NCBI GenBank assembly: GCA_015680905.1
Contig: CM027381.1
Location: 85,647,501-85,711,500 of the forward strand
Source: Coptis chinensis
Lineage: Eukaryota; Streptophyta; Magnoliopsida; Ranunculales; Ranunculaceae
DNA: 64,000 nucleotides
Direction: 5' to 3'
Shown here: one piece after another, positions 1 through 64,000 of the stretch
How the letters are laid out: every line of letters begins with the position of its first letter
Numbering within the stretch: position 1 is the stretch's first letter
Notes under the pieces: model-generated
Seen by the model: the letters and a program-made list of their open reading frames with translations, nothing else
What the model was told of the DNA's origin: nothing
Database searches by the model: none
Made by a program: the position numbers and the translations under genes

Positions 1-1131
1 CCAACAGGTAATTACAACTTTAAAAATTCACAATGACTTTTAAATTTTATGGTTGTCCCTTAAATTTATTGAACTGTCTTTTACCAAAAACAAAGCAAAT
101 AGACACATTTTTTCCTGAAGGTATTGTTAACAAATTTAATCATACAGTTTAATACATAAGTAGGCAAAGATATTGATAATTATTGCTTTATGGAATCCAT
201 GCGGAAGCAAATGCTTTGTATGTGTTTTCGATAAACCTTGTGTATTGGTTAAAGTTTATCCATCCCAAGTTGATTTTTCTCTTGAAATTGTCTGTAATGC
301 CTTGGTGCAGGTGGCAAAGGTTGTGGCTGACTGTATGCATAACTGTTAATTGTCTAAGCACTTGGAGCAAGTTCATCTTATGCCTTTGGAGCATGTTCAT
401 CAAAATTTGTAAGCCATTTTACACGTTAATGTTGTGCCACAAGTTTCTTTGGTTGTATTCAAATTTGGTTAGTTAGTTTAAAAGTGACTACTTTAATTAT
501 TGAAATAATCAGCAAAAATAGTTATAGGCATTATGATCATTTTTTACTTTCTTAGTTTCTTATCTTTATAGATTTATCTAATAGATCCTTTGCATTTGGG
601 CTTACATTGAAACATGTATGTAGTGCTAAGTTTTAATAGATTTTTCATATTTAACAACTTAGTTGATTTGATAACATAAAACCGAGAGGGTATGTAAAGG
701 GAACAATTATATGCTATTTGTTCTTCTCAAAAAAAAAATTCAAAGAGGTTGCAATTCAACTGACTCTGTTCAAGTTCACAGGTCTCTTCTATATACATGA
801 CCCTATAGAAAGCATCCCCTGTTAGTTCTTCTTAAAGATGCATTTAAGCTCTACGTTGTAGTAATTGCTTTGTGATTTGTCTCATTCATGTCTATTATGA
901 ACTTAATCCATGATAACAAGTATGGTGGTGTTATTTAAGTTGTCTGTAGCATCACCAACTAAATATTTAATTAATCTTAATCGTGGACCTCGAGTGCTTG
1001 AATGTTGTTCTTCACTTATATTCAAGGTCAGGTTAGTAATGAATTTTTTTGTTAATTGGGAAGTTCATTCAGTTGTATTTACTATTATGCAATTGTTAAC
1101 AGTAATAATATCTTTATAAGTCAAATAAGTA
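1..1131. other. AT-rich stretch, nothing recognised
   Basis: No reading frame here looks like a conserved protein. The frames at 183-476 and 910-1119 are short, rich in C, W and L, and lack any motif I know. No repeat or element end was recognised. Confidence 0.5.
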
Positions 1132-1139
1132 CTTGATCA

Positions 1140-1721
1140 TAGGGCTGGTCATCGAGCTACTCGAGTCGAGTTTTGCTATACTCGAGCTCGACTCGCACAT
1201 GCAGAAGCTCGGCTCGAACTCGACTCGAACTCGCATTCGAGCTTAATATTGAAGCTCAAGCTCGACTCGTCTAGTTCTACTAATAGCTCGAGTTCGACTC
1301 GGCTCGACTCGTTTTACACTTCGAGCTCGAGTTCAGTTACGCTCGTTTAAACTCGAACTCGAGCTCAAACTCGAAAAAAAATGTATATAAAACATTAAAA
1401 AATTTAAAACTAGTATAAATTGTAAATTATAATTGGGTATAAAGTATAAAATGACGTATAAATTATAAATTATATACTATGTATAGACTTATAAAACGAG
1501 TAGCTCGAAAGCTACTCAAGCTCGAAAACTTCGACTCGAGAGTAGCTCCTGGTAGCTCATGAGCTACTTTCGAACTCGAACTCGAACTACTCGCTATCTA
1601 GAATGAGCTTTAAATTAAGCTCAAACTCGACTCATACTTTTGTGCGGACGAGTTTGAGTCGAGCCTTCGACGAGCCGAGCTCGAGTTACTCACGAATAGC
1701 TCGACTCGATGACCAGCCCTA
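1140..1721. mobile_element. hAT-type MITE rich in CTCGAG/GCTCGA
   Basis: The ends are inverted copies: TAGGGCTGGTCATCGAG at the left and CTCGATGACCAGCCCTA at the right. Flanks CTTGATCA (1132-1139) and CTTGATCG (1722-1729) match at 7 of 8 bases, the 8-bp target duplication expected of hAT elements. The 582-bp body has GC-richer arms full of short CTCGAG-like palindromes around an AT-rich core near 1380-1500 and has no coding capacity. It is a non-autonomous element moved in trans by a hAT transposase. Confidence 0.85.
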
Positions 1722-1813
1722 CTTGATCGCCCACAAGGAATTGATCCATATCATATGTATTTCCTACCCAAATGGCTGGGTGTAATAATACCTAATGCTA
1801 TATTTGTTCTGCA

Positions 1814-1948
1814 GGGGTAGGAATTGGTGTCTGAGGTGCTGATGAGACTGCAAGGAGCAAGGCAGATATATTAGGACTAAATCTGGCAGAGATATGGGCC
1901 GCCAAGGAGGGGCTTAAAGCAAGAGTTTGTCAAGTCATCGTCAAGAGG
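1814..1948 (+). pseudogene. RNase H-like exon fragment
   Basis: After a splice-acceptor-like TTCTGCAG the frame reads a short GVGIGV stretch, meets one TGA, then continues with LAEIWAAKEGLKA, the typical core of plant RNase H-like (RVT_3) domains where the second catalytic acid sits (E of AEIW). It ends at AAGAG followed by GTATTT, a plausible donor. The family is common at LINE 3' ends and in small host proteins. Only one exon is visible and it holds an in-frame stop, so it is a remnant. Whether it came from a LINE or a host RNase H-like gene cannot be told. Confidence 0.5.
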
Positions 1949-2536
1949 TATTTACTTGCCAATATATATAGTTGTTCATGTTCTTTGCATTAATTAGTCA
2001 ATTTCATGTACAATTATCAATAATTATTCCATCAGTGTTCATTTGGCCGATGAGAACTTGATTAGACTATGTTGTACGCATAGATGACTGCTAATGCTGA
2101 TCGGTTCTTTATCGCTGGGTTCATAGAACATATTGATTACTATGTTTATGTAACACGCATTATTTGGTTTCCATTAGTTTGGTGTCTATAGGAAAACTTT
2201 AGGGAGTTTGATTCAATTTCATTTTTCTTAGTTGAAAAATATTATGAAGTGATTAAAGGGCAAGGTACGTAGTTGATGTGGCAAGGGACGCTAGGAATGA
2301 AGTAATATCTATTAGGAGATTTGATCAAATGAGCTTTATGGATAGGTTAGGTTGTGAAGCTAGAAAAGCTAGACCATGATTCAATCCAAGTTTACTTTGT
2401 GTTTTTATTGTTTCTATATATATGCTAAATCCAATCACGCTGGATGGCTGGGTCAACAACTTTTAGAGTAGAGGTTGAAGATGCATTTTGCTTTTGATAG
2501 TGATCCCTCCATTACAAAAGGTCTGTAATAGGTATA
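1949..2536. other. Unassigned AT-rich sequence
   Basis: No coherent coding frame. A short piece near 2458-2500 (TTTTAGAGTAGAGGTTGAAG) resembles the end of the tandem repeat downstream (about 3110-3150), so the duplicated unit may reach further left than the clear part. Confidence 0.4.
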
Positions 2537-3116
2537 GGGAAGTAAATTTTTAAATGAGTCCAATTAGGCTTGATGGAATCTGCAAATAAATAGACGCAGT
2601 AGAGTCGGCTACTTATTTGCACATGACCTTTCAATAGGATACTCGCTACTTCCATAGCATTACTTGAATTAAAGTTTTTTTTTTTAATTGCATCAACTTA
2701 AAATTGTATTTGCTGAGAGAGTGTATAGGTCATTTTGACTTTTGTTGTGATTCATAACTTGGTAACGTAGTACACAAAAAAATGAAACCAATTCAGTTAA
2801 ACCATTATGGATATATGCTCCCAAGAAGCTTTTCGGGAAGTCAGTTTATTAATGAGTCCAATTAGCATTGATAGAATCTGCAAAATAGTGACAATAGGCT
2901 CTGTTACTTACTAACTTACACATGACCTTTTAATAGGGTACTTACTACTTAGAATTAGTTGAATTAAAGGTACTGTTTTGTGTTGTTGCATTGAATCAAA
3001 ATTGTATTTGCTGAGATAGTGTATTGATCATTTTGAGTTTTGTTGTGTTTCAAAACTTGGTAGCACAAAACCAATTTAGTTTAACCATTATGAATATGTT
3101 CTCCCAAAAAGCTTTT
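2537..3116. repeat. Two-copy tandem repeat, unit about 298 bp
   Basis: Copy A (2537-2834) and copy B (2835-about 3116) share ordered blocks: GAGTCCAATTAG, GAATCTGCAAA, CACATGACCTTT, TTGTATTTGCTGAGA, CAAAACTTGGTA-like and TTAACCATTATG. Many small differences show it is old. No coding content. Confidence 0.75.
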
Positions 3117-4084
3117 AGGGTTTAGGTTAAAGATGCATTTTGCATTTTGTGGCATCTAATAAATGACATCTATTTAACTATTTTGTTAGGGCACACTATT
3201 ATTCAAATAATATGGTTTATATAACACTGCCGATGTTAATCTTTTTTGTGACATGTGGTTCTGCAATAACGACTTAGAATAATGCGAATTATGGTATTCT
3301 ACTTATTGAAGTTACTAAAGGTATCATTCCGAGTACCTCTTTTCATTCCCTTTTTATCTTTTTATGTTTGTTAAAAACTTAAAATTGTTACCATGTATGT
3401 TACCGTTTGCTTTTGACATAGCAAGAAGCAATGGGGCTGGTGATGTTCAATCTGACTTATAACTACTATTTGACGAGGCGATTTGTTTGTCAAAATTTTC
3501 AAATGTGTTATTTGGCAAAGAGACTTTTTTTAAGTTCATTGGGCAACCACATTGAATAATTCTTGAAAAACACGTCATTTACATCTTTCTCATTTCGTTA
3601 AGGTACATATATTGCTCAACTTTTTCCCCCATTTAAATTTGATAACTTGGCAATTTTTAAGGTTATTGAAGTTGCAGGGATATTTCTGTTTGTGTTAAAC
3701 TTATTGACTTTCTGACAGGTGGTAATATTCTATGCTTGCCTCATCAGCTCAGCACTGCACAATGGGCCCTAAAGTAGATGGCTATGGTGTTGCCTTCTAA
3801 TTTAGGATTTTGGATAGACAATAGGCATTGTCTGGAAAGGAGAGTAATAAGCATGGTCATTGATTTTATCACTATTTTGTCAAATGCATTAGTTGTATAA
3901 GTTGTATAGAGTTGGTGTACATTCACATAATTTATTTTTTATATCCATTCTATTGAAATGTTAATTTGCATCTTCGTTTTTCGTTCCAAATCTTAATATT
4001 TTATTAGTAAACTGTAAACATTAGAACTTGATGAGTACTAAAGATTGTTGTGCCTATAATCCACTATCAAATCAAGAATCTTCG
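3117..4084. other. Unassigned, possibly Helitron interior
   Basis: No conserved protein recognised. The stretch ends at a Helitron-type 3' terminus at 4120, so part or all of it may belong to that element. No 5' terminus could be fixed. Confidence 0.35.
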
Positions 4085-4120
4085 TAGGCATTCCGTGTCG
4101 AAGGCACGGGCATTAACTAG
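4085..4120 (+). mobile_element. Helitron 3' terminus
   Basis: A GC-rich hairpin (CCGTGTCGAAGGCACGGG; stem about CCGTG/CACGG) lies just before a CTAG end followed by a T. A hairpin shortly upstream of CTRR, with insertion between A and T, is the Helitron 3' signature. Nearly the same end (CCGTGCCGAAGGCAC) occurs at 14362 and, inverted, at 47107. The left boundary is unknown. Confidence 0.65.
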
Positions 4121-4142
4121 TCCGTATAACAGTATAGCGTTG

Positions 4143-4226
4143 CCAATTACTTTTGAGTTGAACGCTCCATATTTAAGAGTTTTCCCAATTAGTTTTGAGT
4201 TAAATGTTCAATGTTTAAGAGTTTTC
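4143..4226. repeat. 42-bp tandem repeat, two copies
   Basis: CCAATTACTTTTGAGTTGAA at 4143 returns as CCAATTAGTTTTGAGTTAAA at 4185, and both copies continue to TTTAAGAGTTTT. The frame stays open through both copies (4050-4283), but the product resembles nothing I know. Confidence 0.8.
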
Positions 4227-5655
4227 GGTAGAGTCAAAGATACGGTTGTATTTGCATATACGTTGGAGGAGATTAACTTTTAGTAATCCTAGGGACCCAA
4301 AGGACAGAAACGCGAGGACATGGATACTTCCTACCTTGCTTAAATTCAAGAAAACATGACACTTTTTGGAGGGTTACACCAACTTTGGTGAGAAGTTTAC
4401 ATTACTTGTATAAACAACCAATGTTATTTGATTCAACTGGCACTTGTTGACTAAACTCTACATATACTGCTACATACGATGGAACGGGGACCATCTCAAT
4501 CTGAATTTAAAGATGGATTGATGTTTTGTTGACCTCTTTCAAGGTTTGTGTATGCATTCCGGTGCATAACAAATCTACTATGCAAATTCCCTACAGAGGA
4601 TTCTTGAAAGGAAATATATACGCGAGGACAGGGGTAGCCTGCTGCATAATTGCTGAATGCCGAAGTGTTGAGTAGGTACTGAATTTTCCGCATTCAACAA
4701 TAGAACCGGTGCTGAATGCTTACTTTGACAAAATGCTCGAAGCTCGTTGCCATTTCTTGCGATCACTGCTTTCTATATCAAACTGCACAACTATAACTAA
4801 ATAGCAGATAACTACTGTCTTTCCCTAAACTGCTACCGTATAATGATGAAGGAAAGAAGATAATATGTCAAAAGGAAATACCTTTATCTCGATCGCCAGC
4901 AGATTGAAAAAGAATCGCCTCCTGATAAAACAAGCTATTCGGGATCAGTAAATAAAGAAGACCACCTAGAAAACCTCGGTAACAGAAAAGTAATATCTGA
5001 TCATACGAATAACAATACCCGTATCACTGCTGCATGTACTCTAATTCTCCTCCTAATTTCCTCTCTGTTGTGTTGCTTTTCTAAGTCCAAAGTGTAATGA
5101 AAGATCGAGAAGCATTTAAAACAAGAGCCGCTTCCTACAAAAAGAATCAACAATTTAGGCCGGGTATAAATAAATTAACAAGAAAGCTTTGTTTAAGACT
5201 CGAGCTGGAAGTAGAAACTTGATCGCACAGAAACTATAATGTAGAAAATTAACACGCCGATTAGAGGATAAATAAAAGCTGTCTTATGCATGTTATGACT
5301 AAACCAATTTAATCCTCAATATATGCTCGCAACTTCATCACCCCTTATATGGATCTTATATCATAAGCACGCACTCCAGCTTCCCACTTCATATTGTTTT
5401 GCATGCGGTGCATGTTATGATCAAGTGAGGGAATCAAAAAATAAAGTTCTCAGTCGTAAGGATAATGATAACAATGTGACCTCACTGAAAAGGCACATAT
5501 TCAGAACAAGTTCTTAACAATTTAACAGGGTTGCCAGGGGAGGAGTACCAAGAACCTTATATATTGCTGAGTAAACACTAAACATGAACTTAAGTTCAGC
5601 TGATACAGATGTTCAACAAGACATAAACAGCGATATTGAACCCATCCAAAGAGTT
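4227..5655. other. Unassigned region
   Basis: Short overlapping minus-strand frames at 4496-4766 have no recognisable motif. The region could hold introns or 3' sequence of the possible minus-strand gene at 5656-6115, but no convincing exons were found. Confidence 0.35.
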
Positions 5656-6115
5656 TTATCCTCTATCAATGATTGAGAAGCTCTTGGTCCAGCTCCCTGC
5701 TCCCACTTCTTCAATCAAGAGGTGTTGACACATATTAATAGCAGATTCCAAAGGCTTTCGCCAACTAGTTCAATTCTGTAAAAATGCTCATATGTGCCAA
5801 CATGACTAATGTCAACATGACTAATGTCCCCTCATATTCAAATTTTCGAGCAAATATGACTTTGAATTGCATGTAATAGAAGGTGTTGAAACACAAAGGA
5901 AAATTTTCACATAACACCAACCCCATATTCCACAACAAAGTTAGGAAATTTTTCGAACACAAAAAATCATTAATTCCTTTTACAGAATGATTGTTAGTAC
6001 CAGATTCGGCAGTATTGCTATTCTGGCGAACAGATGATAGTTGGACATCAGGTGAGCTGGTGGAAGAAGAGTCATCCTCTCGAATGGCGTCGCTGAAGTA
6101 AGTTGTATTCGTCAT
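5656..6115 (-). CDS. Possible two-exon gene, unrecognised
   Basis: The minus strand opens at 6115 with an ATG and a serine/threonine/aspartate-rich N-terminus (MTNTTYFSDAIREDD, then SSSTSSPDVQ) typical of a soluble plant protein. Beyond about residue 45 the open frame turns into intron-like sequence. A second block nearer 5656-5770 reads SWRKPLESAINMCQHLLIEE and ends in FSIIDRG before a TAA; it looks like a real C-terminal exon preceded by pyrimidine-rich acceptor-like sequence. Joining the two is inference: splice sites were not fixed and the phase was not proven. Upstream (6116-6300) contains purine-rich leader-like sequence. I do not recognise the protein. It could also be a gene fragment carried by a transposon. 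Confidence 0.3.
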
Positions 6116-6992
6116 TCTTCCTAGCCTGGAACTAAAAATGTGTGAACTTTAGTGATCTGCACAGTTGAAGAGAGAAGGGGTAAAATAATACTATTATACT
6201 GCTATGCAGTGGGGGCGTGAGCGGAGAGGGAGAGATTGAGTGGAGGGAGAGCAATAGAAATGAGGACAGGCAGAAACCAACCAAATGATTTTTTGTCCAA
6301 ATACCCCCTGTCGGCCTAGATCTTTAGAATCTCAAAAGTGTATAGATAAGACCTAGTAGTAGCTAGCTAGACTTGGAGACAAAGGTAGATAACCATGTTC
6401 ATTTTTCTTTAACCAAAGAGACCATATGGAAGGAAAAGTGAGTCCACTTGAGGAATGATATTGCTGATCCAAGTGAAAAGTTAAAAGGTATATTATATAT
6501 ACAATAATCAAATTGAAAAGGAAAATGAAGCAAAAAACAAGAAAGTGAAAGCTCATCTGTCTATAATATGCAATGTCCTTGGTTACACGTAACCGGAGCA
6601 CCAGATGCCAGCATCGCTTATTTCTATCGTACATACCACGACCCTTCTAGCTGGCTCAACATTTTATACTTTCATCCTTTATTATTTTTCTTTCATTTAT
6701 TAAGTCTCTTAAAGTCTTTCGTGGACAAGGACTTTTTCATTGTGAAAATGTCTGCAAAAATTCCAAACAATAGGAGAAGGTGGACTTTAGTTTGGAGAGG
6801 AACTTGAGAAGGAACGACAATCATATATATATCCACACATTTCGCGTTATGTTCCGTGTGTGCGCAACCATCCTGTCGTGTTCGGCCATCATGTCATCAT
6901 GCCTAATTTGACATTTTTGGCTAGTGCACATTCGCACATATTAAGGTTAACATATGATCTTTGGCTTCGGATCTAGTATAATTTCTTGCTTA
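6116..6992. other. Unassigned; possible promoter/leader of the minus-strand gene
   Basis: Contains a GAGAGGGAGAGATTGAG-type purine-rich tract near 6215-6250, of the kind common in plant 5' leaders read on the other strand. No conserved frame; the small frames at 6353-6634 and 6568-6807 overlap on opposite strands and look random. Confidence 0.3.
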
Positions 6993-7470
6993 GAGCATTC
7001 TCAATGCAAGACACTATTATTCATCTCCACGTAAGCTGTATTTTTTTTTTTTTTTTTTTTTTTGGTGAAAAGTAAAGTGAGATTGTCCAATGCAAGGGTG
7101 AAAAATAATCTCGGACTAGATGTTGGATTCCGTCTGAATGTAAAAATAAAAAAAACGCGCCAGACAGAATGAAACATCCCGTCTGAAGTTTAAAAAAAAC
7201 TCCGAAAAAAAATCGAAAACACGCGAGATGAAATCCAACATTCCATCTGGAAAAAAACCGATTTAAAAAAAAAAAAAAAAAAAAAAACAAACACACGAGA
7301 CGGAATTCAACATTCCGTCCAAAGTTCACATCTCGGTGAAGGTTTCACCTTCGTTTTGATTTGGAAAAATAGTCACCTTCATATTCACCTTTACATTGGG
7401 CAAATGTTTTAAATCATTTGGAGGTGAATATTTTCACATTCCCACCTATCTATCTGTATTGTGAATGCTT
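6993..7470. mobile_element. PIF/Harbinger-type MITE
   Basis: The left end GAGCATTCTCAATG and right end TATTGTGAATGCTT are imperfect inverted repeats, and both are flanked by TTA (6990-6992 and 7471-7473), the 3-bp target duplication typical of PIF/Harbinger. The 478-bp body has no coding capacity and contains a run of about 23 T, a run of about 22 A and several CCGTCTGAA-like or CATTCCGTC-like repeats in both orientations. Confidence 0.75.
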
Positions 7471-7779
7471 TTAGGCTAAAGTTATTTGTTATTGTTGAAC
7501 TTTGAGTTGCAATGGAGGTCACGATTCCTCAGAAAACCGATTCGGAGGTCTTGGGTTTCCTCGAATTAATCCAAATCTATCTTACAATCTTCAAGATTGT
7601 ACCAAGGACCAACTTATTTCTGTCTTTATGGATTTTGTTTACGTTTGAAGAACTTATGTCAAAGAATATGAGTGTTCGTAGTTCACTACTTGGTTGTTAG
7701 CTTATATTCAGATCTTTGTTGTTACCGATTTTTTTTTATGTAAAACAAAGTTAACTTGAGCATTTTTCCTTATATTTCT
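7471..7779. other. Unassigned spacer
   Basis: The short frame at 7512-7700 shows no recognised domain. The left edge of the following Copia LTR is not certain and may lie inside this stretch. Confidence 0.35.
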
Positions 7780-9299
7780 CTCATGTGTATATTGAGGCAA
7801 ATAAGTCTTTAGTCAACCTTAGTCAGCAGTCAACACAAGATGAAAGAATTCCAGCTCAGCAGAACAAGACAATATAGAACTTTCTATGTATGATTAGTGA
7901 TAGTATATAAATGTAAGAAACAGAGAAGTTTGTTAAGACATTCAATAATAGTTTTCATTTGTCTCAAAACCTATCATGGTATCAGAGCACATAAACCGAA
8001 AGGTGTAAACCGATCCACCATTAAAACTTCAATCAAGCTTTTATTTTTCATCAAATTTTTTATTCATATCAAGTCAATTTACTTTTGATTCATCTCAAAT
8101 CAAGAAATCCATATTACTTCTTACTTTTTACTATCAAATTTGATCAAAACCCTAGTTTCTCAATCACAATGGTGAGAACAAATCAGAATCAACAACCGTC
8201 TTCATGTGCTAATGCTCTACAATCATCTGTTGAAGCTATTACTTCTATTCATAATCAAGAACGAGTTCCTTCTATTCAGAATCAAGAACGAGTTACTTCT
8301 ATTCAGAATCAAGAACTAGAATCTTCTTTTCAGAATCAAGAACGAGTTCAATCTTTAAATCACAGTCAAGTACGATTTCCTTCATCTGAAAATCAAGGTT
8401 GGATTCCTTCATCTCCAAACCCAGGTTTAAATACAATGAATCTATCAATTCCTATGGTAGTCCCACCTACAAATACTCCTTATTCGTTTCAGAACATCAC
8501 AAATATGGTTTCCTTGAAACTTACAAGGCAAAACTATCTGTTATGGAAAACTGTTATCATGCCTTTCTTTATTGGATTTGATCTTGTTGGAATAATTGAA
8601 GGAACAAAAACTTGTCCACAACGTTTCATTGTTGATGATAATGGGATAACTCAGATCAATCCTCTTTATGCGAACTGGTTGAAGAAAGATCAGATGTTAA
8701 TGATATGGATCAATTCTACGTTATCCGAAGAAATTTTGCCATATGTGGTTGGAGTGTCTTCATCACGTCAGTTATGGTTGGCACTAGAGAAAAGGTTGTC
8801 TACATTGTCAAGATCTCATGTTATACAGCTTAAAGCTCAACTTCAATCCTTAAAGAAGGGAACTCTTACAATGGCTGAATATTTACAGAAGCTTAAGTTT
8901 CTAGCAGATAGTCTTGCTGCTTCAGGAGAACCGGTTTCTGATGGTGACTTAATCTTTCATACTCTAAGAGGATTACCTGAGGAGTTTGGTCCTTTTGCAA
9001 CTTCTATAAGAACCAGATCATCTAATAATCATGTCCAAGTGGATGAATTGCACAGTCTCATACTAAGTGAAGAACTATCCATTCAGGAAATCAGAAACAC
9101 TTTATCACATGATTCAGTACAAGCCTTTGCAACTTTTTCTTCTAATCAATTTCGAGGAAGAGGTAATGGCAGAGGTAATTACAGAGGAAATGGACAAGGA
9201 AATTATAGAGGAAATGGAAGAGGAAACTATAATGGCAGAGGCAACAACAGTAGTTATCAGAATTCAAATGGCAACAACAGTGGTTACCAAGGGAGGGAA
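7780..9299 (+). mobile_element. Ty1/Copia fossil, 5' part (LTR, PBS, gag)
   Basis: A 5' LTR (start approximate, about 7780; end 7976 at CTATCA) is followed directly by the primer-binding site TGGTATCAGAGCA at 7977-7989, complementary to the 3' end of initiator Met-tRNA and typical of plant Copia elements. A leader and a gag-type frame from 8169 follow. Similarity stops near 9299, where unrelated sequence begins; protease, integrase, reverse transcriptase and a 3' LTR are not seen, so this is an incomplete fossil. Age cannot be estimated without a second LTR. Confidence 0.85.
8169..9299 (+). CDS. Copia gag reading frame, part of the fossil
   Basis: The start is placed at the ATG at 8169 (MVRTNQNQQPSS) after a leader. 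The first 100 residues hold repeats of the type IQNQERV, followed by the conserved gag start (VSLKLTRQNYLLWKT), the UBN2-type core (LWLALEKRLSTLSRSHVIQL, then LKKGTLTMAEYLQKLK) and a glycine/arginine/asparagine-rich tail (RGRGNGRGNYRGN) that normally precedes a zinc knuckle. In this family the protein forms the virus-like particle in the cytoplasm. It belongs to the element at 7780-9299. Confidence 0.85.
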
Positions 9300-10520
9300 G
9301 TTTTATGACCAACGGCTGGGATTCAATATGAGCGGGTATAAATCGAGAGTCAGGAGCCAAGGACGCGTTGTAATGCAAGATTACCACGATTAGAGGCAAT
9401 AAATTAGGAATTAATTAGAGTCTTAATTATGGAAACCGAACAGATAGAATCATAGAAACCTTTCGTTCTCTAATTGGGACTTTAAATCTTTAATGGTGAA
9501 AATCATCCAATTCCTCTCCCTCCAGCAAACTTCACTCACAAAAACAATACAAAAGAACTTGCCATTTTGTGTTGCGTCCCTTTCATTCTCATTCTCAATC
9601 TCTTCTCTTTTTCGTCTTCCGCTTTCTCACTGCTCCTTTTTCACTTTTGTTTCATTCCAATAATTTTTCTTTTGCAATAATTGTAATGTGAATATAGATA
9701 ATCGATAGATATCGTTCAATTGAGTATAAATTCCGAGGAAATTTCTTCTGATTTTGAGATAGACTTGGGTTCTAAGTAAGTTCAATTTTTCCATTTTATT
9801 CGAACTTTTCTTCTTCTGTTTATTTCAATGGGTTTCTCTAATTTACTAATTTTTTTGTTCTTTTTTTCTTTTGCAATCCTCTGTAGGTTAATGAGTTTGA
9901 GAACAAGGTATATTCTACAATTTCTGTAGTTACTTCGATTTTGTATTATGGCTTCTACATTTGTACGTATTTATGGTTTGCATTAAACAAAATATGACAC
10001 GGTTCATTGAAAGTGGGATTTGAATTTTTTATTATCCTCATGCTTCCACTAATACAGTTGACATCCTCAACCAGTTAGCAGTTAAACTTTATTTGAATTA
10101 TGAAAGGGTTATGACAGACCATGGTTTTCATTCCATTATTCTCCGTGATTTTTTATCTGAGCAGATCATCAATGACAATGACTGATCAAGTCTGAGAGGC
10201 AAGTGGGTAACTTATGGAAGTAGTTACTCCATTAGAACATCTATATGAAACAGGTTTTTCATCTGATGCCTACTACTTTAATAGTTTAATCTTCAAATCT
10301 TCCACTTTGTATTTTTTGGCCAAACATTTTGGGACTGTATATTTTGTCATTGACTGATGAGAATAACCTAACCAAATGTTTCATTTTGTTGTAGATGGTA
10401 AAACACAGTTAGTTTCTTTCGCACATACCATTATGGTTAGTTCATCTGTCTTTTTGTATATATTCTACAAACATTAGCAGCTCAATTATCCTGTTTCTCT
10501 TACTCCAGAAATTTGTTAAC
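9300..10520. other. Unassigned; leader-like sequence
   Basis: Pyrimidine-rich stretches around 9510-9660 and exon/intron-like junctions near 9775 (CTAAGTAAGTT) and 9885 (CTCTGTAGGTT) look like the 5' leader and first introns of a plant gene. No coding exon could be identified. It may be the decayed 5' part of the ECD-like fragment downstream. Confidence 0.3.
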
Positions 10521-10590
10521 GTCAAATTATGCATTCAGGTTGTCCCTAACGTGAAAACCTACTTATGCTAAAAGGGTGGACACCCCCACA
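10521..10590. repeat. Direct repeat, left copy (about 70 bp)
   Basis: Matches 11213-11285 in order: AAATTATGCAT, CCCTAACGTG, AAACCTACTTATGCT and TGGACACCC. The pair brackets the ECD-like exon, so the exon may sit in an inserted or duplicated segment. Confidence 0.75.
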
Positions 10591-10892
10591 GTGCAGTTGG
10601 CCCAGCAGACGTTTCAGGCGCCGAAATGTTATCCAATGCCGAATGGGTCGGATGGTTGTGGGTATGTGAAAGCTGAGTTGGGAATGAAGATTGCTTCTGG
10701 GTTTGAGCTGATGTATCAGCAGAGAAAGAGTGAAGGACCAGATGGGAAAGGGAGTTCGTGGTAAGCTTTGCGTTATAGCTTAGAGAGTAGTTGGTACTTC
10801 AATGAGTTTCTTTCTGGGTCAAATGAGTTTCGCCGGCTTATGGAAAATGCATAGTAGTACTTTAGGAATAGTTCTTCGTACTCTCTGACAAG
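10576..10892 (+). pseudogene. Ecdysoneless-like (ECD/SGT1 family) exon, decayed
   Basis: The frame reads QTFQAPKCYPMPNGSDG, then YVKAELGMKIASGFELMYQQ, the core of the SGT1/ecdysoneless family (conserved LGMK-A-GFE-MY). Past a TAA the same frame continues with the rest of the motif (LRYSLESSWYF, GSNEFRRLMENA), then TAG TAG and YFRNSSSYSLTR, ending at an AG/GT donor at 10892/10893. All three stops fall where the family usually has glutamate, so each looks like a G to T change of GAA or GAG. ECD proteins act in splicing and cell-cycle control. Other exons were not found nearby, so this is an isolated broken exon. The family call is from memory of the motif. Confidence 0.6.
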
Positions 10893-11212
10893 GTATTTAC
10901 TATACTAAAACTATACCTAACAAGTTTTTGCGTCGGTACCTTTCTTTGCATTGTTGTTGATTTTAAACCTTTTCCAGTCAAAATTAGCCCAAAGTAAAAC
11001 ATTTTCCTTGCTGCTATAGAGGAAGGTTGTGATTTGCCAGGATCAACAGGATTTTGCCTACATTGTTTTATTTGGAAGCATGTATGGATAAGTTGATGTT
11101 TTATTTTGCCTAAAAAATAACTCGAGTTACAAAAACATTTCTACTATCCAATCTATATAGCAGAAGCCAATATCTTCTAATGTGATAATACTATACTAAT
11201 AGCATTATTTGT
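10893..11212. other. Unassigned spacer
   Basis: AT-rich sequence after the donor of the ECD-like exon, possibly its intron. No other feature recognised. Confidence 0.3.
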
Positions 11213-11285
11213 TCGCGTTAAATTATGCATGCCGGCTATCCCTAACGTGGAAACCTACTTATGCTGAAAATATGGACACCCACCC
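11213..11285. repeat. Direct repeat, right copy (about 70 bp)
   Basis: Second copy of the segment at 10521-10590. Differences such as CATTCAGG against CATGCCGG show the copies are not recent. Confidence 0.75.
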
Positions 11286-11289
11286 CAAA

Positions 11290-11860
11290 ATGCTTTCCTT
11301 ATGGCTTGATTAGTGTGACGAGCTTAAGTTGTCGCAATGTGTCCTTCCCTCTCCCTTTGCTTATCTAGCTTTATGTTGACGGTTGCCCCATCTGCTTTTA
11401 TGCAACAGGTGTCAAACTACCCTTCCTCCAAGATTGAAGTTTCGCTCCAGAAAATGCTCTTTAGGAAAAGCCATTGGAACCGAGTATAATTGCCCCTATA
11501 TATAAGGACTGAGAGCCTTTTGGAACTTCTTCCCCTCCCCTAGCCTAGAGGAAAGGCTTTCTTCGTTTGCTTGATCTGCTACGGATGCCCATGAAAGAGA
11601 TTCATTCCCCGGTGGATTGATTTGGCTATTGCTTTTCAGCCTCTTTGGGCTTTGGAACATTCATTTACTACATTCTCCTCCCACTGGCCATCTTGACAAT
11701 AGCTGGCTTATGGCACCAGGCTAGCTCATGAAGAAGTCGAATCGGAGTTGTCCAGAATCAGATCTCCTTAGAGCACTATTCACCAACCTTCTTTTGCCCG
11801 GGTATGGTGACAGTTGCTGCTTGCCTTGCAAAGCTTTGAATTGTTGTTTGGGAATATGTA
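11290..11860. other. Possible mitochondrial-derived insert (numt)
   Basis: Base composition changes sharply to the balanced, CTTTC/GAAAG-rich style of plant mitochondrial spacers, for example GGAAAGGCTTTCTTCG near 11550 and ATTCATTCCCCGGTGG near 11601. No mitochondrial gene was identified, so the call rests on compositional resemblance to the well-supported insert at 32.8-40.9 kb. A frame at 11728-12000 runs out of it into flanking DNA and is probably meaningless. Confidence 0.4.
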
Positions 11861-13231
11861 ATACCCGAAATAGGCCCAATTGTAGGTTATGTAAATTCAT
11901 GCAGTCGATAAGGTTAGTAAATTTCTGTCATTTTAAATATATACCGAGTTTTCTTTTACAGTTTGAGAATTTTTTATTCCTTTTTTTCTTTCTACTTTAA
12001 TTTGGTTCTCCATTTGTGTATCTGAGTACATGTGGGTTTGTTTTGTTGTTAGTAATTTATTTTGATGTAGGCAAAATGAGACACCTACTGCGTTGTTTTG
12101 AGCGAAAACAAATTGGGATATTATTAGTATATCACTGGGTATTCATTTTTACTTTGTAAATTCAACATGCGTGTGTTTGGTAAGCTGCGATGAAGTAAAA
12201 TGTACTATACAAGTTGGTAATAGCTTTCTTCATTGATTGGTCAGTGGTAATGCGTATCTCTTTCCCTAATTTTTAATATTAAAAGTAAGCAAAATGATTT
12301 GCTTGCATTCTAGGACTTGAACTCAGTAGAACTTGGTTGTATTATATTATTGGCTATATACAGTTCACAGAGAAACAAAGTTAACTTTATGGGCATAAAT
12401 TAGTTGTTTTGATCATAGTAGATTTGGATATGTTTTTTTATTGTGTAATGCATATATCTTTTGAGTTGAGTGTATTGGTTTTTACGAAATTGCCTTCTGT
12501 CTGTTCTTTGTTTGGTAACTCATATAATGGTAGGGGATTTCATCAAGAGGCTAATGACCAAATGATGTTGTATCAGTGTTTAGTGTGGGAATATAGATAT
12601 CTATCTGTTTGCTTGAGTTTGGTCTTTTTTTTTAGAGATGTTCTTTAAGGACTAGATATTGTTTAATGAAGTGTGAAAGAAAACAACAATTTGGTCTGGA
12701 CATGCGAGTGCTTTAAAAATAAGTGAGCACTTTGCACTCTATACTGGTTTGGAGGCATCTTAGTGCAAACATACAATTCCCCAGCCAAGAACTCCACTTC
12801 CATAACAACCCACATATAGCAATATTGAGTGTGCTCACACTCAGGAGACTCTATATAGCAGCAACCTCAAAATTATCTGCAATAGAGCCTTCAGCAGCTT
12901 CGATAACCAAAATGGGTACAATTGGAATCAGTCGTTTGAGAGCACAACCATTTCAACACTAAAAAAATAAGAAAATTCGGCAAAAAAACACACACTGCCT
13001 AAGGCCACTGCCACGTGGTTGCAAACAGATCACGCTTCTAAACTGCAGAGTACAACAAACTGAATGACCTGTTATTTAATGCTTCCATTATGCTATGAAC
13101 AAAATGAGGGTTTAACGCCAAAAAAAAAGTGTAACTTCAAAGCACATTAATACCCATAACTAAAACTCATTAGTAATTAAGTCAATTATAACTTATTTAA
13201 CACTGGGTTTCACTTTTAGGTTCCACGTTAA
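11861..13231. other. Unassigned AT-rich region
   Basis: Short frames at 12409-12648 and 12723-12962 have no recognised motifs. No element ends seen. Confidence 0.4.
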
Positions 13232-13494
13232 TCTCTAATTCTATATAAGTCATTTTCAACCAGATAAACAACAAAATTTGTTAAAAAGCTTCTCTTTTCC
13301 TTCCCCTCTTCATTGTGGTATGTTTGTATGTATTTTAAATTCTTTCTTTCTAAATAGTTTTATTTTTTAATTTTATTTTTTTCCCTCTATTATTAACCCG
13401 ATTAATCATAATAACCTATCATTACTGCAATTGCTACTAATCTATACTCTGTCCGATGGAATTATTCCTACCTCATTCCTCTCAAATATGTTGA

Positions 13495-13764
13495 TTGAAT
13501 CAATATTTTTCTTTTTCAGGAATGGATAATCTGCCAATCATAGCTCAAAATACAAGCAAGTCACCATCAACATCCTCTGAAGACAACTTCACTATTTATA
13601 AGGCCCATAGCACCTTAATTATTACAAATCTAAAAGCAGTGAATTATATTTTCGACAACATGTACAAGTCGCACATGAAAATAAAGGTCTCGATTGGGGA
13701 GAAGCCAATCACAAAAAATGATGATATAGAACAAGACTCAAATTCCATGGACGACATAGATTAA
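13495..13764 (+). CDS. Small frame inside the Helitron, function unknown
   Basis: An 89-codon frame, of which 13523-13764 (MDNLPIIAQNTSKSPSTSSE onward) follows a TTTTTCAG/GA acceptor-like site, suggesting it is a last exon. The C-terminus is acidic (EQDSNSMDDID). Helitrons often carry RPA-like genes or captured exons and this could be the tail of either; no domain is recognisable. The start codon is not determined because the exon probably begins at the acceptor. Confidence 0.35.
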   Translation: MNQYFSFSGMDNLPIIAQNTSKSPSTSSEDNFTIYKAHSTLIITNLKAVNYIFDNMYKSHMKIKVSIGEKPITKNDDIEQDSNSMDDID

Positions 13765-14122
13765 TTTGTAATACATCACGAGTTAAACTCGATCATCACT
13801 TTCCACTATCTTACCTTTAACAAACAAATTGAAACTGTCGAATTTTCTTACTACTATTATTTTCCCTGATAGTCAAATTTATGCATTATTTATCTACTTC
13901 TAAATGCTTTCAATGCCTTGGTGAAATATTTAGTAAATAAAGTTACCCCAAACTGCATCCCCAATTAAGTGTTTTTTTGGGTTGATTACACTTTCCATGT
14001 TGCCTACATTTCAAAAAAAGCAATCAAACTACAAATAATGTGTGTGTTAGTTTATATTACATAGAATCGACTCTGTGCATCTACTAAATATCGAGCATAT
14101 TCAAACCAGGCAATACATTGTT

Positions 14123-14127
<5 letters not shown>

Positions 14128-14190
<63 letters not shown>
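14128..14190. repeat. (TA)n microsatellite
   Basis: About 31 uninterrupted TA units, inside the Helitron's 3' half. Confidence 0.95.
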
Positions 14191-14194
<4 letters not shown>

Positions 14195-14362
14195 CAAAAT
14201 CAAGCCTATAACTAATCACGATACATATACTAAGCATACTAAAAAAGACATTTACAACTATATAATAAGGTAACAAAAACTACAATAAGTATTTTGGAGA
14301 TGTTAATACACCTAATAATAATACTTTATACACTCCGTGCCGAAGGCACAGGCACTCACTAA

Positions 14363-15119
14363 TTCAATAACAAAGAAAGGGGTAAGGGATTAGAAATGAT
14401 AGCCTTCAGACTCCTTGTAGCTATTCGCAGGTGTTGAGTTATTATTCCTTTTGTGCTAATTGAATAGTAATGTGTTGATACAATATCGAATTCCACCCGT
14501 ACAACCGAACTGTGTGCCTATATAGCCACAACTATGTATTCCTTTGCCTTGTACGATGGTTGATTCGAATAGGAATTCAACTCCTACTTGATCAAATAAA
14601 TTAGCCACGAAGAACAAATCCATGACATACTCAAAATGCAATATCAAAGATTCTCTTCTATGTTGAGTACCTACCTAAAAGTTTGTGTGCAATTTCTAAA
14701 TTACAATAGAATTAATGTCTTGAATGGTTGTAAGCTACGCCAACTTCAAAAGATTATTACAGTATAAACGGGAAAAAAGGGGCTCCTACATCTTAGGCAA
14801 CATACCCCCCAAATACAGTGATGCCCATCAAAACAAATAATAATATTGTTATAAATGTGAAAACTATACCCTGTTAAGGGAAATTATTCAAGATCAAAAG
14901 CTATATATATAAATCAACTCATACCGAAAACTACGAAAATTTAAGACTAAGTTTCACTTAAGTCACAAAAAAGTCATCAATAACCTATTAAATGTAAAAA
15001 AATTTAAGTCTGTAGATTTAAAAAGATGCTTGAAAGTACCTGAAACCATTTTAATAATATAACAGACGCATAACACCACTACCATAACACGGCTACAATC
15101 ACCATTAAAAACCATATAA
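14363..15119. other. Unassigned; may include the outer part of a Gypsy LTR
   Basis: No coding content. The Gypsy LTR that ends at about 15562 must start somewhere upstream, but no partner LTR is present to fix its left edge. Confidence 0.35.
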
Positions 15120-15898
15120 ATCATTAGCACCTGTAACTACCTTCCGTTCTACACTACATAGCACTTGTCCACATGGCAGGATGTCTTACTTTAGCTCGTC
15201 CCACAACATCAGATCGTACCAACGATCCAGCACCCAAGTCGTCACCAGCAACAGTTACAACTATTCATGGAAAGATATCAACTAGCACAATCTTAGAGCT
15301 CAATCAACGCCACAATCAAGGAAACATTAACTTTGTAACAGCACATTAATGACGAATCATCAAGATAGCACACAAGGTGGATCTGCAATCCATAACGGTT
15401 CAAACACACATCTACAAATAGAGAGAGATGAACTACGTAAGACTTGATTCAAGTTTACCCCGATAAACTTGATACGTAGGCAACTCTTATCCCAAGAAGA
15501 GTGCAACCATTTCCTATCCAACAAATCATCAGGTCATAGTCCCAAAATAACCAACATCTACATTGGCGCCGTCTGCCGGTTCGTTTCTTTAAGAAAAGAA
15601 CAACCACTCTTTTCTCAAGCCCACGAAGCTGGTCAGAAAAACCACAATGGAGCCCAACCTACAAGCATTGGCAGACCAGATGAAGATACTTCAAGAAGCC
15701 TTCATCACTTTGCAACAAGAAAACCAGACAATGCGAGAGCAGGCCAACTCCAACGCTAACAATGACACCACAGAAGCTGGGGAGCACAACACTGTTGCAA
15801 CCCTAACCAACACCACCAATCAGCGTTTAGAAGACTTCTCGCAAAAACTAGAGAAGTCAAGCGAAAGAGCCAACGCGATCCAGATCGCTCAGAAGATG

Positions 15899-15899
<1 letters not shown>
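15120..15899 (+). mobile_element. Ty3/Gypsy fossil, 5' part (LTR end, PBS, gag start)
   Basis: The LTR (left edge approximate) ends near 15562 and is followed by the primer site TGGCGCCGTCTGCCGG (15564-15579). The leader leads to a gag-type frame from 15647 (MEPNLQALADQMKILQEAF). This closely resembles the gag start of the Gypsy element at 49.0-52.3 kb (MEAQLQALVDQVKFLQESF), and the two LTRs share ACTACGT-GACTTGATTC and GATACGTAGGCAACTC. Similarity stops at about 15899, where a TA repeat and the MULE begin. An incomplete fossil of the same lineage as the one at 49 kb. Confidence 0.75.
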
Positions 15900-15931
<32 letters not shown>

Positions 15932-15934
<3 letters not shown>

Positions 15935-16204
15935 GAGGGATAGAGCCACAGGGACTGTAGCCACATTATATGCACAGTGAATCCCGACCTTTTATTTGGT
16001 GCAATCCAACGGATGTGACAAAAACTTGGCCGAAGCAATCGCGAGTTCTAAATGACGAAATATGGGAGGGTATTTTCGAAAGCAAAATTTGATCGAAGCG
16101 AAAAATATAATTTGCTCTCTAATTTCACCGATCTCTCTCCAAAATCTATAAAAGATAAAGCGAAAACAAAATTTTTGTGTGCAATCCATAAAGGAGATTC
16201 ATTT
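15932..16204 (+). repeat. MULE left terminal inverted repeat
   Basis: Reads CCACAGGGACTGTAGCCAC, GCACAGTGAATC, TGCAATCCAACGGATGTGAC and GGTATTTTCG-like blocks in order. The same blocks occur inverted at 23318-23578. Confidence 0.85.
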
Positions 16205-16328
16205 GAAGAAGAAATTAGGACAGTTTATACTTGGTGATCTTGATTTAGAACAACTTGATGTTCAACTTGGCTATGGTACTCTTCAACTTACCGACCTTGC
16301 TCTTAATGTTGATTATATCAACCAAAAT
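16203..16328 (+). pseudogene. ATG2: Captured ATG2 exon inside the MULE
   Basis: The 42-codon open stretch contains [20 protein letters not shown] and [17 protein letters not shown], the N-terminal chorein segment of autophagy protein 2, the lipid-transfer protein that works with ATG9/ATG18 at the growing phagophore. It begins right at the inner edge of the left TIR and ends at AAT followed by GTATGA, a canonical donor, so an exon plus some intron was probably copied from the host. No other ATG2 exon is visible here. Capture abutting a TIR is how Pack-MULEs carry host fragments. The frame is open, but it is only a small fraction of a protein of roughly 1,800 residues, so it cannot work as ATG2. 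Whether it is transcribed is unknown. Confidence 0.8.
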
Positions 16329-17638
16329 GTATGATATATATATTTTTTAATTGTGAATTTGGGTCATGGTTTTGTTTTTATGTATGTGTGTGTGAGAATT
16401 GTTGGAAATTTTGAATTTTTTAAGGAGAGTTTTTGTTTGTGGGCGTTATTGATGAAAGAACGAGTTTGTGAGTTAAAACTTGTTTTTACAACTAGGTGTT
16501 TTGAACTATCCGTGAGATTTTATGAGAGGAGAGAGACATCATGAGAAAGAGAGGAGAGGAGGTTCACAAATAATCATAATTGATTGATAAATTATTTTTC
16601 AATAAGAATATGTCTAACTGCATGTTTAACTATGTAGCTTCTTTCTTAGGAGACGTGACATTAGTGTAGAGTGTGTGAGACTTTGGTTATCTTTTGTTTT
16701 CACAGTGACACAGAAATTCTGCAAACCTAAAGATAAAACCCACTCTCCACCACACACACTTGACAAGTAGGAGATTGAATTATGGAAAATGAAAGGATAG
16801 ATACCTGTTTCTTTGGATATCACCTTGTACAAGAGATTGAAGTGCGGACAAAGACAGTCTAAAAGTAGTTGGATAAGGCATGCCATAGGAAAAATAAGAA
16901 TTGCCTGAGTTGCAAGATTCCACGAGCGAATTAAGAGTAGTAGTGTACTTCTAGTTTCCAACAAGAAGTGAAATACACAACTAGGGGAGAATGATCAACT
17001 TATACTTAAGAGTGAAAAGGCAATGTAGGGGACTTCCATTTTCTCTTTTTCTTTTGTGATTCGAAAAATAATGCTTAAAGAGAGTGATGTTAGTTGTTTT
17101 GTCTTATGAGAATAGTTCAAATTTCAATTTTTTTTCAGCTTCATCATCCCTGTTTATGAGCTCAATGATTTTATAAGTTATGAAGACTCAACTTAAAATT
17201 TCAGATTATTTCATTTGGGTTTTCGTGTAGATACTGTTAGTTTTAGGATTTTAATTCAAATTCAAGTTCTTTCTATGTTATGTTATCTATGGGATTTTAA
17301 TATTTTCGTTTGTTCAAGGCATTACACTGTTAGTTTGAGTCATGCATTACTATAAATCTTTTCTTGGGTATCAAAGTAACGTAGTTTCTAGTTATGAAAA
17401 TTTCAGTAATTTTAGTACATTGTAGAATGCAGGTTATGATGGTTGTAATTGCTGCAAAATTGTGATTGAAACTTGGAAAGGAAAGTCAGTCCTTCTCAAT
17501 TATTAGCTCTCAATTATTTTTTAGATTTAGGTAACAGTTCATGTTTTACTGTAGATGGATATAACTATTTTTTAGCTCTAAATGAACTGTTTTTTTATCT
17601 AATTGGATGTTTGGTTTGTTGAACTTGTGTTACTATAG
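16329..17638. other. MULE interior, intron-like
   Basis: Begins as the intron following the ATG2 exon (TTTTTAATTGTGAATTTGGG) and may be captured ATG2 intron. The last part, T-rich and ending ACTATAG directly before the GRF-gene ATG, looks like the leader intron of that gene. The minus-strand frame at 16626-16964 has no recognised motif. Confidence 0.4.
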
Positions 17639-18157
17639 ATGGAAATAACTGTGTGCAATAGGTGTGGTAATAACACTCATTCATCAGATAAATGTGGTTG
17701 GTTGTCCACACCTTGTTGCTTTCAAAACTGTCGCAGAAGTAGGACCCTGAAACAGTCGGGCCAAACTCAATCTCTTGGGAAATTTTTTTTGACCTGCCGC
17801 GTTTGCAGAGACTTCCAATGGTTGGAAGACGCTAGAGCATCGTCAGTAATACCTCTGGAGTATCTAAGATGCATACAAATGAATTGCGCAGGGTTTAGAA
17901 AGGTCAACACAACAATGAAGAATAATGAAAATGAAGGTAATTTTTTTTTGAATTGCACCGAGTGTGGGAAGGATTTCCAATGGTTGGAAGAGTTGTTAGC
18001 TATGTTAAGGAACAACATTGAGTTGACAGCGAGTGCAAGCTCTTCCCCAATCGCCTCTTCCTCATCTTCCAAAAGAGATAAAAAAGTGAAAATTATAGTT
18101 GAAATTGACGATGATGGTTTGTGGAAAGAGTTTGAGTTTCGTTGTAAAATTAGATGA
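17639..18157 (+). CDS. CCHC plus double GRF zinc-finger protein of the MULE
   Basis: The 172-residue frame opens with an ATG right after an acceptor-like ACTATAG. Residues 6-19 form a zinc knuckle (C-x2-C-x4-H-x4-C). Two GRF-type zinc fingers follow: about 26-63 (CCFQNCRR to KFFLTCRVCRDFQWLE) and about 77-118 (RCIQMNCAGF to NFFLNCTECGKDFQWLE). A serine-rich linker and a charged tail (KRDKKVKIIVEIDDDGLWKE) end the protein. GRF fingers bind single-stranded or structured nucleic acids in other proteins. A nuclear or transposition-linked role here is inference. The frame is uninterrupted while the transposase gene of the same element is broken. It could be element-encoded or a captured host gene; small proteins of this design are common in plant genomes. 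Confidence 0.7.
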   Translation: MEITVCNRCGNNTHSSDKCGWLSTPCCFQNCRRSRTLKQSGQTQSLGKFFLTCRVCRDFQWLEDARASSVIPLEYLRCIQMNCAGFRKVNTTMKNNENEGNFFLNCTECGKDFQWLEELLAMLRNNIELTASASSSPIASSSSSKRDKKVKIIVEIDDDGLWKEFEFRCKIR

Positions 18158-18179
18158 GTGGTAGTAATGAAGGGGGTGA

Positions 18180-19948
18180 TTTCCAGTTTTATTGTAATGG
18201 AAAGTTCTTTGTATCTTTGTATTTCGTTGCGTTTTTAGTGAACTTGCATGCAATAGAGACTTGCGTTATGTTATGTTAACTTGTGCTTTTTTCAGTCGGT
18301 GTTCTCATTGTCTTTTTTCTATACTAGCGGGTTTTTTTTGTATGTTTTTGTGAAATACCAATGCTCTGACATGTTTAAGAATGAGTCATGTCTTAAACTC
18401 ATTGGCAATGTTCTATTGCTTGGAAGGTAAAATTGTTGATGACTGTAGAAGTTTTTCTTTTCAGATGCAGCTGTTAAGTTTGCTCTAAAAAGAATATCAC
18501 AAGATTATTATAAGTGCTCTGACAGGTTTTGAGCTGCAAAATATATACAAGCTCTGACAAGTTATAATTTCCACCGTACCCAACCTTTCCACAATAGACG
18601 TTCTTAGTTCAGCTCGAATAGCATATGTGAAAAGTAAATGTTGTTGTTCCATAAAAGAAGTATTTCTCACTTTAATTGGTGAGTTCATTAAGATAGAACA
18701 TAGAAGGAAAAGGTTTATTAGAGATTTGGAGAGGTATGTCAATTGACCCTTATTCTCATGTTATTGTCATTGAATCCATTATATATAAAAGCATAACCTC
18801 GAGAAAGCAAACAAAAAACAAACACTTGCACATCTATAAGTCTCTAATCTGAACTTCGGCCCAAATGCTTTGAAAGAATTGTCACTGCTGCCAGCAAGCA
18901 ACACAACTAATACTGACTTAACAATGGTTATAATTTAGAACAACATTCAAAAAAGATGAAATTTGGCACATCTAATATAGCAAAACTTGCAAGCAAAATT
19001 TGTTATGACTAAATTGAGAGACAAAGAACAAACTTCATTCAACATTTCAACCTACTGTAATTAGCAATATTAACATACAAATAATTTATTTTCAAGCTAT
19101 TTCTAGCAATCTTAAGAGCCTTTAGCATTCTATAAAACGCCTAATGATCTCAAACAGGGATCCATAATTCCTACTATTGCATAGCTCCCTTAATTCAGAG
19201 TCCTTGCTTACTGCTATTATAAAACTTATACAAATGCACTGATTAAACAGTTTGGCACTAGAATTAGCAATGGATACATTTTCATGTCTACCATCTCATT
19301 ATCTTTTTCAACAACTATAGACCACTCAATTTCCCCCAGATGAAACAAGTTCGTTATAACCATATATCTGCAACAGCTCAAATCGGTCTACACTAGGCTA
19401 TGTGCTTCTGACAACCAATGATCTTCCTCACCAAGTTTCCCGCCATAGAGTGAGAACTTGCATGGAGAGTGAACCATGACTACTTCAATGTCATTTTCCC
19501 CTTAACAACTCAACCAAATCAAGGAAGGAGTAATAGGCAAGTAACTGTAAATTCTCTGCACACTACATGTCATTTTCCCCAAGTTAGCAAGCTTAACTTC
19601 TCCCTTGTAAGCTTCAACCTGTTCCACATAAACCAATAACAAACCAATAACAAACTTGTTCCACAACAGTCAGCTTCAAAATACAAGCTATGACAGGTTA
19701 AAACTAATGATCTATAGTCACAAACCTATCACACTATAACAATCACAAGCTCAAACACAAAATTGTTTTGAGCTACAAAATATATACAAGCTTTGACAAG
19801 TTAAAACCAATGCTCTAACAGTCACAAACTTCCCCATAACACTATAATAGTCACAAGCTCAAACACAAGATTTCATTGCCATAAAAAACAAGTGAACTAC
19901 AAACACAAGCTCCAACACTCAACACTCTAATACAAGAACATACAAGCT
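18180..19948. other. MULE interior, non-coding as far as seen
   Basis: AT-rich sequence between the two convergent genes of the element, with reiterated phrases such as CAAGCTCTGACAAGTT. A (GA)-type or CT-type acidic coding tail of the FAR1 gene begins just beyond it at 19949. Confidence 0.45.
19683..19885. repeat. Tandem repeat, two copies of about 102 bp
   Basis: TACAAGCTATGACAGGTTAA at 19683 recurs as TACAAGCTTTGACAAGTTAA at 19785, each followed by AGTCACAAAC, ACACTATAA and CACAAGCTCAAACACAA. A third short match lies near 18530-18562. Confidence 0.7.
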
Positions 19949-22705
19949 TCAAACAATTTCAATCATTTTCGCCTCGTCCTCTTCTTCATTCTCCTCTTCG
20001 TCCTCGTTTTCGTTCTCGTTCTCGTCATCGTCTTTCGTCCTCTAACTCTAACTATACATCTACTACTGTAAAGCAAAAAGAATAGAAAACGTCAAGTTTT
20101 AAAGGCAATTGCGATAAGATGGGATACTACGAATTAAGCTTAAGGAGGCAATATTATACTTACTTGGGCCGTTTTTTATGTTTGGATTTTCAGGACAATT
20201 TCATCTGTCATGGTTAACACCAACTTTATTACAACATGTACATCTCCTCTCTGTCTTTGCTTTGGCTTTTGCGCATGCTTGTTCAAGACCCCTTTTTATT
20301 CTACCAATGGCCTTAGTTTTCTTTTAAATCTTCACGACTTTTTTTCTTCCTTTTGTTTGAGAGATGTTAGGATTCTAAAGTAAAACTTGGGATGGGTCGT
20401 CAAGTGGCGGTGCTGAACTATCACCAACGGTGCATGAATTAACAACAGAGTCAACTTCCTTCTTTTTCTTGAGCTCCACTGACAGTTCTTGTAGTCTTTG
20501 CAGCATTAATTTGTAAGTTTTATCAGTTTCCGTAGCTTCATAAACCAACTGATTAGCAACTATTTGAAGTTGAGTAGTTCTCACTTCTCAGTATATTATC
20601 TCAGAGTTCTCATGGCCACTTACTAGTCCACGGTCATACTCAGCTCTATACTTATTTGCCCCTTTCATCCACCTCTTAAGAATAAAGTGCTCGGGAATCT
20701 CAATATCACGACTCTGAAATACCTTTATGAGGTGTCCACAAGGTATCCCCAGAAACTCAAAAATTTTGCATTCACAATTACCTTCTTTTGTCGTTGGGTT
20801 GAGCTTCACCTTCCATTCACGCTCGTCACCTATAACGAAGGGAAGTTACATTGTAGTAATGAAGATTGAGTTTCATTGTAAAAGTAGATGAGATGTAGTA
20901 ATGAAGGGAAGTCACCTATAACTTCGCGACTTATAAGGTTCTGTTGCCGTTAGTGTCTTTTTCATCATCATGCAAGACATACTCGGTTTCAACTATATAT
21001 CTCGAATTCTTGCTTAAACCTATCATACACATTCCTTGTATACACACTTGATGCACTCTTCAAGAGAAAGGAATTATTGCTTACAATCCGATTCGAGTGT
21101 TTAGTAATATAATCCTCTTTTTTTTTCTCTTTCAACAATCTTTATCAAGCACTTATCATTCTTCACTACAAACTCTCTAAGAGTTGTCGTAGATGTGAAA
21201 AAATTCTTGTAAAAAGAATTCATGCTTTCAGAACGCCCGTAGTCGGTCTTAGGCATAAAAAGTATCAAAGTGATAAACTGGAGCCCATTTGTGTTGAATC
21301 TTGTACATCTCTTGAAGCCATTCATTCTCATCCAACTTAAAACTAGACATCAATTCTGCCCACCTCCTTTCAAACACATCAAAAATAAATATTTTCCGAA
21401 TACATTGTTTGAATTCTTTTTTGAATTTTGACCTCGCTCCTGTAATAATAATTTGGAAGCTTTTCAAGGAGCTTCTTCATAATGTGCCATAGGCAAAATC
21501 TATGTCGAGTATTAGGGAATACCGTACCAATAGCTAGAGTCATAGCTCTATCTTGATATGTGATAATTGCAGATGGGGCACGTCTTCCCATAGCTCCAAG
21601 CCAAGTCTCAAAAACCCACTAAAAAGAATCTTCTATTTCATCCAAAAGCAGTGCACAACCAAATTGGATTGATTGCATATGGTGGTTAACTCAAGTAAAT
21701 GGGGCGAATGACATTTCATATACATTCTTATGATATGTAGTGTCAAATAAAACCATGTCACCAAAATATTGATACTGTGTACGCGACCGACCATCTACCC
21801 AGAAAAAATTAATGACCCTTGCTTCATGATTTATCTGTATTGTATAAAAGAAATTATGATCCTCTATACTTTTCTTCTTGAAAAAATGAAGCACCGCGGT
21901 AGCATCACCTCTCACCAGTTTCTTGTATTCTTTCGAAGGGCCCAAATGGTTCCAACAATCCCTATCATCAAAACCAGTTTGTACTCCGTCAAGTATATCA
22001 ACGACTTTATTCACAGGTGCACCACCATCACGAAATGAGTCAATCAACATCTTAGCTGCAACATACATATTTCTATTAACAGGCATACGCATCCTTTTTG
22101 CCAGACTAACCAGATTGTGATTGTGCTCGCAAGTAAATTTCACCACTTTTTAGATTCCACTATTTTGCTGCTTTGTCAACCTCATTGAAGCAAGGCACCC
22201 ATATTTAACTGTATGTGTGTTTCTTTTTCTCACTTCTTTCTAAGTTCCATCCACATTCATATTTTTGCCTCCTCGATCTCTATAAATCCCAAAACGCGAG
22301 CAAGTCATTTGAACACTACTAACTTCATCCGAACGAGAATATGATTTTTCCGAGCTTCGAATTACGGGACTAAATCCAAACAATTTTCCGTAATCTATAT
22401 AAAATTGCTTTGCAGCCTCAAGAGTTTCAAAACACATTCCCAAACATAGTGGCTTCACAATTTCCACTTCGACTTCAAACTCCGGAGGTTAAATAGAGGA
22501 AGAACATGCCGTATAAGGCTCGGGTACTGCAAATAAATGTGTCCACACGTCAATTACAAAAAAAAAAAAAAAAAAAAAAATAAATACAATAATACAGTAT
22601 TAAATTCGTTGGTAGAAATCGAAAATAAAATTGAAACATTAGTTGCTCACCTGAACTATATTCTTCCTGCTCTCCAACTTCATCAATCAATATGGAGTTG
22701 TCCAT
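19949..22705 (-). pseudogene. FAR1/FRS-type MULE transposase gene, decayed
   Basis: Read on the minus strand. Exon 1 (22705-22651) encodes MDNSILIDEVGEQEEYSS and ends at a GTGAGC donor; exon 2 starts at 22526 after TTTGCAG. Next come a FAR1 DNA-binding region (about 22470-22080: FETLEAAKQFYIDYGK, GFSPVIRSS, then FTCEHNHNLV), the MULE transposase core (about 21900-21100: FFWVDGRSRTQYQYFGDMVL, RHRFCLWHIMKKL), a SWIM zinc finger (about 20790-20700: CECKIFEFLGIPCGHLIKVF) and a leucine-rich coiled-coil tail (20584-20375). An acidic Glu/Asp/Asn-rich stretch ending MIEIV and TGA at 19949 may be the last exon. Several in-frame stops (for example TAA shortly after the exon 2 start and TAG between the FAR1 segments) and frame changes show it is dead. 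FAR1/FHY3 proteins are domesticated relatives; position between the TIRs argues for a transposase. Confidence 0.8.
20862..20912. repeat. Copy of the GRF gene's 3' end inside the FAR1 gene
   Basis: TGAGTTTCATTGTAAAAGTA then GTAGTAATGAAGGG here matches TGAGTTTCGTTGTAAAATTA then GTAGTAATGAAGGG at 18131-18175, the last codons and stop region of the GRF frame. It lies between the SWIM part and the transposase core of the decayed gene. Confidence 0.7.
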
Positions 22706-22936
22706 ATTTTGGAGAGAGAGTCATCTATACTTCAAAAGTGGTGCACCTTTCTTCAATTCTGAAAATATGAATAAGCAGGACCATATAAAATTAGAGCTAC
22801 AACTCTTCAACCATATAATACCGTTGGATCACGCTAGAAGAAAATATTGTGTAGCTAGGAAGAAAACCAAAATAATTTCATGCACGCACAGGCCCAAGCC
22901 CATACCAAAAAGGCCTAATATTCAAATGAAGAGGAA

Positions 22937-23125
22937 ATGGCCGTCACTGCTAAAACCTCTTCACTTCCACTCCAACCAAAGGACCACTTTCAATTTCAAG
23001 CTCTCCCCTCAAAACCCAAATCCTTTAACTTCGTCCCCAACTCCTCAAATTTCAAAATTTCACTCAAAAAAAGAAATGCTAAAATCTCTGCTCTCAATAT
23101 TAGTTCCATTAATACCATTTACTTA
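22937..23125 (+). pseudogene. Possible captured first exon with a transit peptide
   Basis: The frame begins MAVTAKTSSLPLQPKDHFQF and goes on through LPSKPKSFNFVPNSSNFKIS and LKKRNAKISALNISS. It is rich in Ser, Lys, Asn and Pro with almost no acidic residues, the composition of a chloroplast transit peptide, and the upstream sequence (GGCCCAAGCCCATA, AGGCCTAATA) resembles a plant leader. It sits between the FAR1 start exon and the right TIR, where Pack-MULEs often carry host fragments. The parent gene is not recognised. An overlapping frame (22692-23126) is also open, so coding is not proven. Confidence 0.4.
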
Positions 23126-23317
23126 AAGCTACAACTCTTTAACCTCTCTGTTTCTTCAAAATAGAGCTTTATCGTCAGTCGGGAAAGTGCTTGTCAGTTG
23201 TCATTAAAGTGTAGTAGGCAATCAAAATGTTTCAAGAGCTTCAGTTACAACACATCAGCTTTATGACACATAAATTACAGAAAAGTTAAGCATTTACCTA
23301 TAAGACCCAAAATGCCA

Positions 23318-23578
23318 AATGAACCTCCTTTATCTTTTATGGATTGCACACAACAAATTTTGTTTTCGATTTCTCTGAAGAGAGAAAGAGAGAGGAGAGA
23401 GATTGGTGAAATTGGAGAGCAAATTCTATATTTGGCTTCGGTCAAATTTTGTTTCTGAAAATACCCTCTTATATTTAGTCATTTAGAACTCGGCCAAATT
23501 TTTGTCACATCCGTTGGATTGCACCAGATGAAATGCCGAGATTCACTGTGCCCATAATGTGGCTACAGTGCCTGTGGA
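23318..23578 (-). repeat. MULE right terminal inverted repeat
   Basis: Inverted counterpart of 15932-16204. It contains TCACATCCGTTGGATTGCA, GATTCACTGTG and GTGGCTACAGTGCCTGTGG. Confidence 0.85.
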
Positions 23579-23581
23579 TGT

Positions 23582-24000
23582 ATATTGAAACGGGAATAGT
23601 TGTCCCGTCTGACCCATTGCTATAATTGTGAAAATAGTTGTGAATTTAACAATTGCTGTGATGGAAACGTGGTTTTAGCAGCGCGTTGGTGACCCAAATT
23701 TCCAAAATAATTGCTATCTGTCACATTAGAAACGGGTTTTAGTATTGATGATGCTCTCATTCAAACGTTAACGACAACCTTTGCCACATGTAATTTTGAG
23801 TCATTGATTGAAATTAACAATCATTTGAATTAGTATTAACTATATTTTAGATTTTTTGCAGAAAAGCGAGATCGATCTCTTGTTGTGCCAAATCATACTG
23901 CTGAATTTTATACACATGGCCAGTCCTGGGCTTTTGTTGTCTAAGCCCTTGCACGGGCTAAGCCAAAACCAGGTCCCCCATTAAGCACAAAAAAGCCCTG
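23582..24000. promoter_or_regulatory. Upstream region of the purine gene, duplicated at 62.2 kb
   Basis: This stretch from the MULE to just before the start codon has a second copy at 62213-63352 (shared phrases GAAACGGGAATAGTTGTC, AGCGCGTTGGTGACCCAAAT, AAAGCGAGATCGATCTCTTG, GGGCTTTTGTTGTCTAAGCC). It should hold the promoter and 5' leader; no clear TATA box was found. The GGGCTAAGCC- and AAAAGCCC-type motifs resemble the site II/telo-box class of growth-linked plant promoters, which is only a suggestion. Confidence 0.6.
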
Positions 24001-24075
24001 TCTATACAACAACAATCGAACTAAAACCTCAGCTTTTTTCAGCCGAAAAAAATCTCCCCACCACTCCAAGCCTAA

Positions 24076-27000
24076 ATGATGGCTGCCGTTGCGGATATTA
24101 CCGCGGTGGAGGTATGATATTAGTTACTGTTTCATTTCGTATTATATATTGTTTTGTTTTATTGTGTTGTTTTTTCTTTTTACTACAGGGTTCATGTAGG
24201 CAAAATTTGTTTTTTCCAAGGAATTCATGTAAAGTATTAAAGAGTCATATGCTGCTGCTTTGGGGTTCTTTACATAGACAGAGGTCATTGCCAGCGTTGT
24301 CGTATAGAAATAATACTCCCAAGGCGGTTGTTTCAAGAAATGTGGAATCTAGTGAGGTTGGAGGTTCTGATGACAAGGTTATGCATTATTACCGTGTCCC
24401 TTTGATGCAGGAGAGTGCTACTGCTCAACTTCTTAAGTTGGTTCAGACAAAGGTTTCTAGTGAAATAGTTGATTTGAAGACAGAACACTGTTTTAATATT
24501 GGGGTTGATTCGCCTCTTTCGGATGAGAAGCTTCAAGTCCTTAAATGGCTTCTTGGAGAAACGTATGAACCGGAGAATTTAGGGACAGTTACTTTTCTTC
24601 ACAAGGAGAAGCGGAATGGTGCCTATGCTGTTGTTGTTGAGGTTGGGCCTCGTTTGTCTTTTACAACAGCCTGGTCAGCTAATGCCGTATCCATTTGTCG
24701 TGCTTGTGGGCTGACAGAGATTACTCGGTTAGAGAGGTCGAGACGTTACTTGTTGTATGTTAAGGCAGGAAGTGATTTTCTACAAGAATCTCAGCTTAAT
24801 GAGTTTGTGACGATGGTTCATGATAGAATGACAGAGTGTGTTTATCCTCAGATGCTCACTTCATTCAAGACGAGTGTAGTTCCAGAGAAAGTGAGTTATG
24901 TGCCAGTCATGGAGAGGGGACGAGTAGCATTGGAGGAAATCAACAAGAAAATGGGGTTTGCATTTGATGAACAAGACATAGAGTATTACACATGGCTGTT
25001 TAAGGATGAAATCAAGCGGGACCCTACAACAGTGGAACTCTTCGATATTGCACAGTCTAACAGTGAGCACAGTAGGCATTGGTTCTTTACTGGAAAGATT
25101 GTTGTAGATGGACAGCCGATGAGTAGGACACTGATGCAAATTGTGAAGAGCACTCTGAAGGCCAACCCCAACAATTCAGTAATTGGCTTCAAGGACAATT
25201 CTAGTGCAATCAGGGGTTCCAAGTGAATCAGTTGCGTCCGGTCCAACCTGGTTTGACATCTCCATTGAGCCCAACTACCCGGGACCTTGATATCTTATTT
25301 ACAGCTGAGACTCATAACTTCCCATGTGCTGTTGCTCCTTATCCTGGCGCTGAGACAGGAGCTGGTGGTCGCATCAGGGATACCCATGCTACAGGAAGGG
25401 GTTCATTTGTAGTGGCATCGACAGCTGGTTATTGCGTTGGGAACCTTCGTATGGAAGGCTCATATGCTCCTTGGGAAGATTCAGCATTCAGTTATCCATC
25501 TAATTTGGCTTCTCCACTGCAGATTCTCATTGAGGCCAGCAATGGTGCTTCTGATTACGGGAATAAGTTCGGAGAACCCTTGATTCAAGGGTACACTAGA
25601 ACTTTTGGGATGAGGCTCCCAAATGGAGAAAGGCGGGAGTGGTTGAAGCCAATCATGTTCAGTGCTGGGATTGGGCAGATTGACCACTCCCACATAACAA
25701 AGGGAGAGCCTGAGGTTGGATATCTAGTGGTGAAGATAGGTGGTCCAGCATATCGGATTGGAATGGGAGGTGGAGCTGCATCTAGCATGGTTAGTGGTCA
25801 GAATGATGCGGATCTGGATTTTAATGCCGTACAGCGAGGTGATGCAGAGATGGCACAGAAGTTGTATCGGGTCGTCCGTGCTTGTGTGGAAATGGGGGAG
25901 AACAACCCAATCATTAGCATTCATGATCAGGGTGCGGGTGGTAATTGTAATGTTGTGAAGGAAATAATTTATCCTAAGGGTGCTGAGATTGATATTCGAG
26001 CAGTGGTAGTTGGTGACCATACTATGTCAGTTTTGGAGATATGGGGTGCTGAGTATCAAGAGCAAGATGCAATATTGGTGAAGCCTGAAAGCCGTCAACT
26101 GTTGCAGAGTATTTGTCAAAGAGAAAGGTTGTCAATGGCTGTTATTGGAACTATAAATGGTAAAGGACGAGTAGTATTAGTTGACAGCTTAGATGTGGAA
26201 CAGTGTAGATCTAGCGGCCTTCCTCCTCCCCGTCCTGTAGTCGATTTTGAGCTTGAGAAAGTACTTGGGGACATGCCTCAGAAAACATTTGAGTTTACTC
26301 GGGTAGACCAACCCTTAGAAGCACTTGATATTGCCCCAGCGACCACCTTAAAGGACGCATTAAAAAGGGTATTGAGACTTCCTTCTATCGGTTCTAAACG
26401 CTTTTTGACAACTAAAGTTGACAGGTGTGTAACGGGTCTTGTGGCACAACAGCAAACAGTGGGCCCCTTGCAGATTACTCTTTCTGATGTTGCTGTTATT
26501 GCTCAGTCATATAATGAGCTCACTGGGGGTGCTTGTGCTATTGGGGAGCAACCTTTGAAGGGTTTGCTGAATCCAAAAGCCATGGCGAGACTGGCTGTCG
26601 GGGAAGCACTTACAAACCTTATTTGGGCCAGGGTTTCATCTCTTTCTGATGTAAAGGCTAGTGTAAATTGGATGTATGCTGCCAAGCTTGATGGGGAAGG
26701 AGCAGTAATGTATGATGCTGCTGTGGCACTATCAGAAGCAATGATCGAGCTGGGTATTGCAGTTGATGGGGGAAAGGACAGTCTTTCAATGGCAGCCCGT
26801 GCATCAGGTGAAGTCGTCAAGGCTCCTGGAAATCTCGTCGTTAGTGCATACGTCACTTGCCCAGATATAACATTGACAGTGACCCCAGATCTGAAGCTCC
26901 AAGACGATGGGATCCTACTTCACATTGATTTGGGAAAAGGAAAGCGACGTTTAGGTGGATCTGCTCTTGCTCAGGTGTTTGACCAAATTGGAGATGAGTG

Positions 27001-28597
27001 CCCCGATCTTGACGATGTTCCTTATCTCAAAAGAGTCTTTGAAGCTACACAGGATTTGCTTGCAGATGGCTTAATCTCTGCAGGTAATTTTTTTTTTGGC
27101 TAGTTAAGTTTCTGTTATATTAATAAATAAGAAAAAGTACAAGGTGATAGTTGATCCAAGGATTTCTAGGTTTACAGATCCTAGAATCCAAAGAAAATGC
27201 ACCTATTAAGAATTTACAAATCTGAAATAGATAGAAACAGGGTCCTCCCATTTATAGATTAGTGGTAGTCTCCCGTCATACAACACTCTAGAGTCAACTT
27301 GGATACTGATTTATTAATCTCTGCAGGTCATGATATTAGTGATGGTGGATTGATTGTAAGCATTCTGGAGATGGCATTTGCTGGAAACTGTGGGGTCTGC
27401 TTGGATCTAAACTCACAAGGTGGGAGCCTCTTCCATGTACTTTTCTCAGAAGAACTTGGCCTTATTCTTGAGGTTAGCAAGAAGAACTTGGATACTGTCA
27501 AGGGGAAGCTTCACGCTGTTGGCATTTCTACTGAGGTTATTGGAAAGGTGACCAAGTCTCCCACAATAGAACTCCGGGTTAATGGTGCAGTTCAAATGAA
27601 AGAGGAAACTTCTGACCTTAGAGACATGTGGGAGGATACAAGTTTCCAACTCGAGGGGTTTCAGAGGCTGGCATCCTGTGTGGAATTAGAAAAAGAGGGG
27701 CTGAAGAACAGGCGTGCACCTTCTTGGGATTTATCTTTCACTCCAGCATCCACAGATGATAAATGGTTTGCAGTTGCTGCTAAACCGAAAGTAGCTGTAA
27801 TTCGAGAAGAAGGAAGCAATGGTGATAGGGAAATGTCTGCTGCATTCTATGCTGCTGGTTTTGAACCATGGGATGTCACAATGTCAGACCTTCTTCAGGG
27901 GGCGATCTCTCTCGATGAGTTCCGTGGAATTGCATTTGTAGGAGGTTTCAGTTATGCCGATGTATTGGGTTCAGCTAAAGGTTGGTCGGCCTCTATCCGC
28001 TTCAATGAGCCTCTCCTAAAACAATTTCAAGAGTTCTACAACCGTCCTGATACGTTCAGCATTGGGGTTTGCAATGGATGCCAGCTCATGGCTCTGCTGG
28101 GATGGGTGCCAGGAGCCGAGGTTGGGGGCGTCCATGGAGTGGGGGCAGATCCATTGCAGCCAAGGTTCATCCACAATGAGTCAGGCCGATTTGAGTGTCG
28201 CTTCATAAGTGTGACGATTGGGGATTCTCCTGCAATAATGTTTAAAGGAATGGCAGGTAGTACATTGGGTGTGTGGGCTGCTCATGGTGAGGGAAGGGCA
28301 TATTTTCCTGACGATGGCATACTTGATCGGGTCCTTGAGTCAAACTTAGCACCACTTAGATACTGTGATGATGATGGGAAAACAACCGAGGTTTATCCTT
28401 TTAATCCGAATGGATCCCCGTTGGGAGTGGCTGCACTTTGTTCGCCTGATGGTAGACATTTGGCTATGATGCCTCATCCTGAGCGATGCTTCCTGATGTG
28501 GCAGTTCCCATGGTACCCCAAGCATTGGAATGTTGACAAGAAAGGTCCCAGCCCATGGCTGCGGCTATTTCAAAATGCAAGAGAGTGGTGCTCTTAA
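24076..28597 (+). CDS. PUR4: Phosphoribosylformylglycinamidine synthase (FGAM synthase), plastid/mitochondrion-targeted
   Basis: Glutamine- and ATP-dependent conversion of FGAR to FGAM, fourth step of purine synthesis. Three exons: 24076-24111 (MMAAVADITAVE), 24189-27083 and 27327-28597, about 1,400 residues, matching the plant enzyme. An N-terminal basic, Ser/Arg-rich targeting region comes first, then the PurS-like part (EVGPRLSFTTAWSANAVSIC), FGAM-synthase cores with SNSEHSRHWFF, TAETHNFPCAVAPYPGAE, GGGAASSMVSGQ, HDQGAGGNCNV and DGGKDSLSMAA, and a C-terminal glutaminase with nucleophile Cys near residue 1226 (GVCNGCQLMALLGW) and the His/Glu pair in MMPHPERCF. One oddity: in the GGGGTT run at 25213-25218 one base seems missing, so the frame runs to TGA at 25224 while homology continues in the next frame (VNQLRPVQPG). 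That is either an assembly error or a disabling change; all else looks functional. Possible 3' UTR intron at about 28609-28713. Confidence 0.93.
24112..24188 (+). other. Intron 1 of the FGAM synthase gene
   Basis: 77 bp, GTATGA to TACTACAG, phase 0, splitting the targeting peptide. Joining GTG GAG to GGT TCA TGT restores the expected N-terminal run (AVE then GSCRQNLFFPRNS), so this splice was chosen over a start inside the open stretch at 24114. Confidence 0.8.
27084..27326 (+). other. Intron 2 of FGAM synthase, bounded by 15-bp direct repeats
   Basis: The 15-mer TTAATCTCTGCAGGT occurs at 27071-27085 and again at 27314-27328. Splicing at CAG/GT in each copy removes exactly 243 bp and leaves the conserved AGHDISDGG intact (phase 1). 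The insert proper (27086-27313) starts AA then ten T, so on the minus strand it ends in a poly(A)-like tail. The layout is that of a retroposed piece with a target duplication that supplied both splice sites. Confidence 0.8.
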
Positions 28598-29463
28598 AAG
28601 TTGAGACAGGTATACTATTATTTTTCTATTTCCTTCTTAAAATTTGTTCTTCTTTAATCTTCGCTGATTCTTTTGGTCATTTTTTATGTGCTTATATTTG
28701 TGATCTTTTGCAGATGGTTGGTTTAGAAGATATAGGCCGTCAAATTTTGACACATAATAGAGGTACGTACTGCATTAAGTGTGGTAGAAAGTAGAAACTT
28801 TTATGTTGTTATTCCAGTTCTCTATCCTCAAAGCTTAATCTTTGTGTTTCGTCACGACTTCTCGCCACATATAAATGACCTCCCTTTACTTTACTTTGTA
28901 ACCATTTTCATGTTGTTTCTTTTAGTATTTTCCATGAAAATGACCAACCTTTTTGGTCGCGACAAATCGTCAAAAAAGTTAATGTCGTATGCATTTTTTT
29001 ATTTTCCTCTACCCCATGCATTTTTTGATCATTTCATGCTCATATTCAGTGTTGTATTCACAGGTTTACTTTTTTGGAGCCTAATAATTCGTTACCACAA
29101 CGATAAAGGTATTTAACCTTATGCTAATGTAACACCATCTCATGGCAAACAGTTGAATAAATCTGCACAAACTTGGTCTCAACAGAAAAAGTTAATTTTT
29201 GAACTCATATTCGATGTCTTATAGGCTCGATCCTGTGTTCAAAGCTTCCTGGAAGTTCCCTTCTGTGACAATAACATTCTACGCCACCGTAAGGTTTGTC
29301 ACCTTTGACATTGCTTATTCATTATAATTATGGTATTTATTGTGAATATGGTGATTGAGTATGTCTCTGTGAAGGCAGTATGCAGTTGTTCTCCTCATCT
29401 ATCTTAGGCCTTTGTATAACCCAATTATGAAAAAAATAAGAAAAAGTCACCGGTTGTATCATT
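28598..29463. other. 3' flank of the purine gene
   Basis: Holds the 3' UTR, probably with an intron (GACAG/GTATAC near 28609 to TTTTGCAG near 28713). A hydrophobic frame at 28781-29116 has no ATG-anchored homology that I recognise and is probably chance in a T-rich region. Confidence 0.4.
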
Positions 29464-29591
29464 TTTCTGAAGAGATTAATATATTTAACCTTATGGTTAG
29501 AAGTTTGTGTCCGCTGTGTTAGTGATTCTTCTGAAGAGATTAATATATTTAAGCTTATGGTTAGAAGTTTGTGTTCTCTGTGTTAGTGTGT
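29464..29591. repeat. 64-bp tandem duplication
   Basis: CTGAAGAGATTAATATATTT at 29467 recurs at 29531, followed in both by TTATGGTTAGAAGTTTGTGT and TCTGTGTTAGTG-like sequence. Few differences, so fairly recent. Confidence 0.9.
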
Positions 29592-29795
29592 TGATCTCAT
29601 ATTTGCTTAAACTATACTAACTGTGCTTATGATAAATAAGATTGCTTTAAGTCCTCACAGTTTGGGATCTCCTGTGCGGAGAAGATATACTGTATAAACT
29701 AAGAGTTTCTGAAGAATGAATTTATTTATATTATCTCAAAATAGAAAGTTACAAGTATTTATACAAGCTTCTCTAATCAATCTAGCTATCCTAAC

Positions 29796-30565
29796 TTTAT
29801 ACAGTTGTCACAACTGAACTCTAACTTACTATAGAGAGGTCAGCATATAAACTTATACTCTTTTGCCCTCTCTCAAGCTGAAGTGTACAACACTGAGAGC
29901 TTGAAGTGCATAAGCTTTACCCTCTCTGAAGATGAAGTGTCAGAAAAACTTTAATACTTTGCATTACCCTTTCTCACTTGGATGTTGCCTCACTGACACT
30001 GTACTGGAGAGTCTGAAACCTTGAAGCAGAAAGTCCCTTAGTGAAAATATATGCTAGCTGACCATGTGTGCATAGATATTTCACTTCAATTACTTTGTTC
30101 ACAACAAGTTCTCTGATGTAATGGTAGTCCATCTCGACATGTTTTGTCCTAGCATGAAAAATGGGATTGGATGCAAGAGCTTTATATAGTTGTCACAAAT
30201 GAACTCTAACTTACTATAGAGAGGTCAGCATATAAACTTATACTCTTTTACCCTCTCTCAAGCTGAAGTGTACAACACTGAGAGCTTGAAGTGCATAAGC
30301 TTTACCCTCTCTGAAGATGAAGTGTCAGAAAAACTTTAATACTTTGCATTTTCCTTTCTCACTTGGATGTTGCCTCACTGACACTGTACTGGAGAGTCTG
30401 AAACCTTGAAGCAGAAAGTCCCTCAGTGAAAATATATGCTAGCTGACCATGTGTGCATAGATATTTCACTTCAATTACTTTGTTCACAACAAGTTCTCTG
30501 ATGTAATGGTAGTCCATCTCGACATGTTTTGTCCTAGCATGAAAAATGGGATTGGATGCAAGAGC
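29796..30565. repeat. 385-bp tandem duplication at the 3' end of the Copia fossil
   Basis: 29796-30180 and 30181-30565 are near-identical (offset 385). Each contains the inner part of the 3' LTR and the adjoining end of the internal region, so an extra LTR piece lies inside the element. The very high identity shows the duplication is younger than the LTR divergence. Confidence 0.9.
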
Positions 30566-32808
30566 TATGGCACTGATACTGTCACACCACTGTGTTGGGG
30601 GATCCTTTAGATAAACTTTCAAAACTGATAATATTAAGCACAACCAGTATAAATCTGCTGCGGTATGTGCAAGCGATCGATATTCAGACTTGGTTAAAGA
30701 TATCGCAACTGGTTGATTGTTTTTTAGCTGAACATGCTATAGGGCAGTTTCCTAGAAATACACAAAATCCACTAGTAGACCCCCTAACAGATGGTGATCC
30801 AGCCCAATCTGCATCTGAGTAGGCAGTGAGAGACATGGGTACTTTTGTGAAACATACACCTTGATTTAAAGTACTCTTGACATATCTCAATATCCTTTTG
30901 ACTGCAAAGAAGTGTGAATTCTAGGAGAGTGCATGTACTGGGATACTTGATTCACAGCAAAGGCCATATCTGGTCTGGTCCAAACAAGATATTGAAGACC
31001 ACCAACAAGTGATCTATAGAGTGTAGGATCGTCAAATAATTCACCAGAAGTAGAGTCTAATTTAGTTCCACTAGGACAAGGCGTGGAAATAGTTTTGGCT
31101 CCCTCCATGTTTGCCTTTTGTAACAATTCAAGTGCATATTTAGATTGACACAGGAAGAGTTGCTTTGATGATCTGTGAACTTCAAGACCCTGGAAAAAGT
31201 GAAGATCACCAAGGTCTTTCATAGGAAACTTTTGACTACATTGGGAAATGACATTTTGAATGAGGGAAGATGAATTTTCTGTGATGATCATCAACATAGA
31301 CAACGATAATGACAATGTGAGAGCCAGTTATCATTAAAAACAAACAACTATCAGCCTTGGATGTTTCAAAGTTGAGATCAACTAGAACTTGAACTAACTC
31401 AGGATACTAAGCCCTAGGAGCTTGCTTCAAACCATATAAAGATTTTTGAAGTTTACAAACATGATTTGGTTTAGTAGGATCAACGAAACCAGGTGTTTGA
31501 ACCATATAAACAGTTTCTTTTAGATGACCACGAAGAAAGGCATTACTCACATCAAGTTGTTTGATAGCCCAGTCACGTTGGAAAGCAAGGGCAAGAACAA
31601 TTCTGATGGTTGCTGGTTTGACAACAGGGCTAAAAATGTCAGTAAAATCAACACCAGGTTGTTGGTGAAAGCCTTTGGCAACAAGCCTGGCTTTGTGCTT
31701 ATCCGGAGAACCATCATCATTTAGTTTGAGTCTAAACACCCATTTAGACCCTGGAAGATTATATTCTGATGAGTAGGGTACTAAAATCCAAGTACCATTC
31801 TTTTGTAAGGCATTAAACTCTTCACTCATAGCCTTTCTCCAATTTTCATCCTTTACTTCTTGAGTATAACAAGTGGGTGTTATGGGAATATTTGCAAGAG
31901 AAGAATGAAGTGCTTGAATAGGATGTTTGGTGGCAAAAATTGTTTAGGCTTGAAAATTCCATTTTTGGATCTAGTGGTCATCTTGTGAGTGAGATTACAT
32001 TCTTGAATGACAGTTCTGGATCTTGTATTCATAGGATGAGATTAATATTGGTGTTGTGATTGAATTAATGGATGAGATGGTTGAGATCTATGATATTGAT
32101 TAGGTTGTGATTGAGTGGGAGAGGAAGTTGAGTTTGAATGAGATGAAGAATTTGACTAAGTTTCAGAGTGAACATGAGAAGTTGAGTTTGATGATTGAGA
32201 TAAAGTATGAGAACTAGAACTGTGTGGTGCAGGTGATGTAGGAGGAGGGGGAGGAGGAGGAGATGAGTTAGTTTGAAAAATGGATCAAAAGTTGGAACAA
32301 GAGTATCACTGGATTTAGATATAGAAGAATGTGAAGGAGTTGAAAACTGGTGTTTAAAAGGACAGTTTTTCTCATCAAATATGACGTGCCTAGAGACATA
32401 TGCTCTACCAGTATTAGGATCCAAGCACCTATATCCAGTATGATTTAAACTATAACCAATAAAAATACAAAGTTTACTTCTAGGTTGCAGTTTATTGGAA
32501 GTGTATGGTCTAAGCCAGGGGAAACTTACACAACCATAGGCTTTTAGAAATTTATAGTTAGGAGCTTGGTGAAAGAGAAGTTCCCAAGGAGAGATGTACT
32601 TTAAGGCTTTAGCAGGAAGTCTATTAATAAGGACAGGTTTGAAAGACATCCACCTAAAATTTTTCAGGTAAACCACTGAGAAAGAAGAGTTCTAGACAAA
32701 TCAACTACATGTCTATGTTTTCTTTCAGCAACCACCCCTTTTTGCTCTGGGGTGTGAACACAAGGGAATTGATGAGTAATATAGTGGTTATACGGGTCCA
32801 ACAACTTC

Positions 32809-33030
32809 TTGGTGGCGAAACAGCCCTTCGGGGAGTATGAAACAAAGACAACCATGCAAACTACTGATGCTGGTGCTCGGGCTTATCATATATATGGTGG
32901 TGCTTCCACCCTGGCTCAGGATCTAATGCAAAAGTGGGTCTCCGAGTGGAAAGATAGTGGATCATGTGGGTTGAGGATAGAAATATCAAGCGGGTTTTTG
33001 AGTTGGGATACAGCAACCTGCCCAAGTTAA
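32809..33030 (+). CDS. Reading frame at the left edge of the numt, unrecognised
   Basis: A 73-codon frame containing FGEYETKTTMQTTDAGARAY and IYGGASTLAQDLMQKWVSEW. The composition looks protein-like and the first residues run across the junction, so the true N-terminus is missing. GASTLAQ-LMQKW faintly recalls phosphate-binding-protein signatures, but that is too weak to name it. It may be an exon of a nuclear gene once copied into mitochondrial DNA, or a mitochondrial hypothetical frame. Confidence 0.35.
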   Translation: MVAKQPFGEYETKTTMQTTDAGARAYHIYGGASTLAQDLMQKWVSEWKDSGSCGLRIEISSGFLSWDTATCPS

Positions 33031-33072
33031 TCATCTCCCAATGGTTTGGGCGATGGGCTCATTCTCACCTCG

Positions 33073-33351
33073 TTAAAGTCTGAGCAGGCTTGTAGTCACT
33101 CTCTTGCCCATGTCAACAGATAATTGTTGGGCATTCCAGCCAAGGACTTGAAGTATCGTAGCGAGTGTCTGGGTATTCGATAGAACCACTCCCATCGCGA
33201 GGCCTACTAGGCCTTTTGGAAATCGCGTTAGTGCTGCGCAGCGAGCCAGGGAAGATGCTGATAAAATGCCAATAGCCGCATTAATTTCCTCAGCAGCTTC
33301 TACGGCATAAGCTTTAAAGAAGAGAGCTATCAACGCTAATAAACATTTCAT
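33073..33351 (-). CDS. Hydrophobic mitochondrial-type frame, unrecognised
   Basis: A 92-codon frame starting with a true ATG and a signal-like or membrane segment (MKCLLALIALFFKAYAVEAA), then an alanine/leucine-rich stretch with a second hydrophobic run (GLVGLAMGVVLSNTQTLATI). It lies in the numt, close to the chimeric frame at 33649-33993. Plant mitochondrial genomes are full of lineage-specific frames of this kind. It is unlikely to be expressed in the nucleus. No homologue recognised. Confidence 0.35.
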   Translation of the reverse strand: MKCLLALIALFFKAYAVEAAEEINAAIGILSASSLARCAALTRFPKGLVGLAMGVVLSNTQTLATILQVLGWNAQQLSVDMGKRVTTSLLRL

Positions 33352-33648
33352 AAGATCAAAATTGTTTTTATTTATAGGTATAGGTAAAATTTTAAACAGT
33401 CATTTCCATCTTTTTCTGGCAAATCTAATCAAAGAACAATAACCTGAAAAATCCGTCCATACCTAACCTATGTCCAAAATTCAATGCGAGAGAAATAGTA
33501 AAATTTGTTGAAAATCTTGACTTAGCAGACCAGATTCCGTAAGATTTCTAAGAATTGTAAGAAGTTGTTCCAAGGATTCTGAATCCTGGTGGAGGTGGAG
33601 TGCGATGTCTTGAATACTCCGACCAGGGGGAAGAACAAAAGCATAATT

Positions 33649-33993
33649 CTAATATTGTTGGAGAAACTCTTCTATTTTGTTGTTAATTTGTTCCTTGATT
33701 GTATCCAAACATAGGTCTCCCAGCCTTTCGGCCATATTTTCATGATTTAAACCTCTCAAGCGCCCCGCACAAAAGATTATTAAAACTATTAGCGGAATAT
33801 AGGCAACTCCTACTATAGAAAAGATATCTGCTATCATAGAAGAAAGAAATGCCAGTAATTCAGGATTTATTGGAAGATTGAGAATCCATTTTTCCCTCCA
33901 TACAGAAAGCCTTCCAGTACGAGTAGTTAAAAACGAACTATGGGAGGTTGGTTGTTGACCAACAGAAAGCTTGGGAGAAAGATGCAAAAACAA
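33649..33993 (-). CDS. Chimeric mitochondrial-type frame running out of rrn18
   Basis: The open stretch begins within the 18S rRNA fragment (no ATG there; the first internal Met is in SSMIADIF) and passes into sequence of unknown origin: SVWREKWILNLPINPELLAF, then a membrane segment IVGVAYIPLIVLIIFCAGRL and a charged tail (MAERLGDLCLDTIKEQINNK). Fusions of a known mitochondrial gene piece to a membrane-spanning unknown frame are the usual build of cytoplasmic male sterility genes. That comparison is structural only; no known CMS protein is recognised. Confidence 0.4.
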   Translation of the reverse strand: MFLHLSPKLSVGQQPTSHSSFLTTRTGRLSVWREKWILNLPINPELLAFLSSMIADIFSIVGVAYIPLIVLIIFCAGRLRGLNHENMAERLGDLCLDTIKEQINNKIEEFLQQY

Positions 33994-34049
33994 CGTTCGA
34001 CTTGCATGTGTTAAGCATATAGCTAGCGTTCCTTCTGAGCCAGGATCAT
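33987..34049 (-). pseudogene. rrn18: 5' end of mitochondrial 18S rRNA (fragment)
   Basis: Minus strand reads TGATCCTGGCTCAGAAGGAA, then CGCTAGCTATATGCTTAACA and CATGCAAGTCGAACGTTG. This is the universal start of small-subunit rRNA, and the GCTAGCTATATGCTTAACAC variant is that of plant mitochondria. Only about 63 bp remain before unrelated sequence begins. It anchors the whole segment as mitochondrial in origin. Confidence 0.85.
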
Positions 34050-37000
34050 ACTCAAAAGAAGAGTTTGATTGGTGAACCGTTTCCTTTCTTTCTTCTCTTA
34101 TGATATGATTTTCGCTACTTTGTTTATTTCGCCGACGGAGTGCTTCGTTGATTCAGTCTGCTCTGCACCTAGACGAGAAGGACTTTTATGATATGACACA
34201 GGTCGAGGTCGAAATAGGGTGTATTTATTGTATTTCCCTCCTCACCGTAAGCTGCCTTGTCCCCCCTCAACTATAAAAAAGATACACATACCATGGACTC
34301 TGGCCTAAGGGCCTTCGTCCCCGCGCAATTCAGCTCTTCCGTAGCGGTAAGGAACCACCACTAGATTCTGGCTCTGAGGCGGAATTGGCATCGTGCTGCC
34401 AGAGGAAAGCGAATGTACGAGAGTAGCTTCCAACCCCTGCTTAGAAATAGAAAGCGAAAGGAAAGAGAAGAGCATATAGAGGAAGAAAATGAGATGAAAG
34501 TACGGAAATACGGACATGAGCCCGCACAAACAAGCTTTCAGGCCTAAAGAGATAGGCCCACCCTTTTTCTAGAACTGTTCGGAAGAACAGATAGGAGAAA
34601 GCCGATCAACAGGCTACACCACTTCTCGAGATCTCGCTTAGTCTTTGTTTGAATAGAGCCGCCAGATTAAGCTGTGCCGGAATGATCTTGCCGTGCCGCT
34701 ATTACCCTACACGAAGAGAGTAGATGTGAAAACCGAAAGAAAGGTAATGGGATACTCTATCGCTACAGATTACCGACGCCTGCCAAAGGACGAATGGACT
34801 GAAGCTCCACCCCTACTTACCTCAGAAACGTCTGAATGAAGCCTCTACGCCAGCTTAGCTGCCGGGCCTTGATTGCCGACAAAAGATCCAGAGACTAGGG
34901 AGAAAGCTACGGGAATGGAATGAAATATCAGACAGAATAGGCATCCATTAGCTCTGTCCCTTCGCAATCTCGATCCTCGCAATGCTCTGCAACCCGAGGG
35001 TGACGAACTAGATATGGTAGATCCCTAGCTAAGGGGGACTTCCTCTTATCACGACTAATTGCATGACTAAGCCGAAAGGAGATATCCGATTGGAGAGTCA
35101 ATGTGGGAGCTTAAGGTAAGGTGAGAATAAGCTCTTCATCTGATCTTGCTAGGCTAGAAATTGAATAATCGATTAAAGTTAAAGAAAGTAGCTCGGATGA
35201 AAGCTCTCCCACCTTCGTAATGTAGTAGCTATCCTTCCTAGTATTTTCCTTGTCGAGCGGAGGAAGCGGCAAAGAATTGTGTTAAAGCCTCTCTTCCTAT
35301 GATTATGGAACTCTGTCTGAAAGAGTTTTGCCCCTAGTTTACTACTAGCAGGCTTGACTTGATGGTCACTGAAAGGCCCTGATGGTCACTCGTCACTCTC
35401 CCCTCGCTCCTGAACCCAGTTTTTTTCGCCCTTTGTCGTTGGGGCATCTTCCTCAGTCTCGTTAACCGATTCACTTTCACTCACCGTCTCGTTACCACAC
35501 TAGCTTGAATAGCCAGGCATTTACCTTGGAATGGCGGACTGAACGCCAAACCTTCAAACCATTACAAAGGGGCTCCCCTGTTTGCTTTCGCTTAGCTTTA
35601 TCTTATAAGTCTTGCTAGGAGAATTCATAAAACCTTGCTTATCCTTCTGATGAGCAAGCTTTCCTCTAACTAAGTTAGACTGCCTCTTACGAGCAGGTAA
35701 CCCACCTTCTAAACCATGCCCCACTAGACTTTCTTCTGAGCCAGCTTAACCCTTTAGTGGTTACCCTTTAGTTACTTCTAAAAAATCCTAACCCCATGGA
35801 TCTATTCTATTAGCGGTTATAGTAACAGTAAGGATGGAATAAGTAGAAACATTACTCTTTCAGTTGTTGATTAAAGTGAGCCTGAACGCACTTCATAAGT
35901 CTTGGTTACTTGTTGCTGTTTCAGCCTATTCCCCATAAGAGAACCATATCCCGAGCCTTGCTTATACAGTTTAATTACCCCCGACCTAGATACAAGCACG
36001 TTGAGCTTTTCCTGGGAGTATGGCATGGGCAATCTTGTGAAATCACCTGATTTGAGTCTTGATGTCCATCCATCCCCCACAGTGGATTTTTTTTCCCTTT
36101 ATAGCTTGTGATTGAGTTTGGCATTTGATTAATGAAGTGATTGGGCATTTCACTAGCACCTTCACCCAACCACCGGGGATGATTTCACCGAGGATTCTGG
36201 CCTCCTTGAATTGAATTGCTCAGGAACGGCTACAAAATCGCACACTCGAGTCTTCGGTCTTATGGCATCAGCTTGGTGAGTCTCCCTTTTGATACTCACC
36301 CGCCTAGAATAGAATGACATTTCACCATAATCTTTGGGCAGGAGGCTTCGGTCATACTACGACTCGGGCACTCACTCTCTCTCCTGAGCTTGAAAGAGAG
36401 ACCTAGGTGTCAAAGGCACTCCAACTTGCTTAATATAACAAAACAAGTGAAAAAGGGAATCCAGTGCGTGACTTCCATTTAGATTAGTAGGGGTGAGTTC
36501 ACTCGGGTCTGGCACTTTCAGGTGGGCTAAAAAAGAGCCCCAAAGGAAGCGAAATAGGAAGAAAGGTTACGTGAAACTTAAGCTCTGCATAAGGCTAATC
36601 AAATTCTTGTTCATAAGCACTTACTTACCAAGGACGTTAATATATCTTCAAAACCACATGAGATAGGCACATACATCTTTTGCCATCAGTTGTAAACGAT
36701 GGAGCGGGAATATGACGGAAAGATGGTATAGGTCCACAATGGAAAGACTAAATCCAAGTAAGCTTTGTTAGGGGAACTTCCCTTATAGCCTTTCCCCGTG
36801 GAAGTACGATTTTCTTTGGTGAAAGGATAGCAGTCAAGCCACAAGAGAAGAGATCATTAACATCGACGCTTCCAAGATACAACCTAAAAGAGTAGGGAGT
36901 TCGGTCAGAGACTAGAAAAGTACGAAATCCTCCTTACTTTCCAGTCTTTTTCTGAAGTTCCTGATAGATTACTGTCAAATAGCTTCTTCTGCCGCTTCAT

Positions 37001-38913
37001 TGTAAGATCGGCATACGAAGGTGTCAGCACTAAGAAAGCAAATCGGACAATAACAATAGATCAGTACTAAGTTAGAAGCAAACTAAGCATCAGGCCCTAA
37101 GCCAACAAAATGGGATAGTACTGTAAGTGTCATCACTGAATCGGGTACATCTGGCTTGGTGGAAACTAGGTCCGCGTGTCAAAGAAAATCTCCGTTATTG
37201 AGTCCCCTCTAAGCAGGCTCAGGATATGGGCAGTGCATATGACAGGCGATCCTTCTTAATAGAGTACCAGACTTCTCACACGGCTATATGACCAAAGATC
37301 AGGTCTCCGACCCTTAGCTACTTTGAAACAACACATTTCACACTGAAAGGAAAAGCGCTTAACGATGCCATAGTCTGTACATGCCTGACTTATCCCTTAT
37401 TCAGGATTGGTTATTTTCTCATACCGAAACGAACTTAGTTTCTCTAATTCCAACTGGAGCGATGTTGGGAACTTGCACTCCTGATAACAAAAGCTGGATT
37501 CCTTCTTCTGTGAAGCGTATCTATTTGTTGGTTGATTGGCTTGTGGTGCTGCTCTAACCACGCTGTGGAGTTGAACCACAGTTCTTCCTTACCTTTCGTG
37601 GTGAAATTCCGCTTCCCTTTTTCATAGCTATTATGGAGGAACTGCTGCCCTCACTCAATTCAAATCTCGAAATCCCGATCTGGAAATGCTTATTATGGCA
37701 CCATAGGTCTTATGAGATCCACAATGCCATGATTGTATGGCCGAAGGAATAGAGTACGATTCGACCTTCGTTCTAGTCTTGAAAGTGGCAACCGCCCTCT
37801 ACAAAGTGGTCTTTGAAACGTTCTGTGAACCTAACAGAATTCTTATTTTCTTCGTTAAGTGAATAGTTTTAGTTTCATTTTGGGGTGGGGATATGCCGGA
37901 CAACAGCTCCACTGACCACCGATGGGGCTCCGGCAAGAAGCTTACTTTTTCTTGGATTGGTGTTGACTGTTTCTAAAAAGGAGCGATGCGTAGTCAGATC
38001 GCTGGCCCCTGTCGTTTGGTGGCTTCTGTGATAAGGGGATGGCTTCTCCGGAGCGACAAAGGACACACCCAATCAAACGATTGGTAAAACGGGTCTCCTT
38101 TGGTACCTCGGCCGAGTATATCCCGTACGGTTGTTTTCAAAAAGTAGTGCAATCGCATTCTATGAAGGAATTCATTCATAGATAGAGTAGAGAGAAATGG
38201 GAGAAAGCGGATTAGCCATGTTCTAACTCTTCGCCATCTGACTATCATAAGAGTCATTTCATCCCAGAGTCTCTGGCTGAGGGATATCTCGTTTAAGTGC
38301 CAGTTTCCTTTACTGTCGATGCAGGTGAGTTGGGCCTATTCTCGTCTCGAATAAGAGAGTACCTGGAGTACTAACATATAATCTTTCCTGTAGATATACA
38401 AGACTCCTTTTCCTTTCCAGTACTATTACTATTATAAGCCCCTATAACCAGGGAGTTTAACTAGAACCTAGATATAATCTCCGGAATCATAAGCTTCTAT
38501 CTCTAGCTATGCTTTTATGAGTGGATTTTAGAGTGCGGCATAGCTGTAAACTCCTGAATTTTAGGAAGGTTCTAACCTTAATGAAAAGGTAAGTTTGAAG
38601 AGAGATTAGGAGAAGTTCCCGAGTGTGAGTATCCAACCCCCTTTGGAAAGGATCTTTCTGCTTTTTAGTTTCCTAATATGTGTGTACATATTGATTGTAT
38701 CAGTACTACCAGTGAGCTAAGAGCTAACCCCTTTCTTTTCCTATGACGTTTTAATACTCATCCCTGAAAGTTAAATAGAGATAGAGAGAATCTATTAAGT
38801 TGGAAGGCGGAAAGAAGCACTGGCTAAGACTTTCATGGAGATGGGGCATACAGGGCAAGTGTACTAGCATATGAGTTTCCAGCTTTTGAATTAAGGTTTG
38901 TCAAACCCTACTT
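34050..38913. other. Numt interior, mitochondrial spacer-like
   Basis: About 4.9 kb without a recognisable standard mitochondrial gene, tRNA or intron. Short frames (34305-34529 minus, 35871-36169 minus, 37397-37579 minus, 37875-38257 minus) are noted but unassigned. Confidence 0.5.
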
Positions 38914-39348
38914 ATGAATTATACCACCTTTCAACAGGCTCTTTTACTATCTCTGTTAACTGGGTTTTCAGTATGGTGGATGTTAGTACCAGAGATACAA
39001 CTTGCAATTCCTAGGAATTCATTTTCTACGGAATATGCTCGCCTGTTCAAGGACGCTGCAGAGGGTAGGGTAAGAACGTTCGGCTTTCCACATTTCAATG
39101 GAGTGTTTCACGACCAACTTCAAAATGACTTTTCAAAAGAGAAGTTTCAAACGGAGATGAAACTTGAGTTGGCTATAATAAAAAACGAAGCACACGTTGC
39201 AATGAAGAAAGAAACTGAGCCTCTTCCTCCTACAGTCAAAACTCTCGCATTGGCTACTATGGTCGGTGCTATCCTTATTGCTGTATTATTGAATGAAACC
39301 GCTATACCTGATGTTAATCATATTCTAGAAAAGTTGAGAGACAGATAG
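38914..39348 (+). CDS. Two-membrane-span mitochondrial-type frame, unrecognised
   Basis: A 144-codon frame from a good ATG (MNYTTFQQALLLSLLTGFSV) with a hydrophobic N-terminal span (residues about 8-26), a soluble, charged middle (FKDAAEGRVRTFGFPHFNGV, then a Lys/Glu-rich helix LELAIIKNEAHVAMKKE) and a second span near 110-130 (TLALATMVGAILIAVLL) before a charged end (HILEKLRDR). It is the most convincing protein in the mitochondrial insert and its AT content is higher than its surroundings. It does not match any standard mitochondrial gene I can recall. It may be a lineage-specific or plasmid-borne mitochondrial gene, intact here only as a copy. Confidence 0.5.
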   Translation: MNYTTFQQALLLSLLTGFSVWWMLVPEIQLAIPRNSFSTEYARLFKDAAEGRVRTFGFPHFNGVFHDQLQNDFSKEKFQTEMKLELAIIKNEAHVAMKKETEPLPPTVKTLALATMVGAILIAVLLNETAIPDVNHILEKLRDR

Positions 39349-40896
39349 TTACACATTTTTAGGAGTAATAAGATAATGGAAAGTGATCATTTGAAGAGTG
39401 AAATAAGCCAGCTCATATCTTGATTTTTCGTATCAACTCCTTTTTTCTTGCTCTATTAGCTCATTTCGGATTGGATTTAGTTTGGGCTTATAGATAAAGA
39501 GATAATGGCCCTAGAATGAGGCCCCGGTAGCCACTATGGTACTGCCGTACTGGGGGAGAGGAAAGTGGGTATGTGGGTTCCTCTCACTAGAAGATAGACA
39601 TATTTCGGTTATTTCCGCGTTGCAAACTAATTGAAATCTTGTTTGATTGGTATTATGCTTAAAGCTATTATCACATTATATAGAATAAATGAAGTGAAAA
39701 AGAAAAGGTTATACTCCAGTAAGATTCTCTAAATAGAAGAAATCGTTTTTAGAAGGGAATGAAAGAGGGACGGAGGTCATATTCAGGTTGTGCCTAGCTG
39801 ACAGGAGAGGAGGTGCCTATGCCTAGAGGCTAGCTGACAGGTACCTAGCTGACAAGGCAGGCTCTTCAAGTCATTGTTAATTGGGGCAACCGGCTTAATG
39901 GCTTGCCAGCAGGTGTGACTGTTCCAAGTGGGGCTTGCACCGACTACTTCTACTTTGATTCCTCTTCCTTATCTTATGTGGCATCCGCACCCGGTGCAGA
40001 CTTAGAAGCGGACTTGGAAAATTCCTTCACGCGGACCTGGGCTCCCGTCCACCTAAATCGGAATCTTCATTTTCTAGGTAACAGCCAACCTAAATAGTAT
40101 GCTGCCAGGCCTGCCCGATCATAGGAATAGTGAAATCCTGCGATCGTCCTCTCCACTGCAACCATAACTGCACCACAAGGAAAGTCTGCTTAATAGGAAG
40201 CAACATCCACTTCCTCTTCAACCGCTTACAATGCTTCCGATTCTAGCTTTTCACCAGTGGCTTTCGATTATAAAACATCTCCAGCTGAGTTCTCCCATTA
40301 AGGCCGAGGTTTCACCCTATTTGATTATTCCAGGGTGTATTTGAATTACATTACCTTTATTTTGAAATAAAGAAATGATGAGCAAAGAAAGAGGAAGATC
40401 CACATTCCCAAGACCAACCCTGAGAGATCATTTCAAGAACTGGTCCAGTCCAAACGCGCGCTTCTAAAGGTATGATGAATAGGCGCAAAAAGCCATGCAA
40501 TCAGATAGGCAATCGATCCTTTTGAACTAAGGTTTTATCCACTAGTCACTAGGGCACGGTCAACATCTGGTTTTGTTAATCATCGTCTGCCCTTATCTGC
40601 TCCGGGCAATTATAACTGGTATTAAAAAAAGGCAATGCCAATTGAGTTCTTTAATCACATTTCCCGTGCGACTTTATATCGCAGGAGACATGCGACATAG
40701 AAATGCTTTTTTATTAATTCGATGGGTTTGACTCGAGGTAAACGTGAGCACCTAGTTTATTTCCATGGACTGACTAGGTAGGGTAGAATCAACTTCTAAC
40801 CTCCTTGTAAACACTGAAGGAACTGAATCGTAGCGTATGTGCTACGAGTACTGGCTGAACCTAAGTAAGGCCAAGAGGGACGTGTGAAGGCTGGAG
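39349..40896. other. Numt interior, right part
   Basis: Mitochondrial spacer-like sequence with TAGCTGACAGG repeated three times around 39796-39855. The frame at 39903-40097 has no recognised domain. Confidence 0.45.
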
Positions 40897-40915
40897 TGTG
40901 AAGACTCTTCACACG
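40897..40915. repeat. 19-bp palindrome at the numt/Copia junction
   Basis: GTGTGAAGACTCTTCACAC is a perfect palindrome around a central C, exactly where mitochondrial-type sequence gives way to Copia integrase sequence. Confidence 0.8.
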
Positions 40916-43900
40916 ATCTTGTTTTCAGAAACCATGTTGACTGAGAAATTTTTCCAAATGGTTACTCGTGAATTATCCTCGATCAGTTCTAAAAATTTTA
41001 ATAGGAAAGTTGAGAAGTTTCTCAATGGTGTTTTTGAATGGAATGAAAATGCAATAGAAATCATATTTTTTAACAAGAGGATAAAGCCAACAATATTTAG
41101 TGTAATCATCAACAAAAGAGGCATGATATTGAAACTCTTGACAGAAGATATAGGAGCTGGACCCCAAAGATCACAATGAATAAGATGTAAAGGATTACAA
41201 TGCTTTGAAGTAGACAACACAAATGGCAATTTCTTGCTTTTGCCTAATTGACAGGAATTACAAAAATCAAAAGTAATAGTACCTTTTTTAGGTAAACTAT
41301 GCTTAGAGACAATTTTATTTAGAACAGTAAAAGATGGATGTCCTAGTCTAGGAAGCCATACACCTGATGATGTCTTTTCACAAATGTATGCTGAAGGAGC
41401 AGTGACAGAGTGAGTTGATAATGATTGTATGGTAGGTTGTTGTTGAGACTTGGAGATGAACTGAAGAGGATATAAGCCATCCTTATGAGTCATTGGAAAA
41501 AAATCTTCTCCAAGACAGTCCTTCACAGTGAAACATTTAGAATTAAAAGTGATGGAGCAATTATTATCACGAGTAAACATATGGACAGACAACAAGTTTT
41601 GGGATATATCAGGCACATGAAGGATATCTTTGAGTTTGAAAACAGTGTTTGACAAGGAACTTGGACTAGTAACATAAGAACAACCAGTATGAAGAATTGG
41701 TAAGGACTTACCATTGCCCACAGTAACCTTATCCGGTCTTTGATAGTCCGCCTGAATCGACAGATTAGATAGATTAGATGTCACATGATTGGTTGCTCCA
41801 GTATCAGCATACCAATTTGTTGGCTGGGATGAAGAAGACTCCCCTTGATAGTAGTTATCTTTGTTTCCAGACTCCCATTGATTTCCAGCAAAATAACCAG
41901 TATGTGATGCAGGATTTCCTTGATTTGCAGCAAAGTACCCAGTATACGATGTAGAACTTGTATCGCCATATGTAGAACCCATACTTTGTGCAGAAGCTAG
42001 TCTTTCAGCTAACATAGCAGCCAATTTTTGAGGTGGAATTCTTCCAGCAAAAACATGATTCATGCGGTTATGACAGTCAATAGCCAAGTGTCCAATTTTG
42101 TTACGGATTTGACATATTGGTCTTTGACTACCATTGGCATTCCTATTGTATGCACCACGATTTCCAGTATTATAGTTTGAAGTGGAAGCATTTCCATTGT
42201 AATTGTTGTTACCATTGTAGTTTGATCTGCCTCTTCCACGACCTCTGTGCTGAAAGTGACCATTCCCTCTACGTTGATAGTTTCCTCTGGGTGAGTTATT
42301 GTTACCATGAAAGTTATGTGCACTGATAGCGGCAAATGCTCGAGTGTTGGAGTTTGTAGGCAGCAGAGCTCTCTGAGCTTGTTCAATAGCAATTTCTTCA
42401 CTGAGAAGTAAATTGTATAAATCATCCATGGAAATTGAGTTAGCACGAACTCTAACTGAGGTTGCAAATGGTCCATATTCAGCTGGTAATCCTTTGAGTA
42501 TATAGACAAGTAGATCACTATCATGAACAGGAGTTCCAGCTGCTGCCAAGTTGCCAACATGTCACGTAAGTGTCTAATCCTTTGAAGATATTCAGCCGTA
42601 GAAAGAGTTCCTTTACTTTGATTCTGTAAATCTTGTCATAATTGAACTTGATGTGTTAACTTAAAGTGAGCTAATCGCTTCTCAAGAGACAACCAAAGTT
42701 CGCTTGAAGTCTTAGAACCAATGACACAAGGGAGAATTTATTCAAAGAGAGTGGCATGTATCCATATCATGAGTGTCTTATCTGTTTTGATCCATGCATA
42801 GTAATTTGGATTAATTGTTGTGGCAAGTTGACCAGATTCATCACGAGTAAACTTTTCTGGACATGGATTTGTTCCATCAACATAACTTGTAAGATCAAAG
42901 GAAATGAGGACAGGTTCAAAGAGATTTATCTACAAAATGTAGTTATCTTTGGTCAGTTTTGTTGGAACAAAAATTGGAGTTATTGATTATTAGGGAAGAA
43001 ACAGACTCTTTTGTGGTCATTTTGATCAGAAACTATGTGAGAATTGAATCAAGTACTGGAAAAATCTTGATTGAGTGAGATAATTTGAGAATTATCAAAT
43101 GATAATAGAAAACAATGAGTCAACAATTAATATCAATGAAAGACAACTAAAAGACGTTTGAGATTGAATTGAAACAAGAAAATTTGATGAAATTGAAAAG
43201 AGATTATTTACCCTAATAATCGAAAAAGGAGTATTGAACAAGAAATTGAACAGAGATTGAATCAGAAGATATTGATTGGTTTGAAGAACTTAGCTTTGAC
43301 CTTGTTTTCGATTGTGGAAGCTTTGGATCTTTGATGAAGAGAAGTTTTTCTCTAATGGCGATAAATCGCTTGCTCCGATACCATAATAGTTTCTGAAGAA
43401 TGATATATTATCTCAAAAATAGAAAGTTACAAGTATTTATACAACCTTCTCTAATCAATCTAACTAACCTAATTGTATACAGTTGTCACACCAGAACTCT
43501 AACTTACTATAGACAGGTCAGCATATAAACTCATACTCTTTTATAGACCATATTTTATTTTGGGAGCCATATACAATGCGACTTCGTCTGGTCAAGTTAG
43601 TACTGATCATGAAACAGATGTCTCTATCTTCTCGCTACAACATATCTCTATCTTCTTCTTAGTTATGTGCACAAAAAATTGTTGTATATGCTCCATTATG
43701 ATATAGACATATAATACTTAATTGTCTGAATTTTAATAGAGCTATGCTCACACTTTTGGGTTGCTTTTCATTCTCTATACATGGTTGTGGGTTTGTTCGG
43801 TTGAAAGAGTGAAGTTATTTTGTTATTTTTTATATTTTTATTTTTTATTTATTTATTTATTTTTTCGAATTGGTTATTGGGTTAGGCAAACCCCAACCTG

Positions 43901-43939
43901 TATTAACTTTGAAACCTTTGGTACATGATGCCTCTTGCA

Positions 43940-44409
43940 CAGTGTTTAGAAAATCGGACCGGACCGGTGGTTGAACTGGGGTCCGACCGGAACCGGTAAA
44001 TTTTCAGTTCGGTTCAGATGTAACTTGAATTTTTGGTTAGGCCATCGGTTTAAGTTTAAACTGTGGTTGAACCGGTTCAGTTCTAAACCGGATCACCTTT
44101 ATTATTATTATTATTTTTTTTTTTTTGAAAAATTAATAATGTGGGGAGTTGAACCTAACACCTAAACCAAATAGTCCAAACTCCAAACCAACATGCTACT
44201 ATGTGTTTCTTGTATAAGAAATTTGTTTTGATATATAATACCAATTAATATTGAATTAAAACATGTATTTATTCATTTTATTATTGTAATTATTAAAAAA
44301 TTGCTAAATAAATATCAATCGGTCCGACCGAGTCGAACCATGGTTGAACCTGGTTGAACTATTTTAACAAAAAATCGGTTCAATCACCAGTTCGGTTTTC
44401 AAAACATTG
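43940..44409. mobile_element. hAT-type MITE inside the LINE
   Basis: Ends CAGTGTTTAGAAAA and TTTTCAAAACATTG are inverted repeats with two mismatches in 14. The flanks carry a perfect 8-bp target duplication, CTCTTGCA (43932-43939 and 44410-44417). The 470-bp body holds CCGGT/ACCGG and GGTTGAAC/GTTCAACC inverted motifs. Insertion is younger than the LINE. Confidence 0.9.
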
Positions 44410-45337
44410 CTCTTGCATCATCATCTATCATTTTTGATAGTTTTGCATCAAGAGGGTGATTGATATACATAAAAACTACATAATTGACATTACATAGTTT
44501 TGACAAGTAATCTGCTGGCTTGTTACATTCCCTGTATGTGTGATGTATACTGAATTTTTCCAGTCGGCTTATGAGGAGGGTAATGGATGCGTGAAGGTTT
44601 AGGCAATACCACGGGATGGTTTCCTTACCTTGAATGATCTGCATTACTCTGTACGAGTCAGTAGCTACACTCACTTTCTTAAGGTTCATAAGAAGTGCAC
44701 ACTCAAGTCCTTTTTCAACAGCCAATAGCTCCCGAAACGTGACTGATCTATTGAGTGAGCTCCCTATGTAAGCACCAAGAACAGTGTCTTCTCGATTCAC
44801 TCGGACACCTCCATAACCACAACTGCTGGCAGTGACTGATCCATCTGGGTTCAACATAACTTCATCTTCTCCTGGTTTGATCCATAAGCATTCAATGAAC
44901 GTTGAGGGGACGTAGTTAACTTGCAGACCTATTCTGTGCATAAACTCTCTTGTACCAATACTATCAGTGGCGTCCTTGACTGCTGATTGCAAATACAGCT
45001 TCATAGTCTTGACCATTCTCCAGTAGAGTAATTGAGGCGTAGTACTCTGATTTCTAAACCTCCTAGCATTTCTTTCTTGCCAAATCCAGTAGACCGTTGC
45101 ACATATCAAGGCTTTTGCAATTTCACCATATTTTGAGACTCCCCTACACCTTCTAAAGATATCATACCATTCTGACACAGAAGTTTTAACCGCAGTTCCC
45201 CAACCAAGTAGAGATTTCACAAATGACCACACTTGTTTTGTGAAAGAACAATCGAAAAACAAGTGATGTGAATTTTCTCTGGTATTACTGTCACATAAAC
45301 AACAACTCGAGTGATTCAAGATATTTTTCTGCATCAT
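44410..45337 (-). pseudogene. LINE ORF2 C-terminus: zf-RVT and RNase H
   Basis: Upstream of the first ATG the sequence already reads ALPTQDKMMQKN, the usual start of the reverse-transcriptase zinc finger, followed by CCLCDSNTRENSHHLFFDC (C-x2-C, HH, C). A linker with YWIWQERNARRFRN leads to an RNase H domain: first Asp in LNPDGSVTASSCGYGGV, Glu in FRELLAVEKGLE, Asp in VATDSYRVMQII and the last Asp in ECNKPADYLSKL. All four catalytic acids are present. Most of ORF2 (endonuclease, reverse transcriptase) is missing through 5' truncation, so it is not functional. Confidence 0.8.
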
Positions 45338-45375
45338 TTTATCTTGAGTAGGAAGCGCACCTGCAAAGAGTTTAG

Positions 45376-47106
45376 TTATGCACTTACGTTATATATAAAG
45401 ACTCAAACACCAAAAACATTCTTTTGTTCTCTTAAAGGTCTTGATTCAATTTTGATCACTTGAATTTTGATAAGTCACATATCACGGCCAATTTCTAAAT
45501 TTTGTTTGAACAATTAGTTTGGTAATAATAGTAACCCCATAGTGACCATATATTGCATGCTACAAATTATTGCATAGCAATGAGTTAGTGGTGCGTGTAT
45601 TTATCTTGCATATGCTTGCCTCTCTATTATAATTGTTTATTCTCTAAGTTGGTTTTTCTTTAACAAATCTTTCGTTTTTCCTTGGAGGAGCGCGAGTAAT
45701 ATTTTTAAAAATGCTTTTCTTCCAATCTTCTAGGTCTTGCCTTTCTCTCATTGGTGTTGCTGCATTACATTTGGAGTTTTGGACCCATGAGAGGAAGAAT
45801 TCAATGAGAATATATAGGTGAATAAGACCGTTTTTTGTCTTTGTTTCATTTCTTCTAAATATTCAGTTTCTTATTCTCTTCAATAATTATTTCCCTTGGT
45901 ACTAACTCTCTTTAACAGTCTTAAAACTGGCATTTACATACTTCTTCAATTAAGTTTCTTCAAGGAATGAGATTTACAAGGATGGCGCTGACATTGGAAG
46001 TGAGATTAGGGTCTTCTTTTATACTGGAAAAGTTACTGTTCTAAACGATGTTGTATTCTCTTGTTACTGTCTTTTTTTATACTGTATTAAGGACATACTT
46101 TTGTGGTTGCTCATACAATGCGACCTCTTTTTCAGACTGTTTTCCGATGTACTTCTCCTCACTTTAGAAACATGGAAAAACTGTTTATGTATTCTCTTTC
46201 TCATATATTGTTTTTATTTCGTTTGGTTGTATTGATGTTGTTCTGTGTTTAAGTCTATTAAGATGATGTCATGGTTTTGGCATTTTGAATTACCATTGGA
46301 CACACTTGTGCTACTACAGTACCGGATCCAGTGAATACGGTTTGTCTCTGCACTTCGGCAGCCTTCACATTGTAAAGTGAAAAATAATGGAGAGGTCCAT
46401 TCCAGATTTCCTACTTATAATGATTTCTGTGTGGTGGTTATAGACTTCTAGTTAGTGCCGACTGCCGAAGGCGTTGAGTTATCTGTGCAGGAAGGCACGC
46501 CCACACCCTAGTATCCCGATATTGAGTGAGTTGCTTTATTGCTGTGATTTCAACTGCCCATTAAAGCAGAGAAAGCCAAGTCACCTGATCTTTTAATTAA
46601 TGTCTCTGGCATATTTACATTGATCAATATTCTTTTTTGACTCATCAGCTCGGTAAGTTGCAACTGCTTTGCTACGTAATGATGTTCCCAAGTCCGCAGG
46701 GGCCAAGGGAAATCAATAAAACATTGGAAGGTTAATTAAAGCAAAGTCTCTGTCATCACTAACCAACAAGGCCAATGTTCACCACCACTACCATCACAAC
46801 CACCATCAGAATCTCTTTCTACTTATTTGGTTTTAAATTGTTTTGTTAGTTACTTTCCAAGTTGGGTTTGGGCTTGGTTTTGAAAACTTTGGATTGGACA
46901 TGCTCTCATTTGGACATCAAATATTCTTTTCCGACCCACTTCCAAGTTTGGTCTTTCTGAATAAATCCAATTCAGATAACCAAACGAAATCCATGGACAT
47001 CAACTGATAACCCAAATTGGAAACGACATGGTTGCTATTATATATATACACAATTGCACACATTACCACCTACATATTACACCATTCTCAACAGCTTGTT
47101 TATATA
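45376..47106. other. Unassigned AT-rich region
   Basis: No conserved coding frame. GCCGAAGGC- and AAGGCACG-type phrases at 46458-46500 resemble a damaged Helitron 3' end, too weak to annotate. Confidence 0.4.
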
Positions 47107-47150
47107 CTAGCTAATGCCTATGCTTTCGGCACGGATTTCATAAAGAGGCA
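47107..47150 (-). mobile_element. Helitron 3' terminus, minus strand
   Basis: Read on the minus strand: TCCGTGCCGAAAGCATAGGC then ATTAG and CTAG, with T following. It has the same terminal layout as the ends at 4120 and 14362. The element extends to higher coordinates; no 5' end was fixed. Confidence 0.6.
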
Positions 47151-49011
47151 TTCTCGATAGTGTTATATAAAATTACACATTCATTCCTATAGTGAATTAA
47201 TGTATTCCTGAAGAATAAGCATATCGTAACTTTCTATGGTAACTAATAATGAAGGGAAGTCTCGACCAAACGAAATTCTCAACAAAAGCAAGCGGACACA
47301 TGGAACACATGAATGGGATGCCTCTAAATTCTAAAATACTTTGGATATTTGTTTTTGGATAAATTCCAAAATCCTTTTGAAGTTATATACTAAAGATAGA
47401 ATAAGAATACAATTGTCATTCTTTAAACAAATAGGATTTATGGATATTCCAACTTATATTAACTTTGTAATCTCAAGTACATTTTACTCTTAGCACCACT
47501 TTTACTATTACATGAAAAATTTCCTGAAATCGAGGTATGCTGAACAACAATACATTTTCATTCAAATTACATGACTTAGGAAGTAGGATAGTTGCTATGC
47601 TTACTTTTCTAAATAGATAAGAGAACTAAATGCTTTCAATTTTTGCTATCAATGCACTTACATAAGCTTGGAGTTGATGGTAGGCCAAGGAGGCAAAGAC
47701 ATTTTTCTTAACTCATTCTAACTTGTATAGCTCTCTTGTAATCTGACTTCGCTATAGTTTATTTCATGCTAATCTAAGTTGTTGTCATGCCAACTTCTAA
47801 ACCTTTTGAACTCTTTTAGATCTACTACCACAATAGATGAAGTTAGTCTCTACATTGTTTTTCCTATAGTAACCCCTCCATAGCATTTGTACTACCTAAT
47901 TGAATATTGGTTGTCTTGATGCAGGTCAATTGTATATACAAACCCAGTCTTGTATATACTATAGAATAAGAAAAAAAATAAAACCATAGTTCTTTTCCAT
48001 AATATCCTTAAAGCCCTAGCATCCATTTGCCCAGTTCCAATTGCAATCATTGAGCTATAGTTTAAGGAATTGATTTTGCCTTTGAACCGCCAGTTCTGCT
48101 TATTTCGGAAGTGCTTAAAGTTCAACTAAAACTGCTAAGTTCAAAAGATAAACCCTTGGTTGGGTCAAACATTAATTCACTCCATGAAAAAAGATAGGCA
48201 ATTGGAAAAACAGTGCCACTGCATGTAATGGATCCCAATAAAATGAAACAAAACGTAGTAATCAATGAGAATATTGAGAATGATTGAGAACAAAGGGTTT
48301 GCTGTTTATTTTCACAATTAAGAGCTCTAATTAATTGCTTAATCTCTTTCAGCGCATCTAGACCATCAAATATCAATCAATTTAGTCACTACTTGGATAA
48401 TGATAAGAACTCATCCAAAGATGCAACACAAAATTTATGAGAGCCTATGCATTTCACCAATGCCCTAAATGAAACACAAATAAAAAGTGCTTGCAAAGAA
48501 TTTATGTCATTTGAATGAAATAGGAAAATAATAATCGTCATAAACGAAGAGTAACTACAAACAACACCTAAAACCAACGCACAATGCATATTTAAGCAAG
48601 AATGAGAAGACATTTCTTTTCGTCCCCAATTATGCCTAAAATGTTGTGGTTGCTACAAACTGACCTTAGATACAATTTTCTCACTCTAGAAGTACATCAA
48701 TAAAGAAAATCCACATTAACTACTTCTTCTACATGATCAGTTTCAAGATTACATTATAAAATATACGTAAAACAAAAGAGCATACCTTCAATTCTGACAT
48801 AAGTTTGAGTAAGTGCTAAGTGCCATTACAATTTCACATTATTTAACCGAAGTATGTTGAGCAAAGCAAACATTAGCAAACCAAAAGTATATGATAATGC
48901 TGATAGAATACCCATTTAAAGTAGAAATACAAAAACAAAGAAAATCACAAAGCCAAAAAGGTAGCATGAAGCAATCTATACTAAATATAGTAGTCATTTA
49001 TTTGAATCATA
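47151..49011. other. Unassigned; may be Helitron interior
   Basis: Minus-strand frames at 47892-48613 are short and lack motifs. No other structure recognised. Confidence 0.35.
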
Positions 49012-49013
49012 TA

Positions 49014-49213
49014 GAGGTACACTTTAGTCATGACCTTACAATCTTAGAGAATAGGGTTTGTATAAGATGTTTGACTGAACTCAGGTCGGTGCTCTGAGTT
49101 GCCTACGTATCTAGGAGGTACACTTTAGTCATGACCTTACAATCTTAGAGAATAGGGTTTATATAAGATGTTTGACTGAACTCAGGTCGGTGCTCTGAGT
49201 TGCCTACGTATCC
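49014..49213. repeat. 100-bp duplication at the outer edge of the 3' LTR
   Basis: GAGGTACACTTTAGTCATGA starts at 49014 and again at 49114, continuing in both to TTGCCTACGTATC. The partner LTR at 51892 has a single copy. Confidence 0.9.
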
Positions 49214-49879
49214 AGTTCTCTGATGAACTGGAATCAAGTCAGACGTAGTTCATTTTGAGTGATTGAGTTGGAGATGGAAAGAATGTGACCCCCCCCCCCT
49301 CGAGAATGGAGAAGACACCTCCTTTTATAGGCATAGATCCCCCTTTTGCGCTGTCTTGATGATTGCTTTTACTCCTTCCGTTACGAAGTAATGATCTGTC
49401 ATTAATGATATTGTTGACTAGTTTGTAGCGGTTACGTTTCCTAGGTTATTTGGATGACCTGACCTTAGGTATGCACAACCTGCTTGTAGTCTGGACACGT
49501 GGTCTGCCACGAGTGGTTGAGAGTGGAGGCAACTGACATAGCCCCCTTTCTTTATATCAATGTTTGTAGAATAGTGGTGTAAAGAAAGATAATAAAGGAG
49601 ACCGTGTGTCTTACTTTTTTGTGTTTGTAGGCTGGATGTCATTTGTTGCTTAGAGCTTTGTTGGGAGTTGATGTGGTAGGTCCTACGTCGTAGTGAGCAG
49701 ATTGTAGCTTGTAATACGTAGATCATAAATCGTATGTCATAGCTCGTAGTGCGTAGATCATAGTTCGTAGATTGGTTTTGATTGATAATTAGCTTTTGAG
49801 TGGTAATTACAGTTGAATCAAACTTAACCCTGGCATTGGTGTTAAGTTGATTGTACGCTTTTTGAGGGCGTTTTTGTTG

Positions 49880-50150
49880 ATAGTTTAGTCTTTTGGGGGC
49901 GGCACTATGGTTGATAGCTAGCCTTTTGGGGGCGTCACTATAGTTGATAGTTAGCCTTTTGGGGGTGTCACTATGGTTGGTAGCTAGCCTTTTGGGGGCG
50001 TCACTATGGTTGATAGTTAGCCTTTTGGGGGCGTTACTATGGTTGGTAGCTAACCTTTTGGGGGCATCACTATGGTTGGTAGCTAGCCTTTTAGGGGCGT
50101 CACTATGGTTGATTGCTAGCCTTTTGGGGGCGTCACTATGGTTGTTTCCC
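49880..50150. repeat. 33-bp minisatellite, about 8 units
   Basis: The unit is of the form TAGCCTTTTGGGGGCGTCAC plus TATGGTTGATAG, with degenerate outliers to about 50330. On the minus strand it keeps an 11-residue frame (NHSDAPKRLA-type), and the plus strand is open too. Confidence 0.9.
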
Positions 50151-50407
50151 ATTAAGCGTCCTTGATTGCGATCTGACATCGTAGTGCGTGGTTTGAACTT
50201 GATCCTTAGCAAGGCGTCAAGCTGATTGGTTGATAGCTAACCTTTTGGGGGCGCTATTGTTGTTGTAGATGCCATTTGAGTTAGCTGATTAGTAAGCTTT
50301 TTTGGGGCATTACTATGATTGATCGTTAGCCTTGAGCTGATGTGCTTATCGCTAACCCCCAGTTCGTAGTAGAAGCAGCTCTTTGTGGGTGTTAATGTTG
50401 TTTAGCC

Positions 50408-51007
50408 CTAGTGTCGGAGCTTGGCTGACATGTTTAGATGCCAATAACTTGTCCCAGTTCGGAGATGGCTATGTCTAGCCCCCAGCTTGATTGGCTTGCA
50501 ATAAACTGCAAGGGAGTGAGCTTCCGTTTTGACGACCTGACCTGAGGATGACCTGATCAGATAATGAGCTGATCTAAAGATGAGCTGATCTGAGGATGAC
50601 CTGACTTGAGAATGACTTAAGCTGAGTGATGCAGGAGGGTCTGAGTCAGATGATGCTAAGTTGTCAGATTGCACATTGATGATACTATGGTTGTCAGTGG
50701 GAGGCTGCTTGTCCCTGACTTCTATGGTGAATGGTGACACCTTGTATGATTGGAGCATCTTCTGAATGATTTGGGTTGTGTTGGATTTTTCGCCTTTTTT
50801 GTCCAGTCGTTGGGTGAGATCGTCAAGGCGTTGATTAGTGGTTGTAGTGAGGGTTGTGACCGCATTGTTGTCGATGGCGTCTGGAGTCATGTTGTTGGTG
50901 TTGGAAGTGGTTTGCTCGCGCATAGCTTGGTTCTTTTGTTGGAGCGTGGTGAATGATTCTTGGAGGAACTTGACTTGATCTACCAGAGCTTGTAGTTGTG
51001 CTTCCAT
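50408..51007 (-). CDS. Gypsy gag-type frame of the short element
   Basis: Starts at the ATG at 51007 (MEAQLQALVDQVKFLQESF), followed by a Gln/Glu-rich helix (TTLQQKNQAMREQ), a Thr/Asn-rich linker and a coiled-coil-like stretch (NQRLDDLTQRLDKKGEKS). Its N-terminus parallels the frame at 15647 in the Gypsy fossil upstream of the MULE. Typical capsid motifs further on are not evident, so only the N-terminal gag part is supported. Parent element 49012-52305. Confidence 0.6.
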   Translation of the reverse strand: MEAQLQALVDQVKFLQESFTTLQQKNQAMREQTTSNTNNMTPDAIDNNAVTTLTTTTNQRLDDLTQRLDKKGEKSNTTQIIQKMLQSYKVSPFTIEVRDKQPPTDNHSIINVQSDNLASSDSDPPASLSLSHSQVRSSSDQLIFRSAHYLIRSSSGQVVKTEAHSLAVYCKPIKLGARHSHLRTGTSYWHLNMSAKLRH

Positions 51008-51063
51008 GGTGGTTGTGTTGATCTGAGGACGACCTGGTGGAGGAATTGGAATAAGTTTGGATA

Positions 51064-51310
51064 CGTTTTGGTATTTTGGCCATAACTTTGGCTACAGTTG
51101 TTAGAATCACGCGTGCGACCCCAATTCGGAAAGATCTCGGCGGCGCGCACGCTGCCACTAGATCTGATGGACGACCTAGATGAGGACAACTTAGCGGGAT
51201 GCGTTTTGGTATTTTGGCCATAACTTTGGCTACAATTGTCAGAATCACGTGTGCGACCCCAATTCGAAAAGATCTCGGTGGCGTGCACGCTGTTAGGTGG
51301 TACTTGATGG
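51064..51310. repeat. Tandem repeat, two copies of about 138 bp
   Basis: CGTTTTGGTATTTTGGCCAT at 51064 recurs at 51202, then GCGACCCCAATTCG and AAGATCTCGG. It lies in the leader of the short Gypsy element between primer site and gag. Confidence 0.85.
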
Positions 51311-52305
51311 ACGACCTGGCTGAGAACGACCTGGATGAGGACAACTTGGCTGAGGACGACCTAGAGGAGGTCTTTGCATGAGATCTGGTTGAGGTTTTGA
51401 TATAGCTCTGTGTGCTGGTGTGCGCTTTTCCTCATTGATATAGGTTCATAGATTGACATGCTATGAAATTTCTATTTGAGATTGGTTGAACCAACACCTT
51501 AGTGCACCTGGTAATGAGCAACCTGTAAGTTGGATTCCTGGATCTGTATTGTCATCGATTCGCCGTAAAGGAACGTGTGACATGGTGGTAGTTGCAGCCC
51601 TCGAGTTGGTAGTTGATCGACTGCAAGTGATATGTAAGTAAGAAGTATATCTTGCAACATATAAGTGTGCACAGATTATCTAAACTAATCCAAATATTAA
51701 AGATTAGTATAAATGAAGAATAGTTGAATGTAGACTTATCTCTTAGAACGTTGACTTTTTGCTTGCTGCCATTGATAGTTGAATGGAAGAATGTTGATTG
51801 TTCTTCCCTTGTGGTTTTACCAAGTTTCGTAGGCTTGAAAATAGTGTGAATGCTTTTTCTCAAGAAAACGAATCGGCATATGGCGCCAATGTAGAGGTAC
51901 ACTTTAGTCATGACCTTACAATCTCGGAGAATAGGGTTTGTATAAGATGTTTGACTGAACTCAGGTCGGTGCTCTGAGTTGCTTACGTATCCAGTTCTCT
52001 GATGAACTGGAATCAAGTCAGACATAGTTCATTTTAAGTGATTGAGTTGGAGATGGAGAGAATGTGACCCCCTCGAGTATGGAGAAGATGCCTCCTTTTA
52101 TAGGCGTAGATCCCCCTTTAGCGTTGTCTTGATGATTGCTTTTACTCCTTCCGTTACGAAGTAATGATCTGTCATTAATGATGCTGTTGACTAGCTTGCA
52201 GCGGTTACGTTTCCTAGGTTGTTTGGATGACCTGACCTTAGGTCGTATGCACGACCTGCTTGTAGTCTGGACACGTGGTCTGCAACGAGTGGTTGAGAGT
52301 AGAGG

Positions 52306-53419
52306 GTACTACCAAATCACTATCTACTTTAAACCAATTCCAGATATATGTACACTTCAGGTGAATGATTTTATAGGCAACACGCTTAATCTACAATTCT
52401 TTGTTGTGTACAGTGAAAAACTAATAGAAATATCAGTTGAGGAAAAGGAGAATTCCAAATTGTATATCATAAAACTATTAGAAAGTTCGATCTTTATGGA
52501 GACCACATAATGTTTGGATAGGGAAGTTACTGCTTTCATTGAGATAGTTGAAATCTACAGAAATGCCTACTAAAAAAGTTTCATAAATTCAAATGACTAA
52601 ATCTATGATCAATGGAAGATAAACAATATTTCTAAATTACAGGAGCACCCTCCGCAATTTCTTCGTGCTAAATCAACTAAGATATTCTATTAATTCAAAT
52701 GACAAAATATGATTTCAAACTAATTTTTTTTAGGTTAACATAGTATGAAGAGCATATGTACCTGAGCATTATCCGCAATTCGATATCAAAATCGTTCTCC
52801 CCTTGCCCAATGAAATTCAGCCACCATTTGTTGTTCCATGATAATCTATACAGGAATAAAACATGGACAAAGTGATAGGATGGAAATGACCTGAATAAAA
52901 TTAAATACATACCATACATGAATGTCCTTGAACAATGACTGTCAAAGGACCTGACGGGTGTAGCTAAATGTGTATTAATTCAAAATCTTGATTCCAACTC
53001 TCAAGGATCAATTTAAAATGCACAAACGAAATCTTTAAAGTGATTAAGCATAAGAAGTCAAGTTGAAAAGAAGAAAACCATTGGTTAACCTGGTCATTCA
53101 AAGATTGTTCCATCCGTTAAATAGATGGTTATAGGAGAATAATTTAAATAAGAAATTTGAGGAGGAAGCTTACAAAAGAATTCTTCATTAAGTATGAATA
53201 AACAACTGAATTCGTTCTACAAAAGAAAGGAGATGGAAAACCTTACAAAACAGAATCAAAGCATAATTTTCATCCTTTTATAAAGACAATTTGAGTAGGA
53301 AGAAGAAGAAACTTAGAGGCGTTCGTTATTACCTATAAAATTGATCAGATCGGTGAAGCAAGATAGAAAGACCGGAAATTGGATTTTTCACAAACTTCTT
53401 TGCCAAGAATTTGTTGGAA
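52306..53419. other. Unassigned AT-rich region
   Basis: Short frames only. The sequence directly right of the Gypsy element (52306-52510) stays open but resembles no known domain. Confidence 0.35.
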
Positions 53420-54110
53420 TCTTGAATGAAATTGTGTCCTCATGGGTTTGAACCCATGACCTTATGTCTCTACTACTCTCTAATGTGGGGGGCTTTAGTC
53501 CCACATTGGTTACTAAACTTAAGTCACTTGAGTTTATATTGCTTTGTGTCCTTATGGAAGGATAGTGTAGAGAGATATAAGGATGTGCTCGCGCGCACAC
53601 AAGGCCACCTTGGTTTGGGGGATCTCAGGAGGTGGGAGCTCCAGAAAACCTTAGTGCGTCGTGTGCCCACACACGTCGCGCGCAGGGGGGGGGGGTGGGG
53701 GCAAATCCACCCAATTGGGCTTCATGGACTGGGCTTGTTCTTGCAAATCTCTCTTTCTCTTTTTGTTGGTGTCAAAACAGCTATTTCAAACCAAATCACG
53801 CTTTTCTTGCCCTAGGATAGTGCGTGCGTGATTCTTGCCTTCAGTTGCGCAGTTGCGACTTCAAGTTTCTATAAACCAAAACGTTTTCCCGTTTTTCAAA
53901 ACATGAAAAAATAGATCTGATTTCTCTTCCCAAAAACCATGTCTGGAGTACTGAGAGTTCCAGTGGTTGTCATTTGCTGGCGATTGACCCTTCCAATCGT
54001 GTATCACGGGAGCGTGCGCTTAAAGTTTTACGGCCACGTTACCCGGCCGGCGTTTTTTTCGTCTTAAGGAAATTGTGCCGAGCACAATCCTCAGTGATAA
54101 GTTTTATTTG
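53420..54110. mobile_element. Possible LTR fragment or solo LTR
   Basis: Contains TTTAGTCCCACATTGGTTAC, a phrase frequent in plant LTRs, a GC-rich central part with a run of ten G near 53687, and a distal stretch (GGCCACGTTACCCGGCCGGC) that resembles plant LTR ends. No partner LTR, primer site or target duplication was found, so family and limits are unsure; it would be an old fossil. Confidence 0.35.
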
Positions 54111-54189
54111 CATTCTTATTACTTTTTTGCTTTACTAGTTAATATAGAATTAACGTTTGGTGTTTATTCTGTGGTGCTTACTTTGTATT

Positions 54190-57100
54190 GAAAACGGAAG
54201 GGAGGTTTCTTCGAATTTTTGAAAGGTTTTCAATAATTAATTTCTAAATCATATGGAAGAGAGAACAATTGGAAAACCAATGGGTTTCTCTATTGCGAAG
54301 GTTTTCAAAATTAAGAGTCGCAATTAATTTTTAAGCTTGTGTTAGGCACCACAGCGAATTGTGACTCTCGATTTCAGTACGAAAGCAAATTGCTTTTTTT
54401 TCTTTTCTTTATTAAGAAGGTGGGGAGATGGAATGAAAGGAGAGCCATAGGTTTGTTTTTCTAAATTAATTTATAATCGCACTGTGGTAGAAGCACTAAG
54501 AGGTGGAGGGAGAACCCAAAAGGTTTCAAAGTTTTTCACTTAAGTCCAATTAAATTCTAATCTCGGAGAATAAAAGGGGTTAAGGGTTGGACACAAAGGG
54601 TTTCCACATTTAAGAATTTTATTTATTGCCATAATCTCACGTGGAGGCAATTGTGACCCTCGATTTATACCCTCTGAAATCGAATCCCAGCAGCTGAATC
54701 AGGAAATTGAGCTGTTTGTGTTAGAACGTTTATTAGATATTGCGTTGGAAAGTGGTAGATTGCAACCAAAGGACTACTACAGACCAAGAAAACATAGAAT
54801 GAAGGAGAGCATTCAAAGTTCAAACAGTATAAGAACATATTCAAACAAATAATAGATATAACATTTTATCGTAAGCACCTCTAAAATTTCTTAAGCTCAT
54901 GAAGCTTTAAAATGAAATAGGTGAGGGAAAACCACATTATAAACAAACATCTAAAAAGAGGGGATGGGGCTGGTTAATCTCTGGTATCATCAAATTGTGT
55001 GTTGACCATCCATATTATATCTCTATTATTCAAACATTACAATCATTTGTATAGTAACTAAACCATAAAAGTGTAGAGTGGAAAATAGATGTTTCGAGGT
55101 AGTGATTCCGGAACGCTTACAATAGCTTATTGGAGGATGAACTTGGCCATCAGGAAATGCAAGACTAACAAATAAACTATCCAACAAAGGAAATTTGATG
55201 GAGAAGCTAAACTTCGGTAGAACGTATTCCTATCAACAATTATCAAATTAATTTAGAATTAATAGCTAAAGAAATAGTTTTATAGCACGTACAAATTAGC
55301 AGCGGAAAACAAAGATCAATATATGTGTGACTTTAAAACATACCGGACTCACCGAGATTTCCCAAAAGAGGTTCCATAATTCTTTTCTTTTGTTCCTTCC
55401 TTTCTAAACACAGAGCAATAAAAACTTGATCAGTGAAAATCATCAACACGCCATATTAAAAAAAAAAAAAAAAAATAGCAACAAATAAAAAAATTCGTTC
55501 CACCAAATCACCTAATGTTACCACATTCCAATTATTTGAATAGAGCATGCAAAAGAGTAGCGCCAATCGACAAAAATGAATCCATTTGAGTATCATTGAC
55601 ATTTCCAATTTTCTGCCATTATTAGTTCGTTGGTCAATAAACCAATGAAAGTAAAAAAGAAAATTACCTGAAAGAGGAGGGCTTCAGAACTAAAAACGAT
55701 AACGATGAAGAAAAAGAACAGTACATTAGCAGGATTATAGAGAGACAAACTAATGTTGATTCGAGAGATGAGACCGTTGAAGAAGAGGAAGAGTGGTTAG
55801 GAGTGAGGAGACGAAGCGTTTTGGATCTTGGGATAACAATAATAATTAATAAACTTTATTAAGGGAAATAAACACTTTAATTCTAATCGTGATAATTTAT
55901 TGACTCACATTTTGCCTTAATGACGAAAGTGATAACCAAGGGTTTGCACACGAAGGGTTTTCACAATTAAGACATTTAATTAATTTCTAATCCAAGGTGG
56001 CGGCATGGTGACCCTTGATTTATGCCCCCTAAAATCGAATCCCAGCCGCGAGTCAGGAAACCGAGTTGTACAACAATATTTTGAATCATAATACCTCTAT
56101 TAGAGTTTGTTGTGATTTGAAATCAGCCACTCTAATTTCTTGGACAACACAATTATGAATCAGCCGCTCCAACTTTTTGAATCACAAACTTCCTTATCCA
56201 CATTTCTAAAATTCCAAATGCAACAAAACCCAAGAACTTGATTGCAAACAAATCAGTTTAAATAGAGGTAACTTACAAATATGAGTCGCCAATCAATTTG
56301 TATTCCTGTAATTGCATAAAAATCCATACTTCTTAAACTTAATCACAATAAATAAATCTATATTGCAAACATACACAAAAAATGATATATCAAGCGCCAA
56401 ATTGGCTTCAATTTCAAACCAATACAACTACACAATTAATACATGAAAAAGATTGTGTTGAATGCTCGTAGATACTACAAAGATTACAACATATACAAAG
56501 TAGATTATAAAATTTTTGAACAAAATCCTACAAACCTCACTGCTTCAGAATAACTTGGTAGAGATTGGAGACGGAGTTATGAAAAACCAACATATTAAGG
56601 ATTTGCTAAGCATATACGACAAACATGAAAACCAAGGCACAAAATAATGTATGGAGAGACATGATTAGCATACTATACAAACACACACACACAATCTCAC
56701 GATATTCTAAAAAATTAAATATTTGTGTTTCATTTGATTAAAGAGTGGAACAAAATCAGAAACAGATCTAAATCAATCCAATAGACCAAATTCATTCGAA
56801 TAATACCGGATTCGAGCCAGAAGAAGAAGTTCGAGAGTGAAACCGAACTCACCAAAAAATATAAACTGGATAAAGATAAACTTCTTCGAGGGATACACAC
56901 AATGGGGAAAATCCGCAGAGTGCTTCAAATCGAATTAACTGCAAACAAATGACGAACTTAAATACCAAGCATACAACATCATAAAGTAAGTAAGTTCAAG
57001 ACAGAGTGTTGAGTGCTTAATTTTTCAAATAAAAAGTAACTAAAAATGAATAACAATTATAATATACAGCAAAAAAAAGTGCAAGGATGGCCCAATTTCT

Positions 57101-57595
57101 AGATCAATAATGATAAGAGAAGTCTTACCCATTGGCGACATATGTTGATTATGAAGATAGATTATAATGTTGAACATTACAATTCTAAAGAGAGACAAAA
57201 AGAAAAAGAGCTAATCAGGGGAAAGAAAAACATAAACTGATGTTGGGGTTTAATTTCTGATTACCATTTTCCTTCACCTTTTTATTAGCAACTGATTCAC
57301 TGGCGTTAGGGCATGAGTTAGATAGAGAGAGATGCCATTTGGGAAAAAGATTGGAGAAGTTTCTTCCATTGTATGCATCTATGTGTGTGTGTGGGGGTGG
57401 GGAAGAGGAAGAGAGAACAATTATTGTGGAGTTCAATAGAGAGGAGAGGGAAATGTTTTTTGTTCGTTATATTACCATAATTAAGAAAAAGTGATAATCA
57501 AGGGTTTTCACACGAAGGGTTTTCACAATTAAGACATTTGATTAATTCCTAATCCAACGTGGCAGCACGGTGATCCTCGATTTATACGAGCTGTT
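54190..57595. repeat. Degenerate direct-repeat family, about five copies
   Basis: A phrase AAGGGTTTTCACAATTAAGA then ATTAATTTCTAATCC, GGTGGCGGCA-like, TGACCCTCGATTT and AATCGAATCCCAGC recurs near 54570-54725, 55925-56070 and 57490-57595, with weaker forms near 54190-54385 and 54410-54530. Between them lie AT-rich stretches without recognisable genes. The spacing is about 1.35-1.55 kb for the last three. Confidence 0.65.
54726..57460. other. AT-rich spacers between the degenerate repeats
   Basis: No conserved frame. The purine-rich block before the 55925 copy (about 55670-55830) and that before the 57490 copy (about 57180-57450) have leader-like composition on the minus strand, so each unit might once have held a gene. 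Confidence 0.3.
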
Positions 57596-57604
57596 TTGTT
57601 AAGT

Positions 57605-57638
<34 letters not shown>

Positions 57639-57902
57639 TTCGTAGAAATGAACCAAATATATTTTTTAATTTTTTTAGAAATGAACCAATCCATCATAAG
57701 AAATTAAAAAAAATAAAAAAATAAATAATTTCTACGTATATATATTAAAAAATTATTTTTAAAAAAAAAATTGTATATCGTAATTTTTTTTTAAAAAAAA
57801 ACACTATATATATCGTAGATTTTTTTTAAAAACTTCTTATGATGGATTGGTTCATTTCTTAAAAAATTAAAAAAAAAACAAAATATATATATATATCCAA
57901 AT

Positions 57903-58262
57903 AAGTAGCTACTTAAGTTAACTTAAAATAAGTATGTAGGTAAAACTTCACCTATAAAATAAATTAATGTTTTGTGGATATGATATACTTACTGTAAAGA
58001 TTATCTCCATAAAATTTCAGCTCATTTGAAAACCTCTAACATTAGCAAAAAATTATTGTAAAAACTCAACATTTCTAGACCGTTAGATTTATTTTTAAAG
58101 ATGACAATAATTTTTATCTATGTTAGAGATTTCCAAATTAACTAAAATTTTGTGGGGATGATCTTTATGGTAAGTGTTTCACATCCACAAAAAATTAGCT
58201 TTGAATTCATTTTATAGGTAAAGTTTTCTTACTTATTTTAGGTGTAGTAACTTTTTAGAGAA
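57903..58262. mobile_element. Foldback MITE, family B, copy 1
   Basis: Starts AAGTAGCTACTTAAGTTAAC and ends with the inverse phrase (ACTTATTTTAGGTGTAGTAA). The arms are near-complementary over most of their length, with TA-rich flanks. Non-coding. Confidence 0.65.
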
Positions 58263-58334
58263 GGACTATATATATATAAAATGAATTCAAAGCTAATTTT
58301 TTTATGGATGTGAAACACTCACTATATATATATA

Positions 58335-58727
58335 CAGCCCGGCTCCTAAAAGGACCTTAAATAAGTATCAAATCTAAAACACCTACAACTTCACCTACAA
58401 AATGATTTAAACCCTAATCTTTTGTGCATATGATCTACTAACCATAAAGAACATCTCTACAAAAATTCAACTCGTTTGATATCCTTTAACTTAGATAAAA
58501 TTGTTTTCTACTTTTGAATATATATATAAAGGTCCAGAAATGTCTAATTTTTGCATTCATCTTTTGCCAGTGTTAAAAATTGTCAAACGAGTTGAATTTT
58601 TGTAGAGATGTTCTTTATAGTTAGCAGATTATATGCACAAAAGATTAGGGTTTAAATCATTTTGTAGGTGAAGTTGTGGGTGTTTTAGATTTGGTACTTA
58701 TTTAAGGTTCTTTTAGGAGCCGGACTG
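58335..58727. mobile_element. Foldback MITE, family A
   Basis: Ends CAGCCCGGCTCCTAAAAGGA and TTCTTTTAGGAGCCGGACTG are inverted repeats, and the arms pair over about 190 bp around a short AT-rich centre. It is inserted in a TA repeat, so the target duplication cannot be separated from the microsatellite. Its internal order of motifs parallels family B. Confidence 0.8.
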
Positions 58728-58945
58728 TATATATATATATATAATTTTTATTTATTTATTTATTTTATTTTTTTAGAAATGACTTTATTTGGTTCATTGA
58801 TGTTTTTAAAAAAATATTAATTTCTACGATATATATAATTTCATGTAAAATCGTATTCAAGTACTATCTTCAACAAATTTATCAACATAAATAGTTAATA
58901 CAATGTAAATCTATAATAAGAAACTCTAAGTAGAGCACAAGAAAC

Positions 58946-59300
58946 TCAGGCTGTCACCCTCCTATGGGTAACACAGAAAACAACAAAGACAACGACAACA
59001 CAAACGTGAAGTACGATGCTATAGATATATGCATCGCCCTCCACCTCCTCTCGTTGATGTACAGGATAACTAACCCTGTCATCGCGGTAGTAACAAATCT
59101 TACTGCGTCTACAATACCCTGGGTCAGAGCAGACCCAAGGTACGTGGTCACAATAAGATACGTACCCACACTAAGCCCAATTACCCTAGTATGCCATCCA
59201 CCCTGAAGCGTGTGTGGATACTGAATACCCAAATAAGTAACCGAAACAGCAACTGAAAAATCAAATGCCAGTTTTGCAATACGGATCGTATACTACGTGA
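58946..59300 (-). pseudogene. Membrane-protein last exon, copy 1
   Basis: The minus strand reads GIQYPHTLQGGWHTRVIGLS, VGTYLIVTTYLGSALTQGIV and MTGLVILYINERRWRAMHIS, with four hydrophobic spans, then a stop region followed by shared 3'-UTR-like sequence. One frame shift separates the first residues from the rest and another changes the C-terminus relative to copy 3. I do not recognise the family. No upstream exons are present, so it is a partial duplicate. Confidence 0.5.
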
Positions 59301-59360
59301 GACCGGCTGACGACGAGACGACGTTATATATATATAACTTGAGTAGCTACTTATTTACGT

Positions 59361-59364
<4 letters not shown>

Positions 59365-59433
<69 letters not shown>
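59365..59433. repeat. (TA)n microsatellite
   Basis: About 34 TA units. Shorter TA tracts at 57607-57636, 60381-60414 and 61003-61026 separate other blocks of the array. Confidence 0.95.
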
Positions 59434-59435
<2 letters not shown>

Positions 59436-59662
59436 TAGAAATGAACCAATCCATCATAAGAAATTAAAAATAAAATAAATAATAAATAATTTCTACGTAC
59501 ATATATTAAAAAATTAATTTTAAAAAAAAATTTGTATATCGTAAAAATTAAAAAAACATTATATATATCGTAGATTTTTTTTAAAAAAAAAAAATTTCTT
59601 ATGTTGGATTGGTTCATTTCTTAAAAAATTAAAAAATATATTTGGTTCATTTATATATATAT

Positions 59663-59960
59663 AAGTAGCTACTTAAGTTAACTTAAAATAAGTATGTAGG
59701 TAAAACTTCACCTATAAAATGAATTAATGTTTTGTGGATATGATATACTTACTGTAAAGATTATCTCCATAAAATTTCAGCTCATTTGGAAACCTCTAAC
59801 ATTAGCAAAAAATTATTGCAAAAACTCAATATTTCTAGACCGTTAGATTTCTTTTTAAAGATGACAACAATTTTTATCTATGTTAGAGGTTTCCAAATGA
59901 GTTGAAATTTTGTGGAGATGATCTTTATGGTGAGTGCTTCACAACCACAAAAAAATTAGT
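59663..59960. mobile_element. Foldback MITE, family B, copy 2 (partial)
   Basis: Begins AAGTAGCTACTTAAGTTAAC and shows most of both arms, but the distal end is missing before the next element starts at 59983. Confidence 0.6.
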
Positions 59961-59982
59961 TTTTATGATTTTTATATATATA

Positions 59983-60377
59983 GTCATTTTCTAAAAAGTT
60001 ACTACTTAAGTTAACCTAAAATAAGTACGTAAGTAAAACTTTACCTATAAAATGAATTCAAAACTAATTTTTTGTGGTTGTGAAGCACTCACCATAAATA
60101 TCATCCCCACAAAATTTCAACTCATTTGGAAACCTCTAACATAGATAAAAATTGTTGTCATCTTTAAAAAGAAATCTAACGGTCTAGAAATATTGAGTTT
60201 TTGCAATAATTTTTTGCTAATGTTGGAGGTTTCCAAAATGAGCTGAAAGTTTATGGAGATGGTCTTTAAAGTGAGTATATCATATCCACAAAACATTGGG
60301 GTTGAATTCATTTTATAAGTGAAGTTTTACCTATGTACTTATTTTAAGTTAACTTAAGTAGCTACTTTTTAGAGAAT

Positions 60378-60380
<3 letters not shown>
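59983..60380. mobile_element. Foldback MITE, family B, copy 3 (complete)
   Basis: GTCATTTTCTAAAAAGTTAC at the left and AGCTACTTTTTAGAGAATGAC-type sequence at the right form the terminal inverted repeat. Arms of about 190 bp meet at CTAACGGTCTAGAAATATTG. Both ends abut TATATA, so the insertion site was a TA repeat. 398 bp, non-coding. Confidence 0.8.
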
Positions 60381-60419
<39 letters not shown>

Positions 60420-60640
60420 TTATTTTAGAAATGACTGTCTTTGATTAATTATATTTGGTTAAGTTTTTTAGAAATGACCGTATTTGGTTCATTAATGTTT
60501 TTAAAAAAATATTAATTTCTACGATATATATAATTTCATGTAAAATCGTATTCAAGTATTATCTTCAACAAATTTATCAACAAAAATAGTTAATACAATG
60601 TAAATCTATAATAAGAAACTCTAAGTAGAGCACAAGAAAC

Positions 60641-61000
60641 TCAGACTGTCAACCTCCTACGGCTAAAACAGAAAACAACAAACACTACTACAACCACAAA
60701 CGTGAAGTACTATGCTATAAATATATGCATCGCCCTCCACCTCCTCTCGCTGATGTACAAGATAACTAACCCTGTCATCGCGGTAGTAACAAATCCTACT
60801 GCGTCTACAATACCATGTGTCAGAGCAGACCAAAGGTACGTGGTCACAATAAGATACATACCCACACTAAGCCCAATTACCCAGCTGACATGCCATCCAC
60901 CCTAAAGCGTGTGTGGATACTGAATACCCATATAAGTAACCGGAACAGCAGCTGAAAAATCAAATGCAAGTTTCGTTATACATATCGCATACTCGTATAC
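60641..61000 (-). pseudogene. Membrane-protein last exon, copy 2
   Basis: Same protein as at 58946 and 61650 (FDFSAAVPVTYMGIQYPHTL, VIGLSVGMYLIVTTYL, ISERRWRAMHIFIA). Several in-frame stops make it the most decayed copy. The same 3' block and 5' acceptor-like edge (CTAGGTATACGAG) are present. Confidence 0.5.
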
Positions 61001-61027
61001 CTAGACATATATATATATATATATATA

Positions 61028-61410
61028 AACCAAATAAGTTGCTACTTAAGTTAACTTAAAATAAGTATGTAGGTAAAACTTCAGTTATAAAATGAATTAA
61101 TGTTTTGTGGATATAATATACTTACTGTAAAGATCATCTTAATAAAATTTCAGCTCATTTGGAAACCTCTACCATTAGCAAAAAAATATTACAAAAACTC
61201 AACATTTTTAGACCGTTAAACTTCTTTTTAAAGATGACAATAATTTTTATCTATGTTAGAGATTTCTAAATTAGCTAAAATTTTGTGGGGATGATTTTTA
61301 TGGTGAGTGTTTCACATTTACAAAAAATTAGATTTGAATTCATTTTATAGGTGAAGTTTTACTTACCTACTTATTTTAGGTTAACTTAAGTAGTAACTTT
61401 TTAGAGAAGT
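61028..61410. mobile_element. Foldback MITE, family B, copy 4
   Basis: AAGTTGCTACTTAAGTTAAC to GTTAACTTAAGTAGTAAC, with arms as in the other copies but more diverged. Confidence 0.65.
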
Positions 61411-61649
61411 ATATATATATATATATTAATTGTTTTTAGAAATGACCGTATTTGGTTCATTATATTATGGTTAATTGTTTTAGAAATGACTGTATTTGGT
61501 TCATTAATTTTTTTAAAATATTAATTTCTAATATATATATAATTTCATTTAAAATCGTATTCAAGTACTATCTTCAACAAAATTATCTACATAAATAGTT
61601 AATACAATGCAAATCTACAATAAGAAACTCTAAGTAGAGCACAAGAAAC

Positions 61650-62006
61650 TCAGGCTGTCAACCTCCTACGGGTAACACAAAAAACAACAAACACTACTAC
61701 AACCACAAACGTGAAGTATGATGCTATAAATATATACATCGCCCTCCACCTCCTCTCGCTGATGTACAGGATAACGAACCCTGTCATTGCGGTAGTAACA
61801 ATTCCTACTGCGTCTACAATAGCCTGGGTCAGAGCATACCCAAGGTACGTGGCCACAATAAGATACGTACCCACACTAAGCCCAATTACCCTTACATGCC
61901 ATCCACCCAGAAGCTTGTGTGGATACTGAATACCTAGATAAGTAACCGAAACAGCAGCTGAAAAATCAAATGCCAGTTTCGCAATAAAGATCACATACTT
62001 GTATAC
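61650..62006 (-). CDS. Membrane-protein last exon, copy 3 (open frame)
   Basis: After an acceptor-like TTGTTCAG at about 62007, the minus strand is open for 118 codons: VYKYVIFIAKLAFDFSAAVS, VTYLGIQYPHKLLGGWHVRV, VIGLSVGTYLIVATYLGYAL, VTTAMTGFVILYISERRWRA and a hydrophobic VVVVVFVVFCVTRRR end before TGA. Four predicted spans: about 5-27, 45-66, 70-92 and 98-116. There is no initiator Met at the exon start, so it should be the last exon of a larger gene, but no upstream exon is visible within the array. I do not recognise the family; a SWEET-like reading was considered and dropped. Flanked by family B MITEs. Confidence 0.45.
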   Translation of the reverse strand, partial: VYKYVIFIAKLAFDFSAAVSVTYLGIQYPHKLLGGWHVRVIGLSVGTYLIVATYLGYALTQAIVDAVGIVTTAMTGFVILYISERRWRAMYIFIASYFTFVVVVVFVVFCVTRRRLTA

Positions 62007-62138
62007 CTGAACAATATATATATATATATAACTTAAGTAGCTACTTATTTTAGGTTAACTGTATATATATATCGTAGAAATGAACCAAATATATTTTTTA
62101 ATTTTTTTTAGAAATGAACCAATCCATCATAAGAAATA

Positions 62139-62145
<7 letters not shown>

Positions 62146-62216
<71 letters not shown>
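62146..62216. repeat. (TA)n microsatellite
   Basis: About 36 TA units, joined directly to the duplicated purine-gene upstream sequence. Confidence 0.95.
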
Positions 62217-62218
<2 letters not shown>

Positions 62219-63352
62219 AAACGGGAATAGTTGTCCGTCTGACCCGCTGCTATAATTGTGAAAATGGTTGTGAATTTAACAATTGTTGTGATGGAAACGT
62301 GGTTTTAGTAGCGCGTTGGTGACCCAAATTTCCAAAATAATTGCTACCTCTCATTCAAACATTAACGACAACCTTTGCCACATGTAATTTTGAGTCATTG
62401 ATTGAAATTAACAATCTTTTGATTTTTTTTTTAGAACATAGTTTAGGGTTAAGGCAAACCCTGACTTGCCATTAAAATCTCATGAATTTTTTTCCTTCTT
62501 TATCCTCTTATCCAATGGAGGTATAAAGAAGGTACATCTCTCACCATTAAACATGATGGCTAGGTAGTCAGCTGCCCTATTTGTTTCTCTGTAGACATGT
62601 ATGTATGAAATACATAATCCCTGTGTTAGCCCTTTAATAGCTAGGACTGTATTCATACAGTACTAAGGTGGTGGTTTTGTTCCCTTTAGAATATTGATGG
62701 CACTTTGAGAGTTAGATGCTGCCACAATCTCTTTTTTCCCAAGCAATGTGCAACCTTGCAAACCATAAAGAATCCCTTGGAGTTCCTGGTATAATACGGA
62801 TCCCATGCCCCCTTCTCCAATGTAGGCTAGTAAGATTTCTCCATCTGCATCTTGTATTGCCCCACCAATACCTGTTGTTGAGTCATTCATAGCCCCATCA
62901 AAGTTTAGTTTGACTGCATTTCCCGTTGGCTTGATCCATGAGCATGGAGTGGGCTCTTTTCTCTTGAAATTTACTCGAATTTCTACCCTCTCCATGAGGA
63001 TTCTTCCCTTGATCGTGTCTTGAACATCTTTAACCTGACTTTGTAAGTAAATTTTCATTTCTTTAATCAGATTCTCTTTCATTATGCTGCTGGGTTTGCT
63101 TGTGTTCTCGAATCTTCTATGGTTCCTTTCATTCTACAAAAGCGATATTTTAGTATTAACTATATTTTATCTTTTTTGCACAAAAGCGAGATCGATCTCT
63201 TGTTGTTCCAAATCATAGTGCTGTGGGCACCCCATAAACACTTGGGTTATTTAAATGAATTTTATACACAAGGCCAGCCTGGGCTTTTGTTGTCTAAGCC
63301 CTTGCACTGGCTAAGCCGAAACCAAGCCCCATTAAGCACAAAAAAGCCCACT
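62213..63352. repeat. Second copy of the purine-gene upstream region
   Basis: Matches 23582-24000 from ATATTGAAACGGGAATAG to AAGCACAAAAAAGCCC, split by a LINE remnant (62421-63150) and with about 33 extra bases near 63224. The left neighbour here is a TA repeat, not a MULE TIR, so it shows the flank without the MULE. Similarity ends before the start codon of the gene. Confidence 0.85.
62421..63150 (-). mobile_element. LINE 3' remnant with RNase H
   Basis: It interrupts the duplicated upstream sequence. A T run at 62421-62431 is the poly(A) tail read from the other strand, next to a 3' UTR phrase (GGTTAAGGCAAACCCTGACT) shared with the LINE at 43.8 kb. The frame at 63082-62663 holds the RNase H domain: KLNFDGAMNDSTTGIGGA (first Asp), YQELQGILYGLQG (Glu), then VAASNSQSAINIL, where the family has Asp but this copy has Asn. 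The frame ends early at KPPP and the fourth acid is missing. 5'-truncated and dead. Confidence 0.75.
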
Positions 63353-63529
63353 GTAGTGTTAAAAAATGAAATAAAAAAACTGATTGATTCTAAGATCTAG
63401 TCCAAAGGCCCAAAGAAAATAAGAAACAAATGTCCCATTTTATGGATCTCGCATATGACCCTTTAAAACTCCAAGCTGGCCCTCTCTATATACTTTCAAG
63501 TTTTTGGAATTTGAACTTACAACAACCAC

Positions 63530-63954
63530 CATAGTACAAAATATCGCTATATATCACGATAAATATCGAGATTTCAACAAAAGATATGTAAATATTGCAA
63601 TATGCTTAGAAATATATACAACTGCAAATATCGACGATATTTTGATGATATTTATAATATTATTGATATTTTAGGATATATTGTGATATTTGGAGATATT
63701 TGACGATATTTTGAATAGATAACAATTTTATTTAATATTTATCATTATATTTCAAACAAACATAAATTATATATCATGATATATCAAGAAATATCCACAA
63801 TATCCATGATATTTGTCGATATTTTGGATATATCTACAATATTTGCATATGAAACAATGTCAAATATCCCCAAAGAGAGAGATATATCCACGATACATAT
63901 ATATCCATAAATCAGAGATTGATATTTTGCCATATTCTGATATTTTGTACTATG
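63530..63954. mobile_element. hAT-like MITE rich in ATATCGATATT motifs
   Basis: Ends CATAGTACAAAATATC and GATATTTTGTACTATG are perfect inverted repeats of 16 bp. Flanks ACAACCAC and ACAACAAC match at 7 of 8. The 425-bp body is filled with GATATT and AATATC words in both orientations. Confidence 0.75.
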
Positions 63955-64000
63955 ACAACAACTACTTTTGTTTTATGGAAGTTTTCCTTTCATGGCTATA

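Follow-up and report, generated by a model that had tools for sequence, protein, structure and literature searches.

The origin of new introns is a long-standing question, and clear recent gains with a known source seem rare in plants: a survey of Introners reports none of its intron-making families in land plants (PMC9860276). A 243-bp interruption of an enzyme gene in Coptis chinensis raises this question at a single locus: was the intron gained by insertion of a retroposed sequence whose duplicated target supplied both splice sites, as an earlier note on this DNA had proposed? The window, by which we mean the whole stretch of 64,000 nucleotides analysed, is C5:85647501-85711500, and the assembly searched comprises 935,630,033 bases in 116 contigs.

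The interrupted FGAM synthase gene

The plus strand of the window carries a gene for phosphoribosylformylglycinamidine (FGAM) synthase whose halves flank the insert. Pfam and NCBIfam profiles on either side (PF22689, PF02769, PF13507, TIGR01735) confirm what the earlier note had called a purine gene, the downstream exon holding the end of AIRS_C and then the glutamine amidotransferase domain (PF02769; PF13507 at E=9e-108). Its features, with those of the intron, are as follows.

24076-24111, plus strand: predicted short first exon
24112-24188, plus strand: predicted first intron
24189..27083, plus strand: FGAM synthase coding exon upstream of the new intron (frames; TIGR01735 positions 2-895, in two pieces)
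27084..27326, plus strand, 243 bp: predicted spliceosomal intron, GTAATT...CTGCAG, phase 1 (frame restored, 80/80 gapless)
27306..27310, plus strand: CTGAT, which resembles a CTRAY branch point, its A lying at -18 (motif scan; insert-derived)
27327..28597, plus strand: FGAM synthase coding exon downstream of the new intron (TIGR01735 positions 886-1306)
28595-28597, plus strand: FGAM synthase stop codon

Removal of the 243 bp, from GT at 27084 to AG at 27326, restores the FGAM synthase reading frame, and the earlier claim that a conserved motif is thereby re-formed holds well: the 25 residues across the junction align without a gap in 80/80 bacterial FGAM synthases (80 retained from 388), and G-H-D and S-D-G-G do not vary among them. 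The interruption falls within the G|GT of a glycine codon, itself invariant in the 80 homologues. The splice context, CAG|GTAATT ... CTGCAG|GT, combines GT...AG termini with a CAG|GT proto-splice site, and the CAG/GT of the duplicated target is positioned as both donor and acceptor, just as had been suggested. The intron is richer in A+T than its surroundings (68% vs 52% and 55% in the 500 bases of flanking exon on either side). CTRAY being the branch-point consensus, CTGAT is a candidate branch point; a fold of the intron RNA gave nothing special (z 0.94). Read through unspliced, the gene meets seven in-frame stops, the first at 27101, so that the amidotransferase part would be lost from the product. 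Just downstream of the gene, 29795-30566 holds a 385-bp unit in two tandem copies, 98% alike.

The second gene copy and the probable use of the gene

The gene occurs again on contig C6, insert included (97% over 226 bases), in a recent, decaying segmental duplicate that also takes in the 3' flank (L013, C6:92777000-92786900). This copy is without the first exon and the upstream region, similarity beginning at 24124, and its coding sequence has eight frame-breaking indels (deletions of 40, 37, 17 and 28 bases and four single-base indels) vs one in the window copy, together with in-frame losses of 15 and 3 bases. By its sequence, the long copy on C6 is a broken pseudogene that shares the intron. 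The single break in the window copy is of one base, at 25213-25216, where the window reads G4 vs G5 in C6; apart from this one base, in a run of G, the gene keeps an open frame throughout. The break is perhaps an assembly error, and otherwise a private allele or the mark of a dead gene, in which splicing need not persist.

The frame breaks in the two copies are what would favour the strongest alternative to a spliced intron, namely that the LINE insertion described below is real but unspliced, that it knocked out the gene and that both long copies are pseudogenes of different ages. We consider this unlikely. FGAM synthase is essential, and a plant lacking it should be unable to make purines; when the assembly, which may be incomplete, was searched with TIGR01735, the best candidates scored included no other near-intact FGAM synthase. 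In that search the window gene spans profile positions 2-1306 in three pieces, and beyond it there are matches to the C6 copy, split into seven, and to three short fragments. The window copy has also kept its frame otherwise open, whereas C6, with the same insertion, has been broken repeatedly.

Comparison of the two copies with homologues leans towards C5 as the kept copy. The copies differ at 11 amino acids upstream of the break and at 17 residues below it; at these 17, the residue rarer among the homologues stands in C6 at 10 and in C5 at 4 (26570, 26621, 27968, 28205), with 3 equal. C7-polarised substitutions number 3 non-synonymous and 2 synonymous in C5 and 3 and 6 in C6, with three ambiguous, numbers too small to demonstrate constraint. 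With an essential enzyme and the window gene as the sole candidate found, the simplest reading is a homopolymer error or a private allele in a working, spliced gene. The gene is probably used with its insert spliced, and we infer that this splicing takes place in the living plant.

The target duplication and the inserted element

The earlier note had placed a 15-mer at both intron edges and had taken it for a 15-bp target duplication. The 15-mer, TTAATCTCTGCAGGT, does stand exactly at 27071 and 27314 (spacing 243); these are its two exact plus-strand copies in the whole window, and the minus strand has none. Such a repeat is by itself not unique in kind, because the window holds 55 maximal rows of exact direct repeats of at least 15 bp at 100-600 bp spacing. 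More than half of these rows (30/55) start at 62014-62015, adjoining a (TA)n array. AT-rich blocks that resemble one another, some direct and some inverted, occupy 57600-62200 together with (TA)n runs, and a 33-bp unit recurs in about 8 copies at 49876-50144.

What lifts the repeat at the intron above chance is the C6 paralogue, in which the same insert has an exact 18-bp duplication: the 18 bases TTAATCTCTGCAGGTCAT stand at both edges, one copy abutting the poly(A) and the other the 5' end of the insert. In the window 17/18 bases match, and the single change, C to A at 27086, falls on donor position +3. The target itself reads GGTCAT (GGTAAT in the left copy of the window), so C is ancestral and A derived. 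The duplication proposed earlier is thus upheld through the paralogue and its length revised to 18 bp (27071-27088 / 27314-27331). The proposed T10 run at the start of the insert needs a similar adjustment: it lies at 27088-27097, two bases past the end of the 15-mer, and is a poly(A) on the other strand as claimed, but its first T is part of the duplication and the insert proper begins at 27089, right after the 18 bp.

27071..27088, plus strand: upstream copy of the target duplication, TTAATCTCTGCAGGTAAT, which supplies CAG|GT (donor); 15-mer exact, 18 bp exact in C6
27314..27331, plus strand: downstream copy of the target duplication, TTAATCTCTGCAGGTCAT, which supplies CAG| (acceptor); 15-mer exact, also in the C6 copy
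27089..27313, 225 bp, minus-strand sense: inserted 3' end of an L1-type LINE, truncated 5' (own-genome matches; 3' tail and A-rich end common to dispersed copies)
27089..27097, minus strand: poly(A) tail of the retroposed RNA, a T run on the plus strand (sequence; other copies end A-rich at the same point)
27209..27310, minus strand: last 34 codons of LINE ORF2, its C-terminal end in the RNase H region (translation; LINE-locus and genome matches; RVT_3 upstream in L154)
27206-27208 and 27203-27205, minus strand: stops TAA and TAG after the end of ORF2

Target duplications of L1-type LINEs are variable in length, about 7-20 bp, and 18 bp lies within the range expected for such an insertion. The cleavage site, TCAT/GA, agrees at 3/6 places with the L1 endonuclease consensus TTTT/AA. 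This departure would speak for another origin of the intron, a staggered double-strand break repaired with filler DNA, the direct repeat stemming from end filling, as would the direct repeats of new Daphnia introns, reportedly ascribed to such repair. We find that origin very improbable here: the filler opens with a poly(A) right after the duplication and runs to a 5' truncation like that of other LINE copies.

Retroposition in reverse orientation, also put forward in the earlier note, agrees with the minus-strand LINE sense, the poly(A) end and the C-terminus of ORF2. On the minus strand 27310-27209 translates to ISIQVDSRVLYDGRLPLIYKWEDPVSIYFRFVNS, then TAA TAG, and this peptide matches the C-terminal end of LINE frames. 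It scores 29.3 bits vs 17 LINE locus records (15 distinct places), a score that 0/200 shuffled peptides reached (best shuffle 22.7). In the whole genome it has at least 149 matches at E<=1 among the best 150 of 370 candidates scored, window and C6 included; within these 150, the matches are mostly weak (E 1.9e-4 or weaker except for the window, C6 and L004), and many lie in open frames, some of them stop-free over 250-347 aa. The ORF2 homology covers the 34-codon C-terminus, with RVT_3 upstream in longer copies. Locus L154 has PF13456 RVT_3 (E=1.4e-12) upstream of its peptide-matching end, and a similar 3' tail, and in L152 the same profile stands in the frame beside the element (1/10 LINE-flank frames scanned, nine being without a match). 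L004, at 85% DNA identity, reads REANFATDIDAKRG upstream of the range of the insert, close to REANFAADIAAKRG of the L154 RNase H frame, with a frame change inside L004. The ORF2 C-terminus, the RNase H of the longer loci, the common tail and the continuation in L004 establish the insert as LINE sequence; it reads, antisense to the gene, as the final stretch of ORF2 of an L1-type LINE with the 3' UTR and poly(A) that follow. An LTR end, which we had considered from a TATA-like stretch in the sense direction, is ruled out by the 18-bp duplication, the poly(A) and the ORF2 C-terminus, and a viral-contig scan gave no match. At another locus, L155 (C9:57710500-57711700), DUF4283 (PF14111) and a LINE-type C-terminus share one open frame, apparently that of a LINE lacking the central part of its coding sequence.

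The insert is also dispersed, as the earlier note had expected. A 228-base query gave at least 19 own-genome matches, made up of the window, C6 and at least 17 further copies, of which 13/17 end in ...TTAACTAGC (TTAACCAGC in L003) and an A-rich stretch and 4/17 (L004, L007, L039, L041) stop short of this tail. LINE loci, longer elements included, have the common tail ...ACTTAACTAGC(A)n, and a 30-base tail pattern has 12 genome matches vs 0 for its reversed control. The 5' ends of the matches vary among copies, and divergence may also have shortened the matches of diverged ones. Common flanks in L003/L037/L039 and in L036/L040 reduce the 17 to at most 14 independent insertions. At these 17 copies, which are mostly more diverged, the search for target duplications gave none that was convincing, with only 9-bp matches, off the element ends.

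The copies found by DNA similarity are short, and the upstream flank of L008, used as a query, returned only an unrelated repeat, as might be expected of a SINE with a LINE-like 3' tail, mobilised in trans. This origin, too, we find very improbable: upstream of the tail, 34 codons of the insert show homology to LINE ORF2 and end in a stop at the matching place, and L004 runs on into RNase H sequence. An old conserved intron, later invaded by a LINE, is the least credible of all: the duplication (18 bp) and the LINE-type insert (225 bp) make up the full 243 bp and leave no older intron sequence.

Proposed mechanism, known systems and age

We favour, at a probability of roughly 0.85, an antisense LINE insertion into an exon of FGAM synthase, whose target duplication gave both splice sites and whose insert is spliced as an intron. 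This reading takes in the insertion, its 18-bp duplication, the LINE identity, the exact restoration of the frame and the sharing of the insert with a paralogue that has since decayed. A polyadenylated LINE RNA would have entered the coding exon in antisense by target-primed reverse transcription, the copy being truncated at its 5' end. Staggered cleavage would have duplicated 18 bp of exon with the proto-splice site CAG|GT, one duplicate becoming the donor and the other the acceptor, with the AT-rich antisense LINE tail between them as the body of the intron. Splicing would then excise exactly the inserted length and leave the protein unchanged, and the C-to-A change at +3 (GTCATT to GTAATT) may be a later strengthening of the donor. 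The motif (A/C)AGGT is present in about 4.8% of the 18-base windows in this coding region, so few random insertions would start out with both splice sites, and the survivors would be those that did. If this mechanism is true, the change from a raw insertion to a better intron is directly readable here. The source element, the insertion mechanism, the target duplication and the ancestral donor are still legible, which makes the duplicated proto-splice-site model testable at this locus.

The mechanism is already known in kind, as transposon insertion with splice sites from the target duplication. The catalase gene CatA of rice is said to contain a p-SINE1-like intron, which likewise arose from a non-LTR retroposon within a gene for a plant enzyme; that element is a SINE, whereas the one described here is an antisense, partly coding 3' end of an L1-type LINE, with a near-perfect 18-bp duplication giving both splice sites. 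In maize sh2, Ds has reportedly made an intron, again a plant transposon acting as a new intron, but Ds is a DNA transposon with an 8-bp duplication. Recent intron gains in Daphnia, reportedly attributed to break repair, resemble ours in the short direct repeats at both intron edges and differ in that the filler here is an identified LINE. The closest parallel is that of Introners, in which transposon insertion into an exon makes an intron and some families (Florenciella) draw both splice sites from the insertion site; they form families of similar introns, many of them resembling DNA transposons, with duplications of 3-9 bp (PMC9860276). The present case is, in contrast, a single intron of LINE type with an 18-bp duplication in a land plant. 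Among the matches listed in the open-licence literature, titles and abstract openings named no LINE-derived plant intron, and a search of that literature for plant FGAM synthase gene structure found no paper. Recent well-readable plant cases appear rare, and the present one stands out by its LINE source, its 18-bp duplication and the survival of the ancestral donor. The odds seem to us about even that this is a documented plant intron made from an antisense L1-type LINE 3' end with splice sites from an 18-bp duplication, perhaps the first in a land plant, with the weaker donor GTCATT kept in a dead paralogue.

The C5 and C6 introns differ at 6/243 aligned positions, plus one extra base in C6, and the 3' non-coding flanks at 44/1250 (3.5%). 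Since both copies carry the insert, the insertion is older than the C5/C6 gene duplication. The nearest dispersed copies (L039, L006, L003, L007) are 6.7-8.4% different from the two FGAM inserts. At a substitution rate of about 7e-9 per site per year, these values would very roughly correspond to ~5 million years (from 6.7-8.4%) and ~2.5 million years (from 3.5%). The description of the intron as newly gained is supported at the level of sequence, by a nearly perfect duplication and by this distance to the nearest copies. Elsewhere in the assembly, an FGAM synthase fragment lies in a dispersed repeat at three loci with one common internal deletion (L017, L018 and L019, at C7:12535930, C5:16783394 and C3:6453761). 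The deletion removes the left flank, so that these fragments are uninformative on the empty site. L018 and L019 are 95% alike over 2.8 kb, and the fragment is probably a gene piece captured by a transposable element.
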